A stretch of DNA of 64,000 nucleotides from contig NZ_OZ060924.1 in assembly GCF_964059955.1 (NCBI RefSeq), positions 62,001 through 126,000 of the forward strand, written 5' to 3'. This stretch comes from Sodalis-like secondary symbiont of Drepanosiphum platanoidis. GTDB lineage: Bacteria; Pseudomonadota; Gammaproteobacteria; Enterobacterales; Enterobacteriaceae. The position numbers were made by a program, and so were the translations under genes. The notes under the pieces were generated by a model, which saw only the letters and a program-made list of their open reading frames with translations, was not told where the DNA came from and made no database searches. Numbering within the stretch: position 1 is the first letter of the stretch; every line of letters begins with the position of its first letter. Below, in pieces: positions 1 to 64,000 of this stretch.

Positions 1-1
1 A

Positions 2-1369
2 AAGATTATTATTTCTGGAATTAATGCTGTTAGACTTAATTTTTCACATGGAAATTATAAAGATCATATTTTAAGAGCAAAAAAAGTTAGATTTATTGCT
101 AAAAAATTAAAAAAATATATTTCAATTATAGGAGACCTTCAAGGACCTAAAATTAGATTATCTACTTTTTATAAAAAAAAAATTTTTTTAATATCTGGAA
201 AAAAATTTATTTTAGATTCTAGAATAAAACCTAAAAAAGGAACTGAAAAAATTGTAGGAATTGATTATAAAAATCTTCCAAATGATATATTACCTGGAGA
301 TATATTATTATTAGATGATGGAAAAATTCAATTAAAAACTTTAAAAACAAATAAAAAATATATAGTTACTAAAGTAATTGTAGGAGGAGAGATTTCTGAT
401 AATAAAGGAATTAATAAATTAGGAGGTGGATTATCTGCAAAATCTCTTACTAAAAAAGATAAAAAAGATATTTTATTAGCAGCTAAAATTAAAGTAGATT
501 ATTTAGCAATATCTTTTCCAAGAACTGGAGATGATATTAAATATGCTAAAAAATTATTATATAAAGCAGGAAGTAATGCTAAAATTATTGCTAAAATAGA
601 AAGAGCAGAAGCTGTTTCTTCAAAAAAATCTATGGATGATATAATATCATCATCGGATGTAATTATGGTAGCAAGAGGAGATTTAGCTATAGAAATAGGA
701 GATTCAGAATTAGCAAGAGTACAAAAAGAAATAATTTTTCGTGCAAAAAAATACAATAAAATTGTAATTACTGCTACACAAATGATGGAATCTATGATAA
801 AAAACCCAATACCAACAAGAGCAGAAGTAATGGATATATCTAATGCAGTATTAGATGGTAGTGATGCAGTTATGTTATCAGCAGAAACTGCAAGTGGTAA
901 ATATCCAGTTGAAACAGTTCGTGCAATGTCTAATATATGTAAAGGATCAGAAAAAATATACAAAAATAAATTTAAAAATTGTTTAAAAAAAAATATTAAA
1001 GATTTTCAAAAAATTTTTATTTTATCTATTGCATATACTACAAATTATTTAAATAAAATTTCTTCAATTATTATAACAGTATCATCAAAAAAAATTATAC
1101 GTATAATATCTAATATTTCATTAAATATACCTATATTTGTATTATCAAATAATAAATATTTATTAAATATAATTACATTATATCGTGGAGTTATTCCAAT
1201 TTTTTTTAATAAAAAAATAAATGATCTTAAATCTTTAAATAAATCTTTATTTTTTTTAAAAAAAGAAAAATATTTATTTACTGGAGATTTATCTATAATT
1301 ATTAGAAATGAAAAATTAGAAAATATTAAAAAAAATTTTTATAATATTAATATAATTAATATTGATTAA
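2..1369 (+). CDS. pykA: Pyruvate kinase II, 5'-truncated by window edge
   Basis: Converts phosphoenolpyruvate and ADP to pyruvate and ATP, the last step of glycolysis. The open frame enters from the left edge; 455 residues are visible and, compared with the 480-residue E. coli PykA, only about 25 N-terminal residues are missing. Visible landmarks are the substrate-site stretch RLNFSHG, GDLQGPKIR, KIERAEA, the metal-site region MVARGDLAIEIG, and ITATQMMESM followed by PTRAEVMD and LSAETASG. GDSELARVQ resembles PykA rather than the PykF type. The C-terminal allosteric domain is complete (ending near YLFTGDLSIII), so the gene looks functional. No edd, eda or lpxM neighbour is seen. Confidence 0.95.
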   Translation, partial: KIIISGINAVRLNFSHGNYKDHILRAKKVRFIAKKLKKYISIIGDLQGPKIRLSTFYKKKIFLISGKKFILDSRIKPKKGTEKIVGIDYKNLPNDILPGDILLLDDGKIQLKTLKTNKKYIVTKVIVGGEISDNKGINKLGGGLSAKSLTKKDKKDILLAAKIKVDYLAISFPRTGDDIKYAKKLLYKAGSNAKIIAKIERAEAVSSKKSMDDIISSSDVIMVARGDLAIEIGDSELARVQKEIIFRAKKYNKIVITATQMMESMIKNPIPTRAEVMDISNAVLDGSDAVMLSAETASGKYPVETVRAMSNICKGSEKIYKNKFKNCLKKNIKDFQKIFILSIAYTTNYLNKISSIIITVSSKKIIRIISNISLNIPIFVLSNNKYLLNIITLYRGVIPIFFNKKINDLKSLNKSLFFLKKEKYLFTGDLSIIIRNEKLENIKKNFYNINIINID

Positions 1370-1690
1370 TATTTATTATATAAAATATATATCTTTATAT
1401 ATTTTTTTCTAAAAAAATTATAAATAAATTAATTATTTAATTTTTATTATTAATAATATAAAATATTTATATTTTAAATTTTAAAAAAAATAAATTTTTA
1501 ATTAATAATTTTATTTGATTTTTAATTAAAATTATTTTAAAATTATTCAAAAAAATATTTTATAAATTAAATTATTTTAACTTTTTTATATAAATAAAAA
1601 ATATAATATATTTTATAAAAAATTAATATTTTTTATAAAATTTTAAAAATTAATTTAAATTTCTTATATAAGAAATTTCTTAAAAATTAA
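1370..1690. other. Gene-free A/T spacer pykA-smpB
   Basis: No coding potential or RNA gene is visible; the stretch is nearly pure A and T. The one clear structure is a perfect 22-bp palindrome at 1657-1678 with core CTTATATAAG, ending 12 bases before the smpB start. It could be a terminator-like or leader hairpin, but at this base composition an 11-bp arm is also expected by chance. Confidence 0.6.
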
Positions 1691-2155
1691 ATGAATAATA
1701 AAAGTATTACTAAAAATAAAAGTGCTTATTATAAATATTTTATTGAAAAAAAAATAGAATCTGGATTATTACTTAAAGGATGGGAAGTAAAATCTTCAAG
1801 AGCAAATAGAGTTGATATTAAAAATAGTTATATTTCTATTAAAAATAATGAAGCTTTTTTATTAGGAGCAAATTTTAATCCATTAATAAATCATTTTAAT
1901 TTAAAAGAATACGATTATATTCGTACTAGAAAAATTTTATTAAATAAAAGTGAATTAATATTTTTAAAAAATCAAATAAATATTAAAAAAAAAACTATTA
2001 TTGCACTAGAATTATATTGGAAAAAATGTTGGATTAAATTAAAAATTGCAGTTGTAAAAGGTAAAAAACAATATGATAAACGTATGTCTATTAAAAATAA
2101 AGATTGGAAAATAGAAAAAAAACGTATATTAAAAAATAAAAATAATTTTTTATAA
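1691..2155 (+). CDS. smpB: SsrA-binding protein SmpB
   Basis: Binds the tRNA-like domain of tmRNA and brings it to stalled ribosomes for trans-translation. The protein has 154 residues (E. coli 160). Family landmarks are YFIEKKIESGLLLKGWEVKS near the N-terminus, the SYISIKNNEAFLLGANF strand region, RTRKILL, and the basic C-terminal tail beginning GKKQYDKR that enters the ribosomal mRNA channel. The ATG follows A/T sequence with no clear Shine-Dalgarno. The tmRNA gene begins only 19 bases after the stop codon, so the protein and its RNA partner are probably made from one transcript, as the conserved smpB-ssrA neighbourhood suggests. Confidence 0.95.
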   Translation: MNNKSITKNKSAYYKYFIEKKIESGLLLKGWEVKSSRANRVDIKNSYISIKNNEAFLLGANFNPLINHFNLKEYDYIRTRKILLNKSELIFLKNQINIKKKTIIALELYWKKCWIKLKIAVVKGKKQYDKRMSIKNKDWKIEKKRILKNKNNFL

Positions 2156-2174
2156 AAATATTAATAATAAATTT

Positions 2175-2548
2175 GGGGCTGATTATGGATTCGACTAAAT
2201 TTACAAAATCTATAATGCATGTCGAGGTAAGGTTGGACTCGTAAAAAACCTTAAAAAATAATTGCAAATAAATTGAAGTACGAATCTGTTGCAATGGCAG
2301 CTTAAATCAGTAAAAACTGAAGATTCCCTCTTTTCATAATTTTTCTTTAAATTAAGAAATATAGAGGTTATAATTAAAGAAAAACGTTTTAAAATTTTAC
2401 TTTTTTATAAAAACGTTTAAAACTTAAAAAGTTAGATTATTTTTTGTGTGTCTTTCCACATATTAATTGAAATATAAAAGATTGTACTAAACATGTAGAT
2501 TTATAGAAATAGAAATTTTGGACGCGGGTTCAAATCCCGCCAGCTCCA
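2175..2548 (+). ncRNA. ssrA: tmRNA (SsrA)
   Basis: Rescues stalled ribosomes and tags the nascent peptide. The 5' end GGGGCTG pairs with 3' CAGCTCC in a 7-bp acceptor stem; the T arm is GCGGGTTCAAATCCCGC. The discriminator base is A2548 and CCA is not encoded. The resume codon is GCA at 2264, preceded by TAATT (A at -4, as in E. coli). The tag frame 2264-2302 reads ANKLKYESVAMAA, stop TAA 2303-2305. The tag thus ends MAA rather than the usual LAA. About 374 nt. Its promoter is not identified; readthrough from smpB is likely. Confidence 0.95.
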
Positions 2549-2573
2549 TAAAAATTATAAATAAAATTTATAT

Positions 2574-2603
2574 AAAAAAACCCGGAAATTTTTCCGGGTT
2601 TTT
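2574..2603. terminator. Strong intrinsic terminator, bidirectional
   Basis: A perfect 8-bp stem CCCGGAAA/TTTCCGGG (2581-2588 and 2591-2598, loop TT) is flanked by A7 on the left and T5 on the right, so it can end both tmRNA (plus) and groEL (minus) transcripts. It is by far the most G+C-rich intergenic element in the window. Confidence 0.9.
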
Positions 2604-2648
2604 ATATATAAAAATATAATAAAATTTTTTAATTTTATATAAAAAATT

Positions 2649-4319
<1,671 letters not shown>

Positions 4320-4343
4320 TTAGTTCAGTTAGTTAAGCGCCGA

Positions 4344-4637
4344 TTATTTTTCAATAATTGCTAAAACATCACTTTCAGACATTATTAAAATTTCTTCGTT
4401 ATCGATTTTTTCTGATTTTATATTATATCCATCATTAAAGATAATAGTATCGCCAATTTTTACATCTAAAGATTTGACTTGACCATTTTTTAATATACGA
4501 CCTTTTCCAATTGCTAAAACTTTTCCTCTAGTTGATTTACCAGCTGCAGATCCAGTTAAAACAATTCCGCCTGCTGATTTTGATTCAATTTCTTGACGTT
4601 TTACAATCAAGCGATCATGTAATGGACGAATTTTCAT
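4344..4637 (-). CDS. groS: Co-chaperonin GroES (10 kDa)
   Basis: Heptameric lid of the GroEL chamber. 97 residues, the same as E. coli. It begins [14 protein letters not shown], and the mobile-loop region [12 protein letters not shown], with the GroEL-contacting hydrophobic IVL, is intact. A good Shine-Dalgarno (AGGAGAG) precedes the ATG. It is the first gene of groSL, transcribed leftward from the sigma-32 promoter at 4731-4762. Confidence 0.98.
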
Positions 4638-4730
4638 TTATAACTCTCCTATTAGAAAGTTTATTTATTGTTTTATAAAAAATTTAAAAATTTTAAATTT
4701 ATATATTATATATCTTTACTTACAATTAAA

Positions 4731-4762
4731 AGATTGGGGCAAATTATATTTGCTTCAAGGGG
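4731..4762 (-). promoter_or_regulatory. Sigma-32 heat-shock promoter of groSL
   Basis: On the minus strand CCCCTTGAA (4754-4762) is followed, after 13-14 bases, by CCCCAATCT (4731-4739). This fits the RpoH consensus CTTGAAA-N11-16-CCCCATNT and closely resembles the E. coli groE promoter. It sits about 95 bases upstream of the groS start. Two C4 blocks in otherwise A/T-only spacer DNA argue for selection. Confidence 0.88.
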
Positions 4763-5271
4763 TATTTAAAAAATTTTATATATTTTTATTATTAATAAAT
4801 AAATAAAAAATTAAACTAAATATAAATAATATAATAAAATTTTTTAAAAAATTTATTATTTTATTATTATACCATTACATTATATATGTATACTATTAAA
4901 ATATTTAAAAAATAATATATTTTTATATATAAAATTTATATATATTTTTAAATATATTAAATAAAATTTATTAGTTTATATAATATATATAACTTTTATA
5001 TATTAATATATAAAAAATTAATTAATAAATTTTATTTAAATAATTTTATTTATTTAAATAAATATTTTAAATTTTAAAAAAATTTTAATTATTAAAATAT
5101 ATATAATTAATATATATGTTTTTAATAAAAATTTATATTTTATTTCTTTTTTTTTAAATAAAAGATATAATATATATAAATTAAATAATAAATAATTTTT
5201 TTTAAAAATTTTATTTATTTTTTTTAAAAATTTTTTTAAATATATTTAAAATATTATAAATAATAACTTAT
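4763..5271. other. Gene-free A/T spacer groSL-nuoA
   Basis: Divergent spacer between groSL and the nuo operon. No gene is seen. It must hold the nuo promoter, but TATAAT-like strings are too common here to choose one; TATAAT at 5166-5171 has no good -35. A 22-bp palindrome is at 4994-5015 and a quasi-palindrome (TTTTTTAAAAAA core) lies near 4830-4860; both are near chance level for this composition. Confidence 0.55.
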
Positions 5272-5649
5272 ATGCTTATATCTAATCAACTTTTATCTTT
5301 TATATTTTTTTCTTTAGGTACATTTTTTATATCTATAATTATGATATTAATAAGTTATTTTTTAGGTGGAAAATCTGAATCTATATCAAAAAATATTCCA
5401 TTTGAATCTGGAATAAGTTCAGCAGATCATATTTGTTTAAAATTTTCAATTAAATTTTATTTAATAGCTATTTTTTTTGTTATTTTTGATGTTGAATCTC
5501 TTTATTTATATATTTGGACAGTTTCAATAAAAGAAGTAGGTTGGATAGGATTTATACAAATAATAATTTATATATTTATAATGTTAATAAGTTTATTATA
5601 TATAATAAAATCTAATTTAATGAATTGGACAAAAAAAAATATTTTATAA
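5272..5649 (+). CDS. nuoA: NADH-quinone oxidoreductase subunit A
   Basis: Membrane subunit of complex I near the quinone site, first gene of the nuo operon. 125 residues against 147 in E. coli, the difference lying in short hydrophilic termini. Three membrane segments are apparent, with the conserved KNIPFESGI loop and FFVIFDVESLYLY, keeping the acidic pair (D, E) of the third segment region. The Shine-Dalgarno is weak. Confidence 0.93.
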   Translation: MLISNQLLSFIFFSLGTFFISIIMILISYFLGGKSESISKNIPFESGISSADHICLKFSIKFYLIAIFFVIFDVESLYLYIWTVSIKEVGWIGFIQIIIYIFIMLISLLYIIKSNLMNWTKKNIL

Positions 5650-5698
5650 AAAATTTATATAATATTTATTATTAATAATACTTTTAGGTAAAATATTT

Positions 5699-6373
5699 AT
5701 GGATTATACTCTTACTAAAATAGATTTAAATCAAGAAAATAATGAATATCCATTACATAAAAAAAAAAATATTAAAAATGATCCTATAGAACATTATAAA
5801 AAAAATATTTTTTTAATAAAATTAGAAAAAATAATTCATAATATAGTTAATTGGAGTAGAAGTAATTCACTTTGGCCTTATAATTTTGGATTATCTTGTT
5901 GTTATGTTGAAATGATATCTTCATTAACTTCTGTACATGATATATCACGATTTGGATCAGAAGTTATTAGACCTTCTCCTAGACAATCTGATCTTATGGT
6001 TATTGCTGGTACTCCATTTATTAAAATGGTACCAATAATACAACGTTTATATGATCAAATGCTTGAACCAAAATGGGTTATTTCTATGGGTGCATGCGCT
6101 AATTCTGGTGGTATGTATGATGTTTATTCTGTTGTACAAGGAGTAGATAAATTTCTTCCAGTTGATATTTATATTCCTGGTTGTCCCCCAAGACCAGAAG
6201 CATATATAGAAGCTTTACTTTTATTAAAAAAATCTATAAATAAAGAAAGAAGACCTTTATCATGGATTTTAGGTGATCAAGGTATATATCGTCCTAAAAT
6301 GAAATCTCAAAAATCTATAAAAAATAAAATAAGAATGAAAATGAATAATTTACGTTCTCCTGAAAATATTTAA
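5699..6373 (+). CDS. nuoB: NADH-quinone oxidoreductase subunit B
   Basis: Carries cluster N2, which passes electrons to ubiquinone. 224 residues (E. coli 220). The four N2 ligands are present: adjacent C67-C68 in GLSCCYVE, C133 in [10 protein letters not shown] and C162 in [23 protein letters not shown] and ERRPLSW are typical of the family. A short TAGG precedes the ATG. A non-ligand cysteine of E. coli (AGTCFTK) is proline here (AGTPFIK). Confidence 0.97.
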
Positions 6374-6411
6374 TATTAATTTTTAAATAAATTTTATGGT
6401 ATATATAAATT

Positions 6412-8208
6412 ATGAAAGATTTTATTTATAAAAAAAACTCTTCTTTATCTATTAATAAAAAAAAACATATAAAAAATCAAATAATTTATGATATTTATAA
6501 AAAATTTAATAAAAATATTTGTACTATACAGGTAATTTGTTCAGAAACTCTTGTAATATGGGTTAAAAGAAAAAATATTTTAAATATACTTAATTTTTTA
6601 AAAAATATTAATAAACCATATATTATGTTATATGATTTACATGGAATAGATGAAAGATTAAGAACAAAAAATGTTTTTTATCTTACAAGAGATTTTACAA
6701 TTTTTTATCATTTAATATCTATTGAAAGAAATTCTGATATTATAATTAAAGTTTCTCTTAAGATAAATGATTTACATATACCTACAATAACAAATATTTT
6801 TTTAAATTCTAATTGGTATGAAAGAGAAACATGGGAAATGTTTGGAATTATTTTTGATGGACATCCTAATCTTACTCGAATTCTTATGCCTAATTATTGG
6901 AAGGGATATCCATTAAGAAAAGATTATTTATCAAGAGCTACTGAAGTTAATCCATTTAATTTAACAAAAAAAAAAGAAAATAAATTAATGGAATCTCTTG
7001 TTTTTAAACCAAAAGAATGGAATTTAAAAGATAAAAAAAATTCAAATTTTATGTTTTTAAATTTTGGTCCAAATCATCCATCAGCTCATGGTGTTTTTAG
7101 AATTATTCTTCAATTAAGTGGAGAAGAAATTATTAATTGTATACCAGATATTGGATATCATCATAGAGGAGCAGAAAAAATAGCTGAAAGACAAACTTGG
7201 CATAATTATATTCCATATACTGATAGAATTGAATATCTTGGTGGATGTGTAAATGAAATGCCATATATTTTAGCTATTGAAAAAATTGCAGGTATTATTG
7301 TATCTGATAGAGTTAAAGTTATTAGAGTAATGTTATCTGAATTATTTAGAATAAATAGTCATTTATTATATATAAGTACTTATATGCAAGATGTAGGAAG
7401 TATTACTCCTGTATTTTTAGCATTTACAGATCGTCAAAAAATATATGATATAATAGAATCAATTACAGGATTTAGAATGCATCCAGCTTGGTTTAGAATA
7501 GGAGGATTAGCTAATGATTTACCTAATGGATGGAATAAATTTTTAATAAATTTATTAAAATGGCTTCCTAAAAGATTAAAATTATATATGAATTTAGGAC
7601 TAAAAAATAGTATTTTACAAAATAGATCTATAGGAATAGGATCATATAGATACAAAGAAGCTTTAAATTGGGGAATTACTGGAGCTGGTTTACGTGCAAC
7701 TGGAATTGATTTTGATATAAGAAAAAAAAGACCATATTCTGGTTATGAAAATTTTGAATTTGATGTTCCAATTGGAAATGGAATTAGTGATTCTTACAAT
7801 CGTGTTATGATAAAATTTGAAGAAATATATCAAAGTTTAAAAATATTAAATCAATGTTTAAAAAATATGCCTAATGGTCCATTTAAAGCTGATCATCCAT
7901 TAACAACTCCTCCAGATAAAAATCATTCTTTACAACATATTGAAACTCTTATTCATCATTTTTTAAATGTTTCATGGGGTCCAATTCTTCCTGCTAATGA
8001 ATCTTTTCAAATGATTGAAGCTACTAAAGGAATTAACAGTTATTATTTAATAAGTGATGGAGGAACAATGAGTTATAGAACTAGAATTCGTACTCCAAGT
8101 TTTCCTCATCTTCAACAAATTCCATCTGTTATATGTGGAAATTTAATATCAGATTTAATTGTATATCTAGGAAGTATTGATTTTGTAATGTCAGATGTTG
8201 ATAGATAA
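6412..8208 (+). CDS. nuoC: NADH-quinone oxidoreductase fused subunit C/D
   Basis: Hydrophilic connector and quinone-pocket subunit. 598 residues, matching the fused NuoCD of Enterobacterales (about 600). Residues 1-190 are the NuoC (30-kDa) domain, with [12 protein letters not shown] and GYPLRKDY. From about 215 on is the NuoD (49-kDa) domain with [12 protein letters not shown] (quinone-site His), [19 protein letters not shown], and the C-terminal [11 protein letters not shown]. The fusion is a useful taxonomic mark for the enterobacterial lineage. Confidence 0.97.
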
Positions 8209-8243
8209 TAATTATATTTAAAACTAAATTTATTTAAAATAAT

Positions 8244-8732
8244 ATGTTAAAAAAAAATAATGTTTATAATTTAACTAATAAAGAATTAATTAGTATAAAG
8301 AAAGAAATGAAATATTATGAAACTTCAAGATCTATTGTTGTTGAAGCTTTAAAAATTGTTCAAAAAAATAGAGGATGGATTTCTGATGAAATAATTAAAT
8401 CTATTGCAAAAATATTAAATATTTCAAAAACAGATGTAGATAGTATTGCTACTTTTTATAGTCAAATTTTTAGAAAAAAAGTTGGAAAATACATTATAAG
8501 ATATTGTGATAGTGTTGTATGTTATATTAATGGATACATTAATATTGAAAAAAAAATTTCAAAATATTTAAATATTAATCCAGGACAAACTAGTAAAGAT
8601 AAAAAATTTACTTTACTTCCTACTTGTTGTTTAGGTAACTGTGATAAAGGACCATCAATGATGATTAATGAAGTTACTTATATGTATTTAAAACCTGATA
8701 AAATTAAATATATACTAGGAAAATATATATGA
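8244..8732 (+). CDS. nuoE: NADH-quinone oxidoreductase subunit E
   Basis: Thioredoxin-fold 24-kDa subunit of the NADH dehydrogenase module, binding [2Fe-2S] cluster N1a. 162 residues (E. coli 166). The four ligands are C88 and C93 (CDSVVC) and C129 and C133 (TCCLGNC), spaced as in the family. The stop codon overlaps the nuoF start as ATGA (8729-8732), so translation is coupled. Confidence 0.96.
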
Positions 8733-10063
8733 TAAAACGTTTATTACGTTTTCAAGAAACACATCCTCTTACATGGAGAATGCGTAATGATAATAAAACA
8801 GTTTGGATAAAAGAATATATAAAAAAAAATGGATATAAAGGAGCATTTAATGCTATTTCTAAAATGTCTAAAAATTCAATTATAAATTTAGTAAAAGATT
8901 CTAAATTAAAAGGTCGTGGAGGAGCTGGATTTTTTACTGGAATAAAATGGGAATTAATTTCAAAAAATACAAAAAATAATAAATCATATTTAATCTGTAA
9001 TGCTGATGAAATGGAACCTGGTACATATAAAGATCGTTTTTTAATGGAAAGATTACCACATTTACTTATTGAAGGTATTTTAATAGCATCATTTGCTATT
9101 AATTCTACTCGTTCATATATATTTATAAGAGGAGAATATATAAATGCTATAAAATATATTTTTCGTGCTATTAATGAAGCAAAAAATTTTAATTTTTTAG
9201 GAAAAAATATTTTTAATAGTGGATTTAATTTAGAAATTGTTATACATAGTGGAGCAGGACGATATATATGTGGTGAAGAAACTGCTCTTATTAATTCTTT
9301 AGAAGGAAAAAGAGCAAATCCTAGATCTAAACCTCCATTTCCAGCTAGTGTTGGATTATGGGGAAAACCTACTTGTGTAAATAATGTAGAAACTTTATGT
9401 AATTTACCTGCATTATTAGAACATGGTTTAAAATTTTATAAAAATTTAAATAAAAAAAAAAGCAAAGATACAGGAACAAAATTAATGGGATTTTCTGGAA
9501 AAGTAAAATATCCTGGAATATGGGAATTTCCATTTGGTATAACTTCTAGAGAAATTTTTGAAGATTATGCAGGAGGAATGATAAATGGTCTTTCTCTAAA
9601 AGCATGGCAACCTGGAGGAGCTAGTACTGCTTTTTTAACTAAAAATCATTTAGATGTAATAATGGATTTTGAATCAATTTCTAAAGTAGGTAGTAGACTT
9701 GGAACAGCTATTTCAATGGCTATTGATTCTAATACTAGTATTATTTCAGTTGTATTAAATATTGAAAAATTTTTTTCTAGAGAATCATGTGGATTTTGTA
9801 CACCATGTCGTGAGGGATTACCATGGATAGTAAAAATATTATATGATTTAGAAAAAAAAGAAGGATATAAAGAAGATATAAAAACTTTAAAAGATTTATG
9901 TTTTTCATTAAGTCCAGGAAAAACTTTTTGTGCACATGCACCAGGAGCATCAGAACCTTTAAAAAGTTCTATGAATTATTTCATCGATGAATTTAAAAAT
10001 GGAATTAAAAAAAGTAAAATTTTTAACATTGATAAAATTATTGGAATACAAAAAAATATATAA
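8729..10063 (+). CDS. nuoF: NADH-quinone oxidoreductase subunit F
   Basis: NADH-oxidising 51-kDa subunit with FMN and [4Fe-4S] cluster N3. 444 residues (E. coli 445). The FMN/NADH loop [10 protein letters not shown] is at 62-71, the second nucleotide motif includes [16 protein letters not shown], and the N3 ligands are C354, C357, C360 ([11 protein letters not shown]) and C401 (TFCAHAPG). It starts inside the nuoE stop codon. A 105-base A/T gap follows before nuoG. Confidence 0.97.
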
Positions 10064-10168
10064 AAATTAATTTATATATTAAAATTTTTAATAAAATTTT
10101 TTAATTATTTTTTTATATTTTATTTTATTTTATTATTTTTAACTTTCAACAAATAAGCAAATTAAATT

Positions 10169-12895
10169 ATGATTACTATTTTTATAGATGGAAATAAATA
10201 TAAAATTAAAAAAGAAAAAAATATATTAGAAGCTTGTTTATCTGTTGGATTAGATATACCTTATTTTTGTTGGCACCCTATATTAGGGAGTATTGGATCT
10301 TGTAGACAATGTGCAGTTAAACAATATATAAATTCTAAAGATACAAATGGAAAATTAGTAATGTCATGTATGACACAAGTTATGAATAAAAGTATTATTT
10401 CTATTAATGATTCTGAAGCAAAAACTTTTAGAAAAAATATCATAGAATATTTAATGATTAATCATCCTCATGATTGTCCTATATGTGAAGAGGCTGGTCA
10501 ATGTCATTTACAAGATATGACAATAATGAATGAACATTATAAACGTAGATATCGTTTTAAAAAAAGAACTCATAATAATCAAAATTTAGGTCCATTTGTT
10601 TCTCATAATATGAATAGATGTATAACATGTTATAGATGTGTACGTTTTTATAAAGAATATGCTGGAGGAAGTGATTTAAACGTTTATGGTTTTCATGATA
10701 ATATATACTTTGGAAGATTAAATGATGGAAATTTAGAAAATGAATTTTCAGGAAATTTAATAGAAATATGTCCAACTGGTGTTTTTGGTGATAAAATTAA
10801 CTCTAAAAATTATAATAGAAAATGGGATATGCAATTTTCTCCAAGTATTTGTCATCAATGTAGTGTTGGTTGTAATATTTCTCTTGGAGGTCGTCAAGGA
10901 GTTTTAAAAAAAATTGAAAATCGTTATAATGGTACTATAAATCATTATTTTTTATGTGACAGAGGAAGATTTGGATATGAATATGTTAATATAAAAAATA
11001 AATTTATTTATTCAAAAAAAAATAAAAAAAATGTTTTAATTGAAATTAAAAAAAATGAAGCTATAAAAAAAGCAAGAAATATTTTAAAATTTTCTAAAAG
11101 AACAATTGGTATAGGTTCACCAAGAGCAAGTATAGAAAGTAACTTTTCTTTATTAGAATTGGTTGGATATAAAAATTTTTTTTCTGGAATTATAGAAAAT
11201 GAACATCAACAAACAAATCTTATTTTAAATATATTAAAAAAAGGAGGAATTCATACTCCTTCATTAAGAGAAATAGAAAGCTATGATACAATATTAATAT
11301 TAGGAGAAGATATAACACAAACCAGTCCAAGAATATCATTAGCTGTACGTCAAGCAATGAAAAATAAATTAATAAAAGAATCAAAAAAAAATAATATTCC
11401 TATATGGGATTCTAATTCTATTGAAAATTTAAAAAAAGATAATAAAAATTTTTTATTTATTACTAATACATATAAAACAAAATTAGATGATATTTCTAGT
11501 TGGAATTATTATTCTTCAATAGAAGATCAAATAAAATTTGGATTTTCTATAGCTAATCATATAAATAATTCATCTCCTTATATAAAAAATACAAAAAATT
11601 ATTTAATAAATAAAATAAATTATATATCTAATATTTTATTAAAATCAAAAAAACCTCTTATTATTTCTGGAATGAATTCAGGTAATATTTCAATAATTAA
11701 ATCAGCATATAATATTGCAAGATCTTTAAAAATTAATGGTAATAATGTAGGAATAGTTCTTTTAGTAAATTATGTTAATAGTTTAGGATTAGCTTTACTT
11801 AAAGGAAAGAGTTTAGATAAAGCTGTTTTTTTATCAAAAAATAAAAAAATAGATAGTTTAGTAATACTAGAAAATGATTTATATTATCATCAAACAAAAT
11901 CATATATTAATAATTTTTTATCTAAAATTAAAAATATTATTATATTAGATCATTTAAAAACAAAAACTTATAAAAAGGGAACATTAAATTTTTCTGTTGC
12001 TAATTTTGCTGAAAGTTCAGGAACAGTAATTAATTATGAAGGAAGAGCTCAAAGATTTTTTAAATGTTTAGATTATTATCCATATAATAAAAAAATAAAA
12101 ATTTTAGAATCATGGAAATTATTAAATTTAATAAATATTAATTTTTTAAAAAAAAATAATTTTTATAAAAATCTTGATGAAATTATAAATAAAATATCAT
12201 CTAATATTAAAAATTTAAAAAAATTAAAAAATGTATCATTAAGTTCAAATATTCTTTTTAATGGACAAAAGTTATCAAGATCTCCTAATCGTTATAGTGG
12301 AATTAGTTCAATGTATTCTACATATAATATAAATGAACCTAAAACATCTCAAGATAAAGATACAATATTTTCTTTTTCTCCAGATATTAATAATTCTCCT
12401 GAAATAATTAGAAAAGAAATACCATTTGCATGGTATCCAGGATGGAATTCAAATCAATCTTGGAATAAATTTCAAAAAGAAATAGGAGGACATTTAAAAC
12501 ATGGAGATCCTGGACTTATTCTTTTTAAAAATAAAAATATTAAATTAAATTGGTTTAATAAAACACCTATTAAATTTTTTTATAAAAAAAATCAATATAA
12601 TATAATTTCTTTTTGGTCTTTATTTGGAAATGATGAAACTTCAAGATATTCTTCAACAATACAAAAAGTTATGATTAAGTCTTATGTTTATATAAATAAA
12701 AATGATTTTTCTTGGATGAAATTAAAAAAAAATTCTTTATTATCATTTTATTGTTTAGGAGAAAAAATATATCTTCCTATAAAATTTAATAAAAAAATTA
12801 ATATAGGTCATATAGGATTATCTATTGGATTTCCTAATATTCCTAAAGTTTTTTTAGGATCAATTGCTAAAAATTTTTTGGAAATTAATATATGA
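10169..12895 (+). CDS. nuoG: NADH-quinone oxidoreductase subunit G
   Basis: Large iron-sulfur subunit that wires FMN to the peripheral arm. 908 residues, the same as recalled for E. coli. N1b ligands are C34, C45, C48 and C67; N5 is H101, C103, C106 and C112; N4 starts with C151, C154, C157 and ends in EICPTGVF. The extra N7 cluster found in E. coli-type NuoG is kept (CHQCSVGC plus FLCDRGRFG). The molybdopterin-like domain is full length. The start matches the family N-terminus (MITIFIDGN) although no clear ribosome site precedes it. The gene ends in an ATGA overlap with nuoH. Confidence 0.97.
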
Positions 12896-13866
12896 TTTTT
12901 ATAAAAAAAGAAATATTAAATACTAGTTTAAATATATCTAAATCATTATTTTTTTTAGGAGGTATAATTTTTTTTAGTGCATATATGAGTTTCATTGAAA
13001 GAAGAATAATTGGTTTTTTTCAAAATAGATATGGTCCAAATAAAGTTGGTTGGGAAGGATCTTTACAATTATTTGCAGATATGTTAAAAATGTTTTTTAA
13101 AGAAGATTGGATTCCTGAATTTTCTCATAAATTTTTTTTTATTATTTCTCCTATTATTTCTTTTATTTCATTTTTATTAGTATTTTCTATTATTCCATTA
13201 AATAATTATATAACAATTATAGATACTAATATTGGTATTTTATTTTTTTTAATGATGATTGGACTATCTATATATGGAATTATTTTTTCTGGTTGGTCTA
13301 GTAATAATAAATATTCTATTATTGGATCTATTAGAGCTACTGCACAAACATTAAGTTATGAAGTTTTTCTTGGTCTTTCATTAATGGGAGTAGTAGCACG
13401 TGCTGGATCTTTTAATATTAAAGATATTATTATTTCACAAAAAAATTTATGGAATATAATTCCTCAATTTTTAGGATTTATTACTTTTTTAATATCAGGA
13501 ATGGCTGCATGTCATAGACATCCATTTAATCAACCAGAAGCTGAACAAGAAATTGCTGATGGATATAGAATAGAATATTCTAGTATAAAATTTGGTTTAT
13601 TTTTTATAGGAGAATATATAGGAATGACTCTTATTTCTGCTTTTTTAGTAATATTATTTTTTGGTGGAGGATATGGACCATATTTTTCAGGATTTTTTTG
13701 GTTTTTTATAAAAACTTTATTTTTTAATATATTTTTTATGATAGTTCGAGCAGCAATTCCATATCCTAGATATGATCAAACAATGATGTTTAGTTGGAAA
13801 GTATGTTTACCAATAACATTATTAAATCTTATTGGAACTGCATTTTTTATTTTATATAAAAGTTAA
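12892..13866 (+). CDS. nuoH: NADH-quinone oxidoreductase subunit H
   Basis: Membrane subunit forming the quinone channel and the first part of the proton path. 324 residues (E. coli 325), eight or so membrane segments. Conserved loops are intact: [21 protein letters not shown], the GWSSNNKYS loop, the acidic [21 protein letters not shown] stretch (kept short here as [10 protein letters not shown]) and [11 protein letters not shown]. Its ATG overlaps the nuoG stop codon. Confidence 0.97.
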
Positions 13867-13885
13867 AATTATATGGATAAATTTT

Positions 13886-14428
13886 ATGATTTTTAAAAAA
13901 ATAATTATAGGATCTATAACAATTTTAAGAAGTATATGGTTAATTATTATTCAATCTTTTAATAAAAGAGAAACAATATTATATCCAGATGTTTCATTAA
14001 ATTTATCATCTAGATATAGAGGAAGAATTATATTAACAAAAAATAAAAATGGAGATGAAAAATGTGTAGCATGTAATCTTTGTTCTGTTGTATGTCCAGT
14101 AGGATGTATTTCTTTACAAAAATCAGAAAAAAAAAATGGTAGATGGTATCCAAAATTTTTTAATATAAATTTTTCTAGATGTATTTTTTGTGGTTTATGT
14201 GAAGAAGCATGTCCAACTACTGCAATACAACTTATTCCAGATTTTGAAATGAGTGAATTTAAAAGAAAAGATTTATTATATAAAAAAAAAAATTTATTAA
14301 TTTCAGGTCCTGGTAAATATCCTGATTATGATTTTTATAAAAAAAGTGGAATAAATTTTTCTAAAAAAAATAAAAAATTATCTAAAAATAAATTTTCTCC
14401 AATTAGTGTTAAAAATTTACTTCCTTAA
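13886..14428 (+). CDS. nuoI: NADH-quinone oxidoreductase subunit I
   Basis: Ferredoxin-like TYKY subunit with two [4Fe-4S] clusters, N6a and N6b. The ATG at 13886 is chosen over an in-frame ATG at 13832 inside nuoH because it follows GGAT and gives 180 residues, the E. coli length. Ligands are C60, C63, C66, C70 and C99, C102, C105, C109 in two CxxCxxCxxxCP motifs. It lies 19 bases after nuoH. Confidence 0.96.
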
Positions 14429-14439
14429 GGTAATTTATT

Positions 14440-14958
14440 ATGTCAATAATATTTTATATTTTTGGTATTATATCTATAATATCTACTTGTATAGTAATTT
14501 TTCATAAACATCCAGTTTATTCTCTTTTTTATTTAATATTATCATTAATATCTGTTTCTTGTATGTTTTTTTCTATAGGATCTTATATTGCAGGATCATT
14601 AGAAATTATTATTTATGCAGGTGCAATAATGATTTTATTTATTTTTATTGTAATGCTTTTAGATTCTGGAAAAAAAATAAATAAAAATAAATATTTTATT
14701 TTTTTAAAAAATAAATATTTATTTTATTTTTTTATTTTAATAATTTTTAATATATTTTTTTATTTTTTAATAAATGAATCATTAAAAAATAAAATTATTT
14801 ATTTTAATAATATTGAAGCAAAAAATATTGGAATTTCTTTATTTGGACCATATTCAATTTTAGTAGAATTATCTTCTATGTTATTATTATCTAGTTTAAT
14901 ATCAGCATTATATATGGGAAGAAATTTCAAACATTATTTAAATAGTTTAAAAAATTAA
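14440..14958 (+). CDS. nuoJ: NADH-quinone oxidoreductase subunit J
   Basis: Membrane subunit with the flexible third helix that couples quinone chemistry to proton movement. 172 residues (E. coli 184). Five hydrophobic segments are visible; the conserved helix stretch EIIIYAGAIMILFIFIVML is intact. The C-terminal region is Lys/Asn-rich in its loop and a little shorter. AAGG lies before the start. Confidence 0.95.
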   Translation: MSIIFYIFGIISIISTCIVIFHKHPVYSLFYLILSLISVSCMFFSIGSYIAGSLEIIIYAGAIMILFIFIVMLLDSGKKINKNKYFIFLKNKYLFYFFILIIFNIFFYFLINESLKNKIIYFNNIEAKNIGISLFGPYSILVELSSMLLLSSLISALYMGRNFKHYLNSLKN

Positions 14959-14973
14959 AAGAGTAATTTAATA

Positions 14974-15276
14974 ATGATTTTATTATCAAATAGTTTAATA
15001 TTAATGTTTATATTATTTTCATTAGGAAATATAGGGGTTTTAATTAGAAAAAATATAATTTTTATATTATTTAGTTTAGAAATTATAATAAATTCTTCAG
15101 CTGCAGCATTTATAATGGTAGGAAGTTATTGGAAACAAGTTGAAGGACATATAATGTATATTATTATAATTACTACTTCTGCTGCTGAAGCAGGAATTAT
15201 TTTATCATTAATATTACAAATTAGTTTAATAAATAAAAAATTAAATATTAATGAAATTAGTGAGATAAAAAAATGA
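14974..15276 (+). CDS. nuoK: NADH-quinone oxidoreductase subunit K
   Basis: Small three-helix proton-channel subunit. 100 residues, as in E. coli. Both key membrane glutamates are present: E36 in FSLEIIIN and E72 in SAAEAGI. It ends in an ATGA overlap with nuoL (15273-15276). Confidence 0.97.
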   Translation: MILLSNSLILMFILFSLGNIGVLIRKNIIFILFSLEIIINSSAAAFIMVGSYWKQVEGHIMYIIIITTSAAEAGIILSLILQISLINKKLNINEISEIKK

Positions 15277-17117
15277 ATTTATTATATTTAACAATATTAT
15301 TTCCTTTTTTAGGATTTTTATTGTTAACTTTTTTTTGTAATAAATCTTCTAAAAAATTTATATCTATAATAGGTGTTGGAAGTATTTTTTTATCTTTTAT
15401 TATATCTTTTTTAGTAACTTTAGATTTTATAAAAAATTCAAAAAAAAATATATATATATATAATCAAAAATTATTTAATTGGATAGATATTAATAATTTT
15501 AATATTTCATTAAATCTTTATTTAGATGATCTTTCTATTACGATATTATTAATAGTTATTATTATAGGATTATTAGTTCATATTTATTCAATAAATTATA
15601 TAAAAATAACAGAAGATTATAGACGTTTTTTTTCATATATGAATTTATTTATTTCTAGTATGATATTATTAATTTTATCAGATAATTTTCTTGTAATGTA
15701 TATTGGATGGGAAGGAGTTGGTATTTGTAGTTATCTTTTTATTGGATTTGATTATACAAAATATAAAAATATAATTTTTTCTATGAAATCTTTTATTATT
15801 ACTAGAATTGGAGATTTATGTTTAATTTTTTCTATGATTATTTTATATAATAAGTTTAATACATTAAATTTTACAACTCTTTTTTTAGAAAAAAATCAAG
15901 AAATTTTTAAAAATTCTACATCTATTTATATAGCTATGTTTTCAATATTAATTGGTACTATAGGAAAATCTGCACAAATTCCATTGAATACTTGGTTATC
16001 TGATGCAATGTCTGCTCCAACTCCATCTTCTGCATTACTTCATTCTTCTACTATGGTTATATCTGGTATATATTTAATATCTAGAATAAACAAATTATTT
16101 TTATATTTTCCTAATTTATTATATATAATATCTATTATAGGATCAATAACAATAATTATGACTAGTATTTTTGCTTTATCAGAGAAAAATATTAAAAAAA
16201 TATTAGCATATTCAACCATGAGTCAATTAGGTTATATTTTCTTATCACTAGGTATAGAAGAATGGTATTTAGCTATTTTACATCTAATAATTCATGCATT
16301 TATAAAGTCTTTATTATTTTTATCTTCTGATTATTTAATTAATTTTTATAATAAAGAACAAAATATTTATAAAATTGGAATATTTAAAAATTCTAATTAT
16401 CTATTATATTTTTTATTTTTATTTGGAGCTTTTTATCTTTCATCTTTTCCATTTATTACTCCTAGTTTTTATTCTAAAGATTTAATTTTATTACAAACAT
16501 TAGAAAAAAATCATTTATTTTTATTTATAATTGCAATAATAGGATCTTTTTTTACTGTATTATATATATTTCGTATGATATTAATAATTTTTTATAAAAA
16601 AGAAAAAATTAATCCTTTTTATATAAAAAAAAAATATATATTTAAAATTTTTTCTTTATTTTTATTAATTTTTTTATCAATTTTTATTGGTCCATGGACA
16701 ATTCTTCCAATAAACAAATTTTTTATAAAAAATTTGTTTTACAAAAAAAAATTATTTTATATTGAATTAATATCTAGTATATTAATTATATTAGGAATAA
16801 TAATATCTTATTACATTTGGGGTAGTTCAAAAAAAATATTGATTTTTATAAAAAAAAATAAATTATATAAATTTTTATTTTATTATATTTTTAATCCAAA
16901 AAATATTGATTTTATATATAAAAAAATATTTGTTTATCCTTTTTTATTAATTTCAAAATATTTAAAAATTGATCCTATAAATTATTTTATAAATAAAAAT
17001 ATATTAAAAATTTATTCAATAATTAATAAATCAAATAATATTTTAAAAAAAAATATTAGTACATCCTATATATCAATATTTTTAGGATTATTAATAATAA
17101 TATTTTTATTAATATAA
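15273..17117 (+). CDS. nuoL: NADH-quinone oxidoreductase subunit L
   Basis: Distal antiporter-like proton pump subunit with the long lateral helix. 614 residues (E. coli 613). Proton-path residues are kept: the TM5 Glu in GWEGVGICSYL, the Asp in RIGDLCL, the TM7 Lys in GKSAQIPLNTW, the His in ALLHSSTMV, the Lys in KKILAYSTMSQ, and the TM12 Lys-Asp in SKDLIL. It overlaps nuoK by four bases. The C-terminal 150 residues (lateral helix and last membrane segment) are Lys/Asn/Ile-rich and more diverged. Confidence 0.97.
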   Translation: MNLLYLTILFPFLGFLLLTFFCNKSSKKFISIIGVGSIFLSFIISFLVTLDFIKNSKKNIYIYNQKLFNWIDINNFNISLNLYLDDLSITILLIVIIIGLLVHIYSINYIKITEDYRRFFSYMNLFISSMILLILSDNFLVMYIGWEGVGICSYLFIGFDYTKYKNIIFSMKSFIITRIGDLCLIFSMIILYNKFNTLNFTTLFLEKNQEIFKNSTSIYIAMFSILIGTIGKSAQIPLNTWLSDAMSAPTPSSALLHSSTMVISGIYLISRINKLFLYFPNLLYIISIIGSITIIMTSIFALSEKNIKKILAYSTMSQLGYIFLSLGIEEWYLAILHLIIHAFIKSLLFLSSDYLINFYNKEQNIYKIGIFKNSNYLLYFLFLFGAFYLSSFPFITPSFYSKDLILLQTLEKNHLFLFIIAIIGSFFTVLYIFRMILIIFYKKEKINPFYIKKKYIFKIFSLFLLIFLSIFIGPWTILPINKFFIKNLFYKKKLFYIELISSILIILGIIISYYIWGSSKKILIFIKKNKLYKFLFYYIFNPKNIDFIYKKIFVYPFLLISKYLKIDPINYFINKNILKIYSIINKSNNILKKNISTSYISIFLGLLIIIFLLI

Positions 17118-17164
17118 ATATATTGATATATTTTATTTAATTTTTAACTTTTTTAATAAAAATT

Positions 17165-17199
17165 AAATTTATTTAATATTTATTAAATTAAATAAATTT
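17165..17199 (+). other. Hairpin in the nuoL-nuoM gap
   Basis: Perfect 13-bp A/T inverted repeat (17165-17177 and 17187-17199, loop 9 nt) inside the 106-base nuoL-nuoM spacer. No T run follows, so it is more like an intercistronic processing or stability structure than a terminator. An arm of this length is not far above chance at this composition. Confidence 0.35.
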
Positions 17200-17223
17200 T
17201 ATATTTTTCAAAGGATTAATTAA

Positions 17224-18735
17224 ATGTTATTGCCTTTATTAATATTCATTCCTTTTATTGGAGGATTAATATGTTGGAAATCTACTTATATTAATAATAG
17301 TTTACCATGTTGGATTGCATTAATAAGCATGATAATATCATTATATTTAATAATATTAGAGTGGATTTTTTTACAAAAAAATAATTTTATTTTTCAAAAA
17401 AATAATTTTTTTCAATGGAAAGATGAATTTTTTGTTAAATGGATTCCAAGTTTTGGAATAAATTTTCATTTTGCAATAGATGAATTATCATTAATAATGA
17501 TATCTTTAACTATAATTTTAGGAATAATATCTATATTATGTTCTTGGAATAAAATAAAAAAATTTAATGGATTTTTTTATTTTAATTTATTATTTGTATT
17601 AAGTGGAATTATAGGAATTTTTTTATCAATTGATTTATTTTTATTTTTCTTTTTTTGGGAAATTATATTAATTCCTATATCTTTTTTAATTATTTTATAT
17701 GGTAATAAAAAAAATACAATAAAATATAATATTTTTTCTATAAAAAAATTTTTTATTTATAGTCAATTTGGAAGTTTATTAATGTTAATATCTATTTTAT
17801 CCTTAGTTATAATACATTATTATTCTACTAAAGTATTAACATTTGATTATGAATTATTATTAAAAACTAAAATGTCAAATTTACATGAATATTTAATAAT
17901 GATAGGATTTTTTTTACCATTTGCAATAAAAATTCCATTAATTCCATTTCATGGATGGTTACCAAGTTTACATAAAAGCTCTTCTACAAATGGATCAATA
18001 GATATATCTTCTTTAATAATAAAGACATCATATTATGGATTAATAAGATTTATTATTCCTATATTTCCTCATGCATCATATAAATTTTCTTTTATAGCTA
18101 TAATAATAGGAATTTTTAATATAATTTATGGATCTTTTGTTTCTTTTTCACAAAATAATATAAAAAAAATGATTTCATATCTTAGTATATCTCATATGGG
18201 ATTTTTATTAATTTCTATATATTCTTTTAATCATTTGGTTTATCAAGGTATTATTATACAAATAATTTGTCATACTTTATCTATATGTGCTTTATTTATT
18301 ATAAGTAGTCAACTATATAAAATAGTTAAAACTAATAATATAAATAAAATGGGAGGTTTATTAAAAGATTTAAAATATATACAAACTTTTTCTTTTTTCT
18401 TTATTTTATGTATGATTGGAGTTCCAGGGACTGGTAATTTTATTGGAGAAATTACTATGTTAATTGGACTATATAATATATATCCAATAATAACTATATT
18501 AGTTATTTGTGGAATATTTTTTTATTCAATAAATTTATTAAATATGATATTTCGTATATATTATGGGCCTATAAAATTAAATAATTTTATTAAAAAAACT
18601 AATATATATGAATATTTAATATTAATTTTTATATCTTTTATTATTATTTTTATTGGATTTTTTCCAAAATTAATTATTGATATTACTTCAATACTTATGA
18701 AAAAAACTTGTAATATTGTTTTACATAAATTTTAA
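17224..18735 (+). CDS. nuoM: NADH-quinone oxidoreductase subunit M
   Basis: Middle antiporter-like proton pump subunit. 503 residues (E. coli 509), about 14 membrane segments. Kept residues: TM5 Glu E146 (FFFFWEIIL), TM7 Lys K236 (FAIKIPLIP), TM8 Lys K267 (LIIKTSYYG) and the TM12 Glu in GNFIGEITML. Odd: the family motif WLPDAH is WLPSLH here, so the usual Asp is Ser248, and the following SQAPTAGS is KSSSTNGS. A strong AAAGGA precedes the ATG. Confidence 0.97.
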   Translation: MLLPLLIFIPFIGGLICWKSTYINNSLPCWIALISMIISLYLIILEWIFLQKNNFIFQKNNFFQWKDEFFVKWIPSFGINFHFAIDELSLIMISLTIILGIISILCSWNKIKKFNGFFYFNLLFVLSGIIGIFLSIDLFLFFFFWEIILIPISFLIILYGNKKNTIKYNIFSIKKFFIYSQFGSLLMLISILSLVIIHYYSTKVLTFDYELLLKTKMSNLHEYLIMIGFFLPFAIKIPLIPFHGWLPSLHKSSSTNGSIDISSLIIKTSYYGLIRFIIPIFPHASYKFSFIAIIIGIFNIIYGSFVSFSQNNIKKMISYLSISHMGFLLISIYSFNHLVYQGIIIQIICHTLSICALFIISSQLYKIVKTNNINKMGGLLKDLKYIQTFSFFFILCMIGVPGTGNFIGEITMLIGLYNIYPIITILVICGIFFYSINLLNMIFRIYYGPIKLNNFIKKTNIYEYLILIFISFIIIFIGFFPKLIIDITSILMKKTCNIVLHKF

Positions 18736-18774
18736 TTTAATTTTATACATTAAATCATAAGGTTATAACTTCTG

Positions 18775-20226
18775 ATGATAAAAAATTTTCAACAACTAAT
18801 TATACTATTTCCGTTGTTGATTCTTGGATTAACAATAGTTATTTTAATTCTTACAACATCTTTTAATTTTAAAAAAAAAATATATTCTTATATAATTACT
18901 ATTATTTCATTAAATATATCAATATTATCTTTATTTTTTATAAAAAAAAATAATATTTTTTATCATAATTTTTTAATTATAATGGATAATTATTCTATTT
19001 TTTATATATTTTTAATATTAATTTCTAGTTTAATTACATCTATAATTTCATTTCTTTATTTAAAAAAATATACATCATATTATGATGAATTTTATATATT
19101 ATTATTAATATCTACTATAGGAGCTATTTTTCTTTCTATTTCTAATAATTTTATTTCTTTTTTTATAGGATTAAAAATTATTTCTATTCCTATTTTTGGA
19201 ATGATGAATTATATTTTTAAAAAAAAAAATTCATTAAATACAAGTATTAAATATATTATTTTATCTACTATATCATCTTCTTTAATTTTATTTGGAATAG
19301 CATTAATTTATTCTAAAACTGGTAATTTATCTTTTGAAGAAATTAAAAATATTTTATTTATATACGATATAAATCATAATAAAATATTTTTAATGGGAAT
19401 AGGAATGATAATATCTGGTATTAGTTTTTATTTATCATTAGTACCTTTTCATTATTGGACAATTGATGTTTATAAAAATTCTCCTACATCTTTAATAATT
19501 TTTATATCTACTGTTAGTAAAATAGCAATATTTTCTGTTGCAACAAGAATATTTTATTTAATTAATAATACTTCAATAAAAATTATATTTTCTTTATTTG
19601 CAATTTTATCTATTATTTTAGGAAATTTATTAGCTTATAAACAAAAAAATATTAAAAAAATGTTAGGATATTCTTCCATATCTCATATGGGATATATTAT
19701 AATAAATTTTATTACAATAAATAATGATCTTATTTCTATTGAATCTATTAATTTATGTATTTTTAGTTATATTATATCTAATTTAATATTATTTAGTATA
19801 ATTACTATTATATCTAATTATTATAATATTAAAAATAAAAATAAAATGTCTTTTTATAAAGGATTGTTTTGGAAACAACCAATATTAGCAATTTCTTTTA
19901 GTATAGCATTATTTTCATTATCTAGTTTTCCATTAACTATTGGATTTATAAGTAAATTTTACATATTATTTTTATGTATTAAAAATAAATTATGGTATAT
20001 TATTTTTTCTATATTTTTAGGACATATTATTGGAATTTCATATTATTTACGTATTATAATTAATATTTATTATCCTATTAATAATAATTTATTAAAAAAA
20101 ATTAATAAAAATAAATATTGTAAATTTAATGAAATATTAATTTTTATAATTTCTTTATTTATATTAATTTTTGGTTTATATCCTCAACCTTTAATAAATA
20201 TATCAAAATATTCAATATTTTATTAA
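18775..20226 (+). CDS. nuoN: NADH-quinone oxidoreductase subunit N
   Basis: Proximal antiporter-like proton pump subunit; last gene of the operon. 483 residues (E. coli 485), with recognisable family sequence throughout (DEFYILLL, SIKYIILS, GYSSISHMGY, LTIGFISKFY). Start chosen at ATG 18775, with AAGG upstream. Odd: two residues central to proton transfer in E. coli differ. The TM5 Glu133 position is Lys134 (IGLKIIS) and the TM7 Lys217 position is Tyr219 (SFYLSLVPFH). The TM8 Lys (K249) and TM12 Lys (K394) are kept. The frame is intact, so the subunit is probably made as a structural part, perhaps without a working channel. Confidence 0.95.
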   Translation: MIKNFQQLIILFPLLILGLTIVILILTTSFNFKKKIYSYIITIISLNISILSLFFIKKNNIFYHNFLIIMDNYSIFYIFLILISSLITSIISFLYLKKYTSYYDEFYILLLISTIGAIFLSISNNFISFFIGLKIISIPIFGMMNYIFKKKNSLNTSIKYIILSTISSSLILFGIALIYSKTGNLSFEEIKNILFIYDINHNKIFLMGIGMIISGISFYLSLVPFHYWTIDVYKNSPTSLIIFISTVSKIAIFSVATRIFYLINNTSIKIIFSLFAILSIILGNLLAYKQKNIKKMLGYSSISHMGYIIINFITINNDLISIESINLCIFSYIISNLILFSIITIISNYYNIKNKNKMSFYKGLFWKQPILAISFSIALFSLSSFPLTIGFISKFYILFLCIKNKLWYIIFSIFLGHIIGISYYLRIIINIYYPINNNLLKKINKNKYCKFNEILIFIISLFILIFGLYPQPLINISKYSIFY

Positions 20227-20229
20227 ATT

Positions 20230-20269
20230 TAAATAAAAATTATTTAATAATTTTTATTTATTTTTTTTT
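20230..20269 (+). terminator. A/T-only terminator after nuo operon
   Basis: Four bases after the nuoN stop a perfect 14-bp A/T-only stem (20230-20243 with 20247-20260, loop TTA) is followed by nine T. The geometry is that of an intrinsic terminator although the stem has no G-C pair. It separates the nuo operon from zwf, whose own ribosome site lies 80 bases further on. Confidence 0.6.
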
Positions 20270-20362
20270 ATTTTAAATAAATATTTAAAAATTTTTAAAA
20301 TTTAATAATTTATTAATTAAAATTTTTAATAAATAATATTTTCATATTAAAAAGGAAAAAAT

Positions 20363-21844
20363 TTGTCTAAAATATTTTGTTATGTTCAAGCATGTGATTT
20401 AATAATTTTAGGAGCAAAAGGAGATTTATCTCGTAGAAAATTATTTCCTGCATTATATAATCTTGAAAAAAAAAAAATACTTCACCCTAATACTAAAATA
20501 ATAAGTGTTGGTAGAGCAAATTGGAGTATAAAATTTTATAAAAATATAGTATATAAAGAATTAAAATGTTTTATAAAAGAAAAAATTAATAAAAAATTAT
20601 GGAAAAAATTTAGTTCTAGATTAAATTTTTATAATTTAGATATAAATGAAACTGAAAATTTTTATAAATTAAAAAAAAAACTTAATCAAAAAAAAAGAAT
20701 TACAATTAGTTATTGTGCAATTTCTTCAAATAATTTTTTATCTATTTTTAATGGTTTAAAAAAATCAAAAATAAATAATAAAAGTTCTAGAATTATTTTA
20801 GAGAAACCTATAGGAAACGATTTTAAATCTTCAAAAAAAATAAATAAAAATTTATCAAAATTTTTTAAAGAAAAACAAATTTATCGTATTGATCATTATT
20901 TAGGAAAAGAAACAATAATAAATTTATTAACATTACGTTTTGCTAATTCTTTATTTATTAATAATTGGAATAATCAATATATAGATTATGTTCAAATAAC
21001 TGTTGCTGAAAATATAGGAATAGAAGGAAGATGGGAATATTTTGATAAAGTAGGTCAAATGCGTGATATGATTCAAAGTCATTTATTACAAATATTAACT
21101 ATAATAACAATGTCTGCTCCAACAAGTTTAACATATAATAATATTCGTGATGAAAAGATAAAAATATTACGTTCATTAAGAAAAATTAATTATAAAAATG
21201 TTGATAATAAAACTGTAATAGGACAATATACAAGTGGTTATATAAATGGGAAAAAAGTTCCTGGATATTTAGAAGAAAAAAAATCTATAAAAAATAGTTT
21301 TACAGAAACCTTTGTTTCTATTAAAGTAAATATTGATAATTGGCAATGGAAAGGAGTTCCATTTTATTTAAGAACTGGAAAAAGACTTCCTGTAAAATAT
21401 TCTGAAATTGTAATTTTTTTTAAAGATTTATCTTTAAATATTTTTAAAGATTCTTGTAATATTTTACCTAAAAATAAATTAATTATTCGTTTAGATCCAA
21501 ATGATAAAATAGATATTGAAATTTTAAACAAAAATCCTAAATCATATAATATATATGCTTTAAAAAAAAGAAAAATAAATATTAACTTAAAAACAAAACA
21601 ATTTTATAAAAAAAATCCTAAAATAGATGCTTATGAAAGACTTATATTAGAATTAATGAAAGGAAAAAAAGATCTTTTTGTTAGTAATGATGAAATAGAA
21701 GAATCATGGAAATGGATAGATTCTATAATTATTGCATGGAAATTAAAAAATAAACGTCCATCATTATATAATGCAGGTACTTGGGGTCCAAAAGATTCAG
21801 AAGTTATGATTAATCGTGATGGAAAATTTTGGAAAAATTTTTAA
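20363..21844 (+). CDS. zwf: Glucose-6-phosphate 1-dehydrogenase
   Basis: First step of the oxidative pentose phosphate route, giving NADPH. 493 residues (E. coli 491). Landmarks: nucleotide-site GAKGDLSRRKLFPALY, substrate/catalytic RIDHYLGKET, GQMRDMIQSHLLQIL, FYLRTGKRLP and the C-terminal AGTWGP. The start is TTG at 20363, supported by AAGGA at 20352-20356 and the match to the family N-terminus (QACDLIILGAKGD). A run of 12 A (20466-20477) lies in the early coding region and is a possible slippage site. Confidence 0.96.
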   Translation: MSKIFCYVQACDLIILGAKGDLSRRKLFPALYNLEKKKILHPNTKIISVGRANWSIKFYKNIVYKELKCFIKEKINKKLWKKFSSRLNFYNLDINETENFYKLKKKLNQKKRITISYCAISSNNFLSIFNGLKKSKINNKSSRIILEKPIGNDFKSSKKINKNLSKFFKEKQIYRIDHYLGKETIINLLTLRFANSLFINNWNNQYIDYVQITVAENIGIEGRWEYFDKVGQMRDMIQSHLLQILTIITMSAPTSLTYNNIRDEKIKILRSLRKINYKNVDNKTVIGQYTSGYINGKKVPGYLEEKKSIKNSFTETFVSIKVNIDNWQWKGVPFYLRTGKRLPVKYSEIVIFFKDLSLNIFKDSCNILPKNKLIIRLDPNDKIDIEILNKNPKSYNIYALKKRKININLKTKQFYKKNPKIDAYERLILELMKGKKDLFVSNDEIEESWKWIDSIIIAWKLKNKRPSLYNAGTWGPKDSEVMINRDGKFWKNF

Positions 21845-21898
21845 AAAATTAAAATATTTTTTTAAAATAAAAAATTTTAAAAATTAATAAAAAATTAT

Positions 21899-23725
21899 TT
21901 ATATATTTTTACTACTTTGATAAAACCAAAGACGAGAATATAATTTATTATTTTTTATTAAATCTTCATGTTTTCCTTCTTCTATAATGGATCCATTATT
22001 TAAAATTATTAATCTATCCATTTTTAAAACTGTAGATAATCTATGAGCAATAGATATTACTGTTTTTCCTTTCATTAATTCATATAAATTTTTTTGAATT
22101 TCTAATTCAATTTCAGAATCTAAAGCACTAGTTGCTTCGTCCAATATTAATATTGGAGCATTTTTTAAAATTACTCTTGCAATAGAAATTCTTTGTCTTT
22201 GACCACCTGATAATTTTACTCCTCGTTCTCCAACGCATACATCATAACCTTTTTTTCCATTATTATCAGAAAGAGAAACAATAAAATCATGAGCACCTGC
22301 TTTTTTTGATGCATCAATCATTTCATTTTCTGTGGCATAAGGTTTTCCATATAAAATATTATCTTTTATAGATCTATTTAATAAAGATGTATCTTGTGTA
22401 ATCATACCAATTTGTCTTCTAAGACTTTTTTGTTTTATTTTAGAAATGTCTTGGTTATCTATAATAATTTTACCTTTATTTATATCATAAAAACGTAATA
22501 ATAAATTTATTAAGGTAGATTTACCAGATCCAGATTTTCCTATAAGTCCTATTTTTTCTCCTTTATTTATTTTTAAATAAAAATTATTTAAAACAATATT
22601 ATTATTTTTATTAAAATTATAAGAAAAATTAATATTTTTAAATATAATTTCACCATTTTTAATATAAAGTTTTTTTGCATTAGGAATATCATTAACTTTA
22701 TTTTGATATGAAAATGTATTAATTCCATCTTGTACAATACCAATATTTTCAAATAAAGATGATATTTCCCACATAATCCAATGTGAAAAATTATTTAATC
22801 TTAATAACATTATAGTAACAGATGTAATAGCTCCAATACTAATAAGTTCTTTTGACCATAACCAAAGTGCTTCACTTAAAGTAGTAATTATAAGAATTAT
22901 ATTTAAAAAATGATTAATTATTTCAAAACTTGTAATTATTCTCATTTGTTTTATTACTGTTTTTAAAAATTTTTTCATTCCATATATAATATAATTTTTT
23001 TCTAATTTAGAATTAGAAAATAATTTTATAGTTATAATATTATTATAAGTATCAGTAATTCGACCTATCATCAAAGAACGAGCATTAGATTGATTTTTTG
23101 ATAATAAGGATTGTTTAGGAACAAAATAATATATAGATATAATATATAAAAATAACCAAATTAAAAATGGTATAATCATTAATATATTAAAATTTCCTAT
23201 TATTGTAATCATAGTAAAAAAATAAATTATAATAAAAACCATAATTTCTGAAATAATCATACATATGTCACGAGTAGCTATTGCAGTTTGCATAATTTTA
23301 GAAGATATTTTACCAGAAAATTCATTTTGATAAAATTGTATATTTTTTTTTATCATAAAAGAATGAAATATATATCTAAGCATCATAGGAAAATTTCCAC
23401 ATAATGTTTGATGTTTAATCATAGATTGTATTGATATTAAAAAAATACTTAAAATTAATATTATTAATAAAATAATTAAATTTATTTTTTCTTTTTCCCA
23501 AAAAATAGAAGGTTCAATTTTATTTAACCAATCAATAATTTTTCCAATAATAGAAAATAAAAAAGCTTCAAATATACTAATTAAAGATGTAAGTAATATC
23601 ATTATTATGAAATAAATACGTATTCCTTTTGTACAAAACCATATAAATAAAAAAAAATTTTTAGATAAAAAATTTTTTTTATTTTTAGGATATGTATTAA
23701 CTAACTTTTCAAACCAGTTAAACAC
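21899..23725 (-). CDS. ABC exporter half-transporter (permease-ATPase fusion)
   Basis: Inner-membrane ABC exporter of the type that works as a homodimer; substrate not readable from sequence. 608 residues. The N-terminal 330 carry about six membrane segments; the C-terminal ATPase has Walker A GKSGSGKST near 395, signature LSGGQRQR near 507, Walker B ILILDEATSALD near 525 and the switch AHRLST. The start is GTG at 23725 with AGGAGA five bases upstream. The opening MFNWFEKLV and membrane domain do not look like MsbA but like the uncharacterised roughly 610-residue multidrug/lipid exporter group. It is convergent with zwf and divergent from clsA, both envelope- or metabolism-related at best by position. 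Confidence 0.85.
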   Translation of the reverse strand: MFNWFEKLVNTYPKNKKNFLSKNFFLFIWFCTKGIRIYFIIMILLTSLISIFEAFLFSIIGKIIDWLNKIEPSIFWEKEKINLIILLIILILSIFLISIQSMIKHQTLCGNFPMMLRYIFHSFMIKKNIQFYQNEFSGKISSKIMQTAIATRDICMIISEIMVFIIIYFFTMITIIGNFNILMIIPFLIWLFLYIISIYYFVPKQSLLSKNQSNARSLMIGRITDTYNNIITIKLFSNSKLEKNYIIYGMKKFLKTVIKQMRIITSFEIINHFLNIILIITTLSEALWLWSKELISIGAITSVTIMLLRLNNFSHWIMWEISSLFENIGIVQDGINTFSYQNKVNDIPNAKKLYIKNGEIIFKNINFSYNFNKNNNIVLNNFYLKINKGEKIGLIGKSGSGKSTLINLLLRFYDINKGKIIIDNQDISKIKQKSLRRQIGMITQDTSLLNRSIKDNILYGKPYATENEMIDASKKAGAHDFIVSLSDNNGKKGYDVCVGERGVKLSGGQRQRISIARVILKNAPILILDEATSALDSEIELEIQKNLYELMKGKTVISIAHRLSTVLKMDRLIILNNGSIIEEGKHEDLIKNNKLYSRLWFYQSSKNI

Positions 23726-24141
23726 AGTATCTCCTAAATTTATTTAATATATTTTTATAAAAAATTATAAAATATAATATAAAAATTTTTTAAAAACAAA
23801 ATAATAAATATATTATATTATTTTATTTTTAAAAAATCGAGCTTTTATTTTTATATAAAAAAATCTTATTTATATATGTATAATATATTTATGTAAAATT
23901 TAATAAAATTTATATATAAAAAATAATTTTATATTTTATTTTATATAAAAAATTTATTTAAAAAAATATTGAAGCAATTTATAATTATATTTTTATTTTT
24001 AAATAATTTTATATATTAAATATAATATGTTTAAAATTTTAATAAAGATTAAAAAAATTGTTTAATATTTTAAATTTATATTAAAATATAAAAATTTTTA
24101 TTAAAAATAAATATATTATTTATTTATAAGATGAAACTTTT
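23726..24141. other. Gene-free divergent spacer, ABC exporter-clsA
   Basis: No gene seen. Contains a long near-perfect hairpin at 23785-23837 (12 bp, one C/A mismatch, 9 bp; loop 9) followed by CGAGCTTTTATTTTT on the plus strand. Promoters for both flanking genes are presumably here but cannot be picked out. Confidence 0.55.
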
Positions 24142-25605
24142 ATGACAACATTTTATTTTGCAATAAAATTTTTATTTTCTTTAATATATTGGTTAATTAT
24201 TATAAGTGTTATTATAAGAATAATAATTAATAAAAAAATAATTTCAGTCTTAATATCTTGGTTATTAATTATTTATATTTTTCCTTTAATTGGAATAATA
24301 ACATATTTATTATTTGGTGAAATTTATATTGGAAAGAAAAGAAAAAAAGAAATAAATAATATATGGAAATATATTCAAAATTTTGTTTCAAATATAAAAA
24401 ATTCTAAATTTTTATATTCTAACAAAATTAGCAAAATTTCTAAATCATTATTGAAATTATGTAAATATTATCAAGGAATAGATCCTTTAATAAGTAAAAA
24501 TATAAAATTAATTAATAATTATGAAAAATATATTATATATTTAATTAAAGATATAAATTTAGCTAAAAAAAATATTTATATTATTTTTTATATATGGAAA
24601 GTAGGTGGTTTAGTAGATAAAGTAACGGATGCTTTGATTTTAGCTTCAAAAAGAGGTGTAAGTTGTAGAATTATTTTAGATTTAGCTGGAAGTATTAATT
24701 TATTTAGAACTAAATATCCAAAAATATTAAAAGATTCAGGTATTAAAATAATTTCAGCATTAAATATTAATATTTTTGAAATATTCTTAAGAAGAATGGA
24801 TTTAAGACAACATAAAAAAATTATTTTAATAGATAATAATATATCTTATATTGGTAGTATGAATATGGTTGATCCTAATTTATTTAAAAAAAAATTAAAA
24901 ATAGGACAATGGATTGATATTATGGTTAGAATAGAAAGTTATATTAATATAATTATTAATATTATTTTTTGTTATGATTGGAAAATAGAAACTGGAGAAT
25001 GTATTCTTAATTCATTACCTAATATTAAATTAAAAAATTTTAATAAAAATAAATTTCATTATACAATTCAAATAATTATTTCAGGTCCTGGATTTCCAAA
25101 AGAAATAATTCATAGATCTTTATTAATTTCTATATATTCTGCTAATAAACAAATAGTTATAACAACACCATATTTAATTCCTAGTAATGATTTATTAAAT
25201 GCAATTTGTATTGCATCTCAAAGAGGAGTTAAAGTACATATTATTATTCCAAAAAAAAATAATTCTATATTAGTAAAATGGGCTAGTCGTGTATTTTTTG
25301 CTAAACTTTTAAGATCTGGAGTATTAATTCATATGTTTATTGGAGGATTTTTACATACAAAAAGTATTTTAATTGATAAACAATTAAGTTTAATAGGAAC
25401 TGTAAATTTAGATATGAGAAGTTTATGGTTAAATTTTGAAATTACACTTATAGTAGATAATTATAATTTTGGAAAAAATCTTGCTTATATTCAAAGAAAT
25501 TATATGAATAATTCTGAAATTCTTAAAAAAGAAAATTGGTATAAAAGACCATTTTGGAAAAAAATTATAGAACGTTTTTTTTATTTTTTAAATCCACTAC
25601 TTTAA
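24142..25605 (+). CDS. clsA: Cardiolipin synthase A
   Basis: Condenses two phosphatidylglycerol molecules to cardiolipin in the inner membrane. 487 residues (E. coli 486). Two N-terminal membrane segments are followed by two phospholipase-D (HKD) motifs: HKKIILID with GSMN near residue 223, and HTKSILID with GTVNLD near residue 404. The conserved end LWLNFEITL and the final FYFLNPLL match ClsA closely. Cardiolipin fits the large membrane complexes (Nuo, Cyo) encoded nearby. Confidence 0.96.
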   Translation: MTTFYFAIKFLFSLIYWLIIISVIIRIIINKKIISVLISWLLIIYIFPLIGIITYLLFGEIYIGKKRKKEINNIWKYIQNFVSNIKNSKFLYSNKISKISKSLLKLCKYYQGIDPLISKNIKLINNYEKYIIYLIKDINLAKKNIYIIFYIWKVGGLVDKVTDALILASKRGVSCRIILDLAGSINLFRTKYPKILKDSGIKIISALNINIFEIFLRRMDLRQHKKIILIDNNISYIGSMNMVDPNLFKKKLKIGQWIDIMVRIESYINIIINIIFCYDWKIETGECILNSLPNIKLKNFNKNKFHYTIQIIISGPGFPKEIIHRSLLISIYSANKQIVITTPYLIPSNDLLNAICIASQRGVKVHIIIPKKNNSILVKWASRVFFAKLLRSGVLIHMFIGGFLHTKSILIDKQLSLIGTVNLDMRSLWLNFEITLIVDNYNFGKNLAYIQRNYMNNSEILKKENWYKRPFWKKIIERFFYFLNPLL

Positions 25606-26263
25606 TTTTTTTATTTTTTTATAATATTTATTTATAAAAAAATTATTATTTTTAAAATTTTTAATAAAAATAATATTTAAATATAAAATTTATAAAAATT
25701 TTTAAAAAAATATTTAAATATAAAATTTATTTATTTTTTTATAAGATTTTATAAAAAATTATTAAAATAAATTAATTTAACACAAATTAATTTATATGAA
25801 AAACAATAATTATTAATTTTTTTTAAAAATAAAATAATTATATAAAATATATTTTTTATCAAAAAAATAATTAATAAATATTAAAAAATTAAAATATATA
25901 TAAAATTATTAAAAAATTTTTAATATAAATTTAAATAATTTAAAATTTTTGTAAAAAAATAATAAATAAATAAAATTTAATTAATTTTTTTTATAAAAAT
26001 AAAAAAATTAATAATAAATTTTAATAAAAAATTAATATTATATTTTAACTTTAAATTTATAAAAAATAATTTTATTAATTTTATATAAATTAATTTTTAT
26101 GTATAAAAAAATAATTTAAAAAATTATTTAATTAAAATTAAAAATAAAAAAATAAAATTAAAAAATAAATTAAAAAAATTTAATAAAATTAATTTTTAAA
26201 AATTTTTTTATTTATATATATAAAATATATATAATATTTTAATTTAAAAAAAATAATAAATTT
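25606..26263. other. Gene-free A/T spacer clsA-serS
   Basis: Convergent spacer; no gene or RNA seen. A 12-bp A/T hairpin lies shortly after clsA (about 25613-25637). A 21-bp direct repeat occurs at 25673-25693 and 25710-25730 (37 bases apart), and 12-bp inverted arms at about 25768-25796 flank AACAC. All are A/T-only and may be chance or slippage products. Confidence 0.5.
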
Positions 26264-27565
26264 TCAAATAAAATCTTTATCTTTTAAGTTATACATATAT
26301 TTTTTTAAAACTTTTGGTATTAAAATTGATCCATCATATTGTTGATAATTTTCTAAAATTGCTGCCATAGTTCTTCCAATAGCTAAACCTGATCCATTTA
26401 AAGTATGTAAAAATTTATTTTTTTTTATTTTATTTTTATAACAAACTCTTGCTTTAATTCTTCTAGACTGAAAATCAATCATATTAGAGCAAGAAGATAT
26501 TTCATAAAATTTATTCAAAGAAGGAAACCATACTTCTAAATCATATGTTTTATAAGAAGAAAAACTAGTTTCTCCACTACATAATAATACTTTTCTATAA
26601 GGCAAATTAAGAAGTTGTAAAATTTTTTCAGCATGATTTGTAATTTCATCAAGAGTTTTATCTGACTCTTCAGATGTCACTGCTTGAAATATTTCTACTT
26701 TATCAAATTGATGTAATCTAATTAATCCTTTATTATTTTTTCCATATGATCCTGCTTCTGATCTAAAACATGGAGTATGTGCAGTAAATTTTATAGGTAA
26801 TTCATCTATTTGAAAAATTTTATTACGAAGTATATTTGTTAATGGAATTTCTGCCGTAGGAATTAATGCATATGATTTTTTTTTATTTTTTATACTAATT
26901 TTATTAGTATAAAATAAATCTTTAGAAAATTTTGGTAATTGTCCAGTACCATATAATGATTCTTCATTAACAATATATGGAACATAATATTCTTCATATC
27001 CATGTTTATTAACATGTATATCTAACATAAATTGTGATAAGGCTCTATGTAAAAGAGCTAATCTTCCTTTTATTATAACAAATCTAGATCCAGTTAATAT
27101 TGATGCAGAAGAAAAATCAATTCCATTATTTATATTACCTAATTCTATATGATTTTTAATTTTAAATTTATATTTTTTAATATTACCCCATTTTAATATT
27201 TCTTTATTATATTTTTTATTATTACCAATTGGTACTTTATTATCTATAATATTAGGAATAGATAAAAAATAATTTTTAATGTTTATTTTTAATATTTTTA
27301 ATTTATTTTTTAAAATTTTTAATTTTGAATGTATATTATTTATTTTTATTAAAAGAACTTTAATATTTTTTTTATTTTTTTTATATATACCTAATTTTTT
27401 AGATAATTTATTATGTTTTGATTGAAGATGTTCAGTTTCTATTTGTAAAATTTTTCTAGTATTTTCTTGTTTTGTAATTAATTTTATATTTAATATAAAA
27501 TTTTTTTTTATAAGATTTTTATATATATTATTAATGTTTTTTTTTAAAAGTTTTGGATCAATCAT
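26264..27565 (-). CDS. serS: Serine--tRNA ligase
   Basis: Charges tRNA-Ser (and tRNA-Sec where present). 433 residues (E. coli 430). The N-terminal 110 residues form the Lys-rich helical coiled-coil arm that grips the tRNA. Class II motifs are present: motif 2 in FRSEAGSYGKNNKGLIRLHQF (quoted here only as RSEAGSYG and GLIRLHQF) and motif 3 GSGLAIGRTMAAILENYQ. The ATG follows AGGAAT. Confidence 0.97.
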   Translation of the reverse strand: MIDPKLLKKNINNIYKNLIKKNFILNIKLITKQENTRKILQIETEHLQSKHNKLSKKLGIYKKNKKNIKVLLIKINNIHSKLKILKNKLKILKINIKNYFLSIPNIIDNKVPIGNNKKYNKEILKWGNIKKYKFKIKNHIELGNINNGIDFSSASILTGSRFVIIKGRLALLHRALSQFMLDIHVNKHGYEEYYVPYIVNEESLYGTGQLPKFSKDLFYTNKISIKNKKKSYALIPTAEIPLTNILRNKIFQIDELPIKFTAHTPCFRSEAGSYGKNNKGLIRLHQFDKVEIFQAVTSEESDKTLDEITNHAEKILQLLNLPYRKVLLCSGETSFSSYKTYDLEVWFPSLNKFYEISSCSNMIDFQSRRIKARVCYKNKIKKNKFLHTLNGSGLAIGRTMAAILENYQQYDGSILIPKVLKKYMYNLKDKDFI

Positions 27566-29047
27566 ATTGATTCCTGAAATTTTATTTAAATATATATTTT
27601 TTAATATATTTAATTTTTAAATAATATTTAAAATAATATAAAATATAATTTTAAATAAATTATTTCATATAAGAATTATTGTTAAATAATAATTTAAATT
27701 TATTTAAAATTTAATTTTTATATAAAAAATATAATTGTTTTATTAATTTTAAAATAAAAATTAATAAAAAATAATTTATTTAAAATCATTAAATAATAAA
27801 ATATTAATTTAATAATTTTATTAAATTATTAAAATAAAAAATAAATAAAATTTTATTAAAATTAAAAATTTAAAAATATTTATTATAAATAAAAAAATAA
27901 TTTTAAATATTTATAAATTATTAAAATATTTAAAAAGATATTATAAAACTTTTTATAAAATTTTTATTATAAATAAAAAAATTTTTAATAATTTATTTAA
28001 ATTTAATTTTATTAAAAAAACTTTATTTAATAAAATATTAAATTTTTTATTTATTAATAAATAAATTATTTATTATTTTTTTTGAAATATTATTAGAATT
28101 TATAACTTATGTTTATAAAAATATTAATTATATTTTAATGTTTTTTATTAATATAAATAAATATATATTTTAATATTTTGATATTAAAAATTATATATTG
28201 TAATTATACATTATTTTATTAATAAAAAACAATATATAACTTTAATAAAATATTATTATTATAATAATAAAAAAATTTAAAATATATATTATTTTAAATT
28301 AAAAAATATATATAATAATAAAATAAAAATAATTTTTATATTATATTATAATTTTTTTTAAAATTATTTTAATAATTAAAAATTAAATTAAAAAATAAAA
28401 ATAAAAAATAATATATTTTATTAAAATTTTTAAAAATTATTATAAATTTATATATATAATTATTTATTTATATTGTTTTAATAAAAATTATTAAAAAATA
28501 ATATTAAAAAAATAATAAATATTTAAAATTAAATATAAATATATTATAAATTAAAAATAAATTATATTCATTAATAATAATAAAAATAATTAAAAATTAA
28601 TAATAAATTATTATTTTATTTTTTAAAAATCTATAAATATATATAAATAATATTATTTATATTATTAATTTATTTTTTATAAAAATTAAAAAATAAATGT
28701 TTTTTATTAATTTCTTATATTTTAATAAAAATTAATTAAAAATTTTTATAAAAATATATATAAAATTATTTTATAAAAAATAAAATATAATTATTTATTA
28801 AAAATAAATAAAAATAATAAATTAATTTTTTTAATAAATATTTAAAATAATATTTAAAAATTTAAAAAATTTTAATAAAATTTTATATAAATAAAATAAA
28901 TTAAATTTTTATTTAAATTTATATAATAAAATTTTTAATATTTTTTATAAAAAATAAATTTTTTATCAAAAAATATTTATATTTTAAATATTTTTTTAAA
29001 AAATTATATTTATTTTAATATAAAAAATTTAAATATTAATTTAAATT
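27566..29047. other. 1.5-kb gene-free A/T desert
   Basis: No start-to-stop frame with protein-like composition, no tRNA-like T arm and almost no G or C over about 1480 bases. Short A/T palindromes (for example the repeat ATTATTATTATAATAATAA around 28250) are near chance. The most economical reading is a fully eroded former gene region between serS and plsB, but no residual homology can be recognised. Confidence 0.6.
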
Positions 29048-31459
29048 TTAATAAAAATTATTTATTAAAATTAATATTTTAGATGAAATTAATTTATTAA
29101 CTATTTTAAATAAATTATTAATATTTAAATTATATTTTTTATTTTTTTTATTTTTTATATTATAATTTTTCTTTAATATATTTATTAATGAATCAAAAGA
29201 TGTTTGATAAAAAAATTTATCTATATTTAGATTAAGATATAATGATATTTTTTTTGCTAAAATATAATTTTTTTCATTTAATATTTTTTCTTTAATTAAA
29301 CAATTATTTTTAAAAAAAATAAAAAAAGTAATTGCATATCTTTGAATATTATCTTTTAAAATATTTGATAATAAATAAAGAGTAATATTATATTCAAATT
29401 TTGGATATAATTTTTTAGATGAAATTATAATTAATTGTTTTTTTTTAAATTCTAAAATTATATTATTAACTAATTTTAAAACTTTTTTATTATTAAATTT
29501 TAAAAAAAATTCTAATTTTAAAATTTTATAAAATAATAAAACTTTTTTATTTAATTTTTTTTGACTAATTCCTGAATAATTTATAATAAAAATTGAAACT
29601 AATGATGGTATTATAAATATATGTTGAATATTATTTTTATAAAAATTAAGTATTTTAAATTGATTATTAGATAAATAAACAATATCTTCATTAATATTTT
29701 TTAAAATTTTTATTTTTTTCATTTTTAATGCATTATTTATTAACTTTTTTGAAGTATTATTTGTAATAATAATTTCAGAAGAATATTTTATTTTTTTTAA
29801 AAAATTTAAATAAAAATTTATTTGAAACTTTAATTCATTTATACTTAAAGTATATCTATATGAATATAAAAGTATAATAGAACATAAATTAATAGAATTA
29901 ATTACTGTTAAATTATTAATTTTTTGCATAAAAAATAAAGAAATTTTTTTTGATATAGATATTATCCATTTTTCTTTTTTATATATATTTTTTTTAAAAT
30001 ATTTTTTATAATTTAAAAGTTTTTTATTTAAAAAATCATTTAAAGATAATGGTTTTCCAAAATTTATAAAGCTTTTTCCTAATTTTTTTAATTTAATAAA
30101 TGATTTAATCATATTAATAAAATTTTCTTTTTTTTTAGAAAATCCATTTAATTCTTTTATATATGAAAAATTATCTAAAATTTTTTCATATCCTATATAA
30201 ATAGGAATAAATTTTATTTTTTTTTTTGGATTTAAAATTATATATTTAATTATTATACTTAATATACCAATTTTAGCTTTTAATAAATATCCTGTTCTAG
30301 ATCTACTTCCTTCAATAAAATATTCTAATTGATAATTATTATTAAATAATTGAATTATATATTCTTTAAGAACAAAATAATATAATTTATTTCCAATAAA
30401 TCTTCTTTTAATAAAAAATGCTCCTAAATATCTAAAAATATTTCCCAATGGCCAAAAATTTAAATTATTTCCTGCAACTATACAAGGAGGCATTAATCCT
30501 TTATTATAAAGAATATATGAAATTAAAATATAATCCATATGACTTTTATGACAAGGAATATAAATAATTATATTATTATTTTCTAATAATTTATGTATAA
30601 AATTTATATTATTAGTTTTTATATTTTTATATAATAAATTTAAAAAAAATTTTATAAATAAATTTGAAAAATATATAATATTATTAGAATAATAAGTAGA
30701 CATTTCTTTAAATAAATTTAAAATATTAATTTTTAATTTTTTTATAGAAATATTTTTTATTTTATATTTATTTAAAATTATTTTATTTAATATTTTATTT
30801 AAAAAAGTTTTTTTAAATTTTTTTTTTATATTTTTTTTATATCCTATAGAAATATTCATATATCTATAAAAATAAATAGATGATAATCTTATTAAAATAT
30901 TAATAATATTTTTTTTTAATTTATAATTTTTAATAATTTTTTTAAGAGAAATTTTTTTAGAAAAATGTATAAAAATTATATTTTTTATAAAAAACAAACA
31001 AATAATTTTTTTAAAATTATATAATAATTTTTTTAAAAATGATTTTTTATATAAATTAAAATTATTTATTTCTCTTATATTAATAGATACTAATATAATT
31101 TTTACATCTTTAATTTTTTTTTTTAAATATAAATTTTTATACTTATAAAAATTTTTTTTAATAAAAGTTTTTGTATTATTAGAATATTTTTTTTTTATAT
31201 TTTTAAGATATAAATATCTTGGAAAAATTATATTTAAAATTTTTAATGGTTTTAAAGGATCAATTAAATTATTTTGTAAACAATATTTTCTTAAGATATA
31301 AAAATCTAATTTAGAAGATGTATTTATTAAATAAATATAAGAATTTTTAATATAAAAATTATTTTCATATATATTTTTTATATATATTTTTTTATTTAAA
31401 AAAAAATTCATTATTTTATATAAAAAAATGTTATATTTTTTTTTAAAATTATATATCAT
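29048..31459 (-). CDS. plsB: Glycerol-3-phosphate acyltransferase
   Basis: Inner-membrane enzyme for the first acylation in phospholipid synthesis. 803 residues (E. coli 807). The N-terminal third is strongly diverged (Lys/Asn/Ile-rich), but the acyltransferase core is clear: HX4D motif in PCHKSHMDYI near 305, NLNFWPLGNIFR, GAFFIKRRF, EGSRSRTG (E. coli EGGRSRTG) and FIPIYIGYEKI. The C-terminal region with RYAITFFIF is present. Retention of PlsB means the cell can start its own phospholipids from host or self acyl donors. Confidence 0.95.
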   Translation of the reverse strand: MIYNFKKKYNIFLYKIMNFFLNKKIYIKNIYENNFYIKNSYIYLINTSSKLDFYILRKYCLQNNLIDPLKPLKILNIIFPRYLYLKNIKKKYSNNTKTFIKKNFYKYKNLYLKKKIKDVKIILVSINIREINNFNLYKKSFLKKLLYNFKKIICLFFIKNIIFIHFSKKISLKKIIKNYKLKKNIINILIRLSSIYFYRYMNISIGYKKNIKKKFKKTFLNKILNKIILNKYKIKNISIKKLKINILNLFKEMSTYYSNNIIYFSNLFIKFFLNLLYKNIKTNNINFIHKLLENNNIIIYIPCHKSHMDYILISYILYNKGLMPPCIVAGNNLNFWPLGNIFRYLGAFFIKRRFIGNKLYYFVLKEYIIQLFNNNYQLEYFIEGSRSRTGYLLKAKIGILSIIIKYIILNPKKKIKFIPIYIGYEKILDNFSYIKELNGFSKKKENFINMIKSFIKLKKLGKSFINFGKPLSLNDFLNKKLLNYKKYFKKNIYKKEKWIISISKKISLFFMQKINNLTVINSINLCSIILLYSYRYTLSINELKFQINFYLNFLKKIKYSSEIIITNNTSKKLINNALKMKKIKILKNINEDIVYLSNNQFKILNFYKNNIQHIFIIPSLVSIFIINYSGISQKKLNKKVLLFYKILKLEFFLKFNNKKVLKLVNNIILEFKKKQLIIISSKKLYPKFEYNITLYLLSNILKDNIQRYAITFFIFFKNNCLIKEKILNEKNYILAKKISLYLNLNIDKFFYQTSFDSLINILKKNYNIKNKKNKKYNLNINNLFKIVNKLISSKILILINNFY

Positions 31460-31925
31460 TAAAAATTTTTCCTATAAATAAATGTTTTTAATATATTATA
31501 TATTATAATATGATATATATTTATATATATAAATTATATAATAATATAAATATTTATTTTAAATAAAAAATAATTTGAAAAATTATTTATAAATTATTTA
31601 ATACTACTTAAATAATTTATAAAAAATAAAATTATATAATAAATTTTAAAAAATTTATTTAAAAAAAATATATAAAAAACAAATATTTATTATTTAAAAT
31701 TTTTTTTAAAAATAAAATATATTTTTTAAAAATATATATAAAATTTATTATTAATAATAATTAATTATATTTTTTATTTTTAAAGTAAAATAAATTTTAA
31801 TAAAATTAAATTATATAAAATTATATAAATAATATAATTTTTATTAAAAATAATTTAATTTTAATTAATTTTTTTTAAAAAAAATTAATTAAAATTAAAT
31901 TTTTATGATTTATAGAGATAAATAA
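31460..31925. other. Gene-free divergent spacer plsB-yqjA
   Basis: No gene seen. It contains two large inverted repeats: a perfect 16-bp stem with loop TACTAC at 31586-31623, and the 50-bp palindrome at 31852-31901 listed separately. Promoters for both flanking genes are presumably within but not identifiable. Confidence 0.55.
31852..31901. repeat. Perfect 50-bp A/T palindrome
   Basis: Positions 31852-31876 are the exact reverse complement of 31877-31901 with no loop (centre T8/A8). It ends 24 bases before the yqjA start. It could form a cruciform or a leader hairpin. A perfect 25-bp arm is well beyond chance even in A/T-only DNA. Confidence 0.8.
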
Positions 31926-32585
31926 ATGAATTTTTTAAACAAAATTTGTATTATATTATTGCAACAAAATTTTGATAAATTATATAATTATAAATTTATT
32001 TTAATTACTTATATAACAATATTTATTATTATTTTTTTAGAAAATGGATTTATTTTAGCATCTTTTTTACCAGGAGATAGTTTATTAATATTAGTCGGTG
32101 CATTAATAGAAAAAAAAATATTAAATTTTTATTTAATTATTATTTTATTAACTATTGCTTCTAGTATAGGAAGTTGGATAGGATATATTCAAGGAAAATG
32201 GTTAAATAAAAATTCTATGGTTAAAAAATGGATAATAAAAATTCCTTCTAATTATTATGAAAAATCATATCAAATTTTTAAAAAATATGGATTAATTTCA
32301 TTATTAATTGGTAGATTTATAACTTTATTAAGAACATTTTTACCTGTTTTAGCAGGTATATCTAAATTAGATGAATTAAAATTTCAATTATTAAATTGGA
32401 TTAGTTCTTTTATTTGGATTTTTACATTAATTACATTAGGATTTTTAATTAAAAAAATACCAATTATTCAATATTATGAATCTCAAATTATGATTTTTTT
32501 GATATTATTTCCATTAATATTATTAATTGTTGGAATAACTGGAATTATTATATTTTTTTTAAAAAAAAATAAAAAAACTATTTGA
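31926..32585 (+). CDS. yqjA: DedA-family membrane protein YqjA
   Basis: Inner-membrane DedA family protein; members are implicated in undecaprenyl-phosphate or lipid flipping and proton-motive-force balance. 219 residues with about five hydrophobic segments. Conserved family residues are present: the Glu and Asp of FLENG and FLPGDSLL, SYIQG-like GYIQGKWL, and both Arg of GRFITLLRTFLP. The overall match to E. coli YqjA (220 residues), including HLFHKHG-like IFKKYGL, is better than to DedA itself. Retained in a reduced genome, it probably supports the envelope with MurJ and PlsB. Confidence 0.88.
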   Translation: MNFLNKICIILLQQNFDKLYNYKFILITYITIFIIIFLENGFILASFLPGDSLLILVGALIEKKILNFYLIIILLTIASSIGSWIGYIQGKWLNKNSMVKKWIIKIPSNYYEKSYQIFKKYGLISLLIGRFITLLRTFLPVLAGISKLDELKFQLLNWISSFIWIFTLITLGFLIKKIPIIQYYESQIMIFLILFPLILLIVGITGIIIFFLKKNKKTI

Positions 32586-32778
32586 TATTAATTTATTAAT
32601 TAAATTTTTAAATTTTAAAATAAATAATAATTTTAAAAATTTTAATAATTTAATTAAAAAATAATTTTTTAAAACTTTAATTTAAAATATATTAAATAAT
32701 TTTATTTATATAAATATAAATTATTTATTAAAAAAATCTATATATTTTAAATAAAATTATTTGTTATTAATAAATATT

Positions 32779-34527
32779 ATGAATATAAAAAAAATTTTAT
32801 TAAAAAAATTTATATTATCTTTAAATAAAAATAATATAAATATACCTTCTTTTATTGATATTAAATTATCTAAACAAAATAAATTTGGAGATTATCAAAT
32901 TAATAGTGCTATTAGTATTTCTAAAAAACTTAAAATTTCATCTATGGAATGTGCCAAAAAAATAGTAAATACATTAGATCTAAAATCAATTGCTTATAAA
33001 ATAGAAATAATAAATCCTGGTTTTATAAATATTTTTCTTAATAAAAAATGGATTGAAAAAAAAATAAATATTTCTATGAAATCAAAAAGATTTGGTATAA
33101 AAATTGTTAAAATTCCACAAAATATAATAATAGATTATTCATCTCCTAATGCAGTAAAATCTATGCATGTAGGTCATATGAGATCTACTATAATAGGAGA
33201 TGCAATAGTAAAAGTTTTAGAATTTTTAGGACATAAAGTAATAAGAGCAAATCATATTGGTGATTGGGGGTCTCAATTTGGTATGATATTAGCATATTTA
33301 TTTGAAAAAAAAAAATTAAAAAAAAATATAAATAATATAATTAAAAAATTTATTCCTAATTTAGAAAAATTATATATTTCTGCAAAAAAAAAATATATAA
33401 AAGATATTGATTTTGTTAAAAAATCTAAAAAATATTTTTTAAAATTACAAAATAATGATAAAGAATGTTTAAATATATGGAAAAAATTAATTTCTATTAC
33501 TATTAATCAAAATAAAAAAATATATAAAAGATTAAATGTTAGTTTAACTAATAATGATATTAAAGGTGAAAGTTTTTATAAAAAATTATTACCTAACATT
33601 GTTAGTGATTTAAAATTAAAAAAATTAGCTATAGAAAAAAATGGATCTACTATAGTAGTAATAGATTCATTAAAAAATAAAATTGGAAAAGATATGGGGG
33701 TAATTATTCAAAAAAAAGACAAAACATATTTATATATAACTATAGATATAGCATGTTTAAAATATCGTTGTGAAATTCTTAAGGCAGATAGAATTATTTA
33801 TTATGTTGATTCTCGTCAAAATCAACATTTAAATTTATCTTGGAAAATTGCTAGAATTGCTGGATATGTATCAAAATCAGTTTTATTAGAACATCATATG
33901 TTTGGAATGATGTTAAATAAAAATAAAATTCCTTTTAAAACAAGAGATGGTAATGTAATTACATTATTAAGTTTACTAAATGAAGCATCAGAAAGAGCAT
34001 ATAATTTTTTATCTAAAAAAAATATAAAAATAAATAATAAAAAATTAAAATATATATCAGAAATTGTTGGAATTGGTACAATTAAATATTCTGATCTTTC
34101 TAAAAATAGAATAACTAATTATATATTTGATTGGAATAAAATTTTAAGTTTTGATGGTAATACTGCTTTATATATGCAATATGCTTATGCTAGAATTAAT
34201 TCTATTTTAAAAAAAAGCAAATTAAAAAAAAATAATTTAATTAACAAAATATTTTTATCTTCTCAGGAAGAAATAAATCTTGCTATTAAAATTTTACAAT
34301 ATGAAGAAGTTATATATTCAATGGCAAAAGATGGAATGCCACATTTTTTATGTAATTATCTTTATGAAACTTCTGTAATATTCTCATCTTTTTATGAAAA
34401 TTGTCCAATTCTTAATATTAAAAATAAATATTTAAAATTAAGCAGATTATCATTATCTTTTTTAACTTCACGTATTTTAAAACATGGTTTAAATATTTTA
34501 GGAATAAAAACAGTAAAAAAAATATAA
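32779..34527 (+). CDS. argS: Arginine--tRNA ligase
   Basis: Charges tRNA-Arg. Start taken at ATG 32779 (MNIKKILL, as in E. coli MNIQALL) rather than the in-frame TTG at 32761; this gives 582 residues (E. coli 577). Landmarks: N-terminal tRNA D-loop domain with FGDYQIN, the class I HIGH-type HVGHMRSTIIGD, NHIGDWGSQFGM, GVIIQKKD, DSRQNQHL, LEHHMFGMM and the C-terminal anticodon-binding part with YMQYAYARI. The stop codon is separated from the convergent murJ stop by only 3 bases. Confidence 0.96.
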   Translation: MNIKKILLKKFILSLNKNNINIPSFIDIKLSKQNKFGDYQINSAISISKKLKISSMECAKKIVNTLDLKSIAYKIEIINPGFINIFLNKKWIEKKINISMKSKRFGIKIVKIPQNIIIDYSSPNAVKSMHVGHMRSTIIGDAIVKVLEFLGHKVIRANHIGDWGSQFGMILAYLFEKKKLKKNINNIIKKFIPNLEKLYISAKKKYIKDIDFVKKSKKYFLKLQNNDKECLNIWKKLISITINQNKKIYKRLNVSLTNNDIKGESFYKKLLPNIVSDLKLKKLAIEKNGSTIVVIDSLKNKIGKDMGVIIQKKDKTYLYITIDIACLKYRCEILKADRIIYYVDSRQNQHLNLSWKIARIAGYVSKSVLLEHHMFGMMLNKNKIPFKTRDGNVITLLSLLNEASERAYNFLSKKNIKINNKKLKYISEIVGIGTIKYSDLSKNRITNYIFDWNKILSFDGNTALYMQYAYARINSILKKSKLKKNNLINKIFLSSQEEINLAIKILQYEEVIYSMAKDGMPHFLCNYLYETSVIFSSFYENCPILNIKNKYLKLSRLSLSFLTSRILKHGLNILGIKTVKKI

Positions 34528-34530
34528 ATT

Positions 34531-36063
34531 TTATAATATAGATTTTTTTTTAAAATTATATCCAAATAAATAAAGAGAAAATATATAAATAAAAATAGAA
34601 ATTAAAATAACTATTAATAAATATAAAAATCTTAAAGAAATACTATATATTAATAAATTTTTTAAAAAAATTTTAATTAAAAATGTTAATATTATATACA
34701 TAGATATAGTAGAAGCAATTACTTGTAATAAAAATTTTAACCATATTTTTTTTATAAAAATTAATTTATTTTTTTTAAGTTTCCAATATAATAATATAGA
34801 ATGAAAATATGATCCTATACTTAAAGAAAATGATAAAATATAATTTTTTAATATAAAAATACAAGTTATATTAATAACTTGTATAAAAATTAATGAAAGT
34901 ATTGATATTTTTACAGGAGTTTTCGAATTTTTAATTGCATAAAATCCTTGTTCTAAAACTTTTACTAAAATAAATCCTGCAAGTCCTATAGAGTATCCTA
35001 AAAATATTTTTTGTGTCATTCTTGTATCAAATGAAGAAAATTTACCATATTGAAATAATGTTATTATAATATATTTAGATAAACAAATAAATAATACAGT
35101 ACACGGAATAGATACAATAAGGCAAATTCGTATAGCCCATTCTATATATAAAGAATATTCCATTTTCTTTTTAAGAATATTTTTTTTAGATAATTCATAT
35201 AAAAGAATATTACTTATAGAATGACCTAAAATTCCAATAGGAAATTCTATAATTCTATTTGAATAATATATCCATGAAATTGATCCTGGTATTAAAAAAG
35301 AAGATAAAATACTATTTATAATAAAAAAAATATGATAAGCAAATACACCTACAATAGATGGAGTCATTAATTTTAAAACTTTTTTTACTCCTTTATTAAA
35401 AAATTGAATTTTACAAAATTTTAAAAATTTTATTTTTTTTAAAAAATATATATGATATATTAATTGTAAAAAACCTCCAAAAATAACACCCCAAGCTAAT
35501 GATTTAATAGGAGGATTAAAATATTTTTTTGCTAATAATGAAAATATTATTATACTTATATTAAGTAATATAGAAGATAATGATGTAACAAAAAAATAAT
35601 TAAAAGTATTTAATATATTACTAATAAATGATGTTAAAGAAACAAAAAGTATATAAGGAAATATTATTTTTGAAAGAATTAATGTTAATTTAAGTTTTTC
35701 TGGAGTATTAACAATTCCAGGAGATAAAAAAATAATTAAAAAATTTATATTTAATAATCCTAATATAACAACTATTAAAATAGTTAATATTAATATTAAA
35801 AAAACACTAGATAAAAAAATATTTGTTTCTAATTTTTTTTTTTTATTTTTATATTCTATAAATACAGGTATAAAAGCTTTAGAAAAGGCTCCATCTGCAA
35901 AAATATTTCTTAATATATTTGATAATTTAAAAGAAATAAAAAAAGAATCAGATTCTATTCCAGAACCAAATATAGTAGCTAAGATAATATCTCTAGCTAA
36001 TCCAAATATTCTAGAAATTATAGAAGTTAATCCAATATTAAAAAAATTTTTTATTATATTCAT
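34531..36063 (-). CDS. murJ: Lipid II flippase MurJ
   Basis: Moves lipid II across the inner membrane for peptidoglycan synthesis. 510 residues (E. coli 511) with about 14 membrane segments. The MOP-type landmarks are present: SRIFGLARD with both early Arg, SDSFFISFKL, LRNIFADGAFSKAF (E. coli has Glu where Asp stands), NPP in the fifth/sixth segment loop, YYSNRIIEFPIGILG, and LFQYGKF. It indicates that a peptidoglycan layer is still made. It ends against argS with no room for a separate terminator. Confidence 0.95.
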   Translation of the reverse strand: MNIIKNFFNIGLTSIISRIFGLARDIILATIFGSGIESDSFFISFKLSNILRNIFADGAFSKAFIPVFIEYKNKKKKLETNIFLSSVFLILILTILIVVILGLLNINFLIIFLSPGIVNTPEKLKLTLILSKIIFPYILFVSLTSFISNILNTFNYFFVTSLSSILLNISIIIFSLLAKKYFNPPIKSLAWGVIFGGFLQLIYHIYFLKKIKFLKFCKIQFFNKGVKKVLKLMTPSIVGVFAYHIFFIINSILSSFLIPGSISWIYYSNRIIEFPIGILGHSISNILLYELSKKNILKKKMEYSLYIEWAIRICLIVSIPCTVLFICLSKYIIITLFQYGKFSSFDTRMTQKIFLGYSIGLAGFILVKVLEQGFYAIKNSKTPVKISILSLIFIQVINITCIFILKNYILSFSLSIGSYFHSILLYWKLKKNKLIFIKKIWLKFLLQVIASTISMYIILTFLIKIFLKNLLIYSISLRFLYLLIVILISIFIYIFSLYLFGYNFKKKSIL

Positions 36064-36488
36064 TTTTAAAAAATTATTAATTTTTAAATTTAAGAAAGAA
36101 ATTAATTAATGTAAAGAAAATAACTTTATTTATAATAAATTTTTAAAAATTAATTTATATTTATTAATTAATATATAAATTATAATAATTATATATAAAT
36201 ATATTCTTTAAAAATATATTTATATATTAAATATTTTATAAATATTAATATTTAAAATTTAAATTTTTATAAAATTAAAATATATTTTTATTTTTTATAA
36301 AAAATATAATTATATAATATTTGATATTATATATTATTTTAATTTTATTTCTAGTTAAAATAAATTTTTTTTAAAAAATTTTTAATATTTTATAAATTTA
36401 AAATTTTTTATTAAAAAATATTTTATTTATTTTTAAAAAAATTTTAATTAATAAATTATTTAAAATAAATTAAAATATACATTTTAAT
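36064..36488. other. Gene-free A/T spacer smrB-murJ
   Basis: No gene seen. A 15-bp perfect A/T stem with a 7-nt loop (CTTTAAA) lies at about 36191-36227. Nothing else is recognisable. Confidence 0.5.
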
Positions 36489-37010
36489 TTATTTAACTTT
36501 TATTATTAATAGTAAAGATCCATTTCCTCCAAAAATTTTATGTGATTTATATAAACCTAAAAAATTTGGATGTTGAACTAACCAATATGGAATTTTTTTT
36601 TTTAAAATTTGTTGTCCATTTCCATGTATAATACAAATACAACATATTTTTTTTTTTATACATTTACTAATTAAATTTTCTAATTTTTTTTTTGCTTCTA
36701 ATTTACTTTTTCCATGAAGATCTATAAATAATTTATATTTATAATTTTTATGTATAATTTTTTTTAAATATTTATAATTAATATTTAATTTTGAATTTAA
36801 CATGAATCCTTTTTTATAATGTATTATTGGTTCAAAAATATCTGAAAAATAAAATTTTTTCAATTTTTTTTCTTTAAAAGATATTTTAATTTTTTTTTTA
36901 TTTTTAATAAAATAAGGTTTTATTTTATCTTGTAATAATGGTTTAGTTCCAGATATTTTTTTTCTAAAAAGTTGCATATCAATTTTTGATATAAAATTTA
37001 AATTTTTCAT
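36489..37010 (-). CDS. smrB: Ribosome rescue endonuclease SmrB
   Basis: Smr-domain nuclease that cuts mRNA at collided ribosomes, feeding trans-translation (tmRNA and SmpB are also in this window). 173 residues (E. coli 183). The N-terminal leader is Lys-rich; the Smr domain carries DLHG at 97-100, HGNG at 129-132 and GGNGSLLLI. It is divergent from prmB, the same pairing as yfcN-prmB in E. coli. Confidence 0.92.
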   Translation of the reverse strand: MKNLNFISKIDMQLFRKKISGTKPLLQDKIKPYFIKNKKKIKISFKEKKLKKFYFSDIFEPIIHYKKGFMLNSKLNINYKYLKKIIHKNYKYKLFIDLHGKSKLEAKKKLENLISKCIKKKICCICIIHGNGQQILKKKIPYWLVQHPNFLGLYKSHKIFGGNGSLLLIIKVK

Positions 37011-37165
37011 ATTTTATTTTATCTATTGAATTAAATATAAAAATTATTTAATATATTAAATATTATTAATTTTTATTAATAAAATTTATTAAATATAATT
37101 TTAATATTAAAAGTTTTATTAAATATATATTTAACTATTTTATATAATTTTAAGGATGAATATAA

Positions 37166-38092
37166 TTGAATAATATTCAAATTAAAAAACTATGTATATG
37201 TTTAAAAACAATTCAAGATATGATTAGATGGACTATTAGTCAATTTAATAAATCTAATATTTTTTATGGACATGGAACAAATAATTCATTTGATGAATCT
37301 ATAAAATTAGTATTAGGAAGTATAGATGTATCATTTAATTTACCAAATTATATTTATAATTCAAATTTAACTTATAATGAAAAAAAAATAATAATTAAAA
37401 GAGTAAAAAAAAGAATTAAATATAGAATTCCATTACCTTACATAATAAATAAAACATGGTTTTGTAATATAGAATTTTATATAGATAAAAGAGTTTTAAT
37501 ACCTAGATCTCCTATTGGAGAAATTTTATTAAAAAAAATTAATAGAATGTTTTTTTTAAATAAACCAAATCATATTTTAGATTTATGTACAGGAAGTGGA
37601 GCTATTGCTATAGCTTGTTCTTATATATTTAAAAAATCAATAGTAGATGCAGTAGATATTTGTTCAGATGCATTATCTATAACTGAATTAAATATTAAAA
37701 AACATTTTATGGAAAAAAAAGTTTTTCCTATAAAAAGTAATCTTTTTTCAAATTTACCAACTAATTTTTATGATTTAATTATTACAAATCCCCCATATGT
37801 CAAAAGACAAGATATAAAAAATTTACCTAAAGAATTTTTTTATGAACCAATAAAATCTTTAGATGGAGGAAAAGATGGATTATTTTTTATTAAAAAAATT
37901 TTATATTTTGCATCAAAATATTTAAATAAAAATGGAATACTTATTTGTGAAGTAGGTTATCAAATGTTGAATTTAATAAAAAAATATCCAAAAGTTCCTT
38001 TTAAATGGATAAAATTATTTAATGGAGGAGAAGGAATTTTTTATTTAAATTATTTTTATTTAAATAAATATAAAAAATATTTTATTAATTAA
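37166..38092 (+). CDS. prmB: 50S ribosomal protein L3 glutamine methyltransferase
   Basis: Methylates a glutamine of ribosomal protein L3 using S-adenosylmethionine. 308 residues (E. coli 310). SAM motif LDLCTGSGAIAIA near 140 and the substrate motif TNPPYV near 210 are intact, with VLIPRSPIGE before them. The start is TTG at 37166, supported by AAGGA at 37152-37156; the only nearby ATG (37156) runs into a stop after five codons and overlaps the TTG. Divergent from smrB. Confidence 0.94.
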   Translation: MNNIQIKKLCICLKTIQDMIRWTISQFNKSNIFYGHGTNNSFDESIKLVLGSIDVSFNLPNYIYNSNLTYNEKKIIIKRVKKRIKYRIPLPYIINKTWFCNIEFYIDKRVLIPRSPIGEILLKKINRMFFLNKPNHILDLCTGSGAIAIACSYIFKKSIVDAVDICSDALSITELNIKKHFMEKKVFPIKSNLFSNLPTNFYDLIITNPPYVKRQDIKNLPKEFFYEPIKSLDGGKDGLFFIKKILYFASKYLNKNGILICEVGYQMLNLIKKYPKVPFKWIKLFNGGEGIFYLNYFYLNKYKKYFIN

Positions 38093-38102
38093 TAAATTTT
38101 AA

Positions 38103-38142
38103 ATAAATAAATTTTATTTTTATAAAAACAAAATTTATTTAT
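38103..38142. terminator. A/T hairpin between convergent prmB and sppA
   Basis: Perfect 13-bp arms (38103-38115 and 38130-38142, loop 14) span the 46-base prmB-sppA gap and overlap the sppA stop. It could serve as a shared terminator, but neither side has a long T run. Confidence 0.35.
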
Positions 38143-39956
38143 AAAATACATATAGCATATTTATTTTCAGGATATTTTAAAAATAATTTTAAAAAATATA
38201 ATTCTGAAAAATTATTATATATTTTTTTAATAAAAATTTTATTCATAAATATTGTTTTATTTAAAAAATTTGAATTATTTAATAAATTATTTATAATATT
38301 ATCTTCTTCATAATACCATATTATATTATATTTTTTTAATTTACATAAAATAGAAGCTTTATTAATTGCATCATCAATATCTCCTATTTCATCAACTAAT
38401 CCATTTTTAACAGCATCTTTTCCAGTCCATATTTTTCCTTGAGATATTTCTTTAATTTTTTTTATATTTTTATTTCTATATAAAGAAACTAATTTAATAA
38501 AATTATTATATTTATTATTTATACTTATTTTTATAAGTTTTTTATATTCTTCTGGAAGATTTTTTGTAGAAATTATATTTGATAAAGGATATGTAGAAAT
38601 ACCATCATTATATATTCCAATTTTTTTTAAAGTATTTTCAAAAGTATTAATAATACTAAATATTCCTATTGATCCAGTAATAGTACTAGAACTAGCAAAA
38701 ATATAATTTGCTGGTGCAGATATCCAATAACCTCCTGAAGCAGCCATACCTCCCATAGAAACTATAACAGGTTTTCCAAAAGATTTTGTTTCTTTTATTT
38801 CTTCTTCAATAATTTCAGATGCACTTACATTTCCACCTGGACTATTTATTCTTAATACAATAGCTTTTATATATGGATTTAATCTAGCATGTCTAATTTG
38901 TTTTGCTATTATTTTTGCATTAATACTATTATCATCTTCATAATTATCCATAATTATTCCATTAATACAAATTATTGCAATATTATTTTTTTTATTATTG
39001 TCATAATTATAATTATAATTATAATCATTAATATTTATATAATTAAAAGTTTTTTTATATTTATTTTTTCCAAAAAATTTAATCATATCTTTTTGAAAAG
39101 AGTTTCTAGAAACAATTTTATCTATCCAATGATTTTTTAATGCAAAAGAATCAAATTCTCCATTATTTTTATAAAAATTTTTAATAAATAATGATATTTT
39201 AGGAAAAAATTTTTTAATATTTATTTTTCTATTAAATGAAACAATTTTCAAATATTGAATCCATAATTGATTAATCCATTTTTTATCTAAATATTTTGAT
39301 TCAGGAGACATATTATTTCTAATAAATGGTTCAACAGCTGATTTATATTTTCCTATTCTAAATACATTAGTATTAATTTTTAATTTTTTTAAAAATGATT
39401 TAAAATATAATTTATTAATTGATATACCATTTAAATTTACTGATCCATTTTTAAATAAATATATTTTATTTGAATAACTTGAAAGAAAATATTGTATTTG
39501 ATTATAATTATAACCTATAGAATATATTGGTTTATTAGATTTTTTAAATTTTTTTAAATATTTTCCAATATATTCTAAAGATGATTGATCAGCATATTTT
39601 AAATTTTCTAATGAAAGGATAATACCTGTAATATTTTTATCTTTTGTTGCTTTTTTTATTTTATTTACTATATCAAATAAATAACTTTCTTGTTTATTAT
39701 TAATACCAAATATTTTATATATTATTTCATTAAATTTATTATGTATTATTGGTTTTTCTAAAATTTTTTGACCAAAATCACATAATAAAGCTCCTTTATT
39801 AGGAATTTTAATATTACAATTAAAATGTGAAAATAAAAATATTATTAAAGTTAATGTTAATAATAATAAAATATTACATATAAATATTCTAAAACAATTT
39901 AGTAAATACCAAAAAAAACTAATAAAACAAAAAATATTTTTCCATAAAAAAAACAT
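38139..39956 (-). CDS. sppA: Signal peptide peptidase SppA (protease IV)
   Basis: Inner-membrane Ser/Lys protease that degrades cleaved signal peptides. 605 residues (E. coli 618). One N-terminal membrane anchor (about 20-45) is followed by two tandem SppA repeats; the catalytic Lys is K205 in GKYKSAVEP and the nucleophile Ser is near 407 in MAASGGYW, followed by SSSTITGSIGIF. A Tyr-Asn repeat near residue 315 (NDYNYNYNYD) comes from an AATTATAAT-type microsatellite at about 39000-39030 and is probably a slippage product in a loop. Confidence 0.95.
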   Translation of the reverse strand: MFFLWKNIFCFISFFWYLLNCFRIFICNILLLLTLTLIIFLFSHFNCNIKIPNKGALLCDFGQKILEKPIIHNKFNEIIYKIFGINNKQESYLFDIVNKIKKATKDKNITGIILSLENLKYADQSSLEYIGKYLKKFKKSNKPIYSIGYNYNQIQYFLSSYSNKIYLFKNGSVNLNGISINKLYFKSFLKKLKINTNVFRIGKYKSAVEPFIRNNMSPESKYLDKKWINQLWIQYLKIVSFNRKINIKKFFPKISLFIKNFYKNNGEFDSFALKNHWIDKIVSRNSFQKDMIKFFGKNKYKKTFNYININDYNYNYNYDNNKKNNIAIICINGIIMDNYEDDNSINAKIIAKQIRHARLNPYIKAIVLRINSPGGNVSASEIIEEEIKETKSFGKPVIVSMGGMAASGGYWISAPANYIFASSSTITGSIGIFSIINTFENTLKKIGIYNDGISTYPLSNIISTKNLPEEYKKLIKISINNKYNNFIKLVSLYRNKNIKKIKEISQGKIWTGKDAVKNGLVDEIGDIDDAINKASILCKLKKYNIIWYYEEDNIINNLLNNSNFLNKTIFMNKIFIKKIYNNFSELYFLKLFLKYPENKYAICIL

Positions 39957-40066
39957 AATATCTCCAAAAAAATAATAAATTATATAAAATATTTATAATA
40001 TATAAGTATTATATATTAATATTTATTAATATTTTATTAAAATTAATTAATAATTAAAAATTATAT

Positions 40067-40951
40067 TTATGATATGTAATCTAATGATATTAATATACTA
40101 AAAAAAGTAATAACTATTATTGAATAAATAAATAATTTTTTTGCCCAATATTTAATATTTTTATTATTTTTATATTCTTTTACAGCAATATATAACCAAT
40201 ATAAACTTATAAAAAATTCTATTATTAAATATTTATATCCAGTAAAACCTAAAAAAGTTAACATAGAAAAAAATATAATAAAATTTATAATATAAAAAAT
40301 TATATGATTTCTTGAAATAAAAATTCCATATTTTTCTGGAAAAGTAGGGATTTTAGCAAGTTTATAATCATTTGATCTAAAAATTGCAATTGAATAAAAA
40401 TGAGGTATTTGCCATATAATAAAAATTATTATTAAAATTTTTGATAAATTATCAAATTTATTACTTACAGAACAATATCCTATTATTGGTGGAGTTGCAC
40501 CAGATAAACTACCTAAAAATATTGAATAAATATATTTTCTTTTTGTATATAAACTATATAAAAATACATATATTAAAAAACCTAATATTGATATAAATAA
40601 AGAAATATTATTTACTTTAAAATATAAAATAAAAAAACCTATTATAAATAATATTATAGAAAATATAAAATATTTTTTAATTAAATATTTTTTTTTTACT
40701 AAAATTCTATTTTTTGTTCTTTTCATTAAAAAATCAATATCATGATCTATAATATTATTTATTATACATGCTGATGAAATTATACATATTACTCCAATTA
40801 ATGTATAAAAAAATAATATTAAATTAATATTTCCTTTAGAAGCTAATAAAAATCCTCCTATTAAAGATATTACATTTCCAATAATAATATTTGGTTTAAT
40901 AATTTGTATATGTTTAATATAATTAAAAATTATATTTTTATTTAATTTCAT
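40067..40951 (-). CDS. cyoE: Protoheme IX farnesyltransferase (heme O synthase)
   Basis: Makes heme O, the high-spin heme of cytochrome bo3. 294 residues from the ATG at 40951 (E. coli 296); an in-frame ATG at 40969 would add six residues and neither has a clear ribosome site. UbiA-family Asp motif NNIIDHDIDFLMKRTKNR is present, with GGFLLASKG and SGATPPIIGY. About eight or nine membrane segments. It overlaps the end of cyoD, so translation is likely coupled. Last gene of cyoABCDE. Confidence 0.93.
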   Translation of the reverse strand: MKLNKNIIFNYIKHIQIIKPNIIIGNVISLIGGFLLASKGNINLILFFYTLIGVICIISSACIINNIIDHDIDFLMKRTKNRILVKKKYLIKKYFIFSIILFIIGFFILYFKVNNISLFISILGFLIYVFLYSLYTKRKYIYSIFLGSLSGATPPIIGYCSVSNKFDNLSKILIIIFIIWQIPHFYSIAIFRSNDYKLAKIPTFPEKYGIFISRNHIIFYIINFIIFFSMLTFLGFTGYKYLIIEFFISLYWLYIAVKEYKNNKNIKYWAKKLFIYSIIVITFFSILISLDYIS

Positions 40952-41252
40952 AATTAATAAGGTTATCATGTAAATGATACATAATCCATACAGATCCTGT
41001 AATTAAAATAATAAAAATTAATATTGAAAAAATAAAAAAAATTAAATTTAAAATTTTATTTTTTTTATAAGTTAATTTAAAAAAAAATATTGAATGCATT
41101 ATAATATATAAAGATAAACAAAGTAATATAATAAATATCATTTCATTTTTTGTAAAAATTTTACTTTTATTAAAAAAAAATGGAATTAATATTAAAATAC
41201 TAGATAAAATAATATGTAAAATATTTATTTTTTTTTTTATTAAAAATGACAT
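40938..41252 (-). CDS. cyoD: Cytochrome bo3 ubiquinol oxidase subunit IV
   Basis: Small three-helix assembly subunit. Start set at ATG 41252, which shares one base with the cyoC stop (TAATG) and follows GGAG; this gives 104 residues (E. coli 109), whereas a longer in-frame reading into cyoC is not supported. The conserved end GSVWIMYHLHDN resembles E. coli GSIWIMWNLNYN. Confidence 0.92.
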   Translation of the reverse strand: MSFLIKKKINILHIILSSILILIPFFFNKSKIFTKNEMIFIILLCLSLYIIMHSIFFFKLTYKKNKILNLIFFIFSILIFIILITGSVWIMYHLHDNLINYEIK

Positions 41253-41869
41253 TAAGTAACTCCTATCATATATACTATGGAATATATACACATCCATATT
41301 ATATCTAAAAAATGCCAAAATAAACTTAAACATTTTAATTTAGTTTTATTAGTTTTAGTTAAACCATAATATAAAATTTTTATAAAAACTAAAATTATCC
41401 ATATTATACCAATAATTAAATGAATTCCATGAGTAATTAATAATACAAAAAGACTAGATAAAAATGCACTTTTACTTGGAATAAATCCTTTAATAATTAG
41501 TGAATATAATTCATTTGTTTCAATAAAAATAAAAAAACATCCAAGAATTAATGTAATTAATAACCATATTTGAACTTTTTTATTTTTATTTTCTTTAGAA
41601 TAAGACATTGATATATCATAACTTATACTACTAAAATATAAAATAAATGTTTCAATTACAACTTTATTACAATTAAATATTTTTATTTCAGAAGGACCAT
41701 TATAAATTCCATTTCTTAATACAGAATATGTAGCTAACAAAGCAGCAAATATAATAAAATCGCTCATTAAATATATCCAAAATCCAAATATTTTAATAGA
41801 ACTTTCTGATGTATTTTTGCTTATAAAAGAATTATTACAATTTTTTTTATTAATATTTTTATTTAACAT
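41252..41869 (-). CDS. cyoC: Cytochrome bo3 ubiquinol oxidase subunit III
   Basis: Membrane subunit III, five helices. 205 residues (E. coli 204). IFGFWIYLMSD, VETFILYFSS, THGIHLIIG and CLSLFWHFLDIIWM are clear family matches. The N-terminus is Asn/Lys-rich instead of the His-rich E. coli leader. Confidence 0.95.
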   Translation of the reverse strand: MLNKNINKKNCNNSFISKNTSESSIKIFGFWIYLMSDFIIFAALLATYSVLRNGIYNGPSEIKIFNCNKVVIETFILYFSSISYDISMSYSKENKNKKVQIWLLITLILGCFFIFIETNELYSLIIKGFIPSKSAFLSSLFVLLITHGIHLIIGIIWIILVFIKILYYGLTKTNKTKLKCLSLFWHFLDIIWMCIYSIVYMIGVT

Positions 41870-41881
41870 AATTTTATTAAA

Positions 41882-43852
41882 TCAATTTTTTAAAAATAAT
41901 TTATTTTCAATTTTTTTTATTTTTTTTATAGATATAACATTATGAGAATCTTCATAAAAACTATATATAATAAAAATTAATGTTGTTATTATAAAACTTA
42001 TAATTGATAACCACCAAATGTTCCATACCATAGAAAATCCAAAAATTAATATAAAAAAAGAAAATATTATACCCATATTAGTATTTTTAGGCATAAGAAT
42101 AGATTTATAAGAATATTTTATTTTTTTAAAATTTTTATAATTTTTTTTAATTTCCCAAAAAGCATCTTTTTTATTAATTATTTTAGGAATAACTGAAAAA
42201 TTATAAAATGGAGGTGGTGATGAAGTAGACCATTCTAAAGTTCTTCCATTCCATGGATCTCCTGTAATATCAAGATTATTTTTTTTATCTCTAAAACTAA
42301 CAAATATTTGTATAATTTGACATATAATTCCAATAAATATTATTACTGTACCAATTGCTGCTATAGTTAATGGTTTATGAAATAAAAAATCAATATTTTG
42401 ACTTAATCTACGTGTCATTCCCATTAATCCTAAGATATATAAAGGCATAAAAGCTATATAAAAACCTATTATCCAAAACCAAAAAGCACGTTTACCCCAT
42501 TTATCATTTAAAATAAATCCACTAACTTTAGGAAACCAATAATTTATACCAGCAAAACATCCAAATACTACTCCACCAATAATTACATTATGAAAATGAG
42601 CTACTAAAAATACACTATTATGAAGCATAAAATCTATTCCAGGTATTGCTAATAATACACCAGCCATTCCACCAATAGAAAATGTTATTATAAATCCAAT
42701 AGTCCATAACATACATGAATTTAAAATTATACGACCTCTATAAATTGTAAATATCCAATTAAAAATTTTTACTCCAGTAGGAATAGCAATTATCATTGTC
42801 ATTATACCAAAAAAAGCATTAACATTAGCTCCAGATCCCATTGTAAAAAAATGATGCAACCAAACACAAAAAGATAAAATAGTTATAGATAATGTAGCCC
42901 ATACTAAAGATTTATAACCAAAAAGAGGTTTTTTAGAAAAAGTAGATACAACTTCTGAAAATATACCAAATACTGGAAGTACTAATATATATACTTCTGG
43001 ATGTCCCCAAGCCCAAAAAAGATTTATATAAAGCATCATATTCCCACCCATATCATTAGTGAAAAAATGAGCACCTATATAACGATCAAGTGTTAATAAT
43101 GTAATAGTTACAGTTAATATAGGAAAAGCTGTAATTATTAATATACTTGTACAAAGAATTGTCCAAGTAAAAACTGGCATAGACATCATTGACATATTAG
43201 GTATACGCATTTTTAAAATTGTAGTTAAAAAATTTATTCCTGTTAATGTTGTTCCAATACTAGCAATTTGAATGCTCCAAATCCAATAATCAACACCAAC
43301 ACCTGGACTATATTCTTTTCCAGATAATGGAGGATATGCTACCCAACCAGTTTCTGCAAATTCTCCAACAAATAAAGAAATATTTATTAAAATTGCTCCA
43401 GCAACAAATAACCAAAAACTTAAAGAATTTAAAAATGGAAATGCAACATCTCTAGCTCCAATTTGTAATGGTATAATTAAATTCATTATAGCTAAAATAA
43501 GAGGTGTAGCCATAAAAATAATCATCATAACACCATGAACTGTAACAATTTGATCATAATGATGAGATGATAAAAATCCATTTGTATGATTAGAAGCTAA
43601 AAATTGTTGAGCTCTCATCATTAATGCATCTATAAAACCTCTAAATAACATTATAAATGCTACTATTATATACATAATTCCTATTTTTTTATGATCAACT
43701 GAAGTAAACCATTCATTCCAAAGATATTTCCATTTTTTAATATAAGTAATATATCCTATTAATAAACTCATAATAATAAAAATTATAAAAAAAGTAATCA
43801 TGATAATAGGTTCATGATATGGAATAGAATTAAATGTTAATTTTCCAAACAT
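41882..43852 (-). CDS. cyoB: Cytochrome bo3 ubiquinol oxidase subunit I
   Basis: Catalytic subunit: reduces O2 to water at the heme o3-CuB site and pumps protons. 656 residues (E. coli 663), about 15 membrane segments. Heme/copper ligands are in [16 protein letters not shown] (His-Tyr pair), WLHHFF and VAHFHNV. The ubiquinol-site residues R71, D75, H98 and Q101 are kept ([15 protein letters not shown]), as is the D-channel Asp in GARDVAFP. It therefore looks fully functional. Confidence 0.97.
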
Positions 43853-43917
43853 TATTTTTCCTTTATAATTTATATAAATTTAATATATATAATATTTTAA
43901 TAAAATATTTTTAAATT

Positions 43918-44769
43918 TTAATGAAATTTTTTTATAACAATTTGAAATAAATTATCTTTTACTAAAGAAAAATATTTTATAGAAGTATTTTCATTCGGAA
44001 GAGAAATTTGTTCATAATCAAATATATTTTTTATATAATTAGAAGATAATTTTACTTTTTTAATCCATTTATTAAATATATCTGTATTTTTAGTTACTAT
44101 AACTTTAAATTTCATATTAGAAAATCCTTTTCCACTAAAATTAGAAGACATTCCTTTATATATTCCTTTAGTATTAGACATTAAATTTAATACTGAATTC
44201 ATACCAGCCATAGTATATATTTGTCCTCCTAATCCTGGAATAAAAAAAGAATTCATTACTGAATTAGAAGTTAATTCAAATTTAATTGGAGTATTTTTAG
44301 GAAACACTAATTCATTTATTGTTGCAATTTTTTGTTTTGGATAAATAAAAAGCCATCTCCAATCAAGAGATATTACTTGAATACGTATATATTTTTTATA
44401 AGGTTCAATAGGTTTATTAGGATCTAAATCATGAGTAGATTTCCATGTTAAGTTTGCTAAAAATAAAATCATAAAAAAAGGTATTATCCAAATAATTAAT
44501 TCTATTTTTTTTGAATCAGACCAATTTGGATCATATAATGAAGAATTTTTAGATTCTCTATATTTAAATACAAATATTAAAGTCATTAAAATTACAGGAA
44601 CTACAATTGTTAACATTAATAACATTACTGTAATCATTAATGTTTTTTCTTTTATAGCTATTATTCCTTTTGGATTCATTATAATTAAATTATTACATCC
44701 AAATAAAAATATTGTTATAGATAATATAAATATTTTTTTTAAAAAGTTTTTATATTTTTTAAATCTCAC
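43918..44769 (-). CDS. cyoA: Cytochrome bo3 ubiquinol oxidase subunit II
   Basis: Lipoprotein subunit II with two membrane helices and a periplasmic cupredoxin domain lacking the CuA site. 283 residues; E. coli has 315, and the missing part is its His/Met-rich C-terminal tail. Signal peptide with lipobox LFGC, modified Cys at 25. The start is GTG at 44769 (MRFKKYKN, like E. coli MRLRKYNK), with AGGA upstream. SLDWRWLFIYP and SNSVMNSFFIPGLGGQIY are typical. First gene of cyoABCDE; its promoter lies in the spacer to the right. Confidence 0.95.
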   Translation of the reverse strand: MRFKKYKNFLKKIFILSITIFLFGCNNLIIMNPKGIIAIKEKTLMITVMLLMLTIVVPVILMTLIFVFKYRESKNSSLYDPNWSDSKKIELIIWIIPFFMILFLANLTWKSTHDLDPNKPIEPYKKYIRIQVISLDWRWLFIYPKQKIATINELVFPKNTPIKFELTSNSVMNSFFIPGLGGQIYTMAGMNSVLNLMSNTKGIYKGMSSNFSGKGFSNMKFKVIVTKNTDIFNKWIKKVKLSSNYIKNIFDYEQISLPNENTSIKYFSLVKDNLFQIVIKKFH

Positions 44770-45594
44770 GAAACTTAAATCCTAATATATCTTAATGTTT
44801 ATTTTATATAAAAAATTATATTTTTTATAAAAATTTTATTATTTTAAATAAAAATTTATTAAATAATAATAACATAAAAATAAAAAATATCAATTATATT
44901 ATATATATAAAAATATTATATTTTTTATAAAAATTTTTATTTTTTTAAATAAATTATATATATAAGAATTTATATATAATTTTTGTTTAAATTTAATAAA
45001 AATATTTTTATATAATTTATTAATTTTATTAAAATATTTTTAATAAAATAAAAAATAAATAATTAATAAAAAATTTTTATATATAAAATATATTTAATTT
45101 ATGATTATAAAATAAATAATAAATATTTATTTAAAAAATATTTTTATATATAAATTTTAATAAAATTAAAAATAATTTAAAATTATAATTTATATAAATT
45201 ATATGTTTAATTTAATTTTTTTAAATTAAAAATTTTTAAAAAATAAAAATATTTTATAAATATTAATAAGATTCTTGACAAAATTAAATAAATCTATTAG
45301 TGTATAATTTTTTAAAAATTTATTTAAAATATTTAATTATTTTAAAATATAAAAAAATTATTTAATAATTTATTTAAAATAATATTTAATAAAAAATAAA
45401 AATTAAATTATTTATTTGATATAAATTAAATAAATTAAAAATTTATTTAAAAAATATTTTATATATAAAATATTAATTTATTTTTAAATAAATTAATAAA
45501 ATAATATTTAATATAAAATTTTTTTATTAAATTTAAATAATATAAATATTTATTTTTTATAAATTTTTATATTATTTTTTTTATAAAATAAAAT
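44770..45594. other. Gene-free divergent spacer cyoA-tRNA operon
   Basis: No gene seen in about 825 bases. It should hold the cyo promoter (minus) and the tRNA-tuf promoter (plus). The only string with a consensus -35 is TTGACA at 45275-45280; the TATAAT at 45303-45308 is 22 bases away, too far for a normal sigma-70 spacer, so this is a weak candidate. A 13-bp stem with a 2-nt loop is at 45471-45498 and a 12-bp stem near 45027-45053. Confidence 0.5.
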
Positions 45595-45667
45595 GTCGGT
45601 ATAGCTCAGAAGGTAGAGCAACTGATTTGTAATCAGTAGGTCGAGGGTTCAAATCCTTCTGCCGGCA
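45595..45667 (+). tRNA. thrU: tRNA-Thr (anticodon TGT)
   Basis: 73-nt cloverleaf: acceptor GTCGGTA with TGCCGGC (two G-U pairs), D arm AGCTCAGAAGGTAGAGC, anticodon loop TTTGTAA reading ACA, T arm with GGTTCAAATCC. Discriminator A45667; CCA not encoded. First of the four-tRNA cluster in E. coli thrU-tyrU-glyT-thrT order. Confidence 0.96.
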
Positions 45668-45699
45668 TAATTAATAATTATTTATATATATTATTTATA

Positions 45700-45781
45700 G
45701 GTGGGATTCCCGAGTGGTTAAAGGGAGCAGACTGTAAATCTGACGTCATAGACTTCGAAGGTTCGAATCCTTCTCCCACCA
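45700..45781 (+). tRNA. tyrU: tRNA-Tyr (anticodon GTA)
   Basis: 82-nt type II tRNA with long variable arm. Acceptor GGTGGGA pairs with TCCCACC; anticodon GTA in ACTGTAAATC; T arm GGTTCGAATCC. Discriminator A45781, then AATAAC, so CCA is not encoded. A perfect 26-bp hairpin starts three bases after its 3' end. Confidence 0.96.
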
Positions 45782-45783
45782 AA

Positions 45784-45838
45784 TAACTTTATTAAAAATA
45801 ATTATTAATTTTATTAATAATTATTTTTAATAAAGTTA
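45784..45838. repeat. Perfect 26-bp hairpin between tRNA-Tyr and tRNA-Gly
   Basis: Positions 45784-45809 are the exact reverse complement of 45813-45838 with a 3-nt TTT loop. It contains one C-G pair; all others are A-T. It starts right behind tRNA-Tyr and inside the tRNA cluster. No T run follows on either strand, so a classical terminator is unlikely; a pre-tRNA processing or 3'-protecting structure is possible. Confidence 0.85.
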
Positions 45839-45929
45839 AATAAAAAATTTTTTAAAAAAATATATTCTATATATGATGTTATATTAATTTTTTATATATA
45901 AAAAATAAAATTTTTAATAAAAAATATAT

Positions 45930-46001
45930 GCGGGCATCGTATAATGGATATTACCTCAGCCTTCCAAGCTGATGATGTGAGTTCGATCCTCACTGTCCGC
46001 T
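45930..46001 (+). tRNA. glyT: tRNA-Gly (anticodon TCC)
   Basis: 72 nt. Acceptor GCGGGCA pairs with TGTCCGC (one G-U). Anticodon loop CTTCCAA, anticodon TCC reading GGA/GGG. T arm GTTCGATCC. Discriminator T46001, CCA not encoded. Very close in sequence to E. coli glyT. Confidence 0.96.
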
Positions 46002-46013
46002 AAAAAAATATAT

Positions 46014-46086
46014 GCTGATATAGCTCAGTAGGTAGAGCACACCCTTGGTAAGGGTGAGGTCGGTAGTTCAAATCTACCTATCAGCA
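46014..46086 (+). tRNA. thrT: tRNA-Thr (anticodon GGT)
   Basis: 73 nt. Acceptor GCTGATA pairs with TATCAGC; anticodon stem ACCCT/AGGGT with loop containing GGT; T arm GGTAGTTCAAATCTACC. Discriminator A46086, CCA not encoded. Twelve bases after tRNA-Gly; tuf follows 109 bases later, as in E. coli tufB. Confidence 0.96.
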
Positions 46087-46195
46087 AAATCATTCCTAAA
46101 ATATTCTTCTAGTGTAATTATTCTAGATAAAAATCTATAAAATTATTTAATAATATATATATCATTTTTGATATAAATTACTACAAGGATCAATA

Positions 46196-47380
46196 ATGTC
46201 TAAAGAAAAATTTCAACGAAAAAAAACTCATATTAATGTAGGAACTATAGGTCATGTTGATCATGGTAAAACTACTCTTACTGCTGCAATTACAACAGTA
46301 TTATCTAAAAAATATGGAGGTAATGCTAAATCTTTTGATCAAATAGATAATTCACCAGAAGAAAAAGAAAGAGGAATTACAATTAATACATCTCATGTTG
46401 AATATGATACATATAATCGTCATTATGCACATGTTGATTGTCCAGGACATGCTGATTATATTAAAAATATGATTACAGGTGCAGCACAAATGGATGGAGC
46501 TATATTAGTTGTTGCTGCTACAGACGGACCAATGCCACAAACACGAGAACATATTCTTTTAGCTCGTCAAGTTGGAGTTCCTTATATTATAGTTTTTATG
46601 AATAAATGTGATATGGTAGAAGATGAAGAACTTTTAGAATTAGTAGAAATGGAAGTTAGAGAATTATTATCTAGATATGATTTTCCAGGAGATACTACAC
46701 CTATTATAAGAGGATCTGCATTAAAAGCACTAGAAGGTAATAAAATTTGGTTTAATAAAATTATAGAATTATCTGATATTTTAGATAAATATATTCCAAA
46801 TCCAGTAAGATTAATAGATCAACCATTTTTATTACCTATAGAAGATGTTTTTTCAATATCTGGAAGAGGAACAGTTGTTACTGGTCGTATAGAAAGAGGA
46901 ATCATAAAAATTGGAGAAGAAATAGAAATTGTTGGATTAAAAGATACTATTAAAAGTACATGTACTGGTGTTGAAATGTTTTGCAAATTATTAGATGAGG
47001 GTCGAGCTGGAGAAAACGTTGGTATTTTATTAAGAGGAACAAAAAGAGATGATGTTTCTAGAGGACAAGTTTTATCTAAACCAGGATCTATTAAACCTCA
47101 TATAAAATTTGAATCTGAAGTTTATATATTAAATAAAGATGAAGGAGGAAGACATACTCCATTTTTTAAAGGATATAGACCACAATTCTATTTTAGAACA
47201 ACAGATGTTACAGGAGATATTGAATTACCTGAAAATATAGAAATGGTTATGCCAGGAGATAATATAAAAATGATTGTAAAATTAATAGCTCCTGTAGCAA
47301 TGGATGAAGGTCTTAGATTTGCTATTAGAGAAGGTGGTCGTACTGTTGGTGCAGGTATTGTAACAAAAATAATAAATTAA
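46196..47380 (+). CDS. tuf: Elongation factor Tu
   Basis: GTPase delivering aminoacyl-tRNA to the ribosome. 394 residues, the usual length. G1 GHVDHGKTT, switch region with [13 protein letters not shown]3 DCPGHADY, G4 NKCD, G5 SALK are all present; domains 2 and 3 are complete (ending [10 protein letters not shown]). AAGGA precedes the ATG. Downstream of the four tRNA genes it corresponds to tufB; whether a second copy exists cannot be seen here. Strongly conserved with more G/C than its neighbours. Confidence 0.98.
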
Positions 47381-47423
47381 TATTTAAATAAATTTTAATT
47401 TTATTAATATATATAAAAATTTT

Positions 47424-47477
47424 ATCTAGTTGATTATATATGTTTAGTAAATAAATAATAAATTCAACTAGATTTTA
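47424..47477 (+). terminator. Candidate terminator/attenuator after tuf
   Basis: Inverted repeat ATCTAGTTGA (47424-47433) and TCAACTAGAT (47464-47473), 10 bp with three G-C pairs, loop 30 nt, followed by TTTT. It lies in the tuf-secE gap where E. coli also separates the two units. The long loop makes it a weak terminator. Confidence 0.4.
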
Positions 47478-47534
47478 GAAAAATTATTTATATAAATTAA
47501 AAATATAATATATATTATATAGGTTTTTTAAACT

Positions 47535-47909
47535 ATGAATTTTAAATATAAAAAAAAAGAAAAAAATATTGATATTATAAAATTAATTTTTATTATTATA
47601 TTTAATATTTGTATAGCAACAATATGCAAAATTAAAGAAATAAATTTTATTTTACAATTTATAACAATAATTTCTATATTTTTTATAGAATTATATATTT
47701 TTATAAAAACTTTTTATGGAAAAATATTTATATCATTTGTACATAAATCATTAATAGAAACAAAAAAAATAATTTGGCCATCTTCTAGAGATACGTTAAA
47801 CACTACCATTGTTATATTTATAGTAACTTTATTAGTATCAATTATACTATGGATACTTGATACTATTTTAATATATATTATATCTATAATAATTCAATTA
47901 AGGTTTTAA
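47535..47909 (+). CDS. secE: Preprotein translocase subunit SecE
   Basis: Essential clamp subunit of the SecYEG channel. 124 residues (E. coli 127), three membrane segments. The conserved amphipathic region [20 protein letters not shown] before the last helix is clear (E. coli ARTEVRKVIWPTRQE-type). One base separates its stop from nusG, so the two are co-translated as in E. coli. Confidence 0.93.
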
Positions 47910-47910
47910 A

Positions 47911-48456
47911 ATGTCTGAAACAAATAAAAAAAAATGGTATGTTATTCAAGTTTTTTCTGGATTTGAAGGACGAGTTGCACAATCTTTAAAAGAACATATA
48001 AAACTTAATAAAATGGAAAATATGTTTGGACAAATATTAATTCCAACAGAAGAAATAATAGAAATTAGAGCTGGACAAAAAAGAAAAAGTGAAAGAAAAT
48101 TTTTTCCTGGTTATGTATTAGTTCATATGATTATGAATGATTCTAGTTGGCATCTTGTTAGAAGTGTTCCAAAAGCTATGGGATTTGTAGGTTGTAAAAC
48201 TGAAAATCCACTTCCTATAAGTAATAAAGAAGTTGATTCAATTATGCATCGTTTAGAACAAATAGGTGATAAACCTAGACCTAAAATATTATTTGAACCA
48301 GGAGAATCAATAAGAGTTAAAGATGGTCCATTTTCTGATTTTAATGGTGTAGTAGAAGAAATAGATTATGATAAAAGTAGATTAAAAGTATCAGTATCTA
48401 TTTTTGGAAGATCAACACCTGTTGAATTAAATTTCAATCAAGTTGAAAAATTATAA
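47911..48456 (+). CDS. nusG: Transcription termination/antitermination factor NusG
   Basis: Binds RNA polymerase and Rho or ribosomal protein S10. 181 residues, as in E. coli. N-terminal NGN domain begins [21 protein letters not shown]-terminal KOW domain has [23 protein letters not shown] in the family form. AAGG precedes the ATG. In E. coli rplK-rplA-rplJ-rplL-rpoBC follow; here the next gene is rnb. Confidence 0.97.
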
Positions 48457-48625
48457 AGTTAATTATTTTAAAAAAAAAATTAATAAAAAATATTAAAATA
48501 TTGATATTTATTAATTAAATTTATTATTATATATAATAATATTAATTTTATTTATTAAATAATTTTTTAAATATTTTTTTTTTAAAATAAAATCTTTTTA
48601 AATAATTAAATAAAATTAAAATATT

Positions 48626-50557
48626 ATGTTTAAAAATAATCCTATTTTATTAAAAATAAAAAAAGAAATTTCTTCTAAAGAAATTAATATAGAAGGAGTT
48701 ATAAAATATTATAAAAAAAATTATTTTTTTTTAGAAAAAAAATCTAAAAAATTTTATAAAATTCCTTTATCTTTTACAAAAAAAGTTATGTATAATGATA
48801 AAATTATTGCAAATATTAGTAAAATAAATAATAAAAAAATTGCTATACCAAAAAAACTTATAAGTCCTTTTTTAAAAAGATTTATTGGAAGAATTTCTTT
48901 TAAAAAAAAATTACTTATTATTATACCAGATAATTATTATATTAATAATATAATTTTTTTAAATTCAAAAAAAAATAATAAATTTTATGAAGGAGACTGG
49001 ATTTTAGCAGAAATGAAATATTATCCATTAAGAGATAATAAATCTTTTTATGCAAAAATTATATCATTTATAGCATCAAAAAATAATTTATTTGCACCAT
49101 GGTTTGTTATATTAAAAAAATATAATTTAGATTTAAATGAACCAATAATATCTAATTCAATTAATTCAATTCCTAAAGATAAAATAATTAGAAAAGATTT
49201 AACAAAATTAAATTTTATTACTATAGATAATTCAAATACTAAAGATATAGATGATGCAGTTTATATATATAAAAATAATAAAAATGAATTTATTTTAAAT
49301 ATAGCTATTTCTGATTCAAATACTTGGATAAAAGAAGGAAGTGAATTAGATTTTATAGCAAAAAATAGGGGATTTACTAATTATTTACCTGGATTTAGTA
49401 TACCCATGTTACCTAGAATTTTTTCAGATAATTTATGTTCTTTAAAACCTAATGAAATAAGACCTGTATTAATTTGTAAAGTAAAAATACATTTAGATGG
49501 AAAAATAGATGATAAATCATATTTTTTTTATGCATGGATAAAATCCAAAGCAAAATTAGATTATGAAAATGTTTCAAATTGGTTAGAAAATAAAAAAAAA
49601 TGGAATCCTCCAAATAATGAAATCTCTAATCAAATTATATTATTAAATAATCTTGCAAAATTAAGAATTAAATGGAGAAAAAATAATGAATCAATTTTTA
49701 AAGAAAAATTAAATTATTATTTTAATATGAATAAATTTGGATCTATAACTAATATTTTTCCTATATCACGTAGAATTGCTAACTATATGATAGAAGAATC
49801 AATGATTATTGCTAATATTTGTGCAGCACGTATTTTAAAAAAAAAACTTGGTTTTGGTTTATATAATGTTCATAAAGGATTTAATAAAAATTTTCTAAAA
49901 AAAATAGTAAATATTTTAAAAAAAAATAATATATTAGTTAATTATTCTAAATTATCAACATTAAGTGGTTTTTGCAAATTACGTAAAAAAATAAATAATA
50001 TGAAAACTTCTTATATAGATAGTTTAATTAGTAAATTTCAAACTTCTTCTTATATTAAAATTTATCCTGAACCACATTTTGGATTAGGTTTAGAAATGTA
50101 TGCTACTTGGACTTCTCCTATTAGGAGATATAGTGATATAATAAATCATAGACTTTTATATTCATGTATATATAAAAAAAAAATAATTAAACCATCTAAC
50201 AAAATTATAAAACATCTTATTGAATGTAAAAAGAAAAATAAAATAGTTAAAAAAAATATACAAAATTGGTTATATGCACGTTTTTTAAAACCTATTATTG
50301 GAAAAAATATATATTATAAATCAGAAATTTTTCAAGTTATTAATAATGGAATTAAAGTTAAAATTATAAATAATGGAGCTATGGCTTTTATACCTAATTT
50401 TTTTATTAAAAAAAAATTTAAAGATTTTTTAATAGATCAAGAAAATGGAATGTTTAAAATAAAAAAAAATAAATACCTTAAACAAGGTGATTTAATTGAT
50501 ATTAAAATAATTTATATTTGTATGAAAAAACATTTAATTATAGCAAATATTTTTTAA
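48626..50557 (+). CDS. rnb: Exoribonuclease II
   Basis: Processive 3'-5' RNase that degrades mRNA. 643 residues (E. coli 644). Two N-terminal cold-shock domains are diverged and Lys-rich; the RNB domain keeps all four metal-binding Asp at D201, D207, D209 and D210 (DNSNTKDIDDA). NYLPGFSIPMLPR, ATWTSPIRRY and the C-terminal S1 domain (NGIKVKIINNGAMAFIP) are intact. No clear Shine-Dalgarno. The close match to RNase II rather than RNase R rests on length and the N-terminus MFKNNPILL. Confidence 0.95.
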   Translation: MFKNNPILLKIKKEISSKEINIEGVIKYYKKNYFFLEKKSKKFYKIPLSFTKKVMYNDKIIANISKINNKKIAIPKKLISPFLKRFIGRISFKKKLLIIIPDNYYINNIIFLNSKKNNKFYEGDWILAEMKYYPLRDNKSFYAKIISFIASKNNLFAPWFVILKKYNLDLNEPIISNSINSIPKDKIIRKDLTKLNFITIDNSNTKDIDDAVYIYKNNKNEFILNIAISDSNTWIKEGSELDFIAKNRGFTNYLPGFSIPMLPRIFSDNLCSLKPNEIRPVLICKVKIHLDGKIDDKSYFFYAWIKSKAKLDYENVSNWLENKKKWNPPNNEISNQIILLNNLAKLRIKWRKNNESIFKEKLNYYFNMNKFGSITNIFPISRRIANYMIEESMIIANICAARILKKKLGFGLYNVHKGFNKNFLKKIVNILKKNNILVNYSKLSTLSGFCKLRKKINNMKTSYIDSLISKFQTSSYIKIYPEPHFGLGLEMYATWTSPIRRYSDIINHRLLYSCIYKKKIIKPSNKIIKHLIECKKKNKIVKKNIQNWLYARFLKPIIGKNIYYKSEIFQVINNGIKVKIINNGAMAFIPNFFIKKKFKDFLIDQENGMFKIKKNKYLKQGDLIDIKIIYICMKKHLIIANIF

Positions 50558-50680
50558 TAAAAAATATAAAAATATTAAATTTATAAAAAAATTAAAATAT
50601 TATTTTAAGTGTTTATTTAATAAATATTAAATTTTTATATAAAATTAATAATAAAATATTATATATTTTATATTAAAATT

Positions 50681-51358
50681 TTATAAATATTTTTTATTCA
50701 AATAAATAGGTTTAATTTTATTTAAAGATGATATTTTATTTTTTTTCCAATAATTAATTGTTAAAGGAATCATATCTATTGCTGATGGAAATATAATTTT
50801 ATTTTTTAAAAAATTTTTATTTTTTAAAAAATATTTTTCATAATTTTTCCATGCATTTCCTGATATATCCCAATTTTTTTTAATATTTGTTTTAATTTTA
50901 ATAAGATTTTTTAAAGAAATAATTTTTTCTTTTTTATCTAAAATAAACCATATTCCTTTTTTAGATCTAATATATTTTGCAAAATATATTTGTTTAGATT
51001 TAGCATCTATAGCACTTAATACTTTATGAGATTTTAATTTTCTCCAAGCTCCTTGTGCAAGAATTTCTAAAGTTGAAATTGATATTAAAGGAATATTTTT
51101 AGCAAAAGATATACTTTGTGCAACTCCTATAGATATTCTTATTCCTGTAAAATTTCCTGGTCCACAACTACAAGAAATTACATTTATTTTAGACAAATCT
51201 GTATTTGCATTTAATAATAAGTCATTTATTATTTGCAATATATATTTCATATGACTATTTGGACTTAAATTGTATTTAAAATATATATTTTTATTAAAAT
51301 ATAAAGCAACAGAACATAAATCTGTAGAAGTATCAAATGATAAAATATTTATTGACAT
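50681..51358 (-). CDS. tsaB: tRNA t6A synthesis protein TsaB
   Basis: Partner of TsaD in forming threonylcarbamoyladenosine at position 37 of ANN-reading tRNAs. 225 residues (E. coli 231). ASKHA-fold landmarks: ILSFDTSTDLCSVAL at the N-terminus, SCGPGNFTGIRIGIG-like CGPGNFTGIRISIG near 70, and LAQGAWR. AGGT lies before the ATG. TsaC, TsaD and TsaE are not in this window. Confidence 0.93.
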   Translation of the reverse strand: MSINILSFDTSTDLCSVALYFNKNIYFKYNLSPNSHMKYILQIINDLLLNANTDLSKINVISCSCGPGNFTGIRISIGVAQSISFAKNIPLISISTLEILAQGAWRKLKSHKVLSAIDAKSKQIYFAKYIRSKKGIWFILDKKEKIISLKNLIKIKTNIKKNWDISGNAWKNYEKYFLKNKNFLKNKIIFPSAIDMIPLTINYWKKNKISSLNKIKPIYLNKKYL

Positions 51359-51825
51359 ATATATACCTAATATATATTTAATATAAATTTAATTAATTTA
51401 TAAACATATTTTTTTTAAAAATTATATAAAAAATATTAATATTTAATTATTTTAAAATTTTTTTATATTATAAATTATTTATAATAAATTTATACAAATA
51501 TATTTAATTTTATTAAATTAATATAATTGAACTTAATTTTATAATTAAGTATAATATATTATATATTTTTATATAAATATTTAATATATATTTAATATAA
51601 ATTAATTTTTTATAAAATTTTAATGTTTTTGATATAAATATTTTTTAATATTTAAAATATTAATAATTTTTTTATAAAATTATTTTATAGTTAAATATAT
51701 TTTATTTATTAAAATAATAAATTTAAAAATTATATATTTTATATATAAAAATTATATATAAATAAATAATATTTTTTATTTTTTAAAATTTTTTTATATT
51801 TTATAACAAAATAAGAGTATAGTTT
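51359..51825. other. Gene-free divergent spacer tsaB-tldD
   Basis: No gene seen in 467 bases. The candidate sigma-70 promoter at 51527-51555 is the only recognisable signal. Confidence 0.55.
51527..51555 (+). promoter_or_regulatory. Candidate sigma-70 promoter with palindromic spacer (tldD)
   Basis: TTGAAC (51527-51532) and TATAAT (51550-51555) are exactly 17 bases apart on the plus strand. The spacer is almost filled by an inverted repeat ACTTAATT/AATTAAGT (51531-51550, loop TTAT). The position, about 270 bases before tldD, is rather far. Consensus -10 strings are common in this DNA, so support is moderate. Confidence 0.4.
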
Positions 51826-53271
51826 ATGAATTTAACTATTGCAGAAGAGCATTTATTAACAAATAATAATTTAAAGAAAGAAGATATTTTATTTTTATTA
51901 GAAAAAACAAATAATTATCATTCAAATTATTCAGAATTTTATTTTCAATCAAAATTTTATGAATCTTGGATTTTAGAAAATAAAATAATTAAAAATGGAT
52001 CATATGATATTAATCAAGGCATTGGAATTCGTATAATTAATGAAAAAAAAACTGGTTTTTCTTATACAGATCAATTAAACATTAATAATATTAAAAAAAG
52101 TATAGAAGCAGCAAGTTATATAATAAATGAAAAAAAAAATATTAAACCTTATATTTTATATCCAAAAAAAAAAATATGTCCATATAAAACAAATAATCCA
52201 TTATCTGAAATAAATAATCAAGATAAAATTAATTTATTGAATCGTATAGATTATATAGCAAGATCATATGATAGTAGAGTATGTAATGTTAATGTAAAAC
52301 TTTCTGGAATTTATGAAATAATTTTAATTATTGCAACTGATAATACAATAGAAGCAGATTTAAGACCATTAGTACAACTTTCTATTAATGTTCAAGTAAA
52401 AGATTTAGGTAAAAGAGAATATGGATATAAAAATATAGGTGGAAGATTTGGATATAATTTTTTTATGAAAAATTTTAATGATAAAATAAAAGTTGATTTT
52501 TATGCACAAGAAACTGTTAAAATTGCATTAAATAATTTATCTTCTATAGAAGCTCCAGCTGGTACAATGCCAGTAGTTTTAGGTTCTGGATCACCAGGAA
52601 TATTATTGCATGAAGCTATAGGACATGGTTTAGAAGGAGATTTTAATAGAAAAAAAAACTCAGTATTTAATGATAAAATAGGAAAAATTGTAGCTTCTCC
52701 TTTATGTACTATAATAGATGATGGTACTATAAAAGAATCACATGGATCATTATCTATAGATGATGAAGGAACTCCATGTCAATATAACATTTTAATAGAA
52801 AAAGGAATTCTTAAAAATTATATGCAAGATAAATTAAATGCTTATTTAATGAAAATGAATACAACAGGTAATGGAAGAAGAGAATCTTATGCACATTTAC
52901 CTATGCCTAGAATGACTAATACATATATGATTTCAGGTAAATCTACAAAAAAGGAAATTATTTCTAGTATAGATTATGGATTATATGCAAAAAGTTTTTC
53001 TGGAGGTCAAGTAGATATAACTTCTGGAAATTTTGTTTTTTCTACTTCTGAAGCATATTTAATTATAAATGGACAAATAAAAGAACCTGTTAAAAATGCA
53101 ACATTAATTGGATCAGGAATTGAAGTTATGAAAAATATTTCTATGGTTGGAAATGATTTTTTATTAAGTGATAATATTGGAATGTGTGGTAAAAATGGTC
53201 AAAATGTTCCAGTTGGAATAGGTCAACCTACTTTAAAAGTAGAATCAATTACTGTTGGAGGAACAAAATAA
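51826..53271 (+). CDS. tldD: Metalloprotease TldD
   Basis: Zinc peptidase that with TldE (PmbA) trims unfolded peptides and processes small modified peptides. 481 residues, as in E. coli. The HExxxH zinc motif is HEAIGH at 262-267; the C-terminal region with MCGKNGQNVPVGIGQPTL carries the conserved Cys. AAGAG precedes the ATG. An A11 run (52164-52174) occurs in the coding sequence. TldE is not in this window, and the heterodimer needs it. Confidence 0.96.
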   Translation: MNLTIAEEHLLTNNNLKKEDILFLLEKTNNYHSNYSEFYFQSKFYESWILENKIIKNGSYDINQGIGIRIINEKKTGFSYTDQLNINNIKKSIEAASYIINEKKNIKPYILYPKKKICPYKTNNPLSEINNQDKINLLNRIDYIARSYDSRVCNVNVKLSGIYEIILIIATDNTIEADLRPLVQLSINVQVKDLGKREYGYKNIGGRFGYNFFMKNFNDKIKVDFYAQETVKIALNNLSSIEAPAGTMPVVLGSGSPGILLHEAIGHGLEGDFNRKKNSVFNDKIGKIVASPLCTIIDDGTIKESHGSLSIDDEGTPCQYNILIEKGILKNYMQDKLNAYLMKMNTTGNGRRESYAHLPMPRMTNTYMISGKSTKKEIISSIDYGLYAKSFSGGQVDITSGNFVFSTSEAYLIINGQIKEPVKNATLIGSGIEVMKNISMVGNDFLLSDNIGMCGKNGQNVPVGIGQPTLKVESITVGGTK

Positions 53272-53306
53272 TAATTTTAAAAATATATTTTTAAAATTAT
53301 TATTTT
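53265..53306. terminator. 42-bp perfect palindrome across the tldD stop
   Basis: Positions 53265-53285 are the exact reverse complement of 53286-53306, all A-T, spanning the TAA stop of tldD. It could act as terminator or mRNA 3'-end hairpin; no long T run follows. Arms of 21 bp exceed chance expectation. Confidence 0.5.
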
Positions 53307-53498
53307 AAATTTATTTAATTCAATTTTATAAAAAATATAATAATAATTTTTTTAATTTTTAAAAAATATATAATTAAATAATTTTTATGTTTAAAAATAT
53401 TTAATATTAAAATTTTAAATATTTTATTTTAATATAAATATAATTTTATTTTAAATAAAAAATTTAATAAAATTAAATTAACTTAAGAAAAAATTTTT

Positions 53499-54665
53499 AT
53501 GAAAATACCTATTTATCTTGATTATGCTTCTACTACTCCTGTTGATCCAAAAGTATCTCAAAAAATGATAAAATATCTTACAATAAATGGTATTTTTGGA
53601 AATCCAAATTCTCGTTCACACTCTTATGGTTGGGAAGCAGAAAATGCAATAATTAAAGCTCGTAAACAAATAGCATCACTTATTGGAGCAGATTCTGAAG
53701 AAATAATTTTTACTTCTGGTGCAACAGAATCTAATAATATTGCAATTAAAAATACATCTTATTTATTAAAAAAAAGATATAAACATATAATTACTAGTCT
53801 TACTGAACATAAATCAGTATTAAATATTTGTGCAAAACTTGAAAAAAAAGGATTTAAAATTACTAGAATTATTCCTGATATTAATAATGGATTAATTAAT
53901 TTAAAAAAAATTTTAGAATCTATTAGATCAGATACTTTTTTAATTTCTTTAATGCATGCAAATAATGAAATTGGAACAATAAATGATATAAAAAATATTG
54001 GAAAATTATGTAAAAATAATAATATCATTTTTCATGTAGATGCATCTCAAAGTGTTGGAAAAATTCCTATAAATTTAAAAAAAATGAATATAGATTTAAT
54101 GTCTTTTAGTTCTCATAAGTTATATGGACCTAAAGGTATTGGAGGGTTATTTATTAAAAAAAAATCAAAGATTTTTTTAAAAAAAAATATATATCAAAAA
54201 AATAATAATAATAATGTACAATTTGGAACATTACCAGTTCATCAAATTGTAGGTATGGGAGAGGCATATAAAATAGCAAAAAAAGAAATGTTTTATGAAA
54301 TACCAAAATTATATTATTTTAAAAAAAAATTATGGAAAGGATTAAAAAAAATTTCTGGTATAAAAATTAATGGTGATTTTAAAAAAAGTATTCCTAACAT
54401 TTTAAATATTAGTTTTAATTATATTGATAATATATCATTAATTATGATTTTAAAAAATTTAGCTATTTCAACTGGTTCAGCTTGTTCTTCTGGAAATAAA
54501 GAATCATCTTATGTATTAAAATCTATTGGAATTAATGATAATTTAGCAAAAAATACATTAAGATTATCTATAGGAAGATTTACAACTAAAAAAGAAATAA
54601 ATTATTCTATTAAATATATTAAAGATTCTATAAAAAAATATAATTTTTTTTTTAAAACTTTATAA
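53499..54665 (+). CDS. iscS: Cysteine desulfurase IscS (degenerate)
   Basis: PLP enzyme that removes sulfur from cysteine for Fe-S clusters and tRNA thiolation. 388 residues against 404 in E. coli. PLP Lys is K207 (SSHKLYGPKGIG), H104 is kept, and the catalytic Cys is C329 (STGSACSS). Two oddities: the strictly conserved loop that reads GGGHERGMRSGT in E. coli is QKNNNNNVQFGT here (about 232-243), with five AAT codons; and the last 17 or so residues, which help bind IscU, are missing. No iscR, iscU or iscA adjoins it. The complex I clusters nearby still require a sulfur source, so either this enzyme works or suf does the job. Confidence 0.9.
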   Translation: MKIPIYLDYASTTPVDPKVSQKMIKYLTINGIFGNPNSRSHSYGWEAENAIIKARKQIASLIGADSEEIIFTSGATESNNIAIKNTSYLLKKRYKHIITSLTEHKSVLNICAKLEKKGFKITRIIPDINNGLINLKKILESIRSDTFLISLMHANNEIGTINDIKNIGKLCKNNNIIFHVDASQSVGKIPINLKKMNIDLMSFSSHKLYGPKGIGGLFIKKKSKIFLKKNIYQKNNNNNVQFGTLPVHQIVGMGEAYKIAKKEMFYEIPKLYYFKKKLWKGLKKISGIKINGDFKKSIPNILNISFNYIDNISLIMILKNLAISTGSACSSGNKESSYVLKSIGINDNLAKNTLRLSIGRFTTKKEINYSIKYIKDSIKKYNFFFKTL

Positions 54666-54949
54666 AAATATTAATTTAAAATTTTATATATTAATTTAAA
54701 TTAAAATATTTTAATAAAATTTTTAATAAAACTATATAATAAATTTATTATATAATAAACTCATCAATTCATAATTAAAAATTTTATATTAATTTTTAAA
54801 TTAATTATTTATTAATAAATAAATTATTTATTTTTTAATATTTTTTAATAAAAAACAAATAATTAAATAAAAATGATTTTAATTTTATTAAATTAATATT
54901 TTTATAAAAATTTATAAAATTTTTAATTAAAATATATTTAGAGTATGTA

Positions 54950-55888
54950 ATGAAAATTACTTTACCTGATTTTAAAAAAGCAATAGTTTTAACAGTAGGA
55001 GATGTTATTTTAGATAAATATTGGTATGGATCTTCTAATCGTTTGTCACCAGAAGCTTCTGTTCCTGTTTTTAAAATAAATAATATAGAAAATCGTCCTG
55101 GAGGAGCTGCAAATGTAGCAGTAAATATTGCTTCTTTAGGTAGTTATTCTAGAATTATTGGTTTTATAGGTACTGATAAAGAATCAAAATTACTTAATAA
55201 TTTACTTATAAAAAATAATGTTATTTCTAATTTATTTTCTATAAAAAATTATTCAACTATTACAAAAACTCGTATTATATCTAATAAAAAACAAATAATT
55301 AGATTAGATTTTGAAAAAAAAATTAATAAATTAAATACAAAATCAATATTAAATAATATAAAATTTTTTTTAAAAAAATCTAATATTTTAGTAATTTCTG
55401 ATTATAATAAAGGAACTTTAAAAGATATTGAAAAAATAATAATATTAGCTCAAAAAAATAATATTCCAATATTAATAGATCCTAAAGGAAAAAATTTTAA
55501 CAAATATAGTGGAGCTACTATTTTAACTCCTAACATGAAAGAATTTGAATCAGTTGTTGGTTATTGTAAAAATTTAAATGAAATTTTTGAAAAAGGAATG
55601 ATGCTTTTAAAAAAATATAAAATTTCTTCTCTTTTAATAACTAGATCTGAAAATGGAATGATACTTTTACAAAGTAAAAAAAAACCAATAAATTTTCCAG
55701 CACAATCAAAAAAAATACATGATGTTACTGGAGCTGGAGATACAGTTATTAGTGTTCTTGCATCATCTATTGGATCAGGAAAAAATATAGAAGAATCATG
55801 TTTTTTAGCAAATATTGCAGCAGGAATAGTAGTAAAAAAATTTGGAACTTCTTCTATTACTCTTTTAGAACTAAAAAAATATATTTAA
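54950..55888 (+). CDS. hldE: HldE kinase half (heptose-7-phosphate kinase)
   Basis: Phosphorylates D-glycero-D-manno-heptose 7-phosphate at C1 for LPS inner-core heptose. 312 residues, matching the N-terminal PfkB-type domain of E. coli HldE. Landmarks: GDVILDKYWYG, RPGGAANVAVNIASLG, DPKG, and the catalytic DVTGAGDT near 262. The frame is cut by TAA at 55886-55888 exactly in the inter-domain linker; the second domain continues in the same frame. Start ATG 54950 after GAG. Confidence 0.93.
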   Translation: MKITLPDFKKAIVLTVGDVILDKYWYGSSNRLSPEASVPVFKINNIENRPGGAANVAVNIASLGSYSRIIGFIGTDKESKLLNNLLIKNNVISNLFSIKNYSTITKTRIISNKKQIIRLDFEKKINKLNTKSILNNIKFFLKKSNILVISDYNKGTLKDIEKIIILAQKNNIPILIDPKGKNFNKYSGATILTPNMKEFESVVGYCKNLNEIFEKGMMLLKKYKISSLLITRSENGMILLQSKKKPINFPAQSKKIHDVTGAGDTVISVLASSIGSGKNIEESCFLANIAAGIVVKKFGTSSITLLELKKYI

Positions 55889-55894
55889 AATCAC

Positions 55895-56377
55895 ATGAAT
55901 ATTAAATTTGGAATTTTAAATCAAAATGATTTAATAATATCTATAAAATTATATAGAAAAAAAAATAAAAAAATAGTTATGACAAATGGTGTTTTTGATA
56001 TTTTACATCCAGGTCATATTCAATATTTAAATAAAGCAAAAAAAATGGGAGATAAATTAATTATTGCAGTTAATAATGATAAATCTGCACAAAAAATAAA
56101 AGGTAATAATAGACCATTTAATAAAATACTTGATAGAATGATTGTGTTATCTGCTTTAAAAGCAGTAGATTGGGTAACATGTTTTAAAGAAAGAACACCA
56201 ATTTTATTAATTAAAAAAATACTTCCAGATTTATTAGTAAAAGGTAATGATTATAAAATAAATCAAATTTCTGGAGCTAAAGAAGTATTAAAATATGGAG
56301 GAAAAGTTAAACTTATTAAATTTGATAAAAGATATTCAACAAGTATTATTATTAATAATATACAAAATAATATATAG
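55895..56377 (+). CDS. hldE: HldE nucleotidyltransferase half
   Basis: Transfers AMP from ATP to heptose 1-phosphate, giving ADP-heptose. 160 residues, matching the C-terminal domain of E. coli HldE: MTNGVFDILHPGH with HxGH at 38-41, DRMIVLSALKAVDWV, LLVKGNDYK and the end motif YSTSIIINNI. It starts six bases after the kinase stop in the same frame, without a ribosome site, so re-initiation by the same ribosome is likely. Sequence upstream of the ATG (N-H after the stop) aligns to the old linker, showing a recent single-codon split. Confidence 0.93.
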   Translation: MNIKFGILNQNDLIISIKLYRKKNKKIVMTNGVFDILHPGHIQYLNKAKKMGDKLIIAVNNDKSAQKIKGNNRPFNKILDRMIVLSALKAVDWVTCFKERTPILLIKKILPDLLVKGNDYKINQISGAKEVLKYGGKVKLIKFDKRYSTSIIINNIQNNI

Positions 56378-56533
56378 ATATTTATTTAAAATATTCTAAA
56401 AAATATTTTTAAAATATAATTTTATATAAAATAAAATTAAAATGTATTTTTTATATTAATAAAAAATTTTTAAAAAAATTAAAAAAATTTATTTATTAGA
56501 TTTTTATTTAATAATTAAAAGGAAAAATATATA

Positions 56534-57172
56534 ATGAATGATAGTTTAATATATAAATTTGGATTACCTAAAGAACGTATAGAAAATGCAATTCAAGCAT
56601 TAAAAAATGGATCTGGAATTTTAGTTATAGATGACGAAGATAGAGAAAATGAAGGAGACATGGTTTTTTGTGCAGAAAATATGACAGTTAAACAAATGGC
56701 ATTAGCTATTAGACATGGAAGTGGTATTGTTTGCTTATGTTTAACTAATAAAAATAGAAAAAAATTAGGTTTATCAATGATGGTAAAAAATAATACAAGT
56801 CATTATAAAACTCCATTTACAGTTAGTATAGAATCAGCTTATGGTGTAACTACAGGAGTATCTGCTAAAGATAGAATAACAACTATTAATTCAGCAATAA
56901 AAGATAATGCTAAACCATCAGATCTTAATAGTCCAGGTCATGTATTTCCTTTATGTGCTCATCCTGATGGAATTTTAGGTAGATCTGGACATACAGAAGC
57001 TGCAATTGAATTAGTATCTTTATCAGGTATGAAACCATTTAGTGTATTATGTGAAGTAACAAATAATGATGGAAGCATGGCTCGTACACCAGAAATTATT
57101 AAATTTTCTAAAAAATATAATATGCCAATAGTTACTATACAAGATTTAATTTTTTATAAAAATAATTTATAA
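56534..57172 (+). CDS. ribB: 3,4-dihydroxy-2-butanone-4-phosphate synthase
   Basis: Makes the four-carbon precursor of riboflavin from ribulose 5-phosphate. 212 residues (E. coli 217). [11 protein letters not shown] (metal/substrate site), [31 protein letters not shown] and [13 protein letters not shown] are present. AAAAGGA precedes the ATG. The leader of about 155 bases is A/T-only and too poor in G/C to hold the FMN riboswitch known upstream of E. coli ribB. Confidence 0.96.
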
Positions 57173-57200
57173 AATTAAATATAATTTATATATAAAATAT

Positions 57201-57223
57201 AAACCTCTTATATAAGAGGTTTT
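57201..57223 (+). terminator. Intrinsic terminator after ribB
   Basis: A perfect 22-bp palindrome (57201-57222) with CCTCTTATATAAGAGG core sits 29 bases after the ribB stop and ends in TTTT. Stem 9-10 bp with three G-C pairs. It shares the core CTTATATAAG with the palindrome at 1657-1678. Confidence 0.7.
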
Positions 57224-58560
57224 AAAAAAAATAATATTTATATATAATTTTATATTAAATAATAATTATTTAATAATATTTATATATATTATAAATTATA
57301 TAAATTATTAATATTATTAATAATTAATAATTATTTATAATAATATATAAACAAATGTTTTATTAATAATTTTTTTCTAAATTTTTTATATATTTTAATG
57401 TTTTAAAAAATATTAATATTTTTAAAAAATTATTAAAAAAATATTTATTTTATTTAAATTATTATAATATCTAATTTATAATATATTTTTAATATTTATT
57501 AAATTTAAAAAAATATATTTTAATATATAAAAATATTAATTAAAAATAATACTTTTTATATTTTTATATAATAAATTTATATCTAATAAAAATTATATTA
57601 AACAATATTTATATAAATTTGTTAATTATTTTTTATATTAATTTATAATTCTTATTATAAATAATAAGATATAGTATATTATACTAATATTTATAAAAAT
57701 TAAATTTTATTTATTAAATTTTTTTAAATTTTTAATAATTATCATATTAATTAAATAAAAATTATTATTTATAATTAATATTTTTATATAATTATTATAA
57801 ATTTTCTTTAAAATTTTTTTTAAAGTTTTCTTTTTTTTACTATAATAAATTTATTTTTTATAATAGTTGCTTTAAATATTTTTTAAATTTAAATTTTTTA
57901 TAAATCTTATATTTTTTATTAAAAATATTTATTAATTTATTTTTTTAATAATTAATAAATAACTTAAATTTTTTTTTAAATTTATTATATATATTTATAA
58001 TATTTTTTTGAAAATAAAATATATTTTTATATAAATTATTATTTTTTAAATTATTTTTATTTATTTATTAAATAATATATTTTTTATATATAAATATTAT
58101 TAATTTTAATTTTATTAAATTTATAATAAGATTATATTTTATTTAATATATATTAAAAAATATAATATAAAAATATTTAATATAATATACAAATAAAGAT
58201 TAAATAATAAATTAATTTTTTTTAATAAAATTTTATAATAAGATAATAAAATTAATATATTATATATTACAATAAATTTTTATAAAAAACTTAATATATA
58301 TAATTATATTTTATTAAACTAAATATAAAATATAATAATATTTTTATATTTTTATATAAAATTTATTTAAAATTTAATTTTAATTTTAATTATTTATAAA
58401 TTAAATAATTTAATATTTATTAAATTTTTATATATTTAATTAAATTTTAAAAATATTTTTTAATTTTTTAATATTATTTAATTTATTTATTTGTTATTAA
58501 TTTTTAATATTATTTAAATATTTTAAATAAAAAATTTAATTAATTTATTAATTATGATAT
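57224..58560. other. 1.3-kb gene-free A/T desert
   Basis: No protein-like frame and no tRNA-like segment. Small hairpins are visible at 57650-57669 (9 bp), at about 57674-57688 (7 bp) and at 57806-57825 (CTTTAAAA/TTTTAAAG, followed by GTTTTC and T8), the last looking like a plus-strand terminator without an annotated gene. Otherwise it reads as an eroded region between ribB and rplS. Confidence 0.55.
58531..58554 (-). terminator. A/T terminator candidate after rplS
   Basis: On the minus strand, seven bases after the rplS stop, an 8-bp stem TAATTAAT/ATTAATTA (58537-58554, loop 2) is followed by AAATTTTTT. Short and without G-C pairs, so only suggestive as the end of the ffh-rplS unit. Confidence 0.35.
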
Positions 58561-58905
58561 TTATAATCTTTCTTTAATTCGTGCAGATTTTCCAGTAAGA
58601 TTTCTTAAATAATATAATTTAGATTTTCTAACACTTCCATGACGACTTACAATTATTTCATTAATAATTGGAGAATGAGTTTGAAAAACTCTCTCTACTC
58701 CAATATTATTAGATATTTTACGAATTGTAAATGAAGAATTTAATCCTCTATTTTTTATAGCAATAACTATTCCTTCAAATAATTGTAATCTTTTTTTATT
58801 TCCTTCTACAACCCATACTTTAATTGATAAAGAATCTCCAGATCTAAAATATGGTATATTTTTCTTCATTTGTTTTTTTTCAATATAATCAATAAAATGT
58901 TGCAT
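58561..58905 (-). CDS. rplS: 50S ribosomal protein L19
   Basis: Large-subunit protein at the 30S-50S interface. 114 residues (E. coli 115). [29 protein letters not shown] and [19 protein letters not shown] are near identical to the family. AAGGA precedes the ATG. Last gene of ffh-rpsP-rimM-trmD-rplS. Confidence 0.98.
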
Positions 58906-58968
58906 TTTTTTCCTTTTTTTTAAATTTATTAAAAAATATATTTTATTTAATTTTATTTATTAAATTAA

Positions 58969-59727
58969 TTATTTTTCTTTATAAGAAATAAAATATTCAT
59001 TTTTAAATTCATTTAATAAATTTTTTTGAATATTAGTTAATTTAATTTTTTTTAAAAGATCTGGTCTTTTTATCCAAGTTCTACCTAAAGATTGTTTTAA
59101 TCTCCAATAATAAATTTTTTTATGATTTCCATTAAGTAAAATATTTGGAACATGAATTTTATTTATTACACGTGGTCTTGTATAACTTGGATAATCTAAT
59201 AATCCATTTTCAAAAGAATCTTCTACAGAAGATAACTTATGTTGTAATACTCCTGGAATAAATCTAGTAATAGAATCTATAAGAATCATAGCTGCTAATT
59301 CACCTCCACTTAATATATAATCTCCTATTGATATTTCTTCATCAATTTCTGATATAATTAATCTTTCATCTATTCCTTCATATCTACCACAAACTAATAT
59401 TATATTTTTTATATTAATTAATTTTTTTAATTTATTAAAATTTAACTTTTTACCTTGTGGAGTTAAATATATTATTTTTTTATTACCAGATAAAATTTTC
59501 TTTCCATAATTAATTGCATTTTGTAATGGTTCCATTTTCATAAGCATTCCTGGACCACCTCCATATGGTCTATCATCTATATTAAAATTTTTAGAATTAG
59601 TAAATTTACGAGGATTCCAACAATAAAATTTTAATAATTTATTTTTTATTGCTTTTTTTGTAATTCCAAATTTTGTAATAGCATTAAACATTTCAGGAAA
59701 TATACTAATTATTCCAATATTAATCAT
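58969..59727 (-). CDS. trmD: tRNA (guanine-N1)-methyltransferase
   Basis: Methylates G37 of tRNAs reading CNN/CGG-type codons, preventing frameshifts. 252 residues (E. coli 255). SPOUT-knot SAM motif ISIGDYILSGGE and CGRYEGIDER are present; the catalytic Asp is in SVEDSFENGLLDYPSYTRP (around D167). Fourth in the rpsP operon. Confidence 0.97.
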   Translation of the reverse strand: MINIGIISIFPEMFNAITKFGITKKAIKNKLLKFYCWNPRKFTNSKNFNIDDRPYGGGPGMLMKMEPLQNAINYGKKILSGNKKIIYLTPQGKKLNFNKLKKLINIKNIILVCGRYEGIDERLIISEIDEEISIGDYILSGGELAAMILIDSITRFIPGVLQHKLSSVEDSFENGLLDYPSYTRPRVINKIHVPNILLNGNHKKIYYWRLKQSLGRTWIKRPDLLKKIKLTNIQKNLLNEFKNEYFISYKEK

Positions 59728-59751
59728 AATATTTATATTTTTTAAAAAAAT

Positions 59752-60273
59752 TTAATAATTTTTTTCCCATTTTACAAAAATTTTTTTTAGTTTTATATTA
59801 ACTTCTTTAATAACATCTTTTTCAATAAAAGGTATTAATATTTCTTTATTATAAGAAAATTTTTTATTTTTTTTTATTATTAAAATATCATTAGATCCAG
59901 TATTAATAATATTAAAAATTTTTCCAAAATTATATCCAGAAGAATTTATTACATTAAAATTTATTAAATCATACCAATAAAAATTATTTTTTTTTAAAAT
60001 AGGTAATTGATTTTTGCTTATATAAATATAATTATTAGTTAATATACTAGCTTTTTCTCTAGAATTTATATCTTTAATTAAAATAAAAAAATTATTATTT
60101 TTAATTTGCCAAAATTTTATTAATAATTCATTCCATTTATTAATTTTTTTAATCCATATTTTTTTAAAATTAAATATATTTTTTTTATTTTCCATAAAAG
60201 AAAAAATTTTTATTAATCCTTTTGTTCCATATACTGATCCTATTTTACCTATAATTATAGGTTTATTTATCAT
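59752..60273 (-). CDS. rimM: Ribosome maturation factor RimM
   Basis: Helps assemble the 30S head by binding S19. 173 residues (E. coli 182). N-terminal IIGKIGSVYGTKGLIKI and the PRC-barrel region with YWYDLI-like FYWYDLINFNV and ILIPFIEKDVIKEV are recognisable; the rest is Lys/Asn/Ile-rich. Identity rests on these motifs plus the fixed position between rpsP and trmD. Confidence 0.92.
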   Translation of the reverse strand: MINKPIIIGKIGSVYGTKGLIKIFSFMENKKNIFNFKKIWIKKINKWNELLIKFWQIKNNNFFILIKDINSREKASILTNNYIYISKNQLPILKKNNFYWYDLINFNVINSSGYNFGKIFNIINTGSNDILIIKKNKKFSYNKEILIPFIEKDVIKEVNIKLKKIFVKWEKNY

Positions 60274-60307
60274 ATATTTTCTTAAAATATTTTATATATA
60301 TTTAAAA

Positions 60308-60565
60308 TTAATTTATAAACATATTTTTTTTAAAAATTTTTATTAAACTATTAGTTTTTTTTGATAAAATAGCACCATTTTTAACCCATTTATCAAATAA
60401 TTTTATATTAAAAAATAATTTTTTATCTTTTATTGATGCAAATGGATTAAAAAATCCTATTTTTTCTATAAATTTTCCATCTCTAGGTCTTCTATTATCT
60501 GCTACAATAATTTTATAAAATGGACGTTTTTTTGATCCACCTCTAGATAATCTAATAATAACCAT
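60308..60565 (-). CDS. rpsP: 30S ribosomal protein S16
   Basis: 85 residues (E. coli 82) from the ATG at 60565, which follows AAAGG and gives the family N-terminus [10 protein letters not shown]; a longer in-frame reading from 60601 adds 12 unsupported residues. [21 protein letters not shown] is conserved (first part [12 protein letters not shown]). Cys-free, basic, typical. Confidence 0.96.
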
Positions 60566-60700
60566 ATAATTATAACCTTTTTTTAAAAATTTTTTATACA
60601 TAAAAAATATTTTTAAAATTAAAAATTTAAAATTATAAAATAATAATAAAAAAAATATATTTATTTACTTTATTTTTTATTTATAAAATTAATATTTTAA

Positions 60701-62065
60701 TTATTTTTTTTTAAAATTAAAAGGAATCATTCCACCAATATTTCTCATAATTTTAATTATGCCTATTTTTTTTATTTTTTTCATAACTCTTTTAGTTTCT
60801 TCAAAATTTTTAAGAAACTTATTAACATCTTGTATTTTTAATCCTGATCCATATGCAATTCTTTTTTTTCTAGATCCTTTGATAATATTAGGTTTATTTC
60901 TTTCTTCAATTGTCATAGAATTTATTATAGATTCTGCATAAATAATCATTTTATCATCAATTAAAGAAGAATTCATATTTTTATATAAATTTTTAAAATT
61001 AGGTATTCTTTTAAAAATTTTTTTTATATTTCCTACATTTTTTATTTGTTTTATTTGATCAAGAAATTCTGTAATAGAAAAATTATTTCCTTTTTTTATT
61101 TTATTTTTTAATAATTTTATTTTATTTATATTAATATTTTTTTCTATATCATTAATTAATGATAAAGTATCATTCATATCTAAAATACGTTTAGCTATTT
61201 TTTTTGCATTAAAAACTTCTAAACTAGAATAATCTTCACCATAAGAAATAAACTTAATAGGTTTATTTGTAACATATTTCATAGAAAGAGCTGCTCCACC
61301 TCTTGCATCTCCATCCATTTTTGTAAGTGTTATTCCTGTTATTTCAATATATTTATTAAATATTTTTGTGCTATTAATAGCATCTTGACCAGTCATTCCA
61401 TCTACAACTAATAATGTTTCATTTGGTTTAGAAATTTTATAAATATTAGATAATTCTTTCATCATAGAATTATTTGTATGTAATCTTCCAGCAGTATCAA
61501 TAATTAATACTTCATAAAAATTTTTTTTAGAAAATACAATTGCTTTTTTTATTATATCAATGGGATTTTGTTTATTATTTGATATAAAAAAATCTATATT
61601 TGTATTTTTTGATAAAATTTCTAATTGTTTAATAGCTGCTGGTCTATAAATATCTGTAGAAACTACTAAAACTTTTTTTTTTTTATTTTTAACAATAAAT
61701 TTACTTAATTTGTTAACAAAAGTAGTTTTTCCAACTCCTTGTAAACCTACTACTAATATTATTGATGGAATTTTATGAAATAAATTTAAATTATTTTTAC
61801 AATCTTCCATTAAATTAATTAATTCATAAAAAACTATTTTAATTAATTCTTGACCTGGAGTAAAACTTTTATTAATTTTTTTTCCTAATGCTTTTTTTTT
61901 TATACAAAATATTAAATGTTTTATAACAAAAATTGAAACATCAGCATTTAATAATGCTATTTTTATTTCATGTAATGTATTTTTAATATTTTTTTCTGTT
62001 AACCTTCCATAATCTCTTATTTTTTTAAAAGATTTAATTAATTGATTAGATAAAATTTCAAACAT
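60701..62065 (-). CDS. ffh: Signal recognition particle protein Ffh
   Basis: GTPase that binds signal sequences and 4.5S RNA. 454 residues (E. coli 453). NG domain: GLQGVGKTT near 105, DTAGRLH, TKMDGDARGGA. M domain: the RNA-binding KGSRKKRIAYGSG-type helix-turn-helix is intact. Odd: the methionines lining the signal-binding groove are mostly gone; the finger loop that reads MKNMGGMASLMGKLPGM in E. coli reads IKNVGNIKKIFKRIPNF here. AAGGTG precedes the ATG. First gene of the ffh-rplS cluster. Confidence 0.96.
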   Translation of the reverse strand: MFEILSNQLIKSFKKIRDYGRLTEKNIKNTLHEIKIALLNADVSIFVIKHLIFCIKKKALGKKINKSFTPGQELIKIVFYELINLMEDCKNNLNLFHKIPSIILVVGLQGVGKTTFVNKLSKFIVKNKKKKVLVVSTDIYRPAAIKQLEILSKNTNIDFFISNNKQNPIDIIKKAIVFSKKNFYEVLIIDTAGRLHTNNSMMKELSNIYKISKPNETLLVVDGMTGQDAINSTKIFNKYIEITGITLTKMDGDARGGAALSMKYVTNKPIKFISYGEDYSSLEVFNAKKIAKRILDMNDTLSLINDIEKNININKIKLLKNKIKKGNNFSITEFLDQIKQIKNVGNIKKIFKRIPNFKNLYKNMNSSLIDDKMIIYAESIINSMTIEERNKPNIIKGSRKKRIAYGSGLKIQDVNKFLKNFEETKRVMKKIKKIGIIKIMRNIGGMIPFNFKKK

Positions 62066-62105
62066 TTTAATTTAAACACCTTCAATAAAAAATATTTTTA
62101 TAGTA

Positions 62106-62153
62106 TTTTATATAATAAAATTTTAATAAATATTAAAATTTTATTATATAAAA
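62106..62153. repeat. Perfect 23-bp A/T hairpin upstream of ffh
   Basis: 62106-62128 is the exact reverse complement of 62131-62153, loop AA. It ends about 40 bases before the ffh start on the minus strand. No T run follows. Confidence 0.8.
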
Positions 62154-62185
62154 AATTTTAATTTTAAAAATTATTTAAAATTTTA

Positions 62186-62236
62186 TTAAATATTTATTTA
62201 TATAAAAATATATTTTTTATATAAATAAATATTTAA
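62186..62236. repeat. Second perfect 23-bp A/T hairpin upstream of ffh
   Basis: 62186-62208 is the exact reverse complement of 62214-62236, loop TATAT. Its sequence is unrelated to that of the neighbouring hairpin 32 bases away. Confidence 0.8.
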
Positions 62237-62534
62237 ATTTTTATAAAAATTTAATAATATTTTTTTAAAAAAATTAAAATATCAATTAATATAAATATTT
62301 TTATTTTAAATAAAAATTTAAATATTAAAATAATAAAATTATATAAAAATATTTATATTTAAAATTTTTTATAATTAAAATAATTTTTATTTTTTTATTA
62401 ATTTATAAAAATAAAAAAAATTAATAAAAATAAATTAAAAATTTAACATTTTTATAAAAAAAATATAATTTAATATTATTAATAATAATATTATATATAA
62501 TTTTAAAATTTAATCATTTTTTTAAATAAATTTT

Positions 62535-62948
62535 TTATTTAAATCTTATTTTTTTACAAACTTTGTCTAATACAGCATTTACAAATTTATAACTTTCAGT
62601 TGGACCAAAAGATTTTGTAAGTTTTATTGCTTCATTTATGATAACCTTATATGGTATTTCCTTTTTTTTACAAAGTTCATATAATGCAATACGTAATATT
62701 GCAGATTCTATGTATCCTATATTTTCTATAGGACGAGATAAATACGGAATCATAAGTTTATCTAAAAATTTAAAGTTAAAAGCTACTTTTAAATATAATT
62801 CACTAAAATAATTAATATCAACATATTTCATATTTTTTTTTTTTAGAAAAAAATTTTCAATAGAATATATATCATTTTTGGATACCTCTAATGCATAAAG
62901 AGCTTGTACAGCTTTTTTTCTTGCTTGATGACGAGGAGATAAATTCAA
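62535..62948 (-). CDS. nusB: Transcription antitermination factor NusB
   Basis: Works with S10 in rRNA antitermination. 137 residues (E. coli 139). The start is TTG at 62948: AAGG lies 11 bases upstream and the N-terminus MNLSPRHQARKKAVQALYALE aligns without gap to E. coli. ALYELCKKKEIPYKVIINEAI and KSFGPTESYKFVNAVLDKV are typical. Third in ribD-ribH-nusB. Confidence 0.95.
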   Translation of the reverse strand: MNLSPRHQARKKAVQALYALEVSKNDIYSIENFFLKKKNMKYVDINYFSELYLKVAFNFKFLDKLMIPYLSRPIENIGYIESAILRIALYELCKKKEIPYKVIINEAIKLTKSFGPTESYKFVNAVLDKVCKKIRFK

Positions 62949-62971
62949 TATATTTTTTTCCTTATATAAAA

Positions 62972-63442
62972 TTATATATTTTTTATGTATTTAATAATAT
63001 TAATAGATTCTAATGCACTTAATGCTGCATCTATTCCTTTATTTCCTAATTTTGTTCCTGAACGTTCTATTGCTTGTTCAATATTATTAGTAGTTAATAT
63101 TCCAAATATTATAGGTAATGAATTTTTTATTGATATAGAAGATATTTCTGAACTACATGAACTAGAAATAAATTCAAAATGTGATGTATTTCCTTTAATA
63201 ATAGTAGCTAATGCTATAATAGCATCAAATTTTTTTAAACTTAGAATATTAACAATTAATGGAATTTCATAAGCTCCAGGAACCCATACAATAGTAATAT
63301 TATCATCTTTAACTTGTCCAACTCTTTTTAAAGTATTTAATGCTCCATCAAGTAAATTATTATTAATAGATTTATTAAATCTTGAAACTACAATTGCTAT
63401 TTTTGATTTTGGAGATAAAATTTTTCCTTCAATAATTTTCAT
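62972..63442 (-). CDS. ribH: 6,7-dimethyl-8-ribityllumazine synthase
   Basis: Joins the ribB product with the ribD product to form lumazine, the penultimate riboflavin step (called ribE in E. coli). 156 residues, as in E. coli. VVSRFNKSINNNLLDGAL, VPGAYEIPL, ATIIKGNTSHFE (catalytic His) and GILTTNNIEQA are present. AAGGAT precedes the ATG. Confidence 0.97.
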   Translation of the reverse strand: MKIIEGKILSPKSKIAIVVSRFNKSINNNLLDGALNTLKRVGQVKDDNITIVWVPGAYEIPLIVNILSLKKFDAIIALATIIKGNTSHFEFISSSCSSEISSISIKNSLPIIFGILTTNNIEQAIERSGTKLGNKGIDAALSALESINIIKYIKNI

Positions 63443-63481
63443 TATTTATCCTTTATTTTTAAATTTTTTATTTTTATTTAA

Positions 63482-64000
63482 TTATTTTTTATATATTGGT
63501 TTTAATTTAAATCTTATATCTTCCCCTATTTTTTTAAAATTAATAATATTAAATTTAGGAGCTTTATTTATATTTAATAATCCTTTTATTTTAAATAATG
63601 GATAAGAATCACTACCTAATAATTTAGGTGATTGATATAAAATTAATTCATCTATTATTTTTAATTTTATTAAATTACCAGCAAAATTTGATCCTGATTC
63701 TATCCAAACACTATTAATATTTTTAGATCCAAGATATTTAAATAAATATATTATATCAATATAATTAAAATTTTTATTTTTAACATATTTAGGAATTATT
63801 ATTTGTTTTACATTTCTTAACCATTTATGATTATCTAATAAAAGATGAATTAATAATATTTTTCCATAATTTTTAAAAATTTTATATTTTGGATTTATTC
63901 TATTAGAACTATCAATAATAATTCTAATAGGTTGTTTAAAAAAAGAATTTTTATATAATTTTTGAATTTTTAATGGTAAAGAATTTTTTCTTACTGTAAG
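63482..64000 (-). CDS. ribD: Riboflavin biosynthesis protein RibD, C-terminal part
   Basis: Bifunctional deaminase/reductase of riboflavin synthesis; only the reductase domain is inside the window. The frame runs from the right edge to TAA at 63482-63484, 172 residues. It opens LTVRKNSLP and contains QPIRIIIDSSNRINP, NSVWIESGSNFAGNLI and DELILYQSPKLLGSD, matching E. coli RibD from about residue 195 to the end. Thirty-nine bases separate it from ribH. Confidence 0.95.
   Translation of the reverse strand, partial: LTVRKNSLPLKIQKLYKNSFFKQPIRIIIDSSNRINPKYKIFKNYGKILLIHLLLDNHKWLRNVKQIIIPKYVKNKNFNYIDIIYLFKYLGSKNINSVWIESGSNFAGNLIKLKIIDELILYQSPKLLGSDSYPLFKIKGLLNINKAPKFNIINFKKIGEDIRFKLKPIYKK

Follow-up and report, generated by a model that had tools for sequence, protein, structure and literature searches.

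The NuoN subunit of respiratory complex I in a Sodalis-like secondary symbiont of Drepanosiphum platanoidis lacks both residues of the glutamate-lysine ion pair that is otherwise nearly universal in this protein. That a NuoN has shed both gate residues in nature is the new finding, and it comes from a lineage that has no ATP synthase. The affected gene closes the nuoA-N operon in the stretch of 64,000 nucleotides analyzed here (the window; see the table). A sequence-only reading of the window had noted that the codon at the site of the TM5 glutamate is AAA, that the codon at the site of the TM7 lysine is TAT, and that the reading frame is nevertheless intact. All three observations hold. The alignment to Escherichia coli NuoN (PDB 3rko, chain N) is gap-free around both sites, with 'lflgiElislp' in E. 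coli facing 'ffiglKiisip' in the window at TM5, and 'glgfKlslvpf' facing 'gisfYlslvpf' at TM7. The E. coli residues at both positions, E133 and K217, were verified on NC_000913. Equally, the lysines of TM8 and TM12 that the same reading had listed as retained are in place.

Features of the window that bear on complex I and its terminal oxidase (positions of the window; residue numbers of altered sites follow E. coli unless the window residue is named)
Feature	Position	Strand	Observation
nuoA-N operon	5272..20226		complete
remaining nuo genes (nuoA-J)	5272..14958	+	NuoA D79/E81 and FeS cysteines retained
nuoH	12892..13866	+	E157/E216/E220/E228/E241 retained; D213N, H226R, R291Y
NuoH D213N codon	13528..13530		near-invariant column altered
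NuoH H226R codon	13567..13569		change common to two other genomes
nuoK	14974..15276	+	E36 and E72 retained
nuoL	15273..17117	+	axis residues E144/D178/K229/K342/K399 retained
nuoM	17224..18735	+	axis residues E144/K234/K265/E407 retained
nuoN	18775..20226	+	uninterrupted ORF of 483 codons (483 aa); last gene of nuoA-N
Lys134 codon AAA	19174..19176	+	position of E. coli E133; TM5 Glu lost
Tyr219 codon TAT	19429..19431	+	position of E. coli K217; TM7 Lys lost
Lys249 codon AAA	19519..19521	+	corresponds to E. coli K247 (TM8); retained
Lys394 codon AAA	19954..19956	+	corresponds to E. coli K395 (TM12); retained
cyoABCE, cytochrome bo oxidase	40067..44769	-	sole terminal oxidase found

Judged from its sequence, the protein is NuoN by descent and by position, without the pair that nearly all its homologs carry. 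Homology extends over the whole length (residues 6-478 align with 3rko chain N at an E value of 1e-110, against a far weaker 1e-17 for NuoM chains), the gene stands after nuoM, and the TM8 and TM12 lysines are present. Aside from the ion pair, the only departure from what is expected of a NuoN protein lies in its NCBIfam scores. NuoN models are the top-scoring ones, but the score of 434 bits (434.3) with NF004439 is under the curated cut-off of 531, and the 327.4 bits obtained with TIGR01770 fall below its cut-off of 332.6. We attribute these low scores to the divergence that goes with a GC content of 17%; in this genome, NuoM and NuoL likewise score under their equivalog cut-offs.

A shift in register, with a displaced glutamate or lysine serving as a substitute, was considered and excluded. 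There is no aspartate or glutamate within residues 106-165 of the window protein, and no lysine or arginine within residues 205-232. Moreover, no new acidic residue able to partner the new lysine has been gained in this NuoN.

The NuoN comparison drew on members of the window's own GTDB family, about 70 with small genomes and about 26 with larger ones, and was extended by 65 gammaproteobacteria from across the class and by 30 sequences from across the phylum. At the positions of E133, K217, K247 and K395, the pattern E-K-K-K is found in 191 of the 193 aligned Pseudomonadota proteins, whereas K-Y-K-K is found in the window sequence alone. Glutamate occupies the E133 column in 192 of 192 other proteins and lysine the K217 column in 191 of 192, so that none of these proteins, symbiont or free-living, carries the lysine-tyrosine pair. 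The proposal that such an alignment might reveal a shifted glutamate and lysine, or the same substitutions in free-living species, thus finds no support in this sample. The remaining sequence of the 193 has E-E-K-K; it comes from a 2.2-Mb gammaproteobacterial genome (G442, locus L195), in which a natural K217E accompanies a retained E133 in a protein that scores above the NCBIfam cut-off. One truncated NuoN (genome G135), in which the glutamate and the lysine are present and the later positions are missing, was kept outside the 193.

The window's genus is represented by a single genome in the sampled data. No relative above 47% identity was found in samples spanning 154 genera of the family, the nearest Nuo sequences being about 48% identical, and a contig search for close relatives returned one remote match, in Clostridia. 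The nearest relatives on the Nuo tree (G244, G156 and G006) have ATP synthase and an E-K-K-K NuoN.

The pair loss is not part of a general decay of the protein. When a column is called near-invariant if it is at least 98% conserved among the other rows of the 98-row family NuoN alignment, there are 17 such columns, and the window sequence deviates at exactly two of them, namely the E133/K217 pair. The chance that two random breaks among 17 columns would fall on this pair is 1/136. Its identity to E. coli NuoN is 37%, the 29th lowest of 97 and in line with the values for NuoM, NuoL and NuoH. General decay of NuoN is therefore ruled out by the 15 of 17 near-invariant columns retained and by the ordinary identity rank, and as far as sequence conservation can tell, the loss is a targeted change within a conserved protein.

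Judged by sequence, the other subunits of complex I appear functional. All fourteen subunits are represented (by 13 genes, nuoCD being fused), the FeS-ligating cysteines are retained in NuoB, NuoE, NuoF, NuoG and NuoI, and the axis residues are retained in NuoL, NuoM, NuoK and NuoJ, which bears out the earlier statement that NuoL and NuoM keep theirs. The E-channel acids are present except for changes in NuoH, where D213N and H226R are found; D213N and R291Y alter near-invariant NuoH columns, and D213N looks like a further change to the enzyme beyond NuoN. Two other genomes that carry NuoH H226R, G165 (L073) and G021 (L074), combine it with NuoL D178S and have ATP synthase.

The genome as a whole comprises 472,091 bases, divided between a 459,102-base chromosome with 17% GC and a 12,989-base plasmid, and its strong reduction agrees with the earlier description of a shrinking genome. 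No atp gene was detected anywhere in it: atpB is absent from the whole genome, and searches with AtpA and AtpD yield Rho as the sole match. The chromosome contig begins with a mioC-like gene, mnmG and gmhA (the first and third named by inspection). At C1:826-3402 (genome G000, locus L110), mnmG is followed directly by the gmhA-like gene and the usual site of the ATP synthase operon is empty; in many sister genomes, atpB lies about 2.2-3.1 kb into the equivalent contig. The chromosome contig looks to have been rotated to the mioC/mnmG point. No open frame runs across its joined ends, and we infer that it is circular. The plasmid (L162:1-12989) carries thiC, thiE, thiF, thiG, thiH, thiD, panB, panC and a repA-like gene, with ORFs assigned by inspection. 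Its thiamine genes resemble plasmid genes of the aphid symbiont Candidatus Erwinia haradaeae, and the gene set fits a vitamin-provisioning insect symbiont.

Searches of the genome for ndh (NDH-2), cyd (cytochrome bd), sdh and gltA (citrate synthase) were negative, such that complex I together with cytochrome bo forms the sole route found from NADH to oxygen. The tested glycolytic enzymes, the pyruvate dehydrogenase genes aceEF-lpd, and ackA-pta are retained. Because there is no ATP synthase, ATP must derive from substrate-level phosphorylation or from the host. This absence, which lay outside the view of the sequence-only reading, shifts the role required of complex I.

Published mutants of E. 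coli NuoN indicate how much the two lost residues matter. The E133A mutant has wild-type activity (PMC13073174), and PMC3046159 agrees on this point. The K217A mutant retains 46-56% of NADH oxidase activity, and its pumping reaches 68% when measured in membrane vesicles and 109% with proteoliposomes; in K247A and K395A, by contrast, hardly any activity is left (PMC13073174). The window has thus lost the two NuoN residues that E. coli best spares and has kept the two that E. coli cannot. Neither E133K nor the E133K/K217Y double change is among the mutants reported in the E. coli NuoN literature examined. In recent wave models of the enzyme (PMC13324432, PMC9271201), proton transfer through the membrane arm starts when the K217-E133 ion pair opens, this pair being the first gate beyond the E-channel. 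The sequence-only reading had treated both residues as central to proton transfer in NuoL, NuoM and NuoN; for NuoN this is less secure, since E. coli NuoN, unlike NuoL and NuoM, tolerates E133A with wild-type activity and retains about half of the NADH oxidase activity and much of the pumping with K217A (PMC13073174). Its view that complex I may run with one altered pump channel is right in that both residues are replaced within an intact frame; the altered channel itself is a possible reading, softened by the mutant data.

The explanation to which we give about an even chance is that the NuoN ion-pair switch has been dismantled as a tolerated change in a complex I that now mainly recycles NADH. 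The enzyme would chiefly turn NADH back to NAD+, and ATP would come from glycolysis and Pta-AckA or be taken from the host. Without ATP synthase, the demand on pumping would be lower, and the switch, the most dispensable element of NuoN in E. coli, could be lost; a double loss would be tolerated because little would depend on the pumping rate. The two changes are probably linked, with the second relieving an electrostatic clash that the first would have introduced: Lys133 beside Lys217 would bring like charges together, and tyrosine at 217 would leave only one. The outcome would be a slower complex I that still oxidizes NADH. Pumping would continue in the E-channel, NuoM and NuoL, and NuoN, though lacking a gate of its own, would pass charge along K247-K395. 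By analogy with E. coli, where single losses leave an assembled and partly or fully active enzyme, the double loss would be tolerable. Speaking against such tolerance is earlier work that, as cited in PMC3046159, found K217 mutants to be non-functional.

Among 72 small genomes with complex I that were compared at these residues, ATP synthase is not intact in 14, a group that contains the window's genome; on the Nuo tree, presence or absence of ATP synthase has to change state about nine times. Only two of the 72 deviate in core-axis residues, namely the window (NuoN) and G049 (NuoM E407K), and both are without ATP synthase; the probability that both would fall in that class is 0.036, a post hoc value from two cases. 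The other twelve genomes without intact ATP synthase retain every core-axis residue, and when more functional residues are included, changes are not associated with ATP synthase loss (Fisher p = 1). It is plausible that this loss is a permissive condition for loss of the NuoN pair. It is not sufficient, because E-K-K-K persists in no fewer than 12 other small genomes whose ATP synthase is not intact. In genome G128 (C1:634307-639771), atpB and atpD are in pieces with internal stops while NuoN is intact (nuo region L038), and ATP synthase there is seemingly decaying while complex I persists.

The foremost alternative, although an unlikely one, is that one pump module has been disabled so that fewer protons are moved per NADH, as an adaptation to high proton-motive force. 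Lacking ATP synthase, a cell would build up proton-motive force that stalls complex I, and a lower gearing would keep NADH oxidation going. This accords with a genome that lacks both ATP synthase and the non-pumping NDH-2, and with G049, the sole other core-axis deviant, whose NuoM E407K lowers the yield in E. coli to 1.5 instead of 2 H+/e- (PMC9271201). It also has a counterpart in the Sodalis symbionts of lice, which pair loss of ATP synthase with weaker pumps, Ndh for Nuo and cyd for cyo (PMC11137140). However, K217A in E. coli slows electron transfer more than pumping, such that a drop in H+/e- is not obvious (PMC13073174), the twelve other genomes lacking ATP synthase show no such change, and the case rests on two examples found after looking. 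We hold equally unlikely its broader form, in which the membrane arm has been re-geared or rewired, with the NuoN gate absent, charge still reaching NuoM and NuoL, and the proton yield of each NADH lowered in adaptation to the missing ATP synthase.

Next in rank, and improbable in our estimation, is a rewired switch. Here the positive charge would have moved from TM7 to TM5, where it would pair with E72 or E36 of NuoK, and NuoN would still gate and pump; as part of this joint reading, and no more probable than it, Tyr219 would help proton transfer. Both NuoK glutamates are retained, NuoN is otherwise well conserved, and NuoK E72 has been placed near NuoN E133 and suggested to be able to fill in for it (PMC13073174). 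A compensated pair should nevertheless be marked by a gained acidic residue in NuoN or a matching change in NuoK, and neither is seen.

We also doubt that complex I, or NuoN alone, is in an early stage of decay in which drift has fixed slightly harmful mutations. The small, AT-rich genome, the prior loss of ATP synthase and the unusual NuoH changes D213N, H226R and R291Y would suit such a course. Yet the 483-codon frame is uninterrupted, the near-invariant columns and identity are kept as described above, the other inspected nuo genes are intact and no alternative NADH dehydrogenase was found in the genome; furthermore, random decay would not single out both partners of a pair. Lastly, a sequencing or assembly error is very improbable, for although E133K is one G-to-A change seen in the one genome of its genus, K217Y takes two base changes in one codon and so cannot be due to a single miscalled base, and independent errors at both partner codons of a clean gene would be very unlikely.

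A natural enzyme that lacks both gate residues while keeping the essential ones offers a test of whether the K217-E133 gate is needed, and the double change could be copied into E. coli by two codon edits. The case also points to a testable link between changes in pump residues and ATP synthase loss, an event that recurs among small genomes retaining complex I.

Several known systems resemble this one in part. The E. coli mutants E133A, K217A and K217R (PMC13073174) affect the same subunit and positions while K247 and K395 are kept, but these are single changes made in the laboratory, mostly to alanine, whereas in the window both changes occurred naturally and together, as E133K and K217Y. For loss of a single member of the pair, mitochondrial ND2 provides an example from nature: according to PMC3046159, which cites a sequence survey, a few metazoan proteins are without the equivalent of the E133 glutamate. 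Many of these also lack three N-terminal helices, and none is described, in the account cited there, as lacking the TM7 lysine; the window NuoN, by contrast, is a bacterial protein of 14-helix length that has lost both members. The NuoN of G442 shares natural replacement of the TM7 lysine, but keeps E133 and has glutamate rather than tyrosine at K217. NuoM E407K, a charge-symmetry change made in E. coli and natural in the small genome of G049 (locus L101), is likewise a core-axis change in an antiporter-like subunit, in G049 also accompanied by the absence of ATP synthase, although it concerns a distal NuoM glutamate and not the NuoN ion pair. Finally, the Sodalis symbionts of lice share the loss of ATP synthase together with a shift toward weaker proton pumping, but they exchange whole modules, whereas the symbiont studied here keeps the module and changes its residues.
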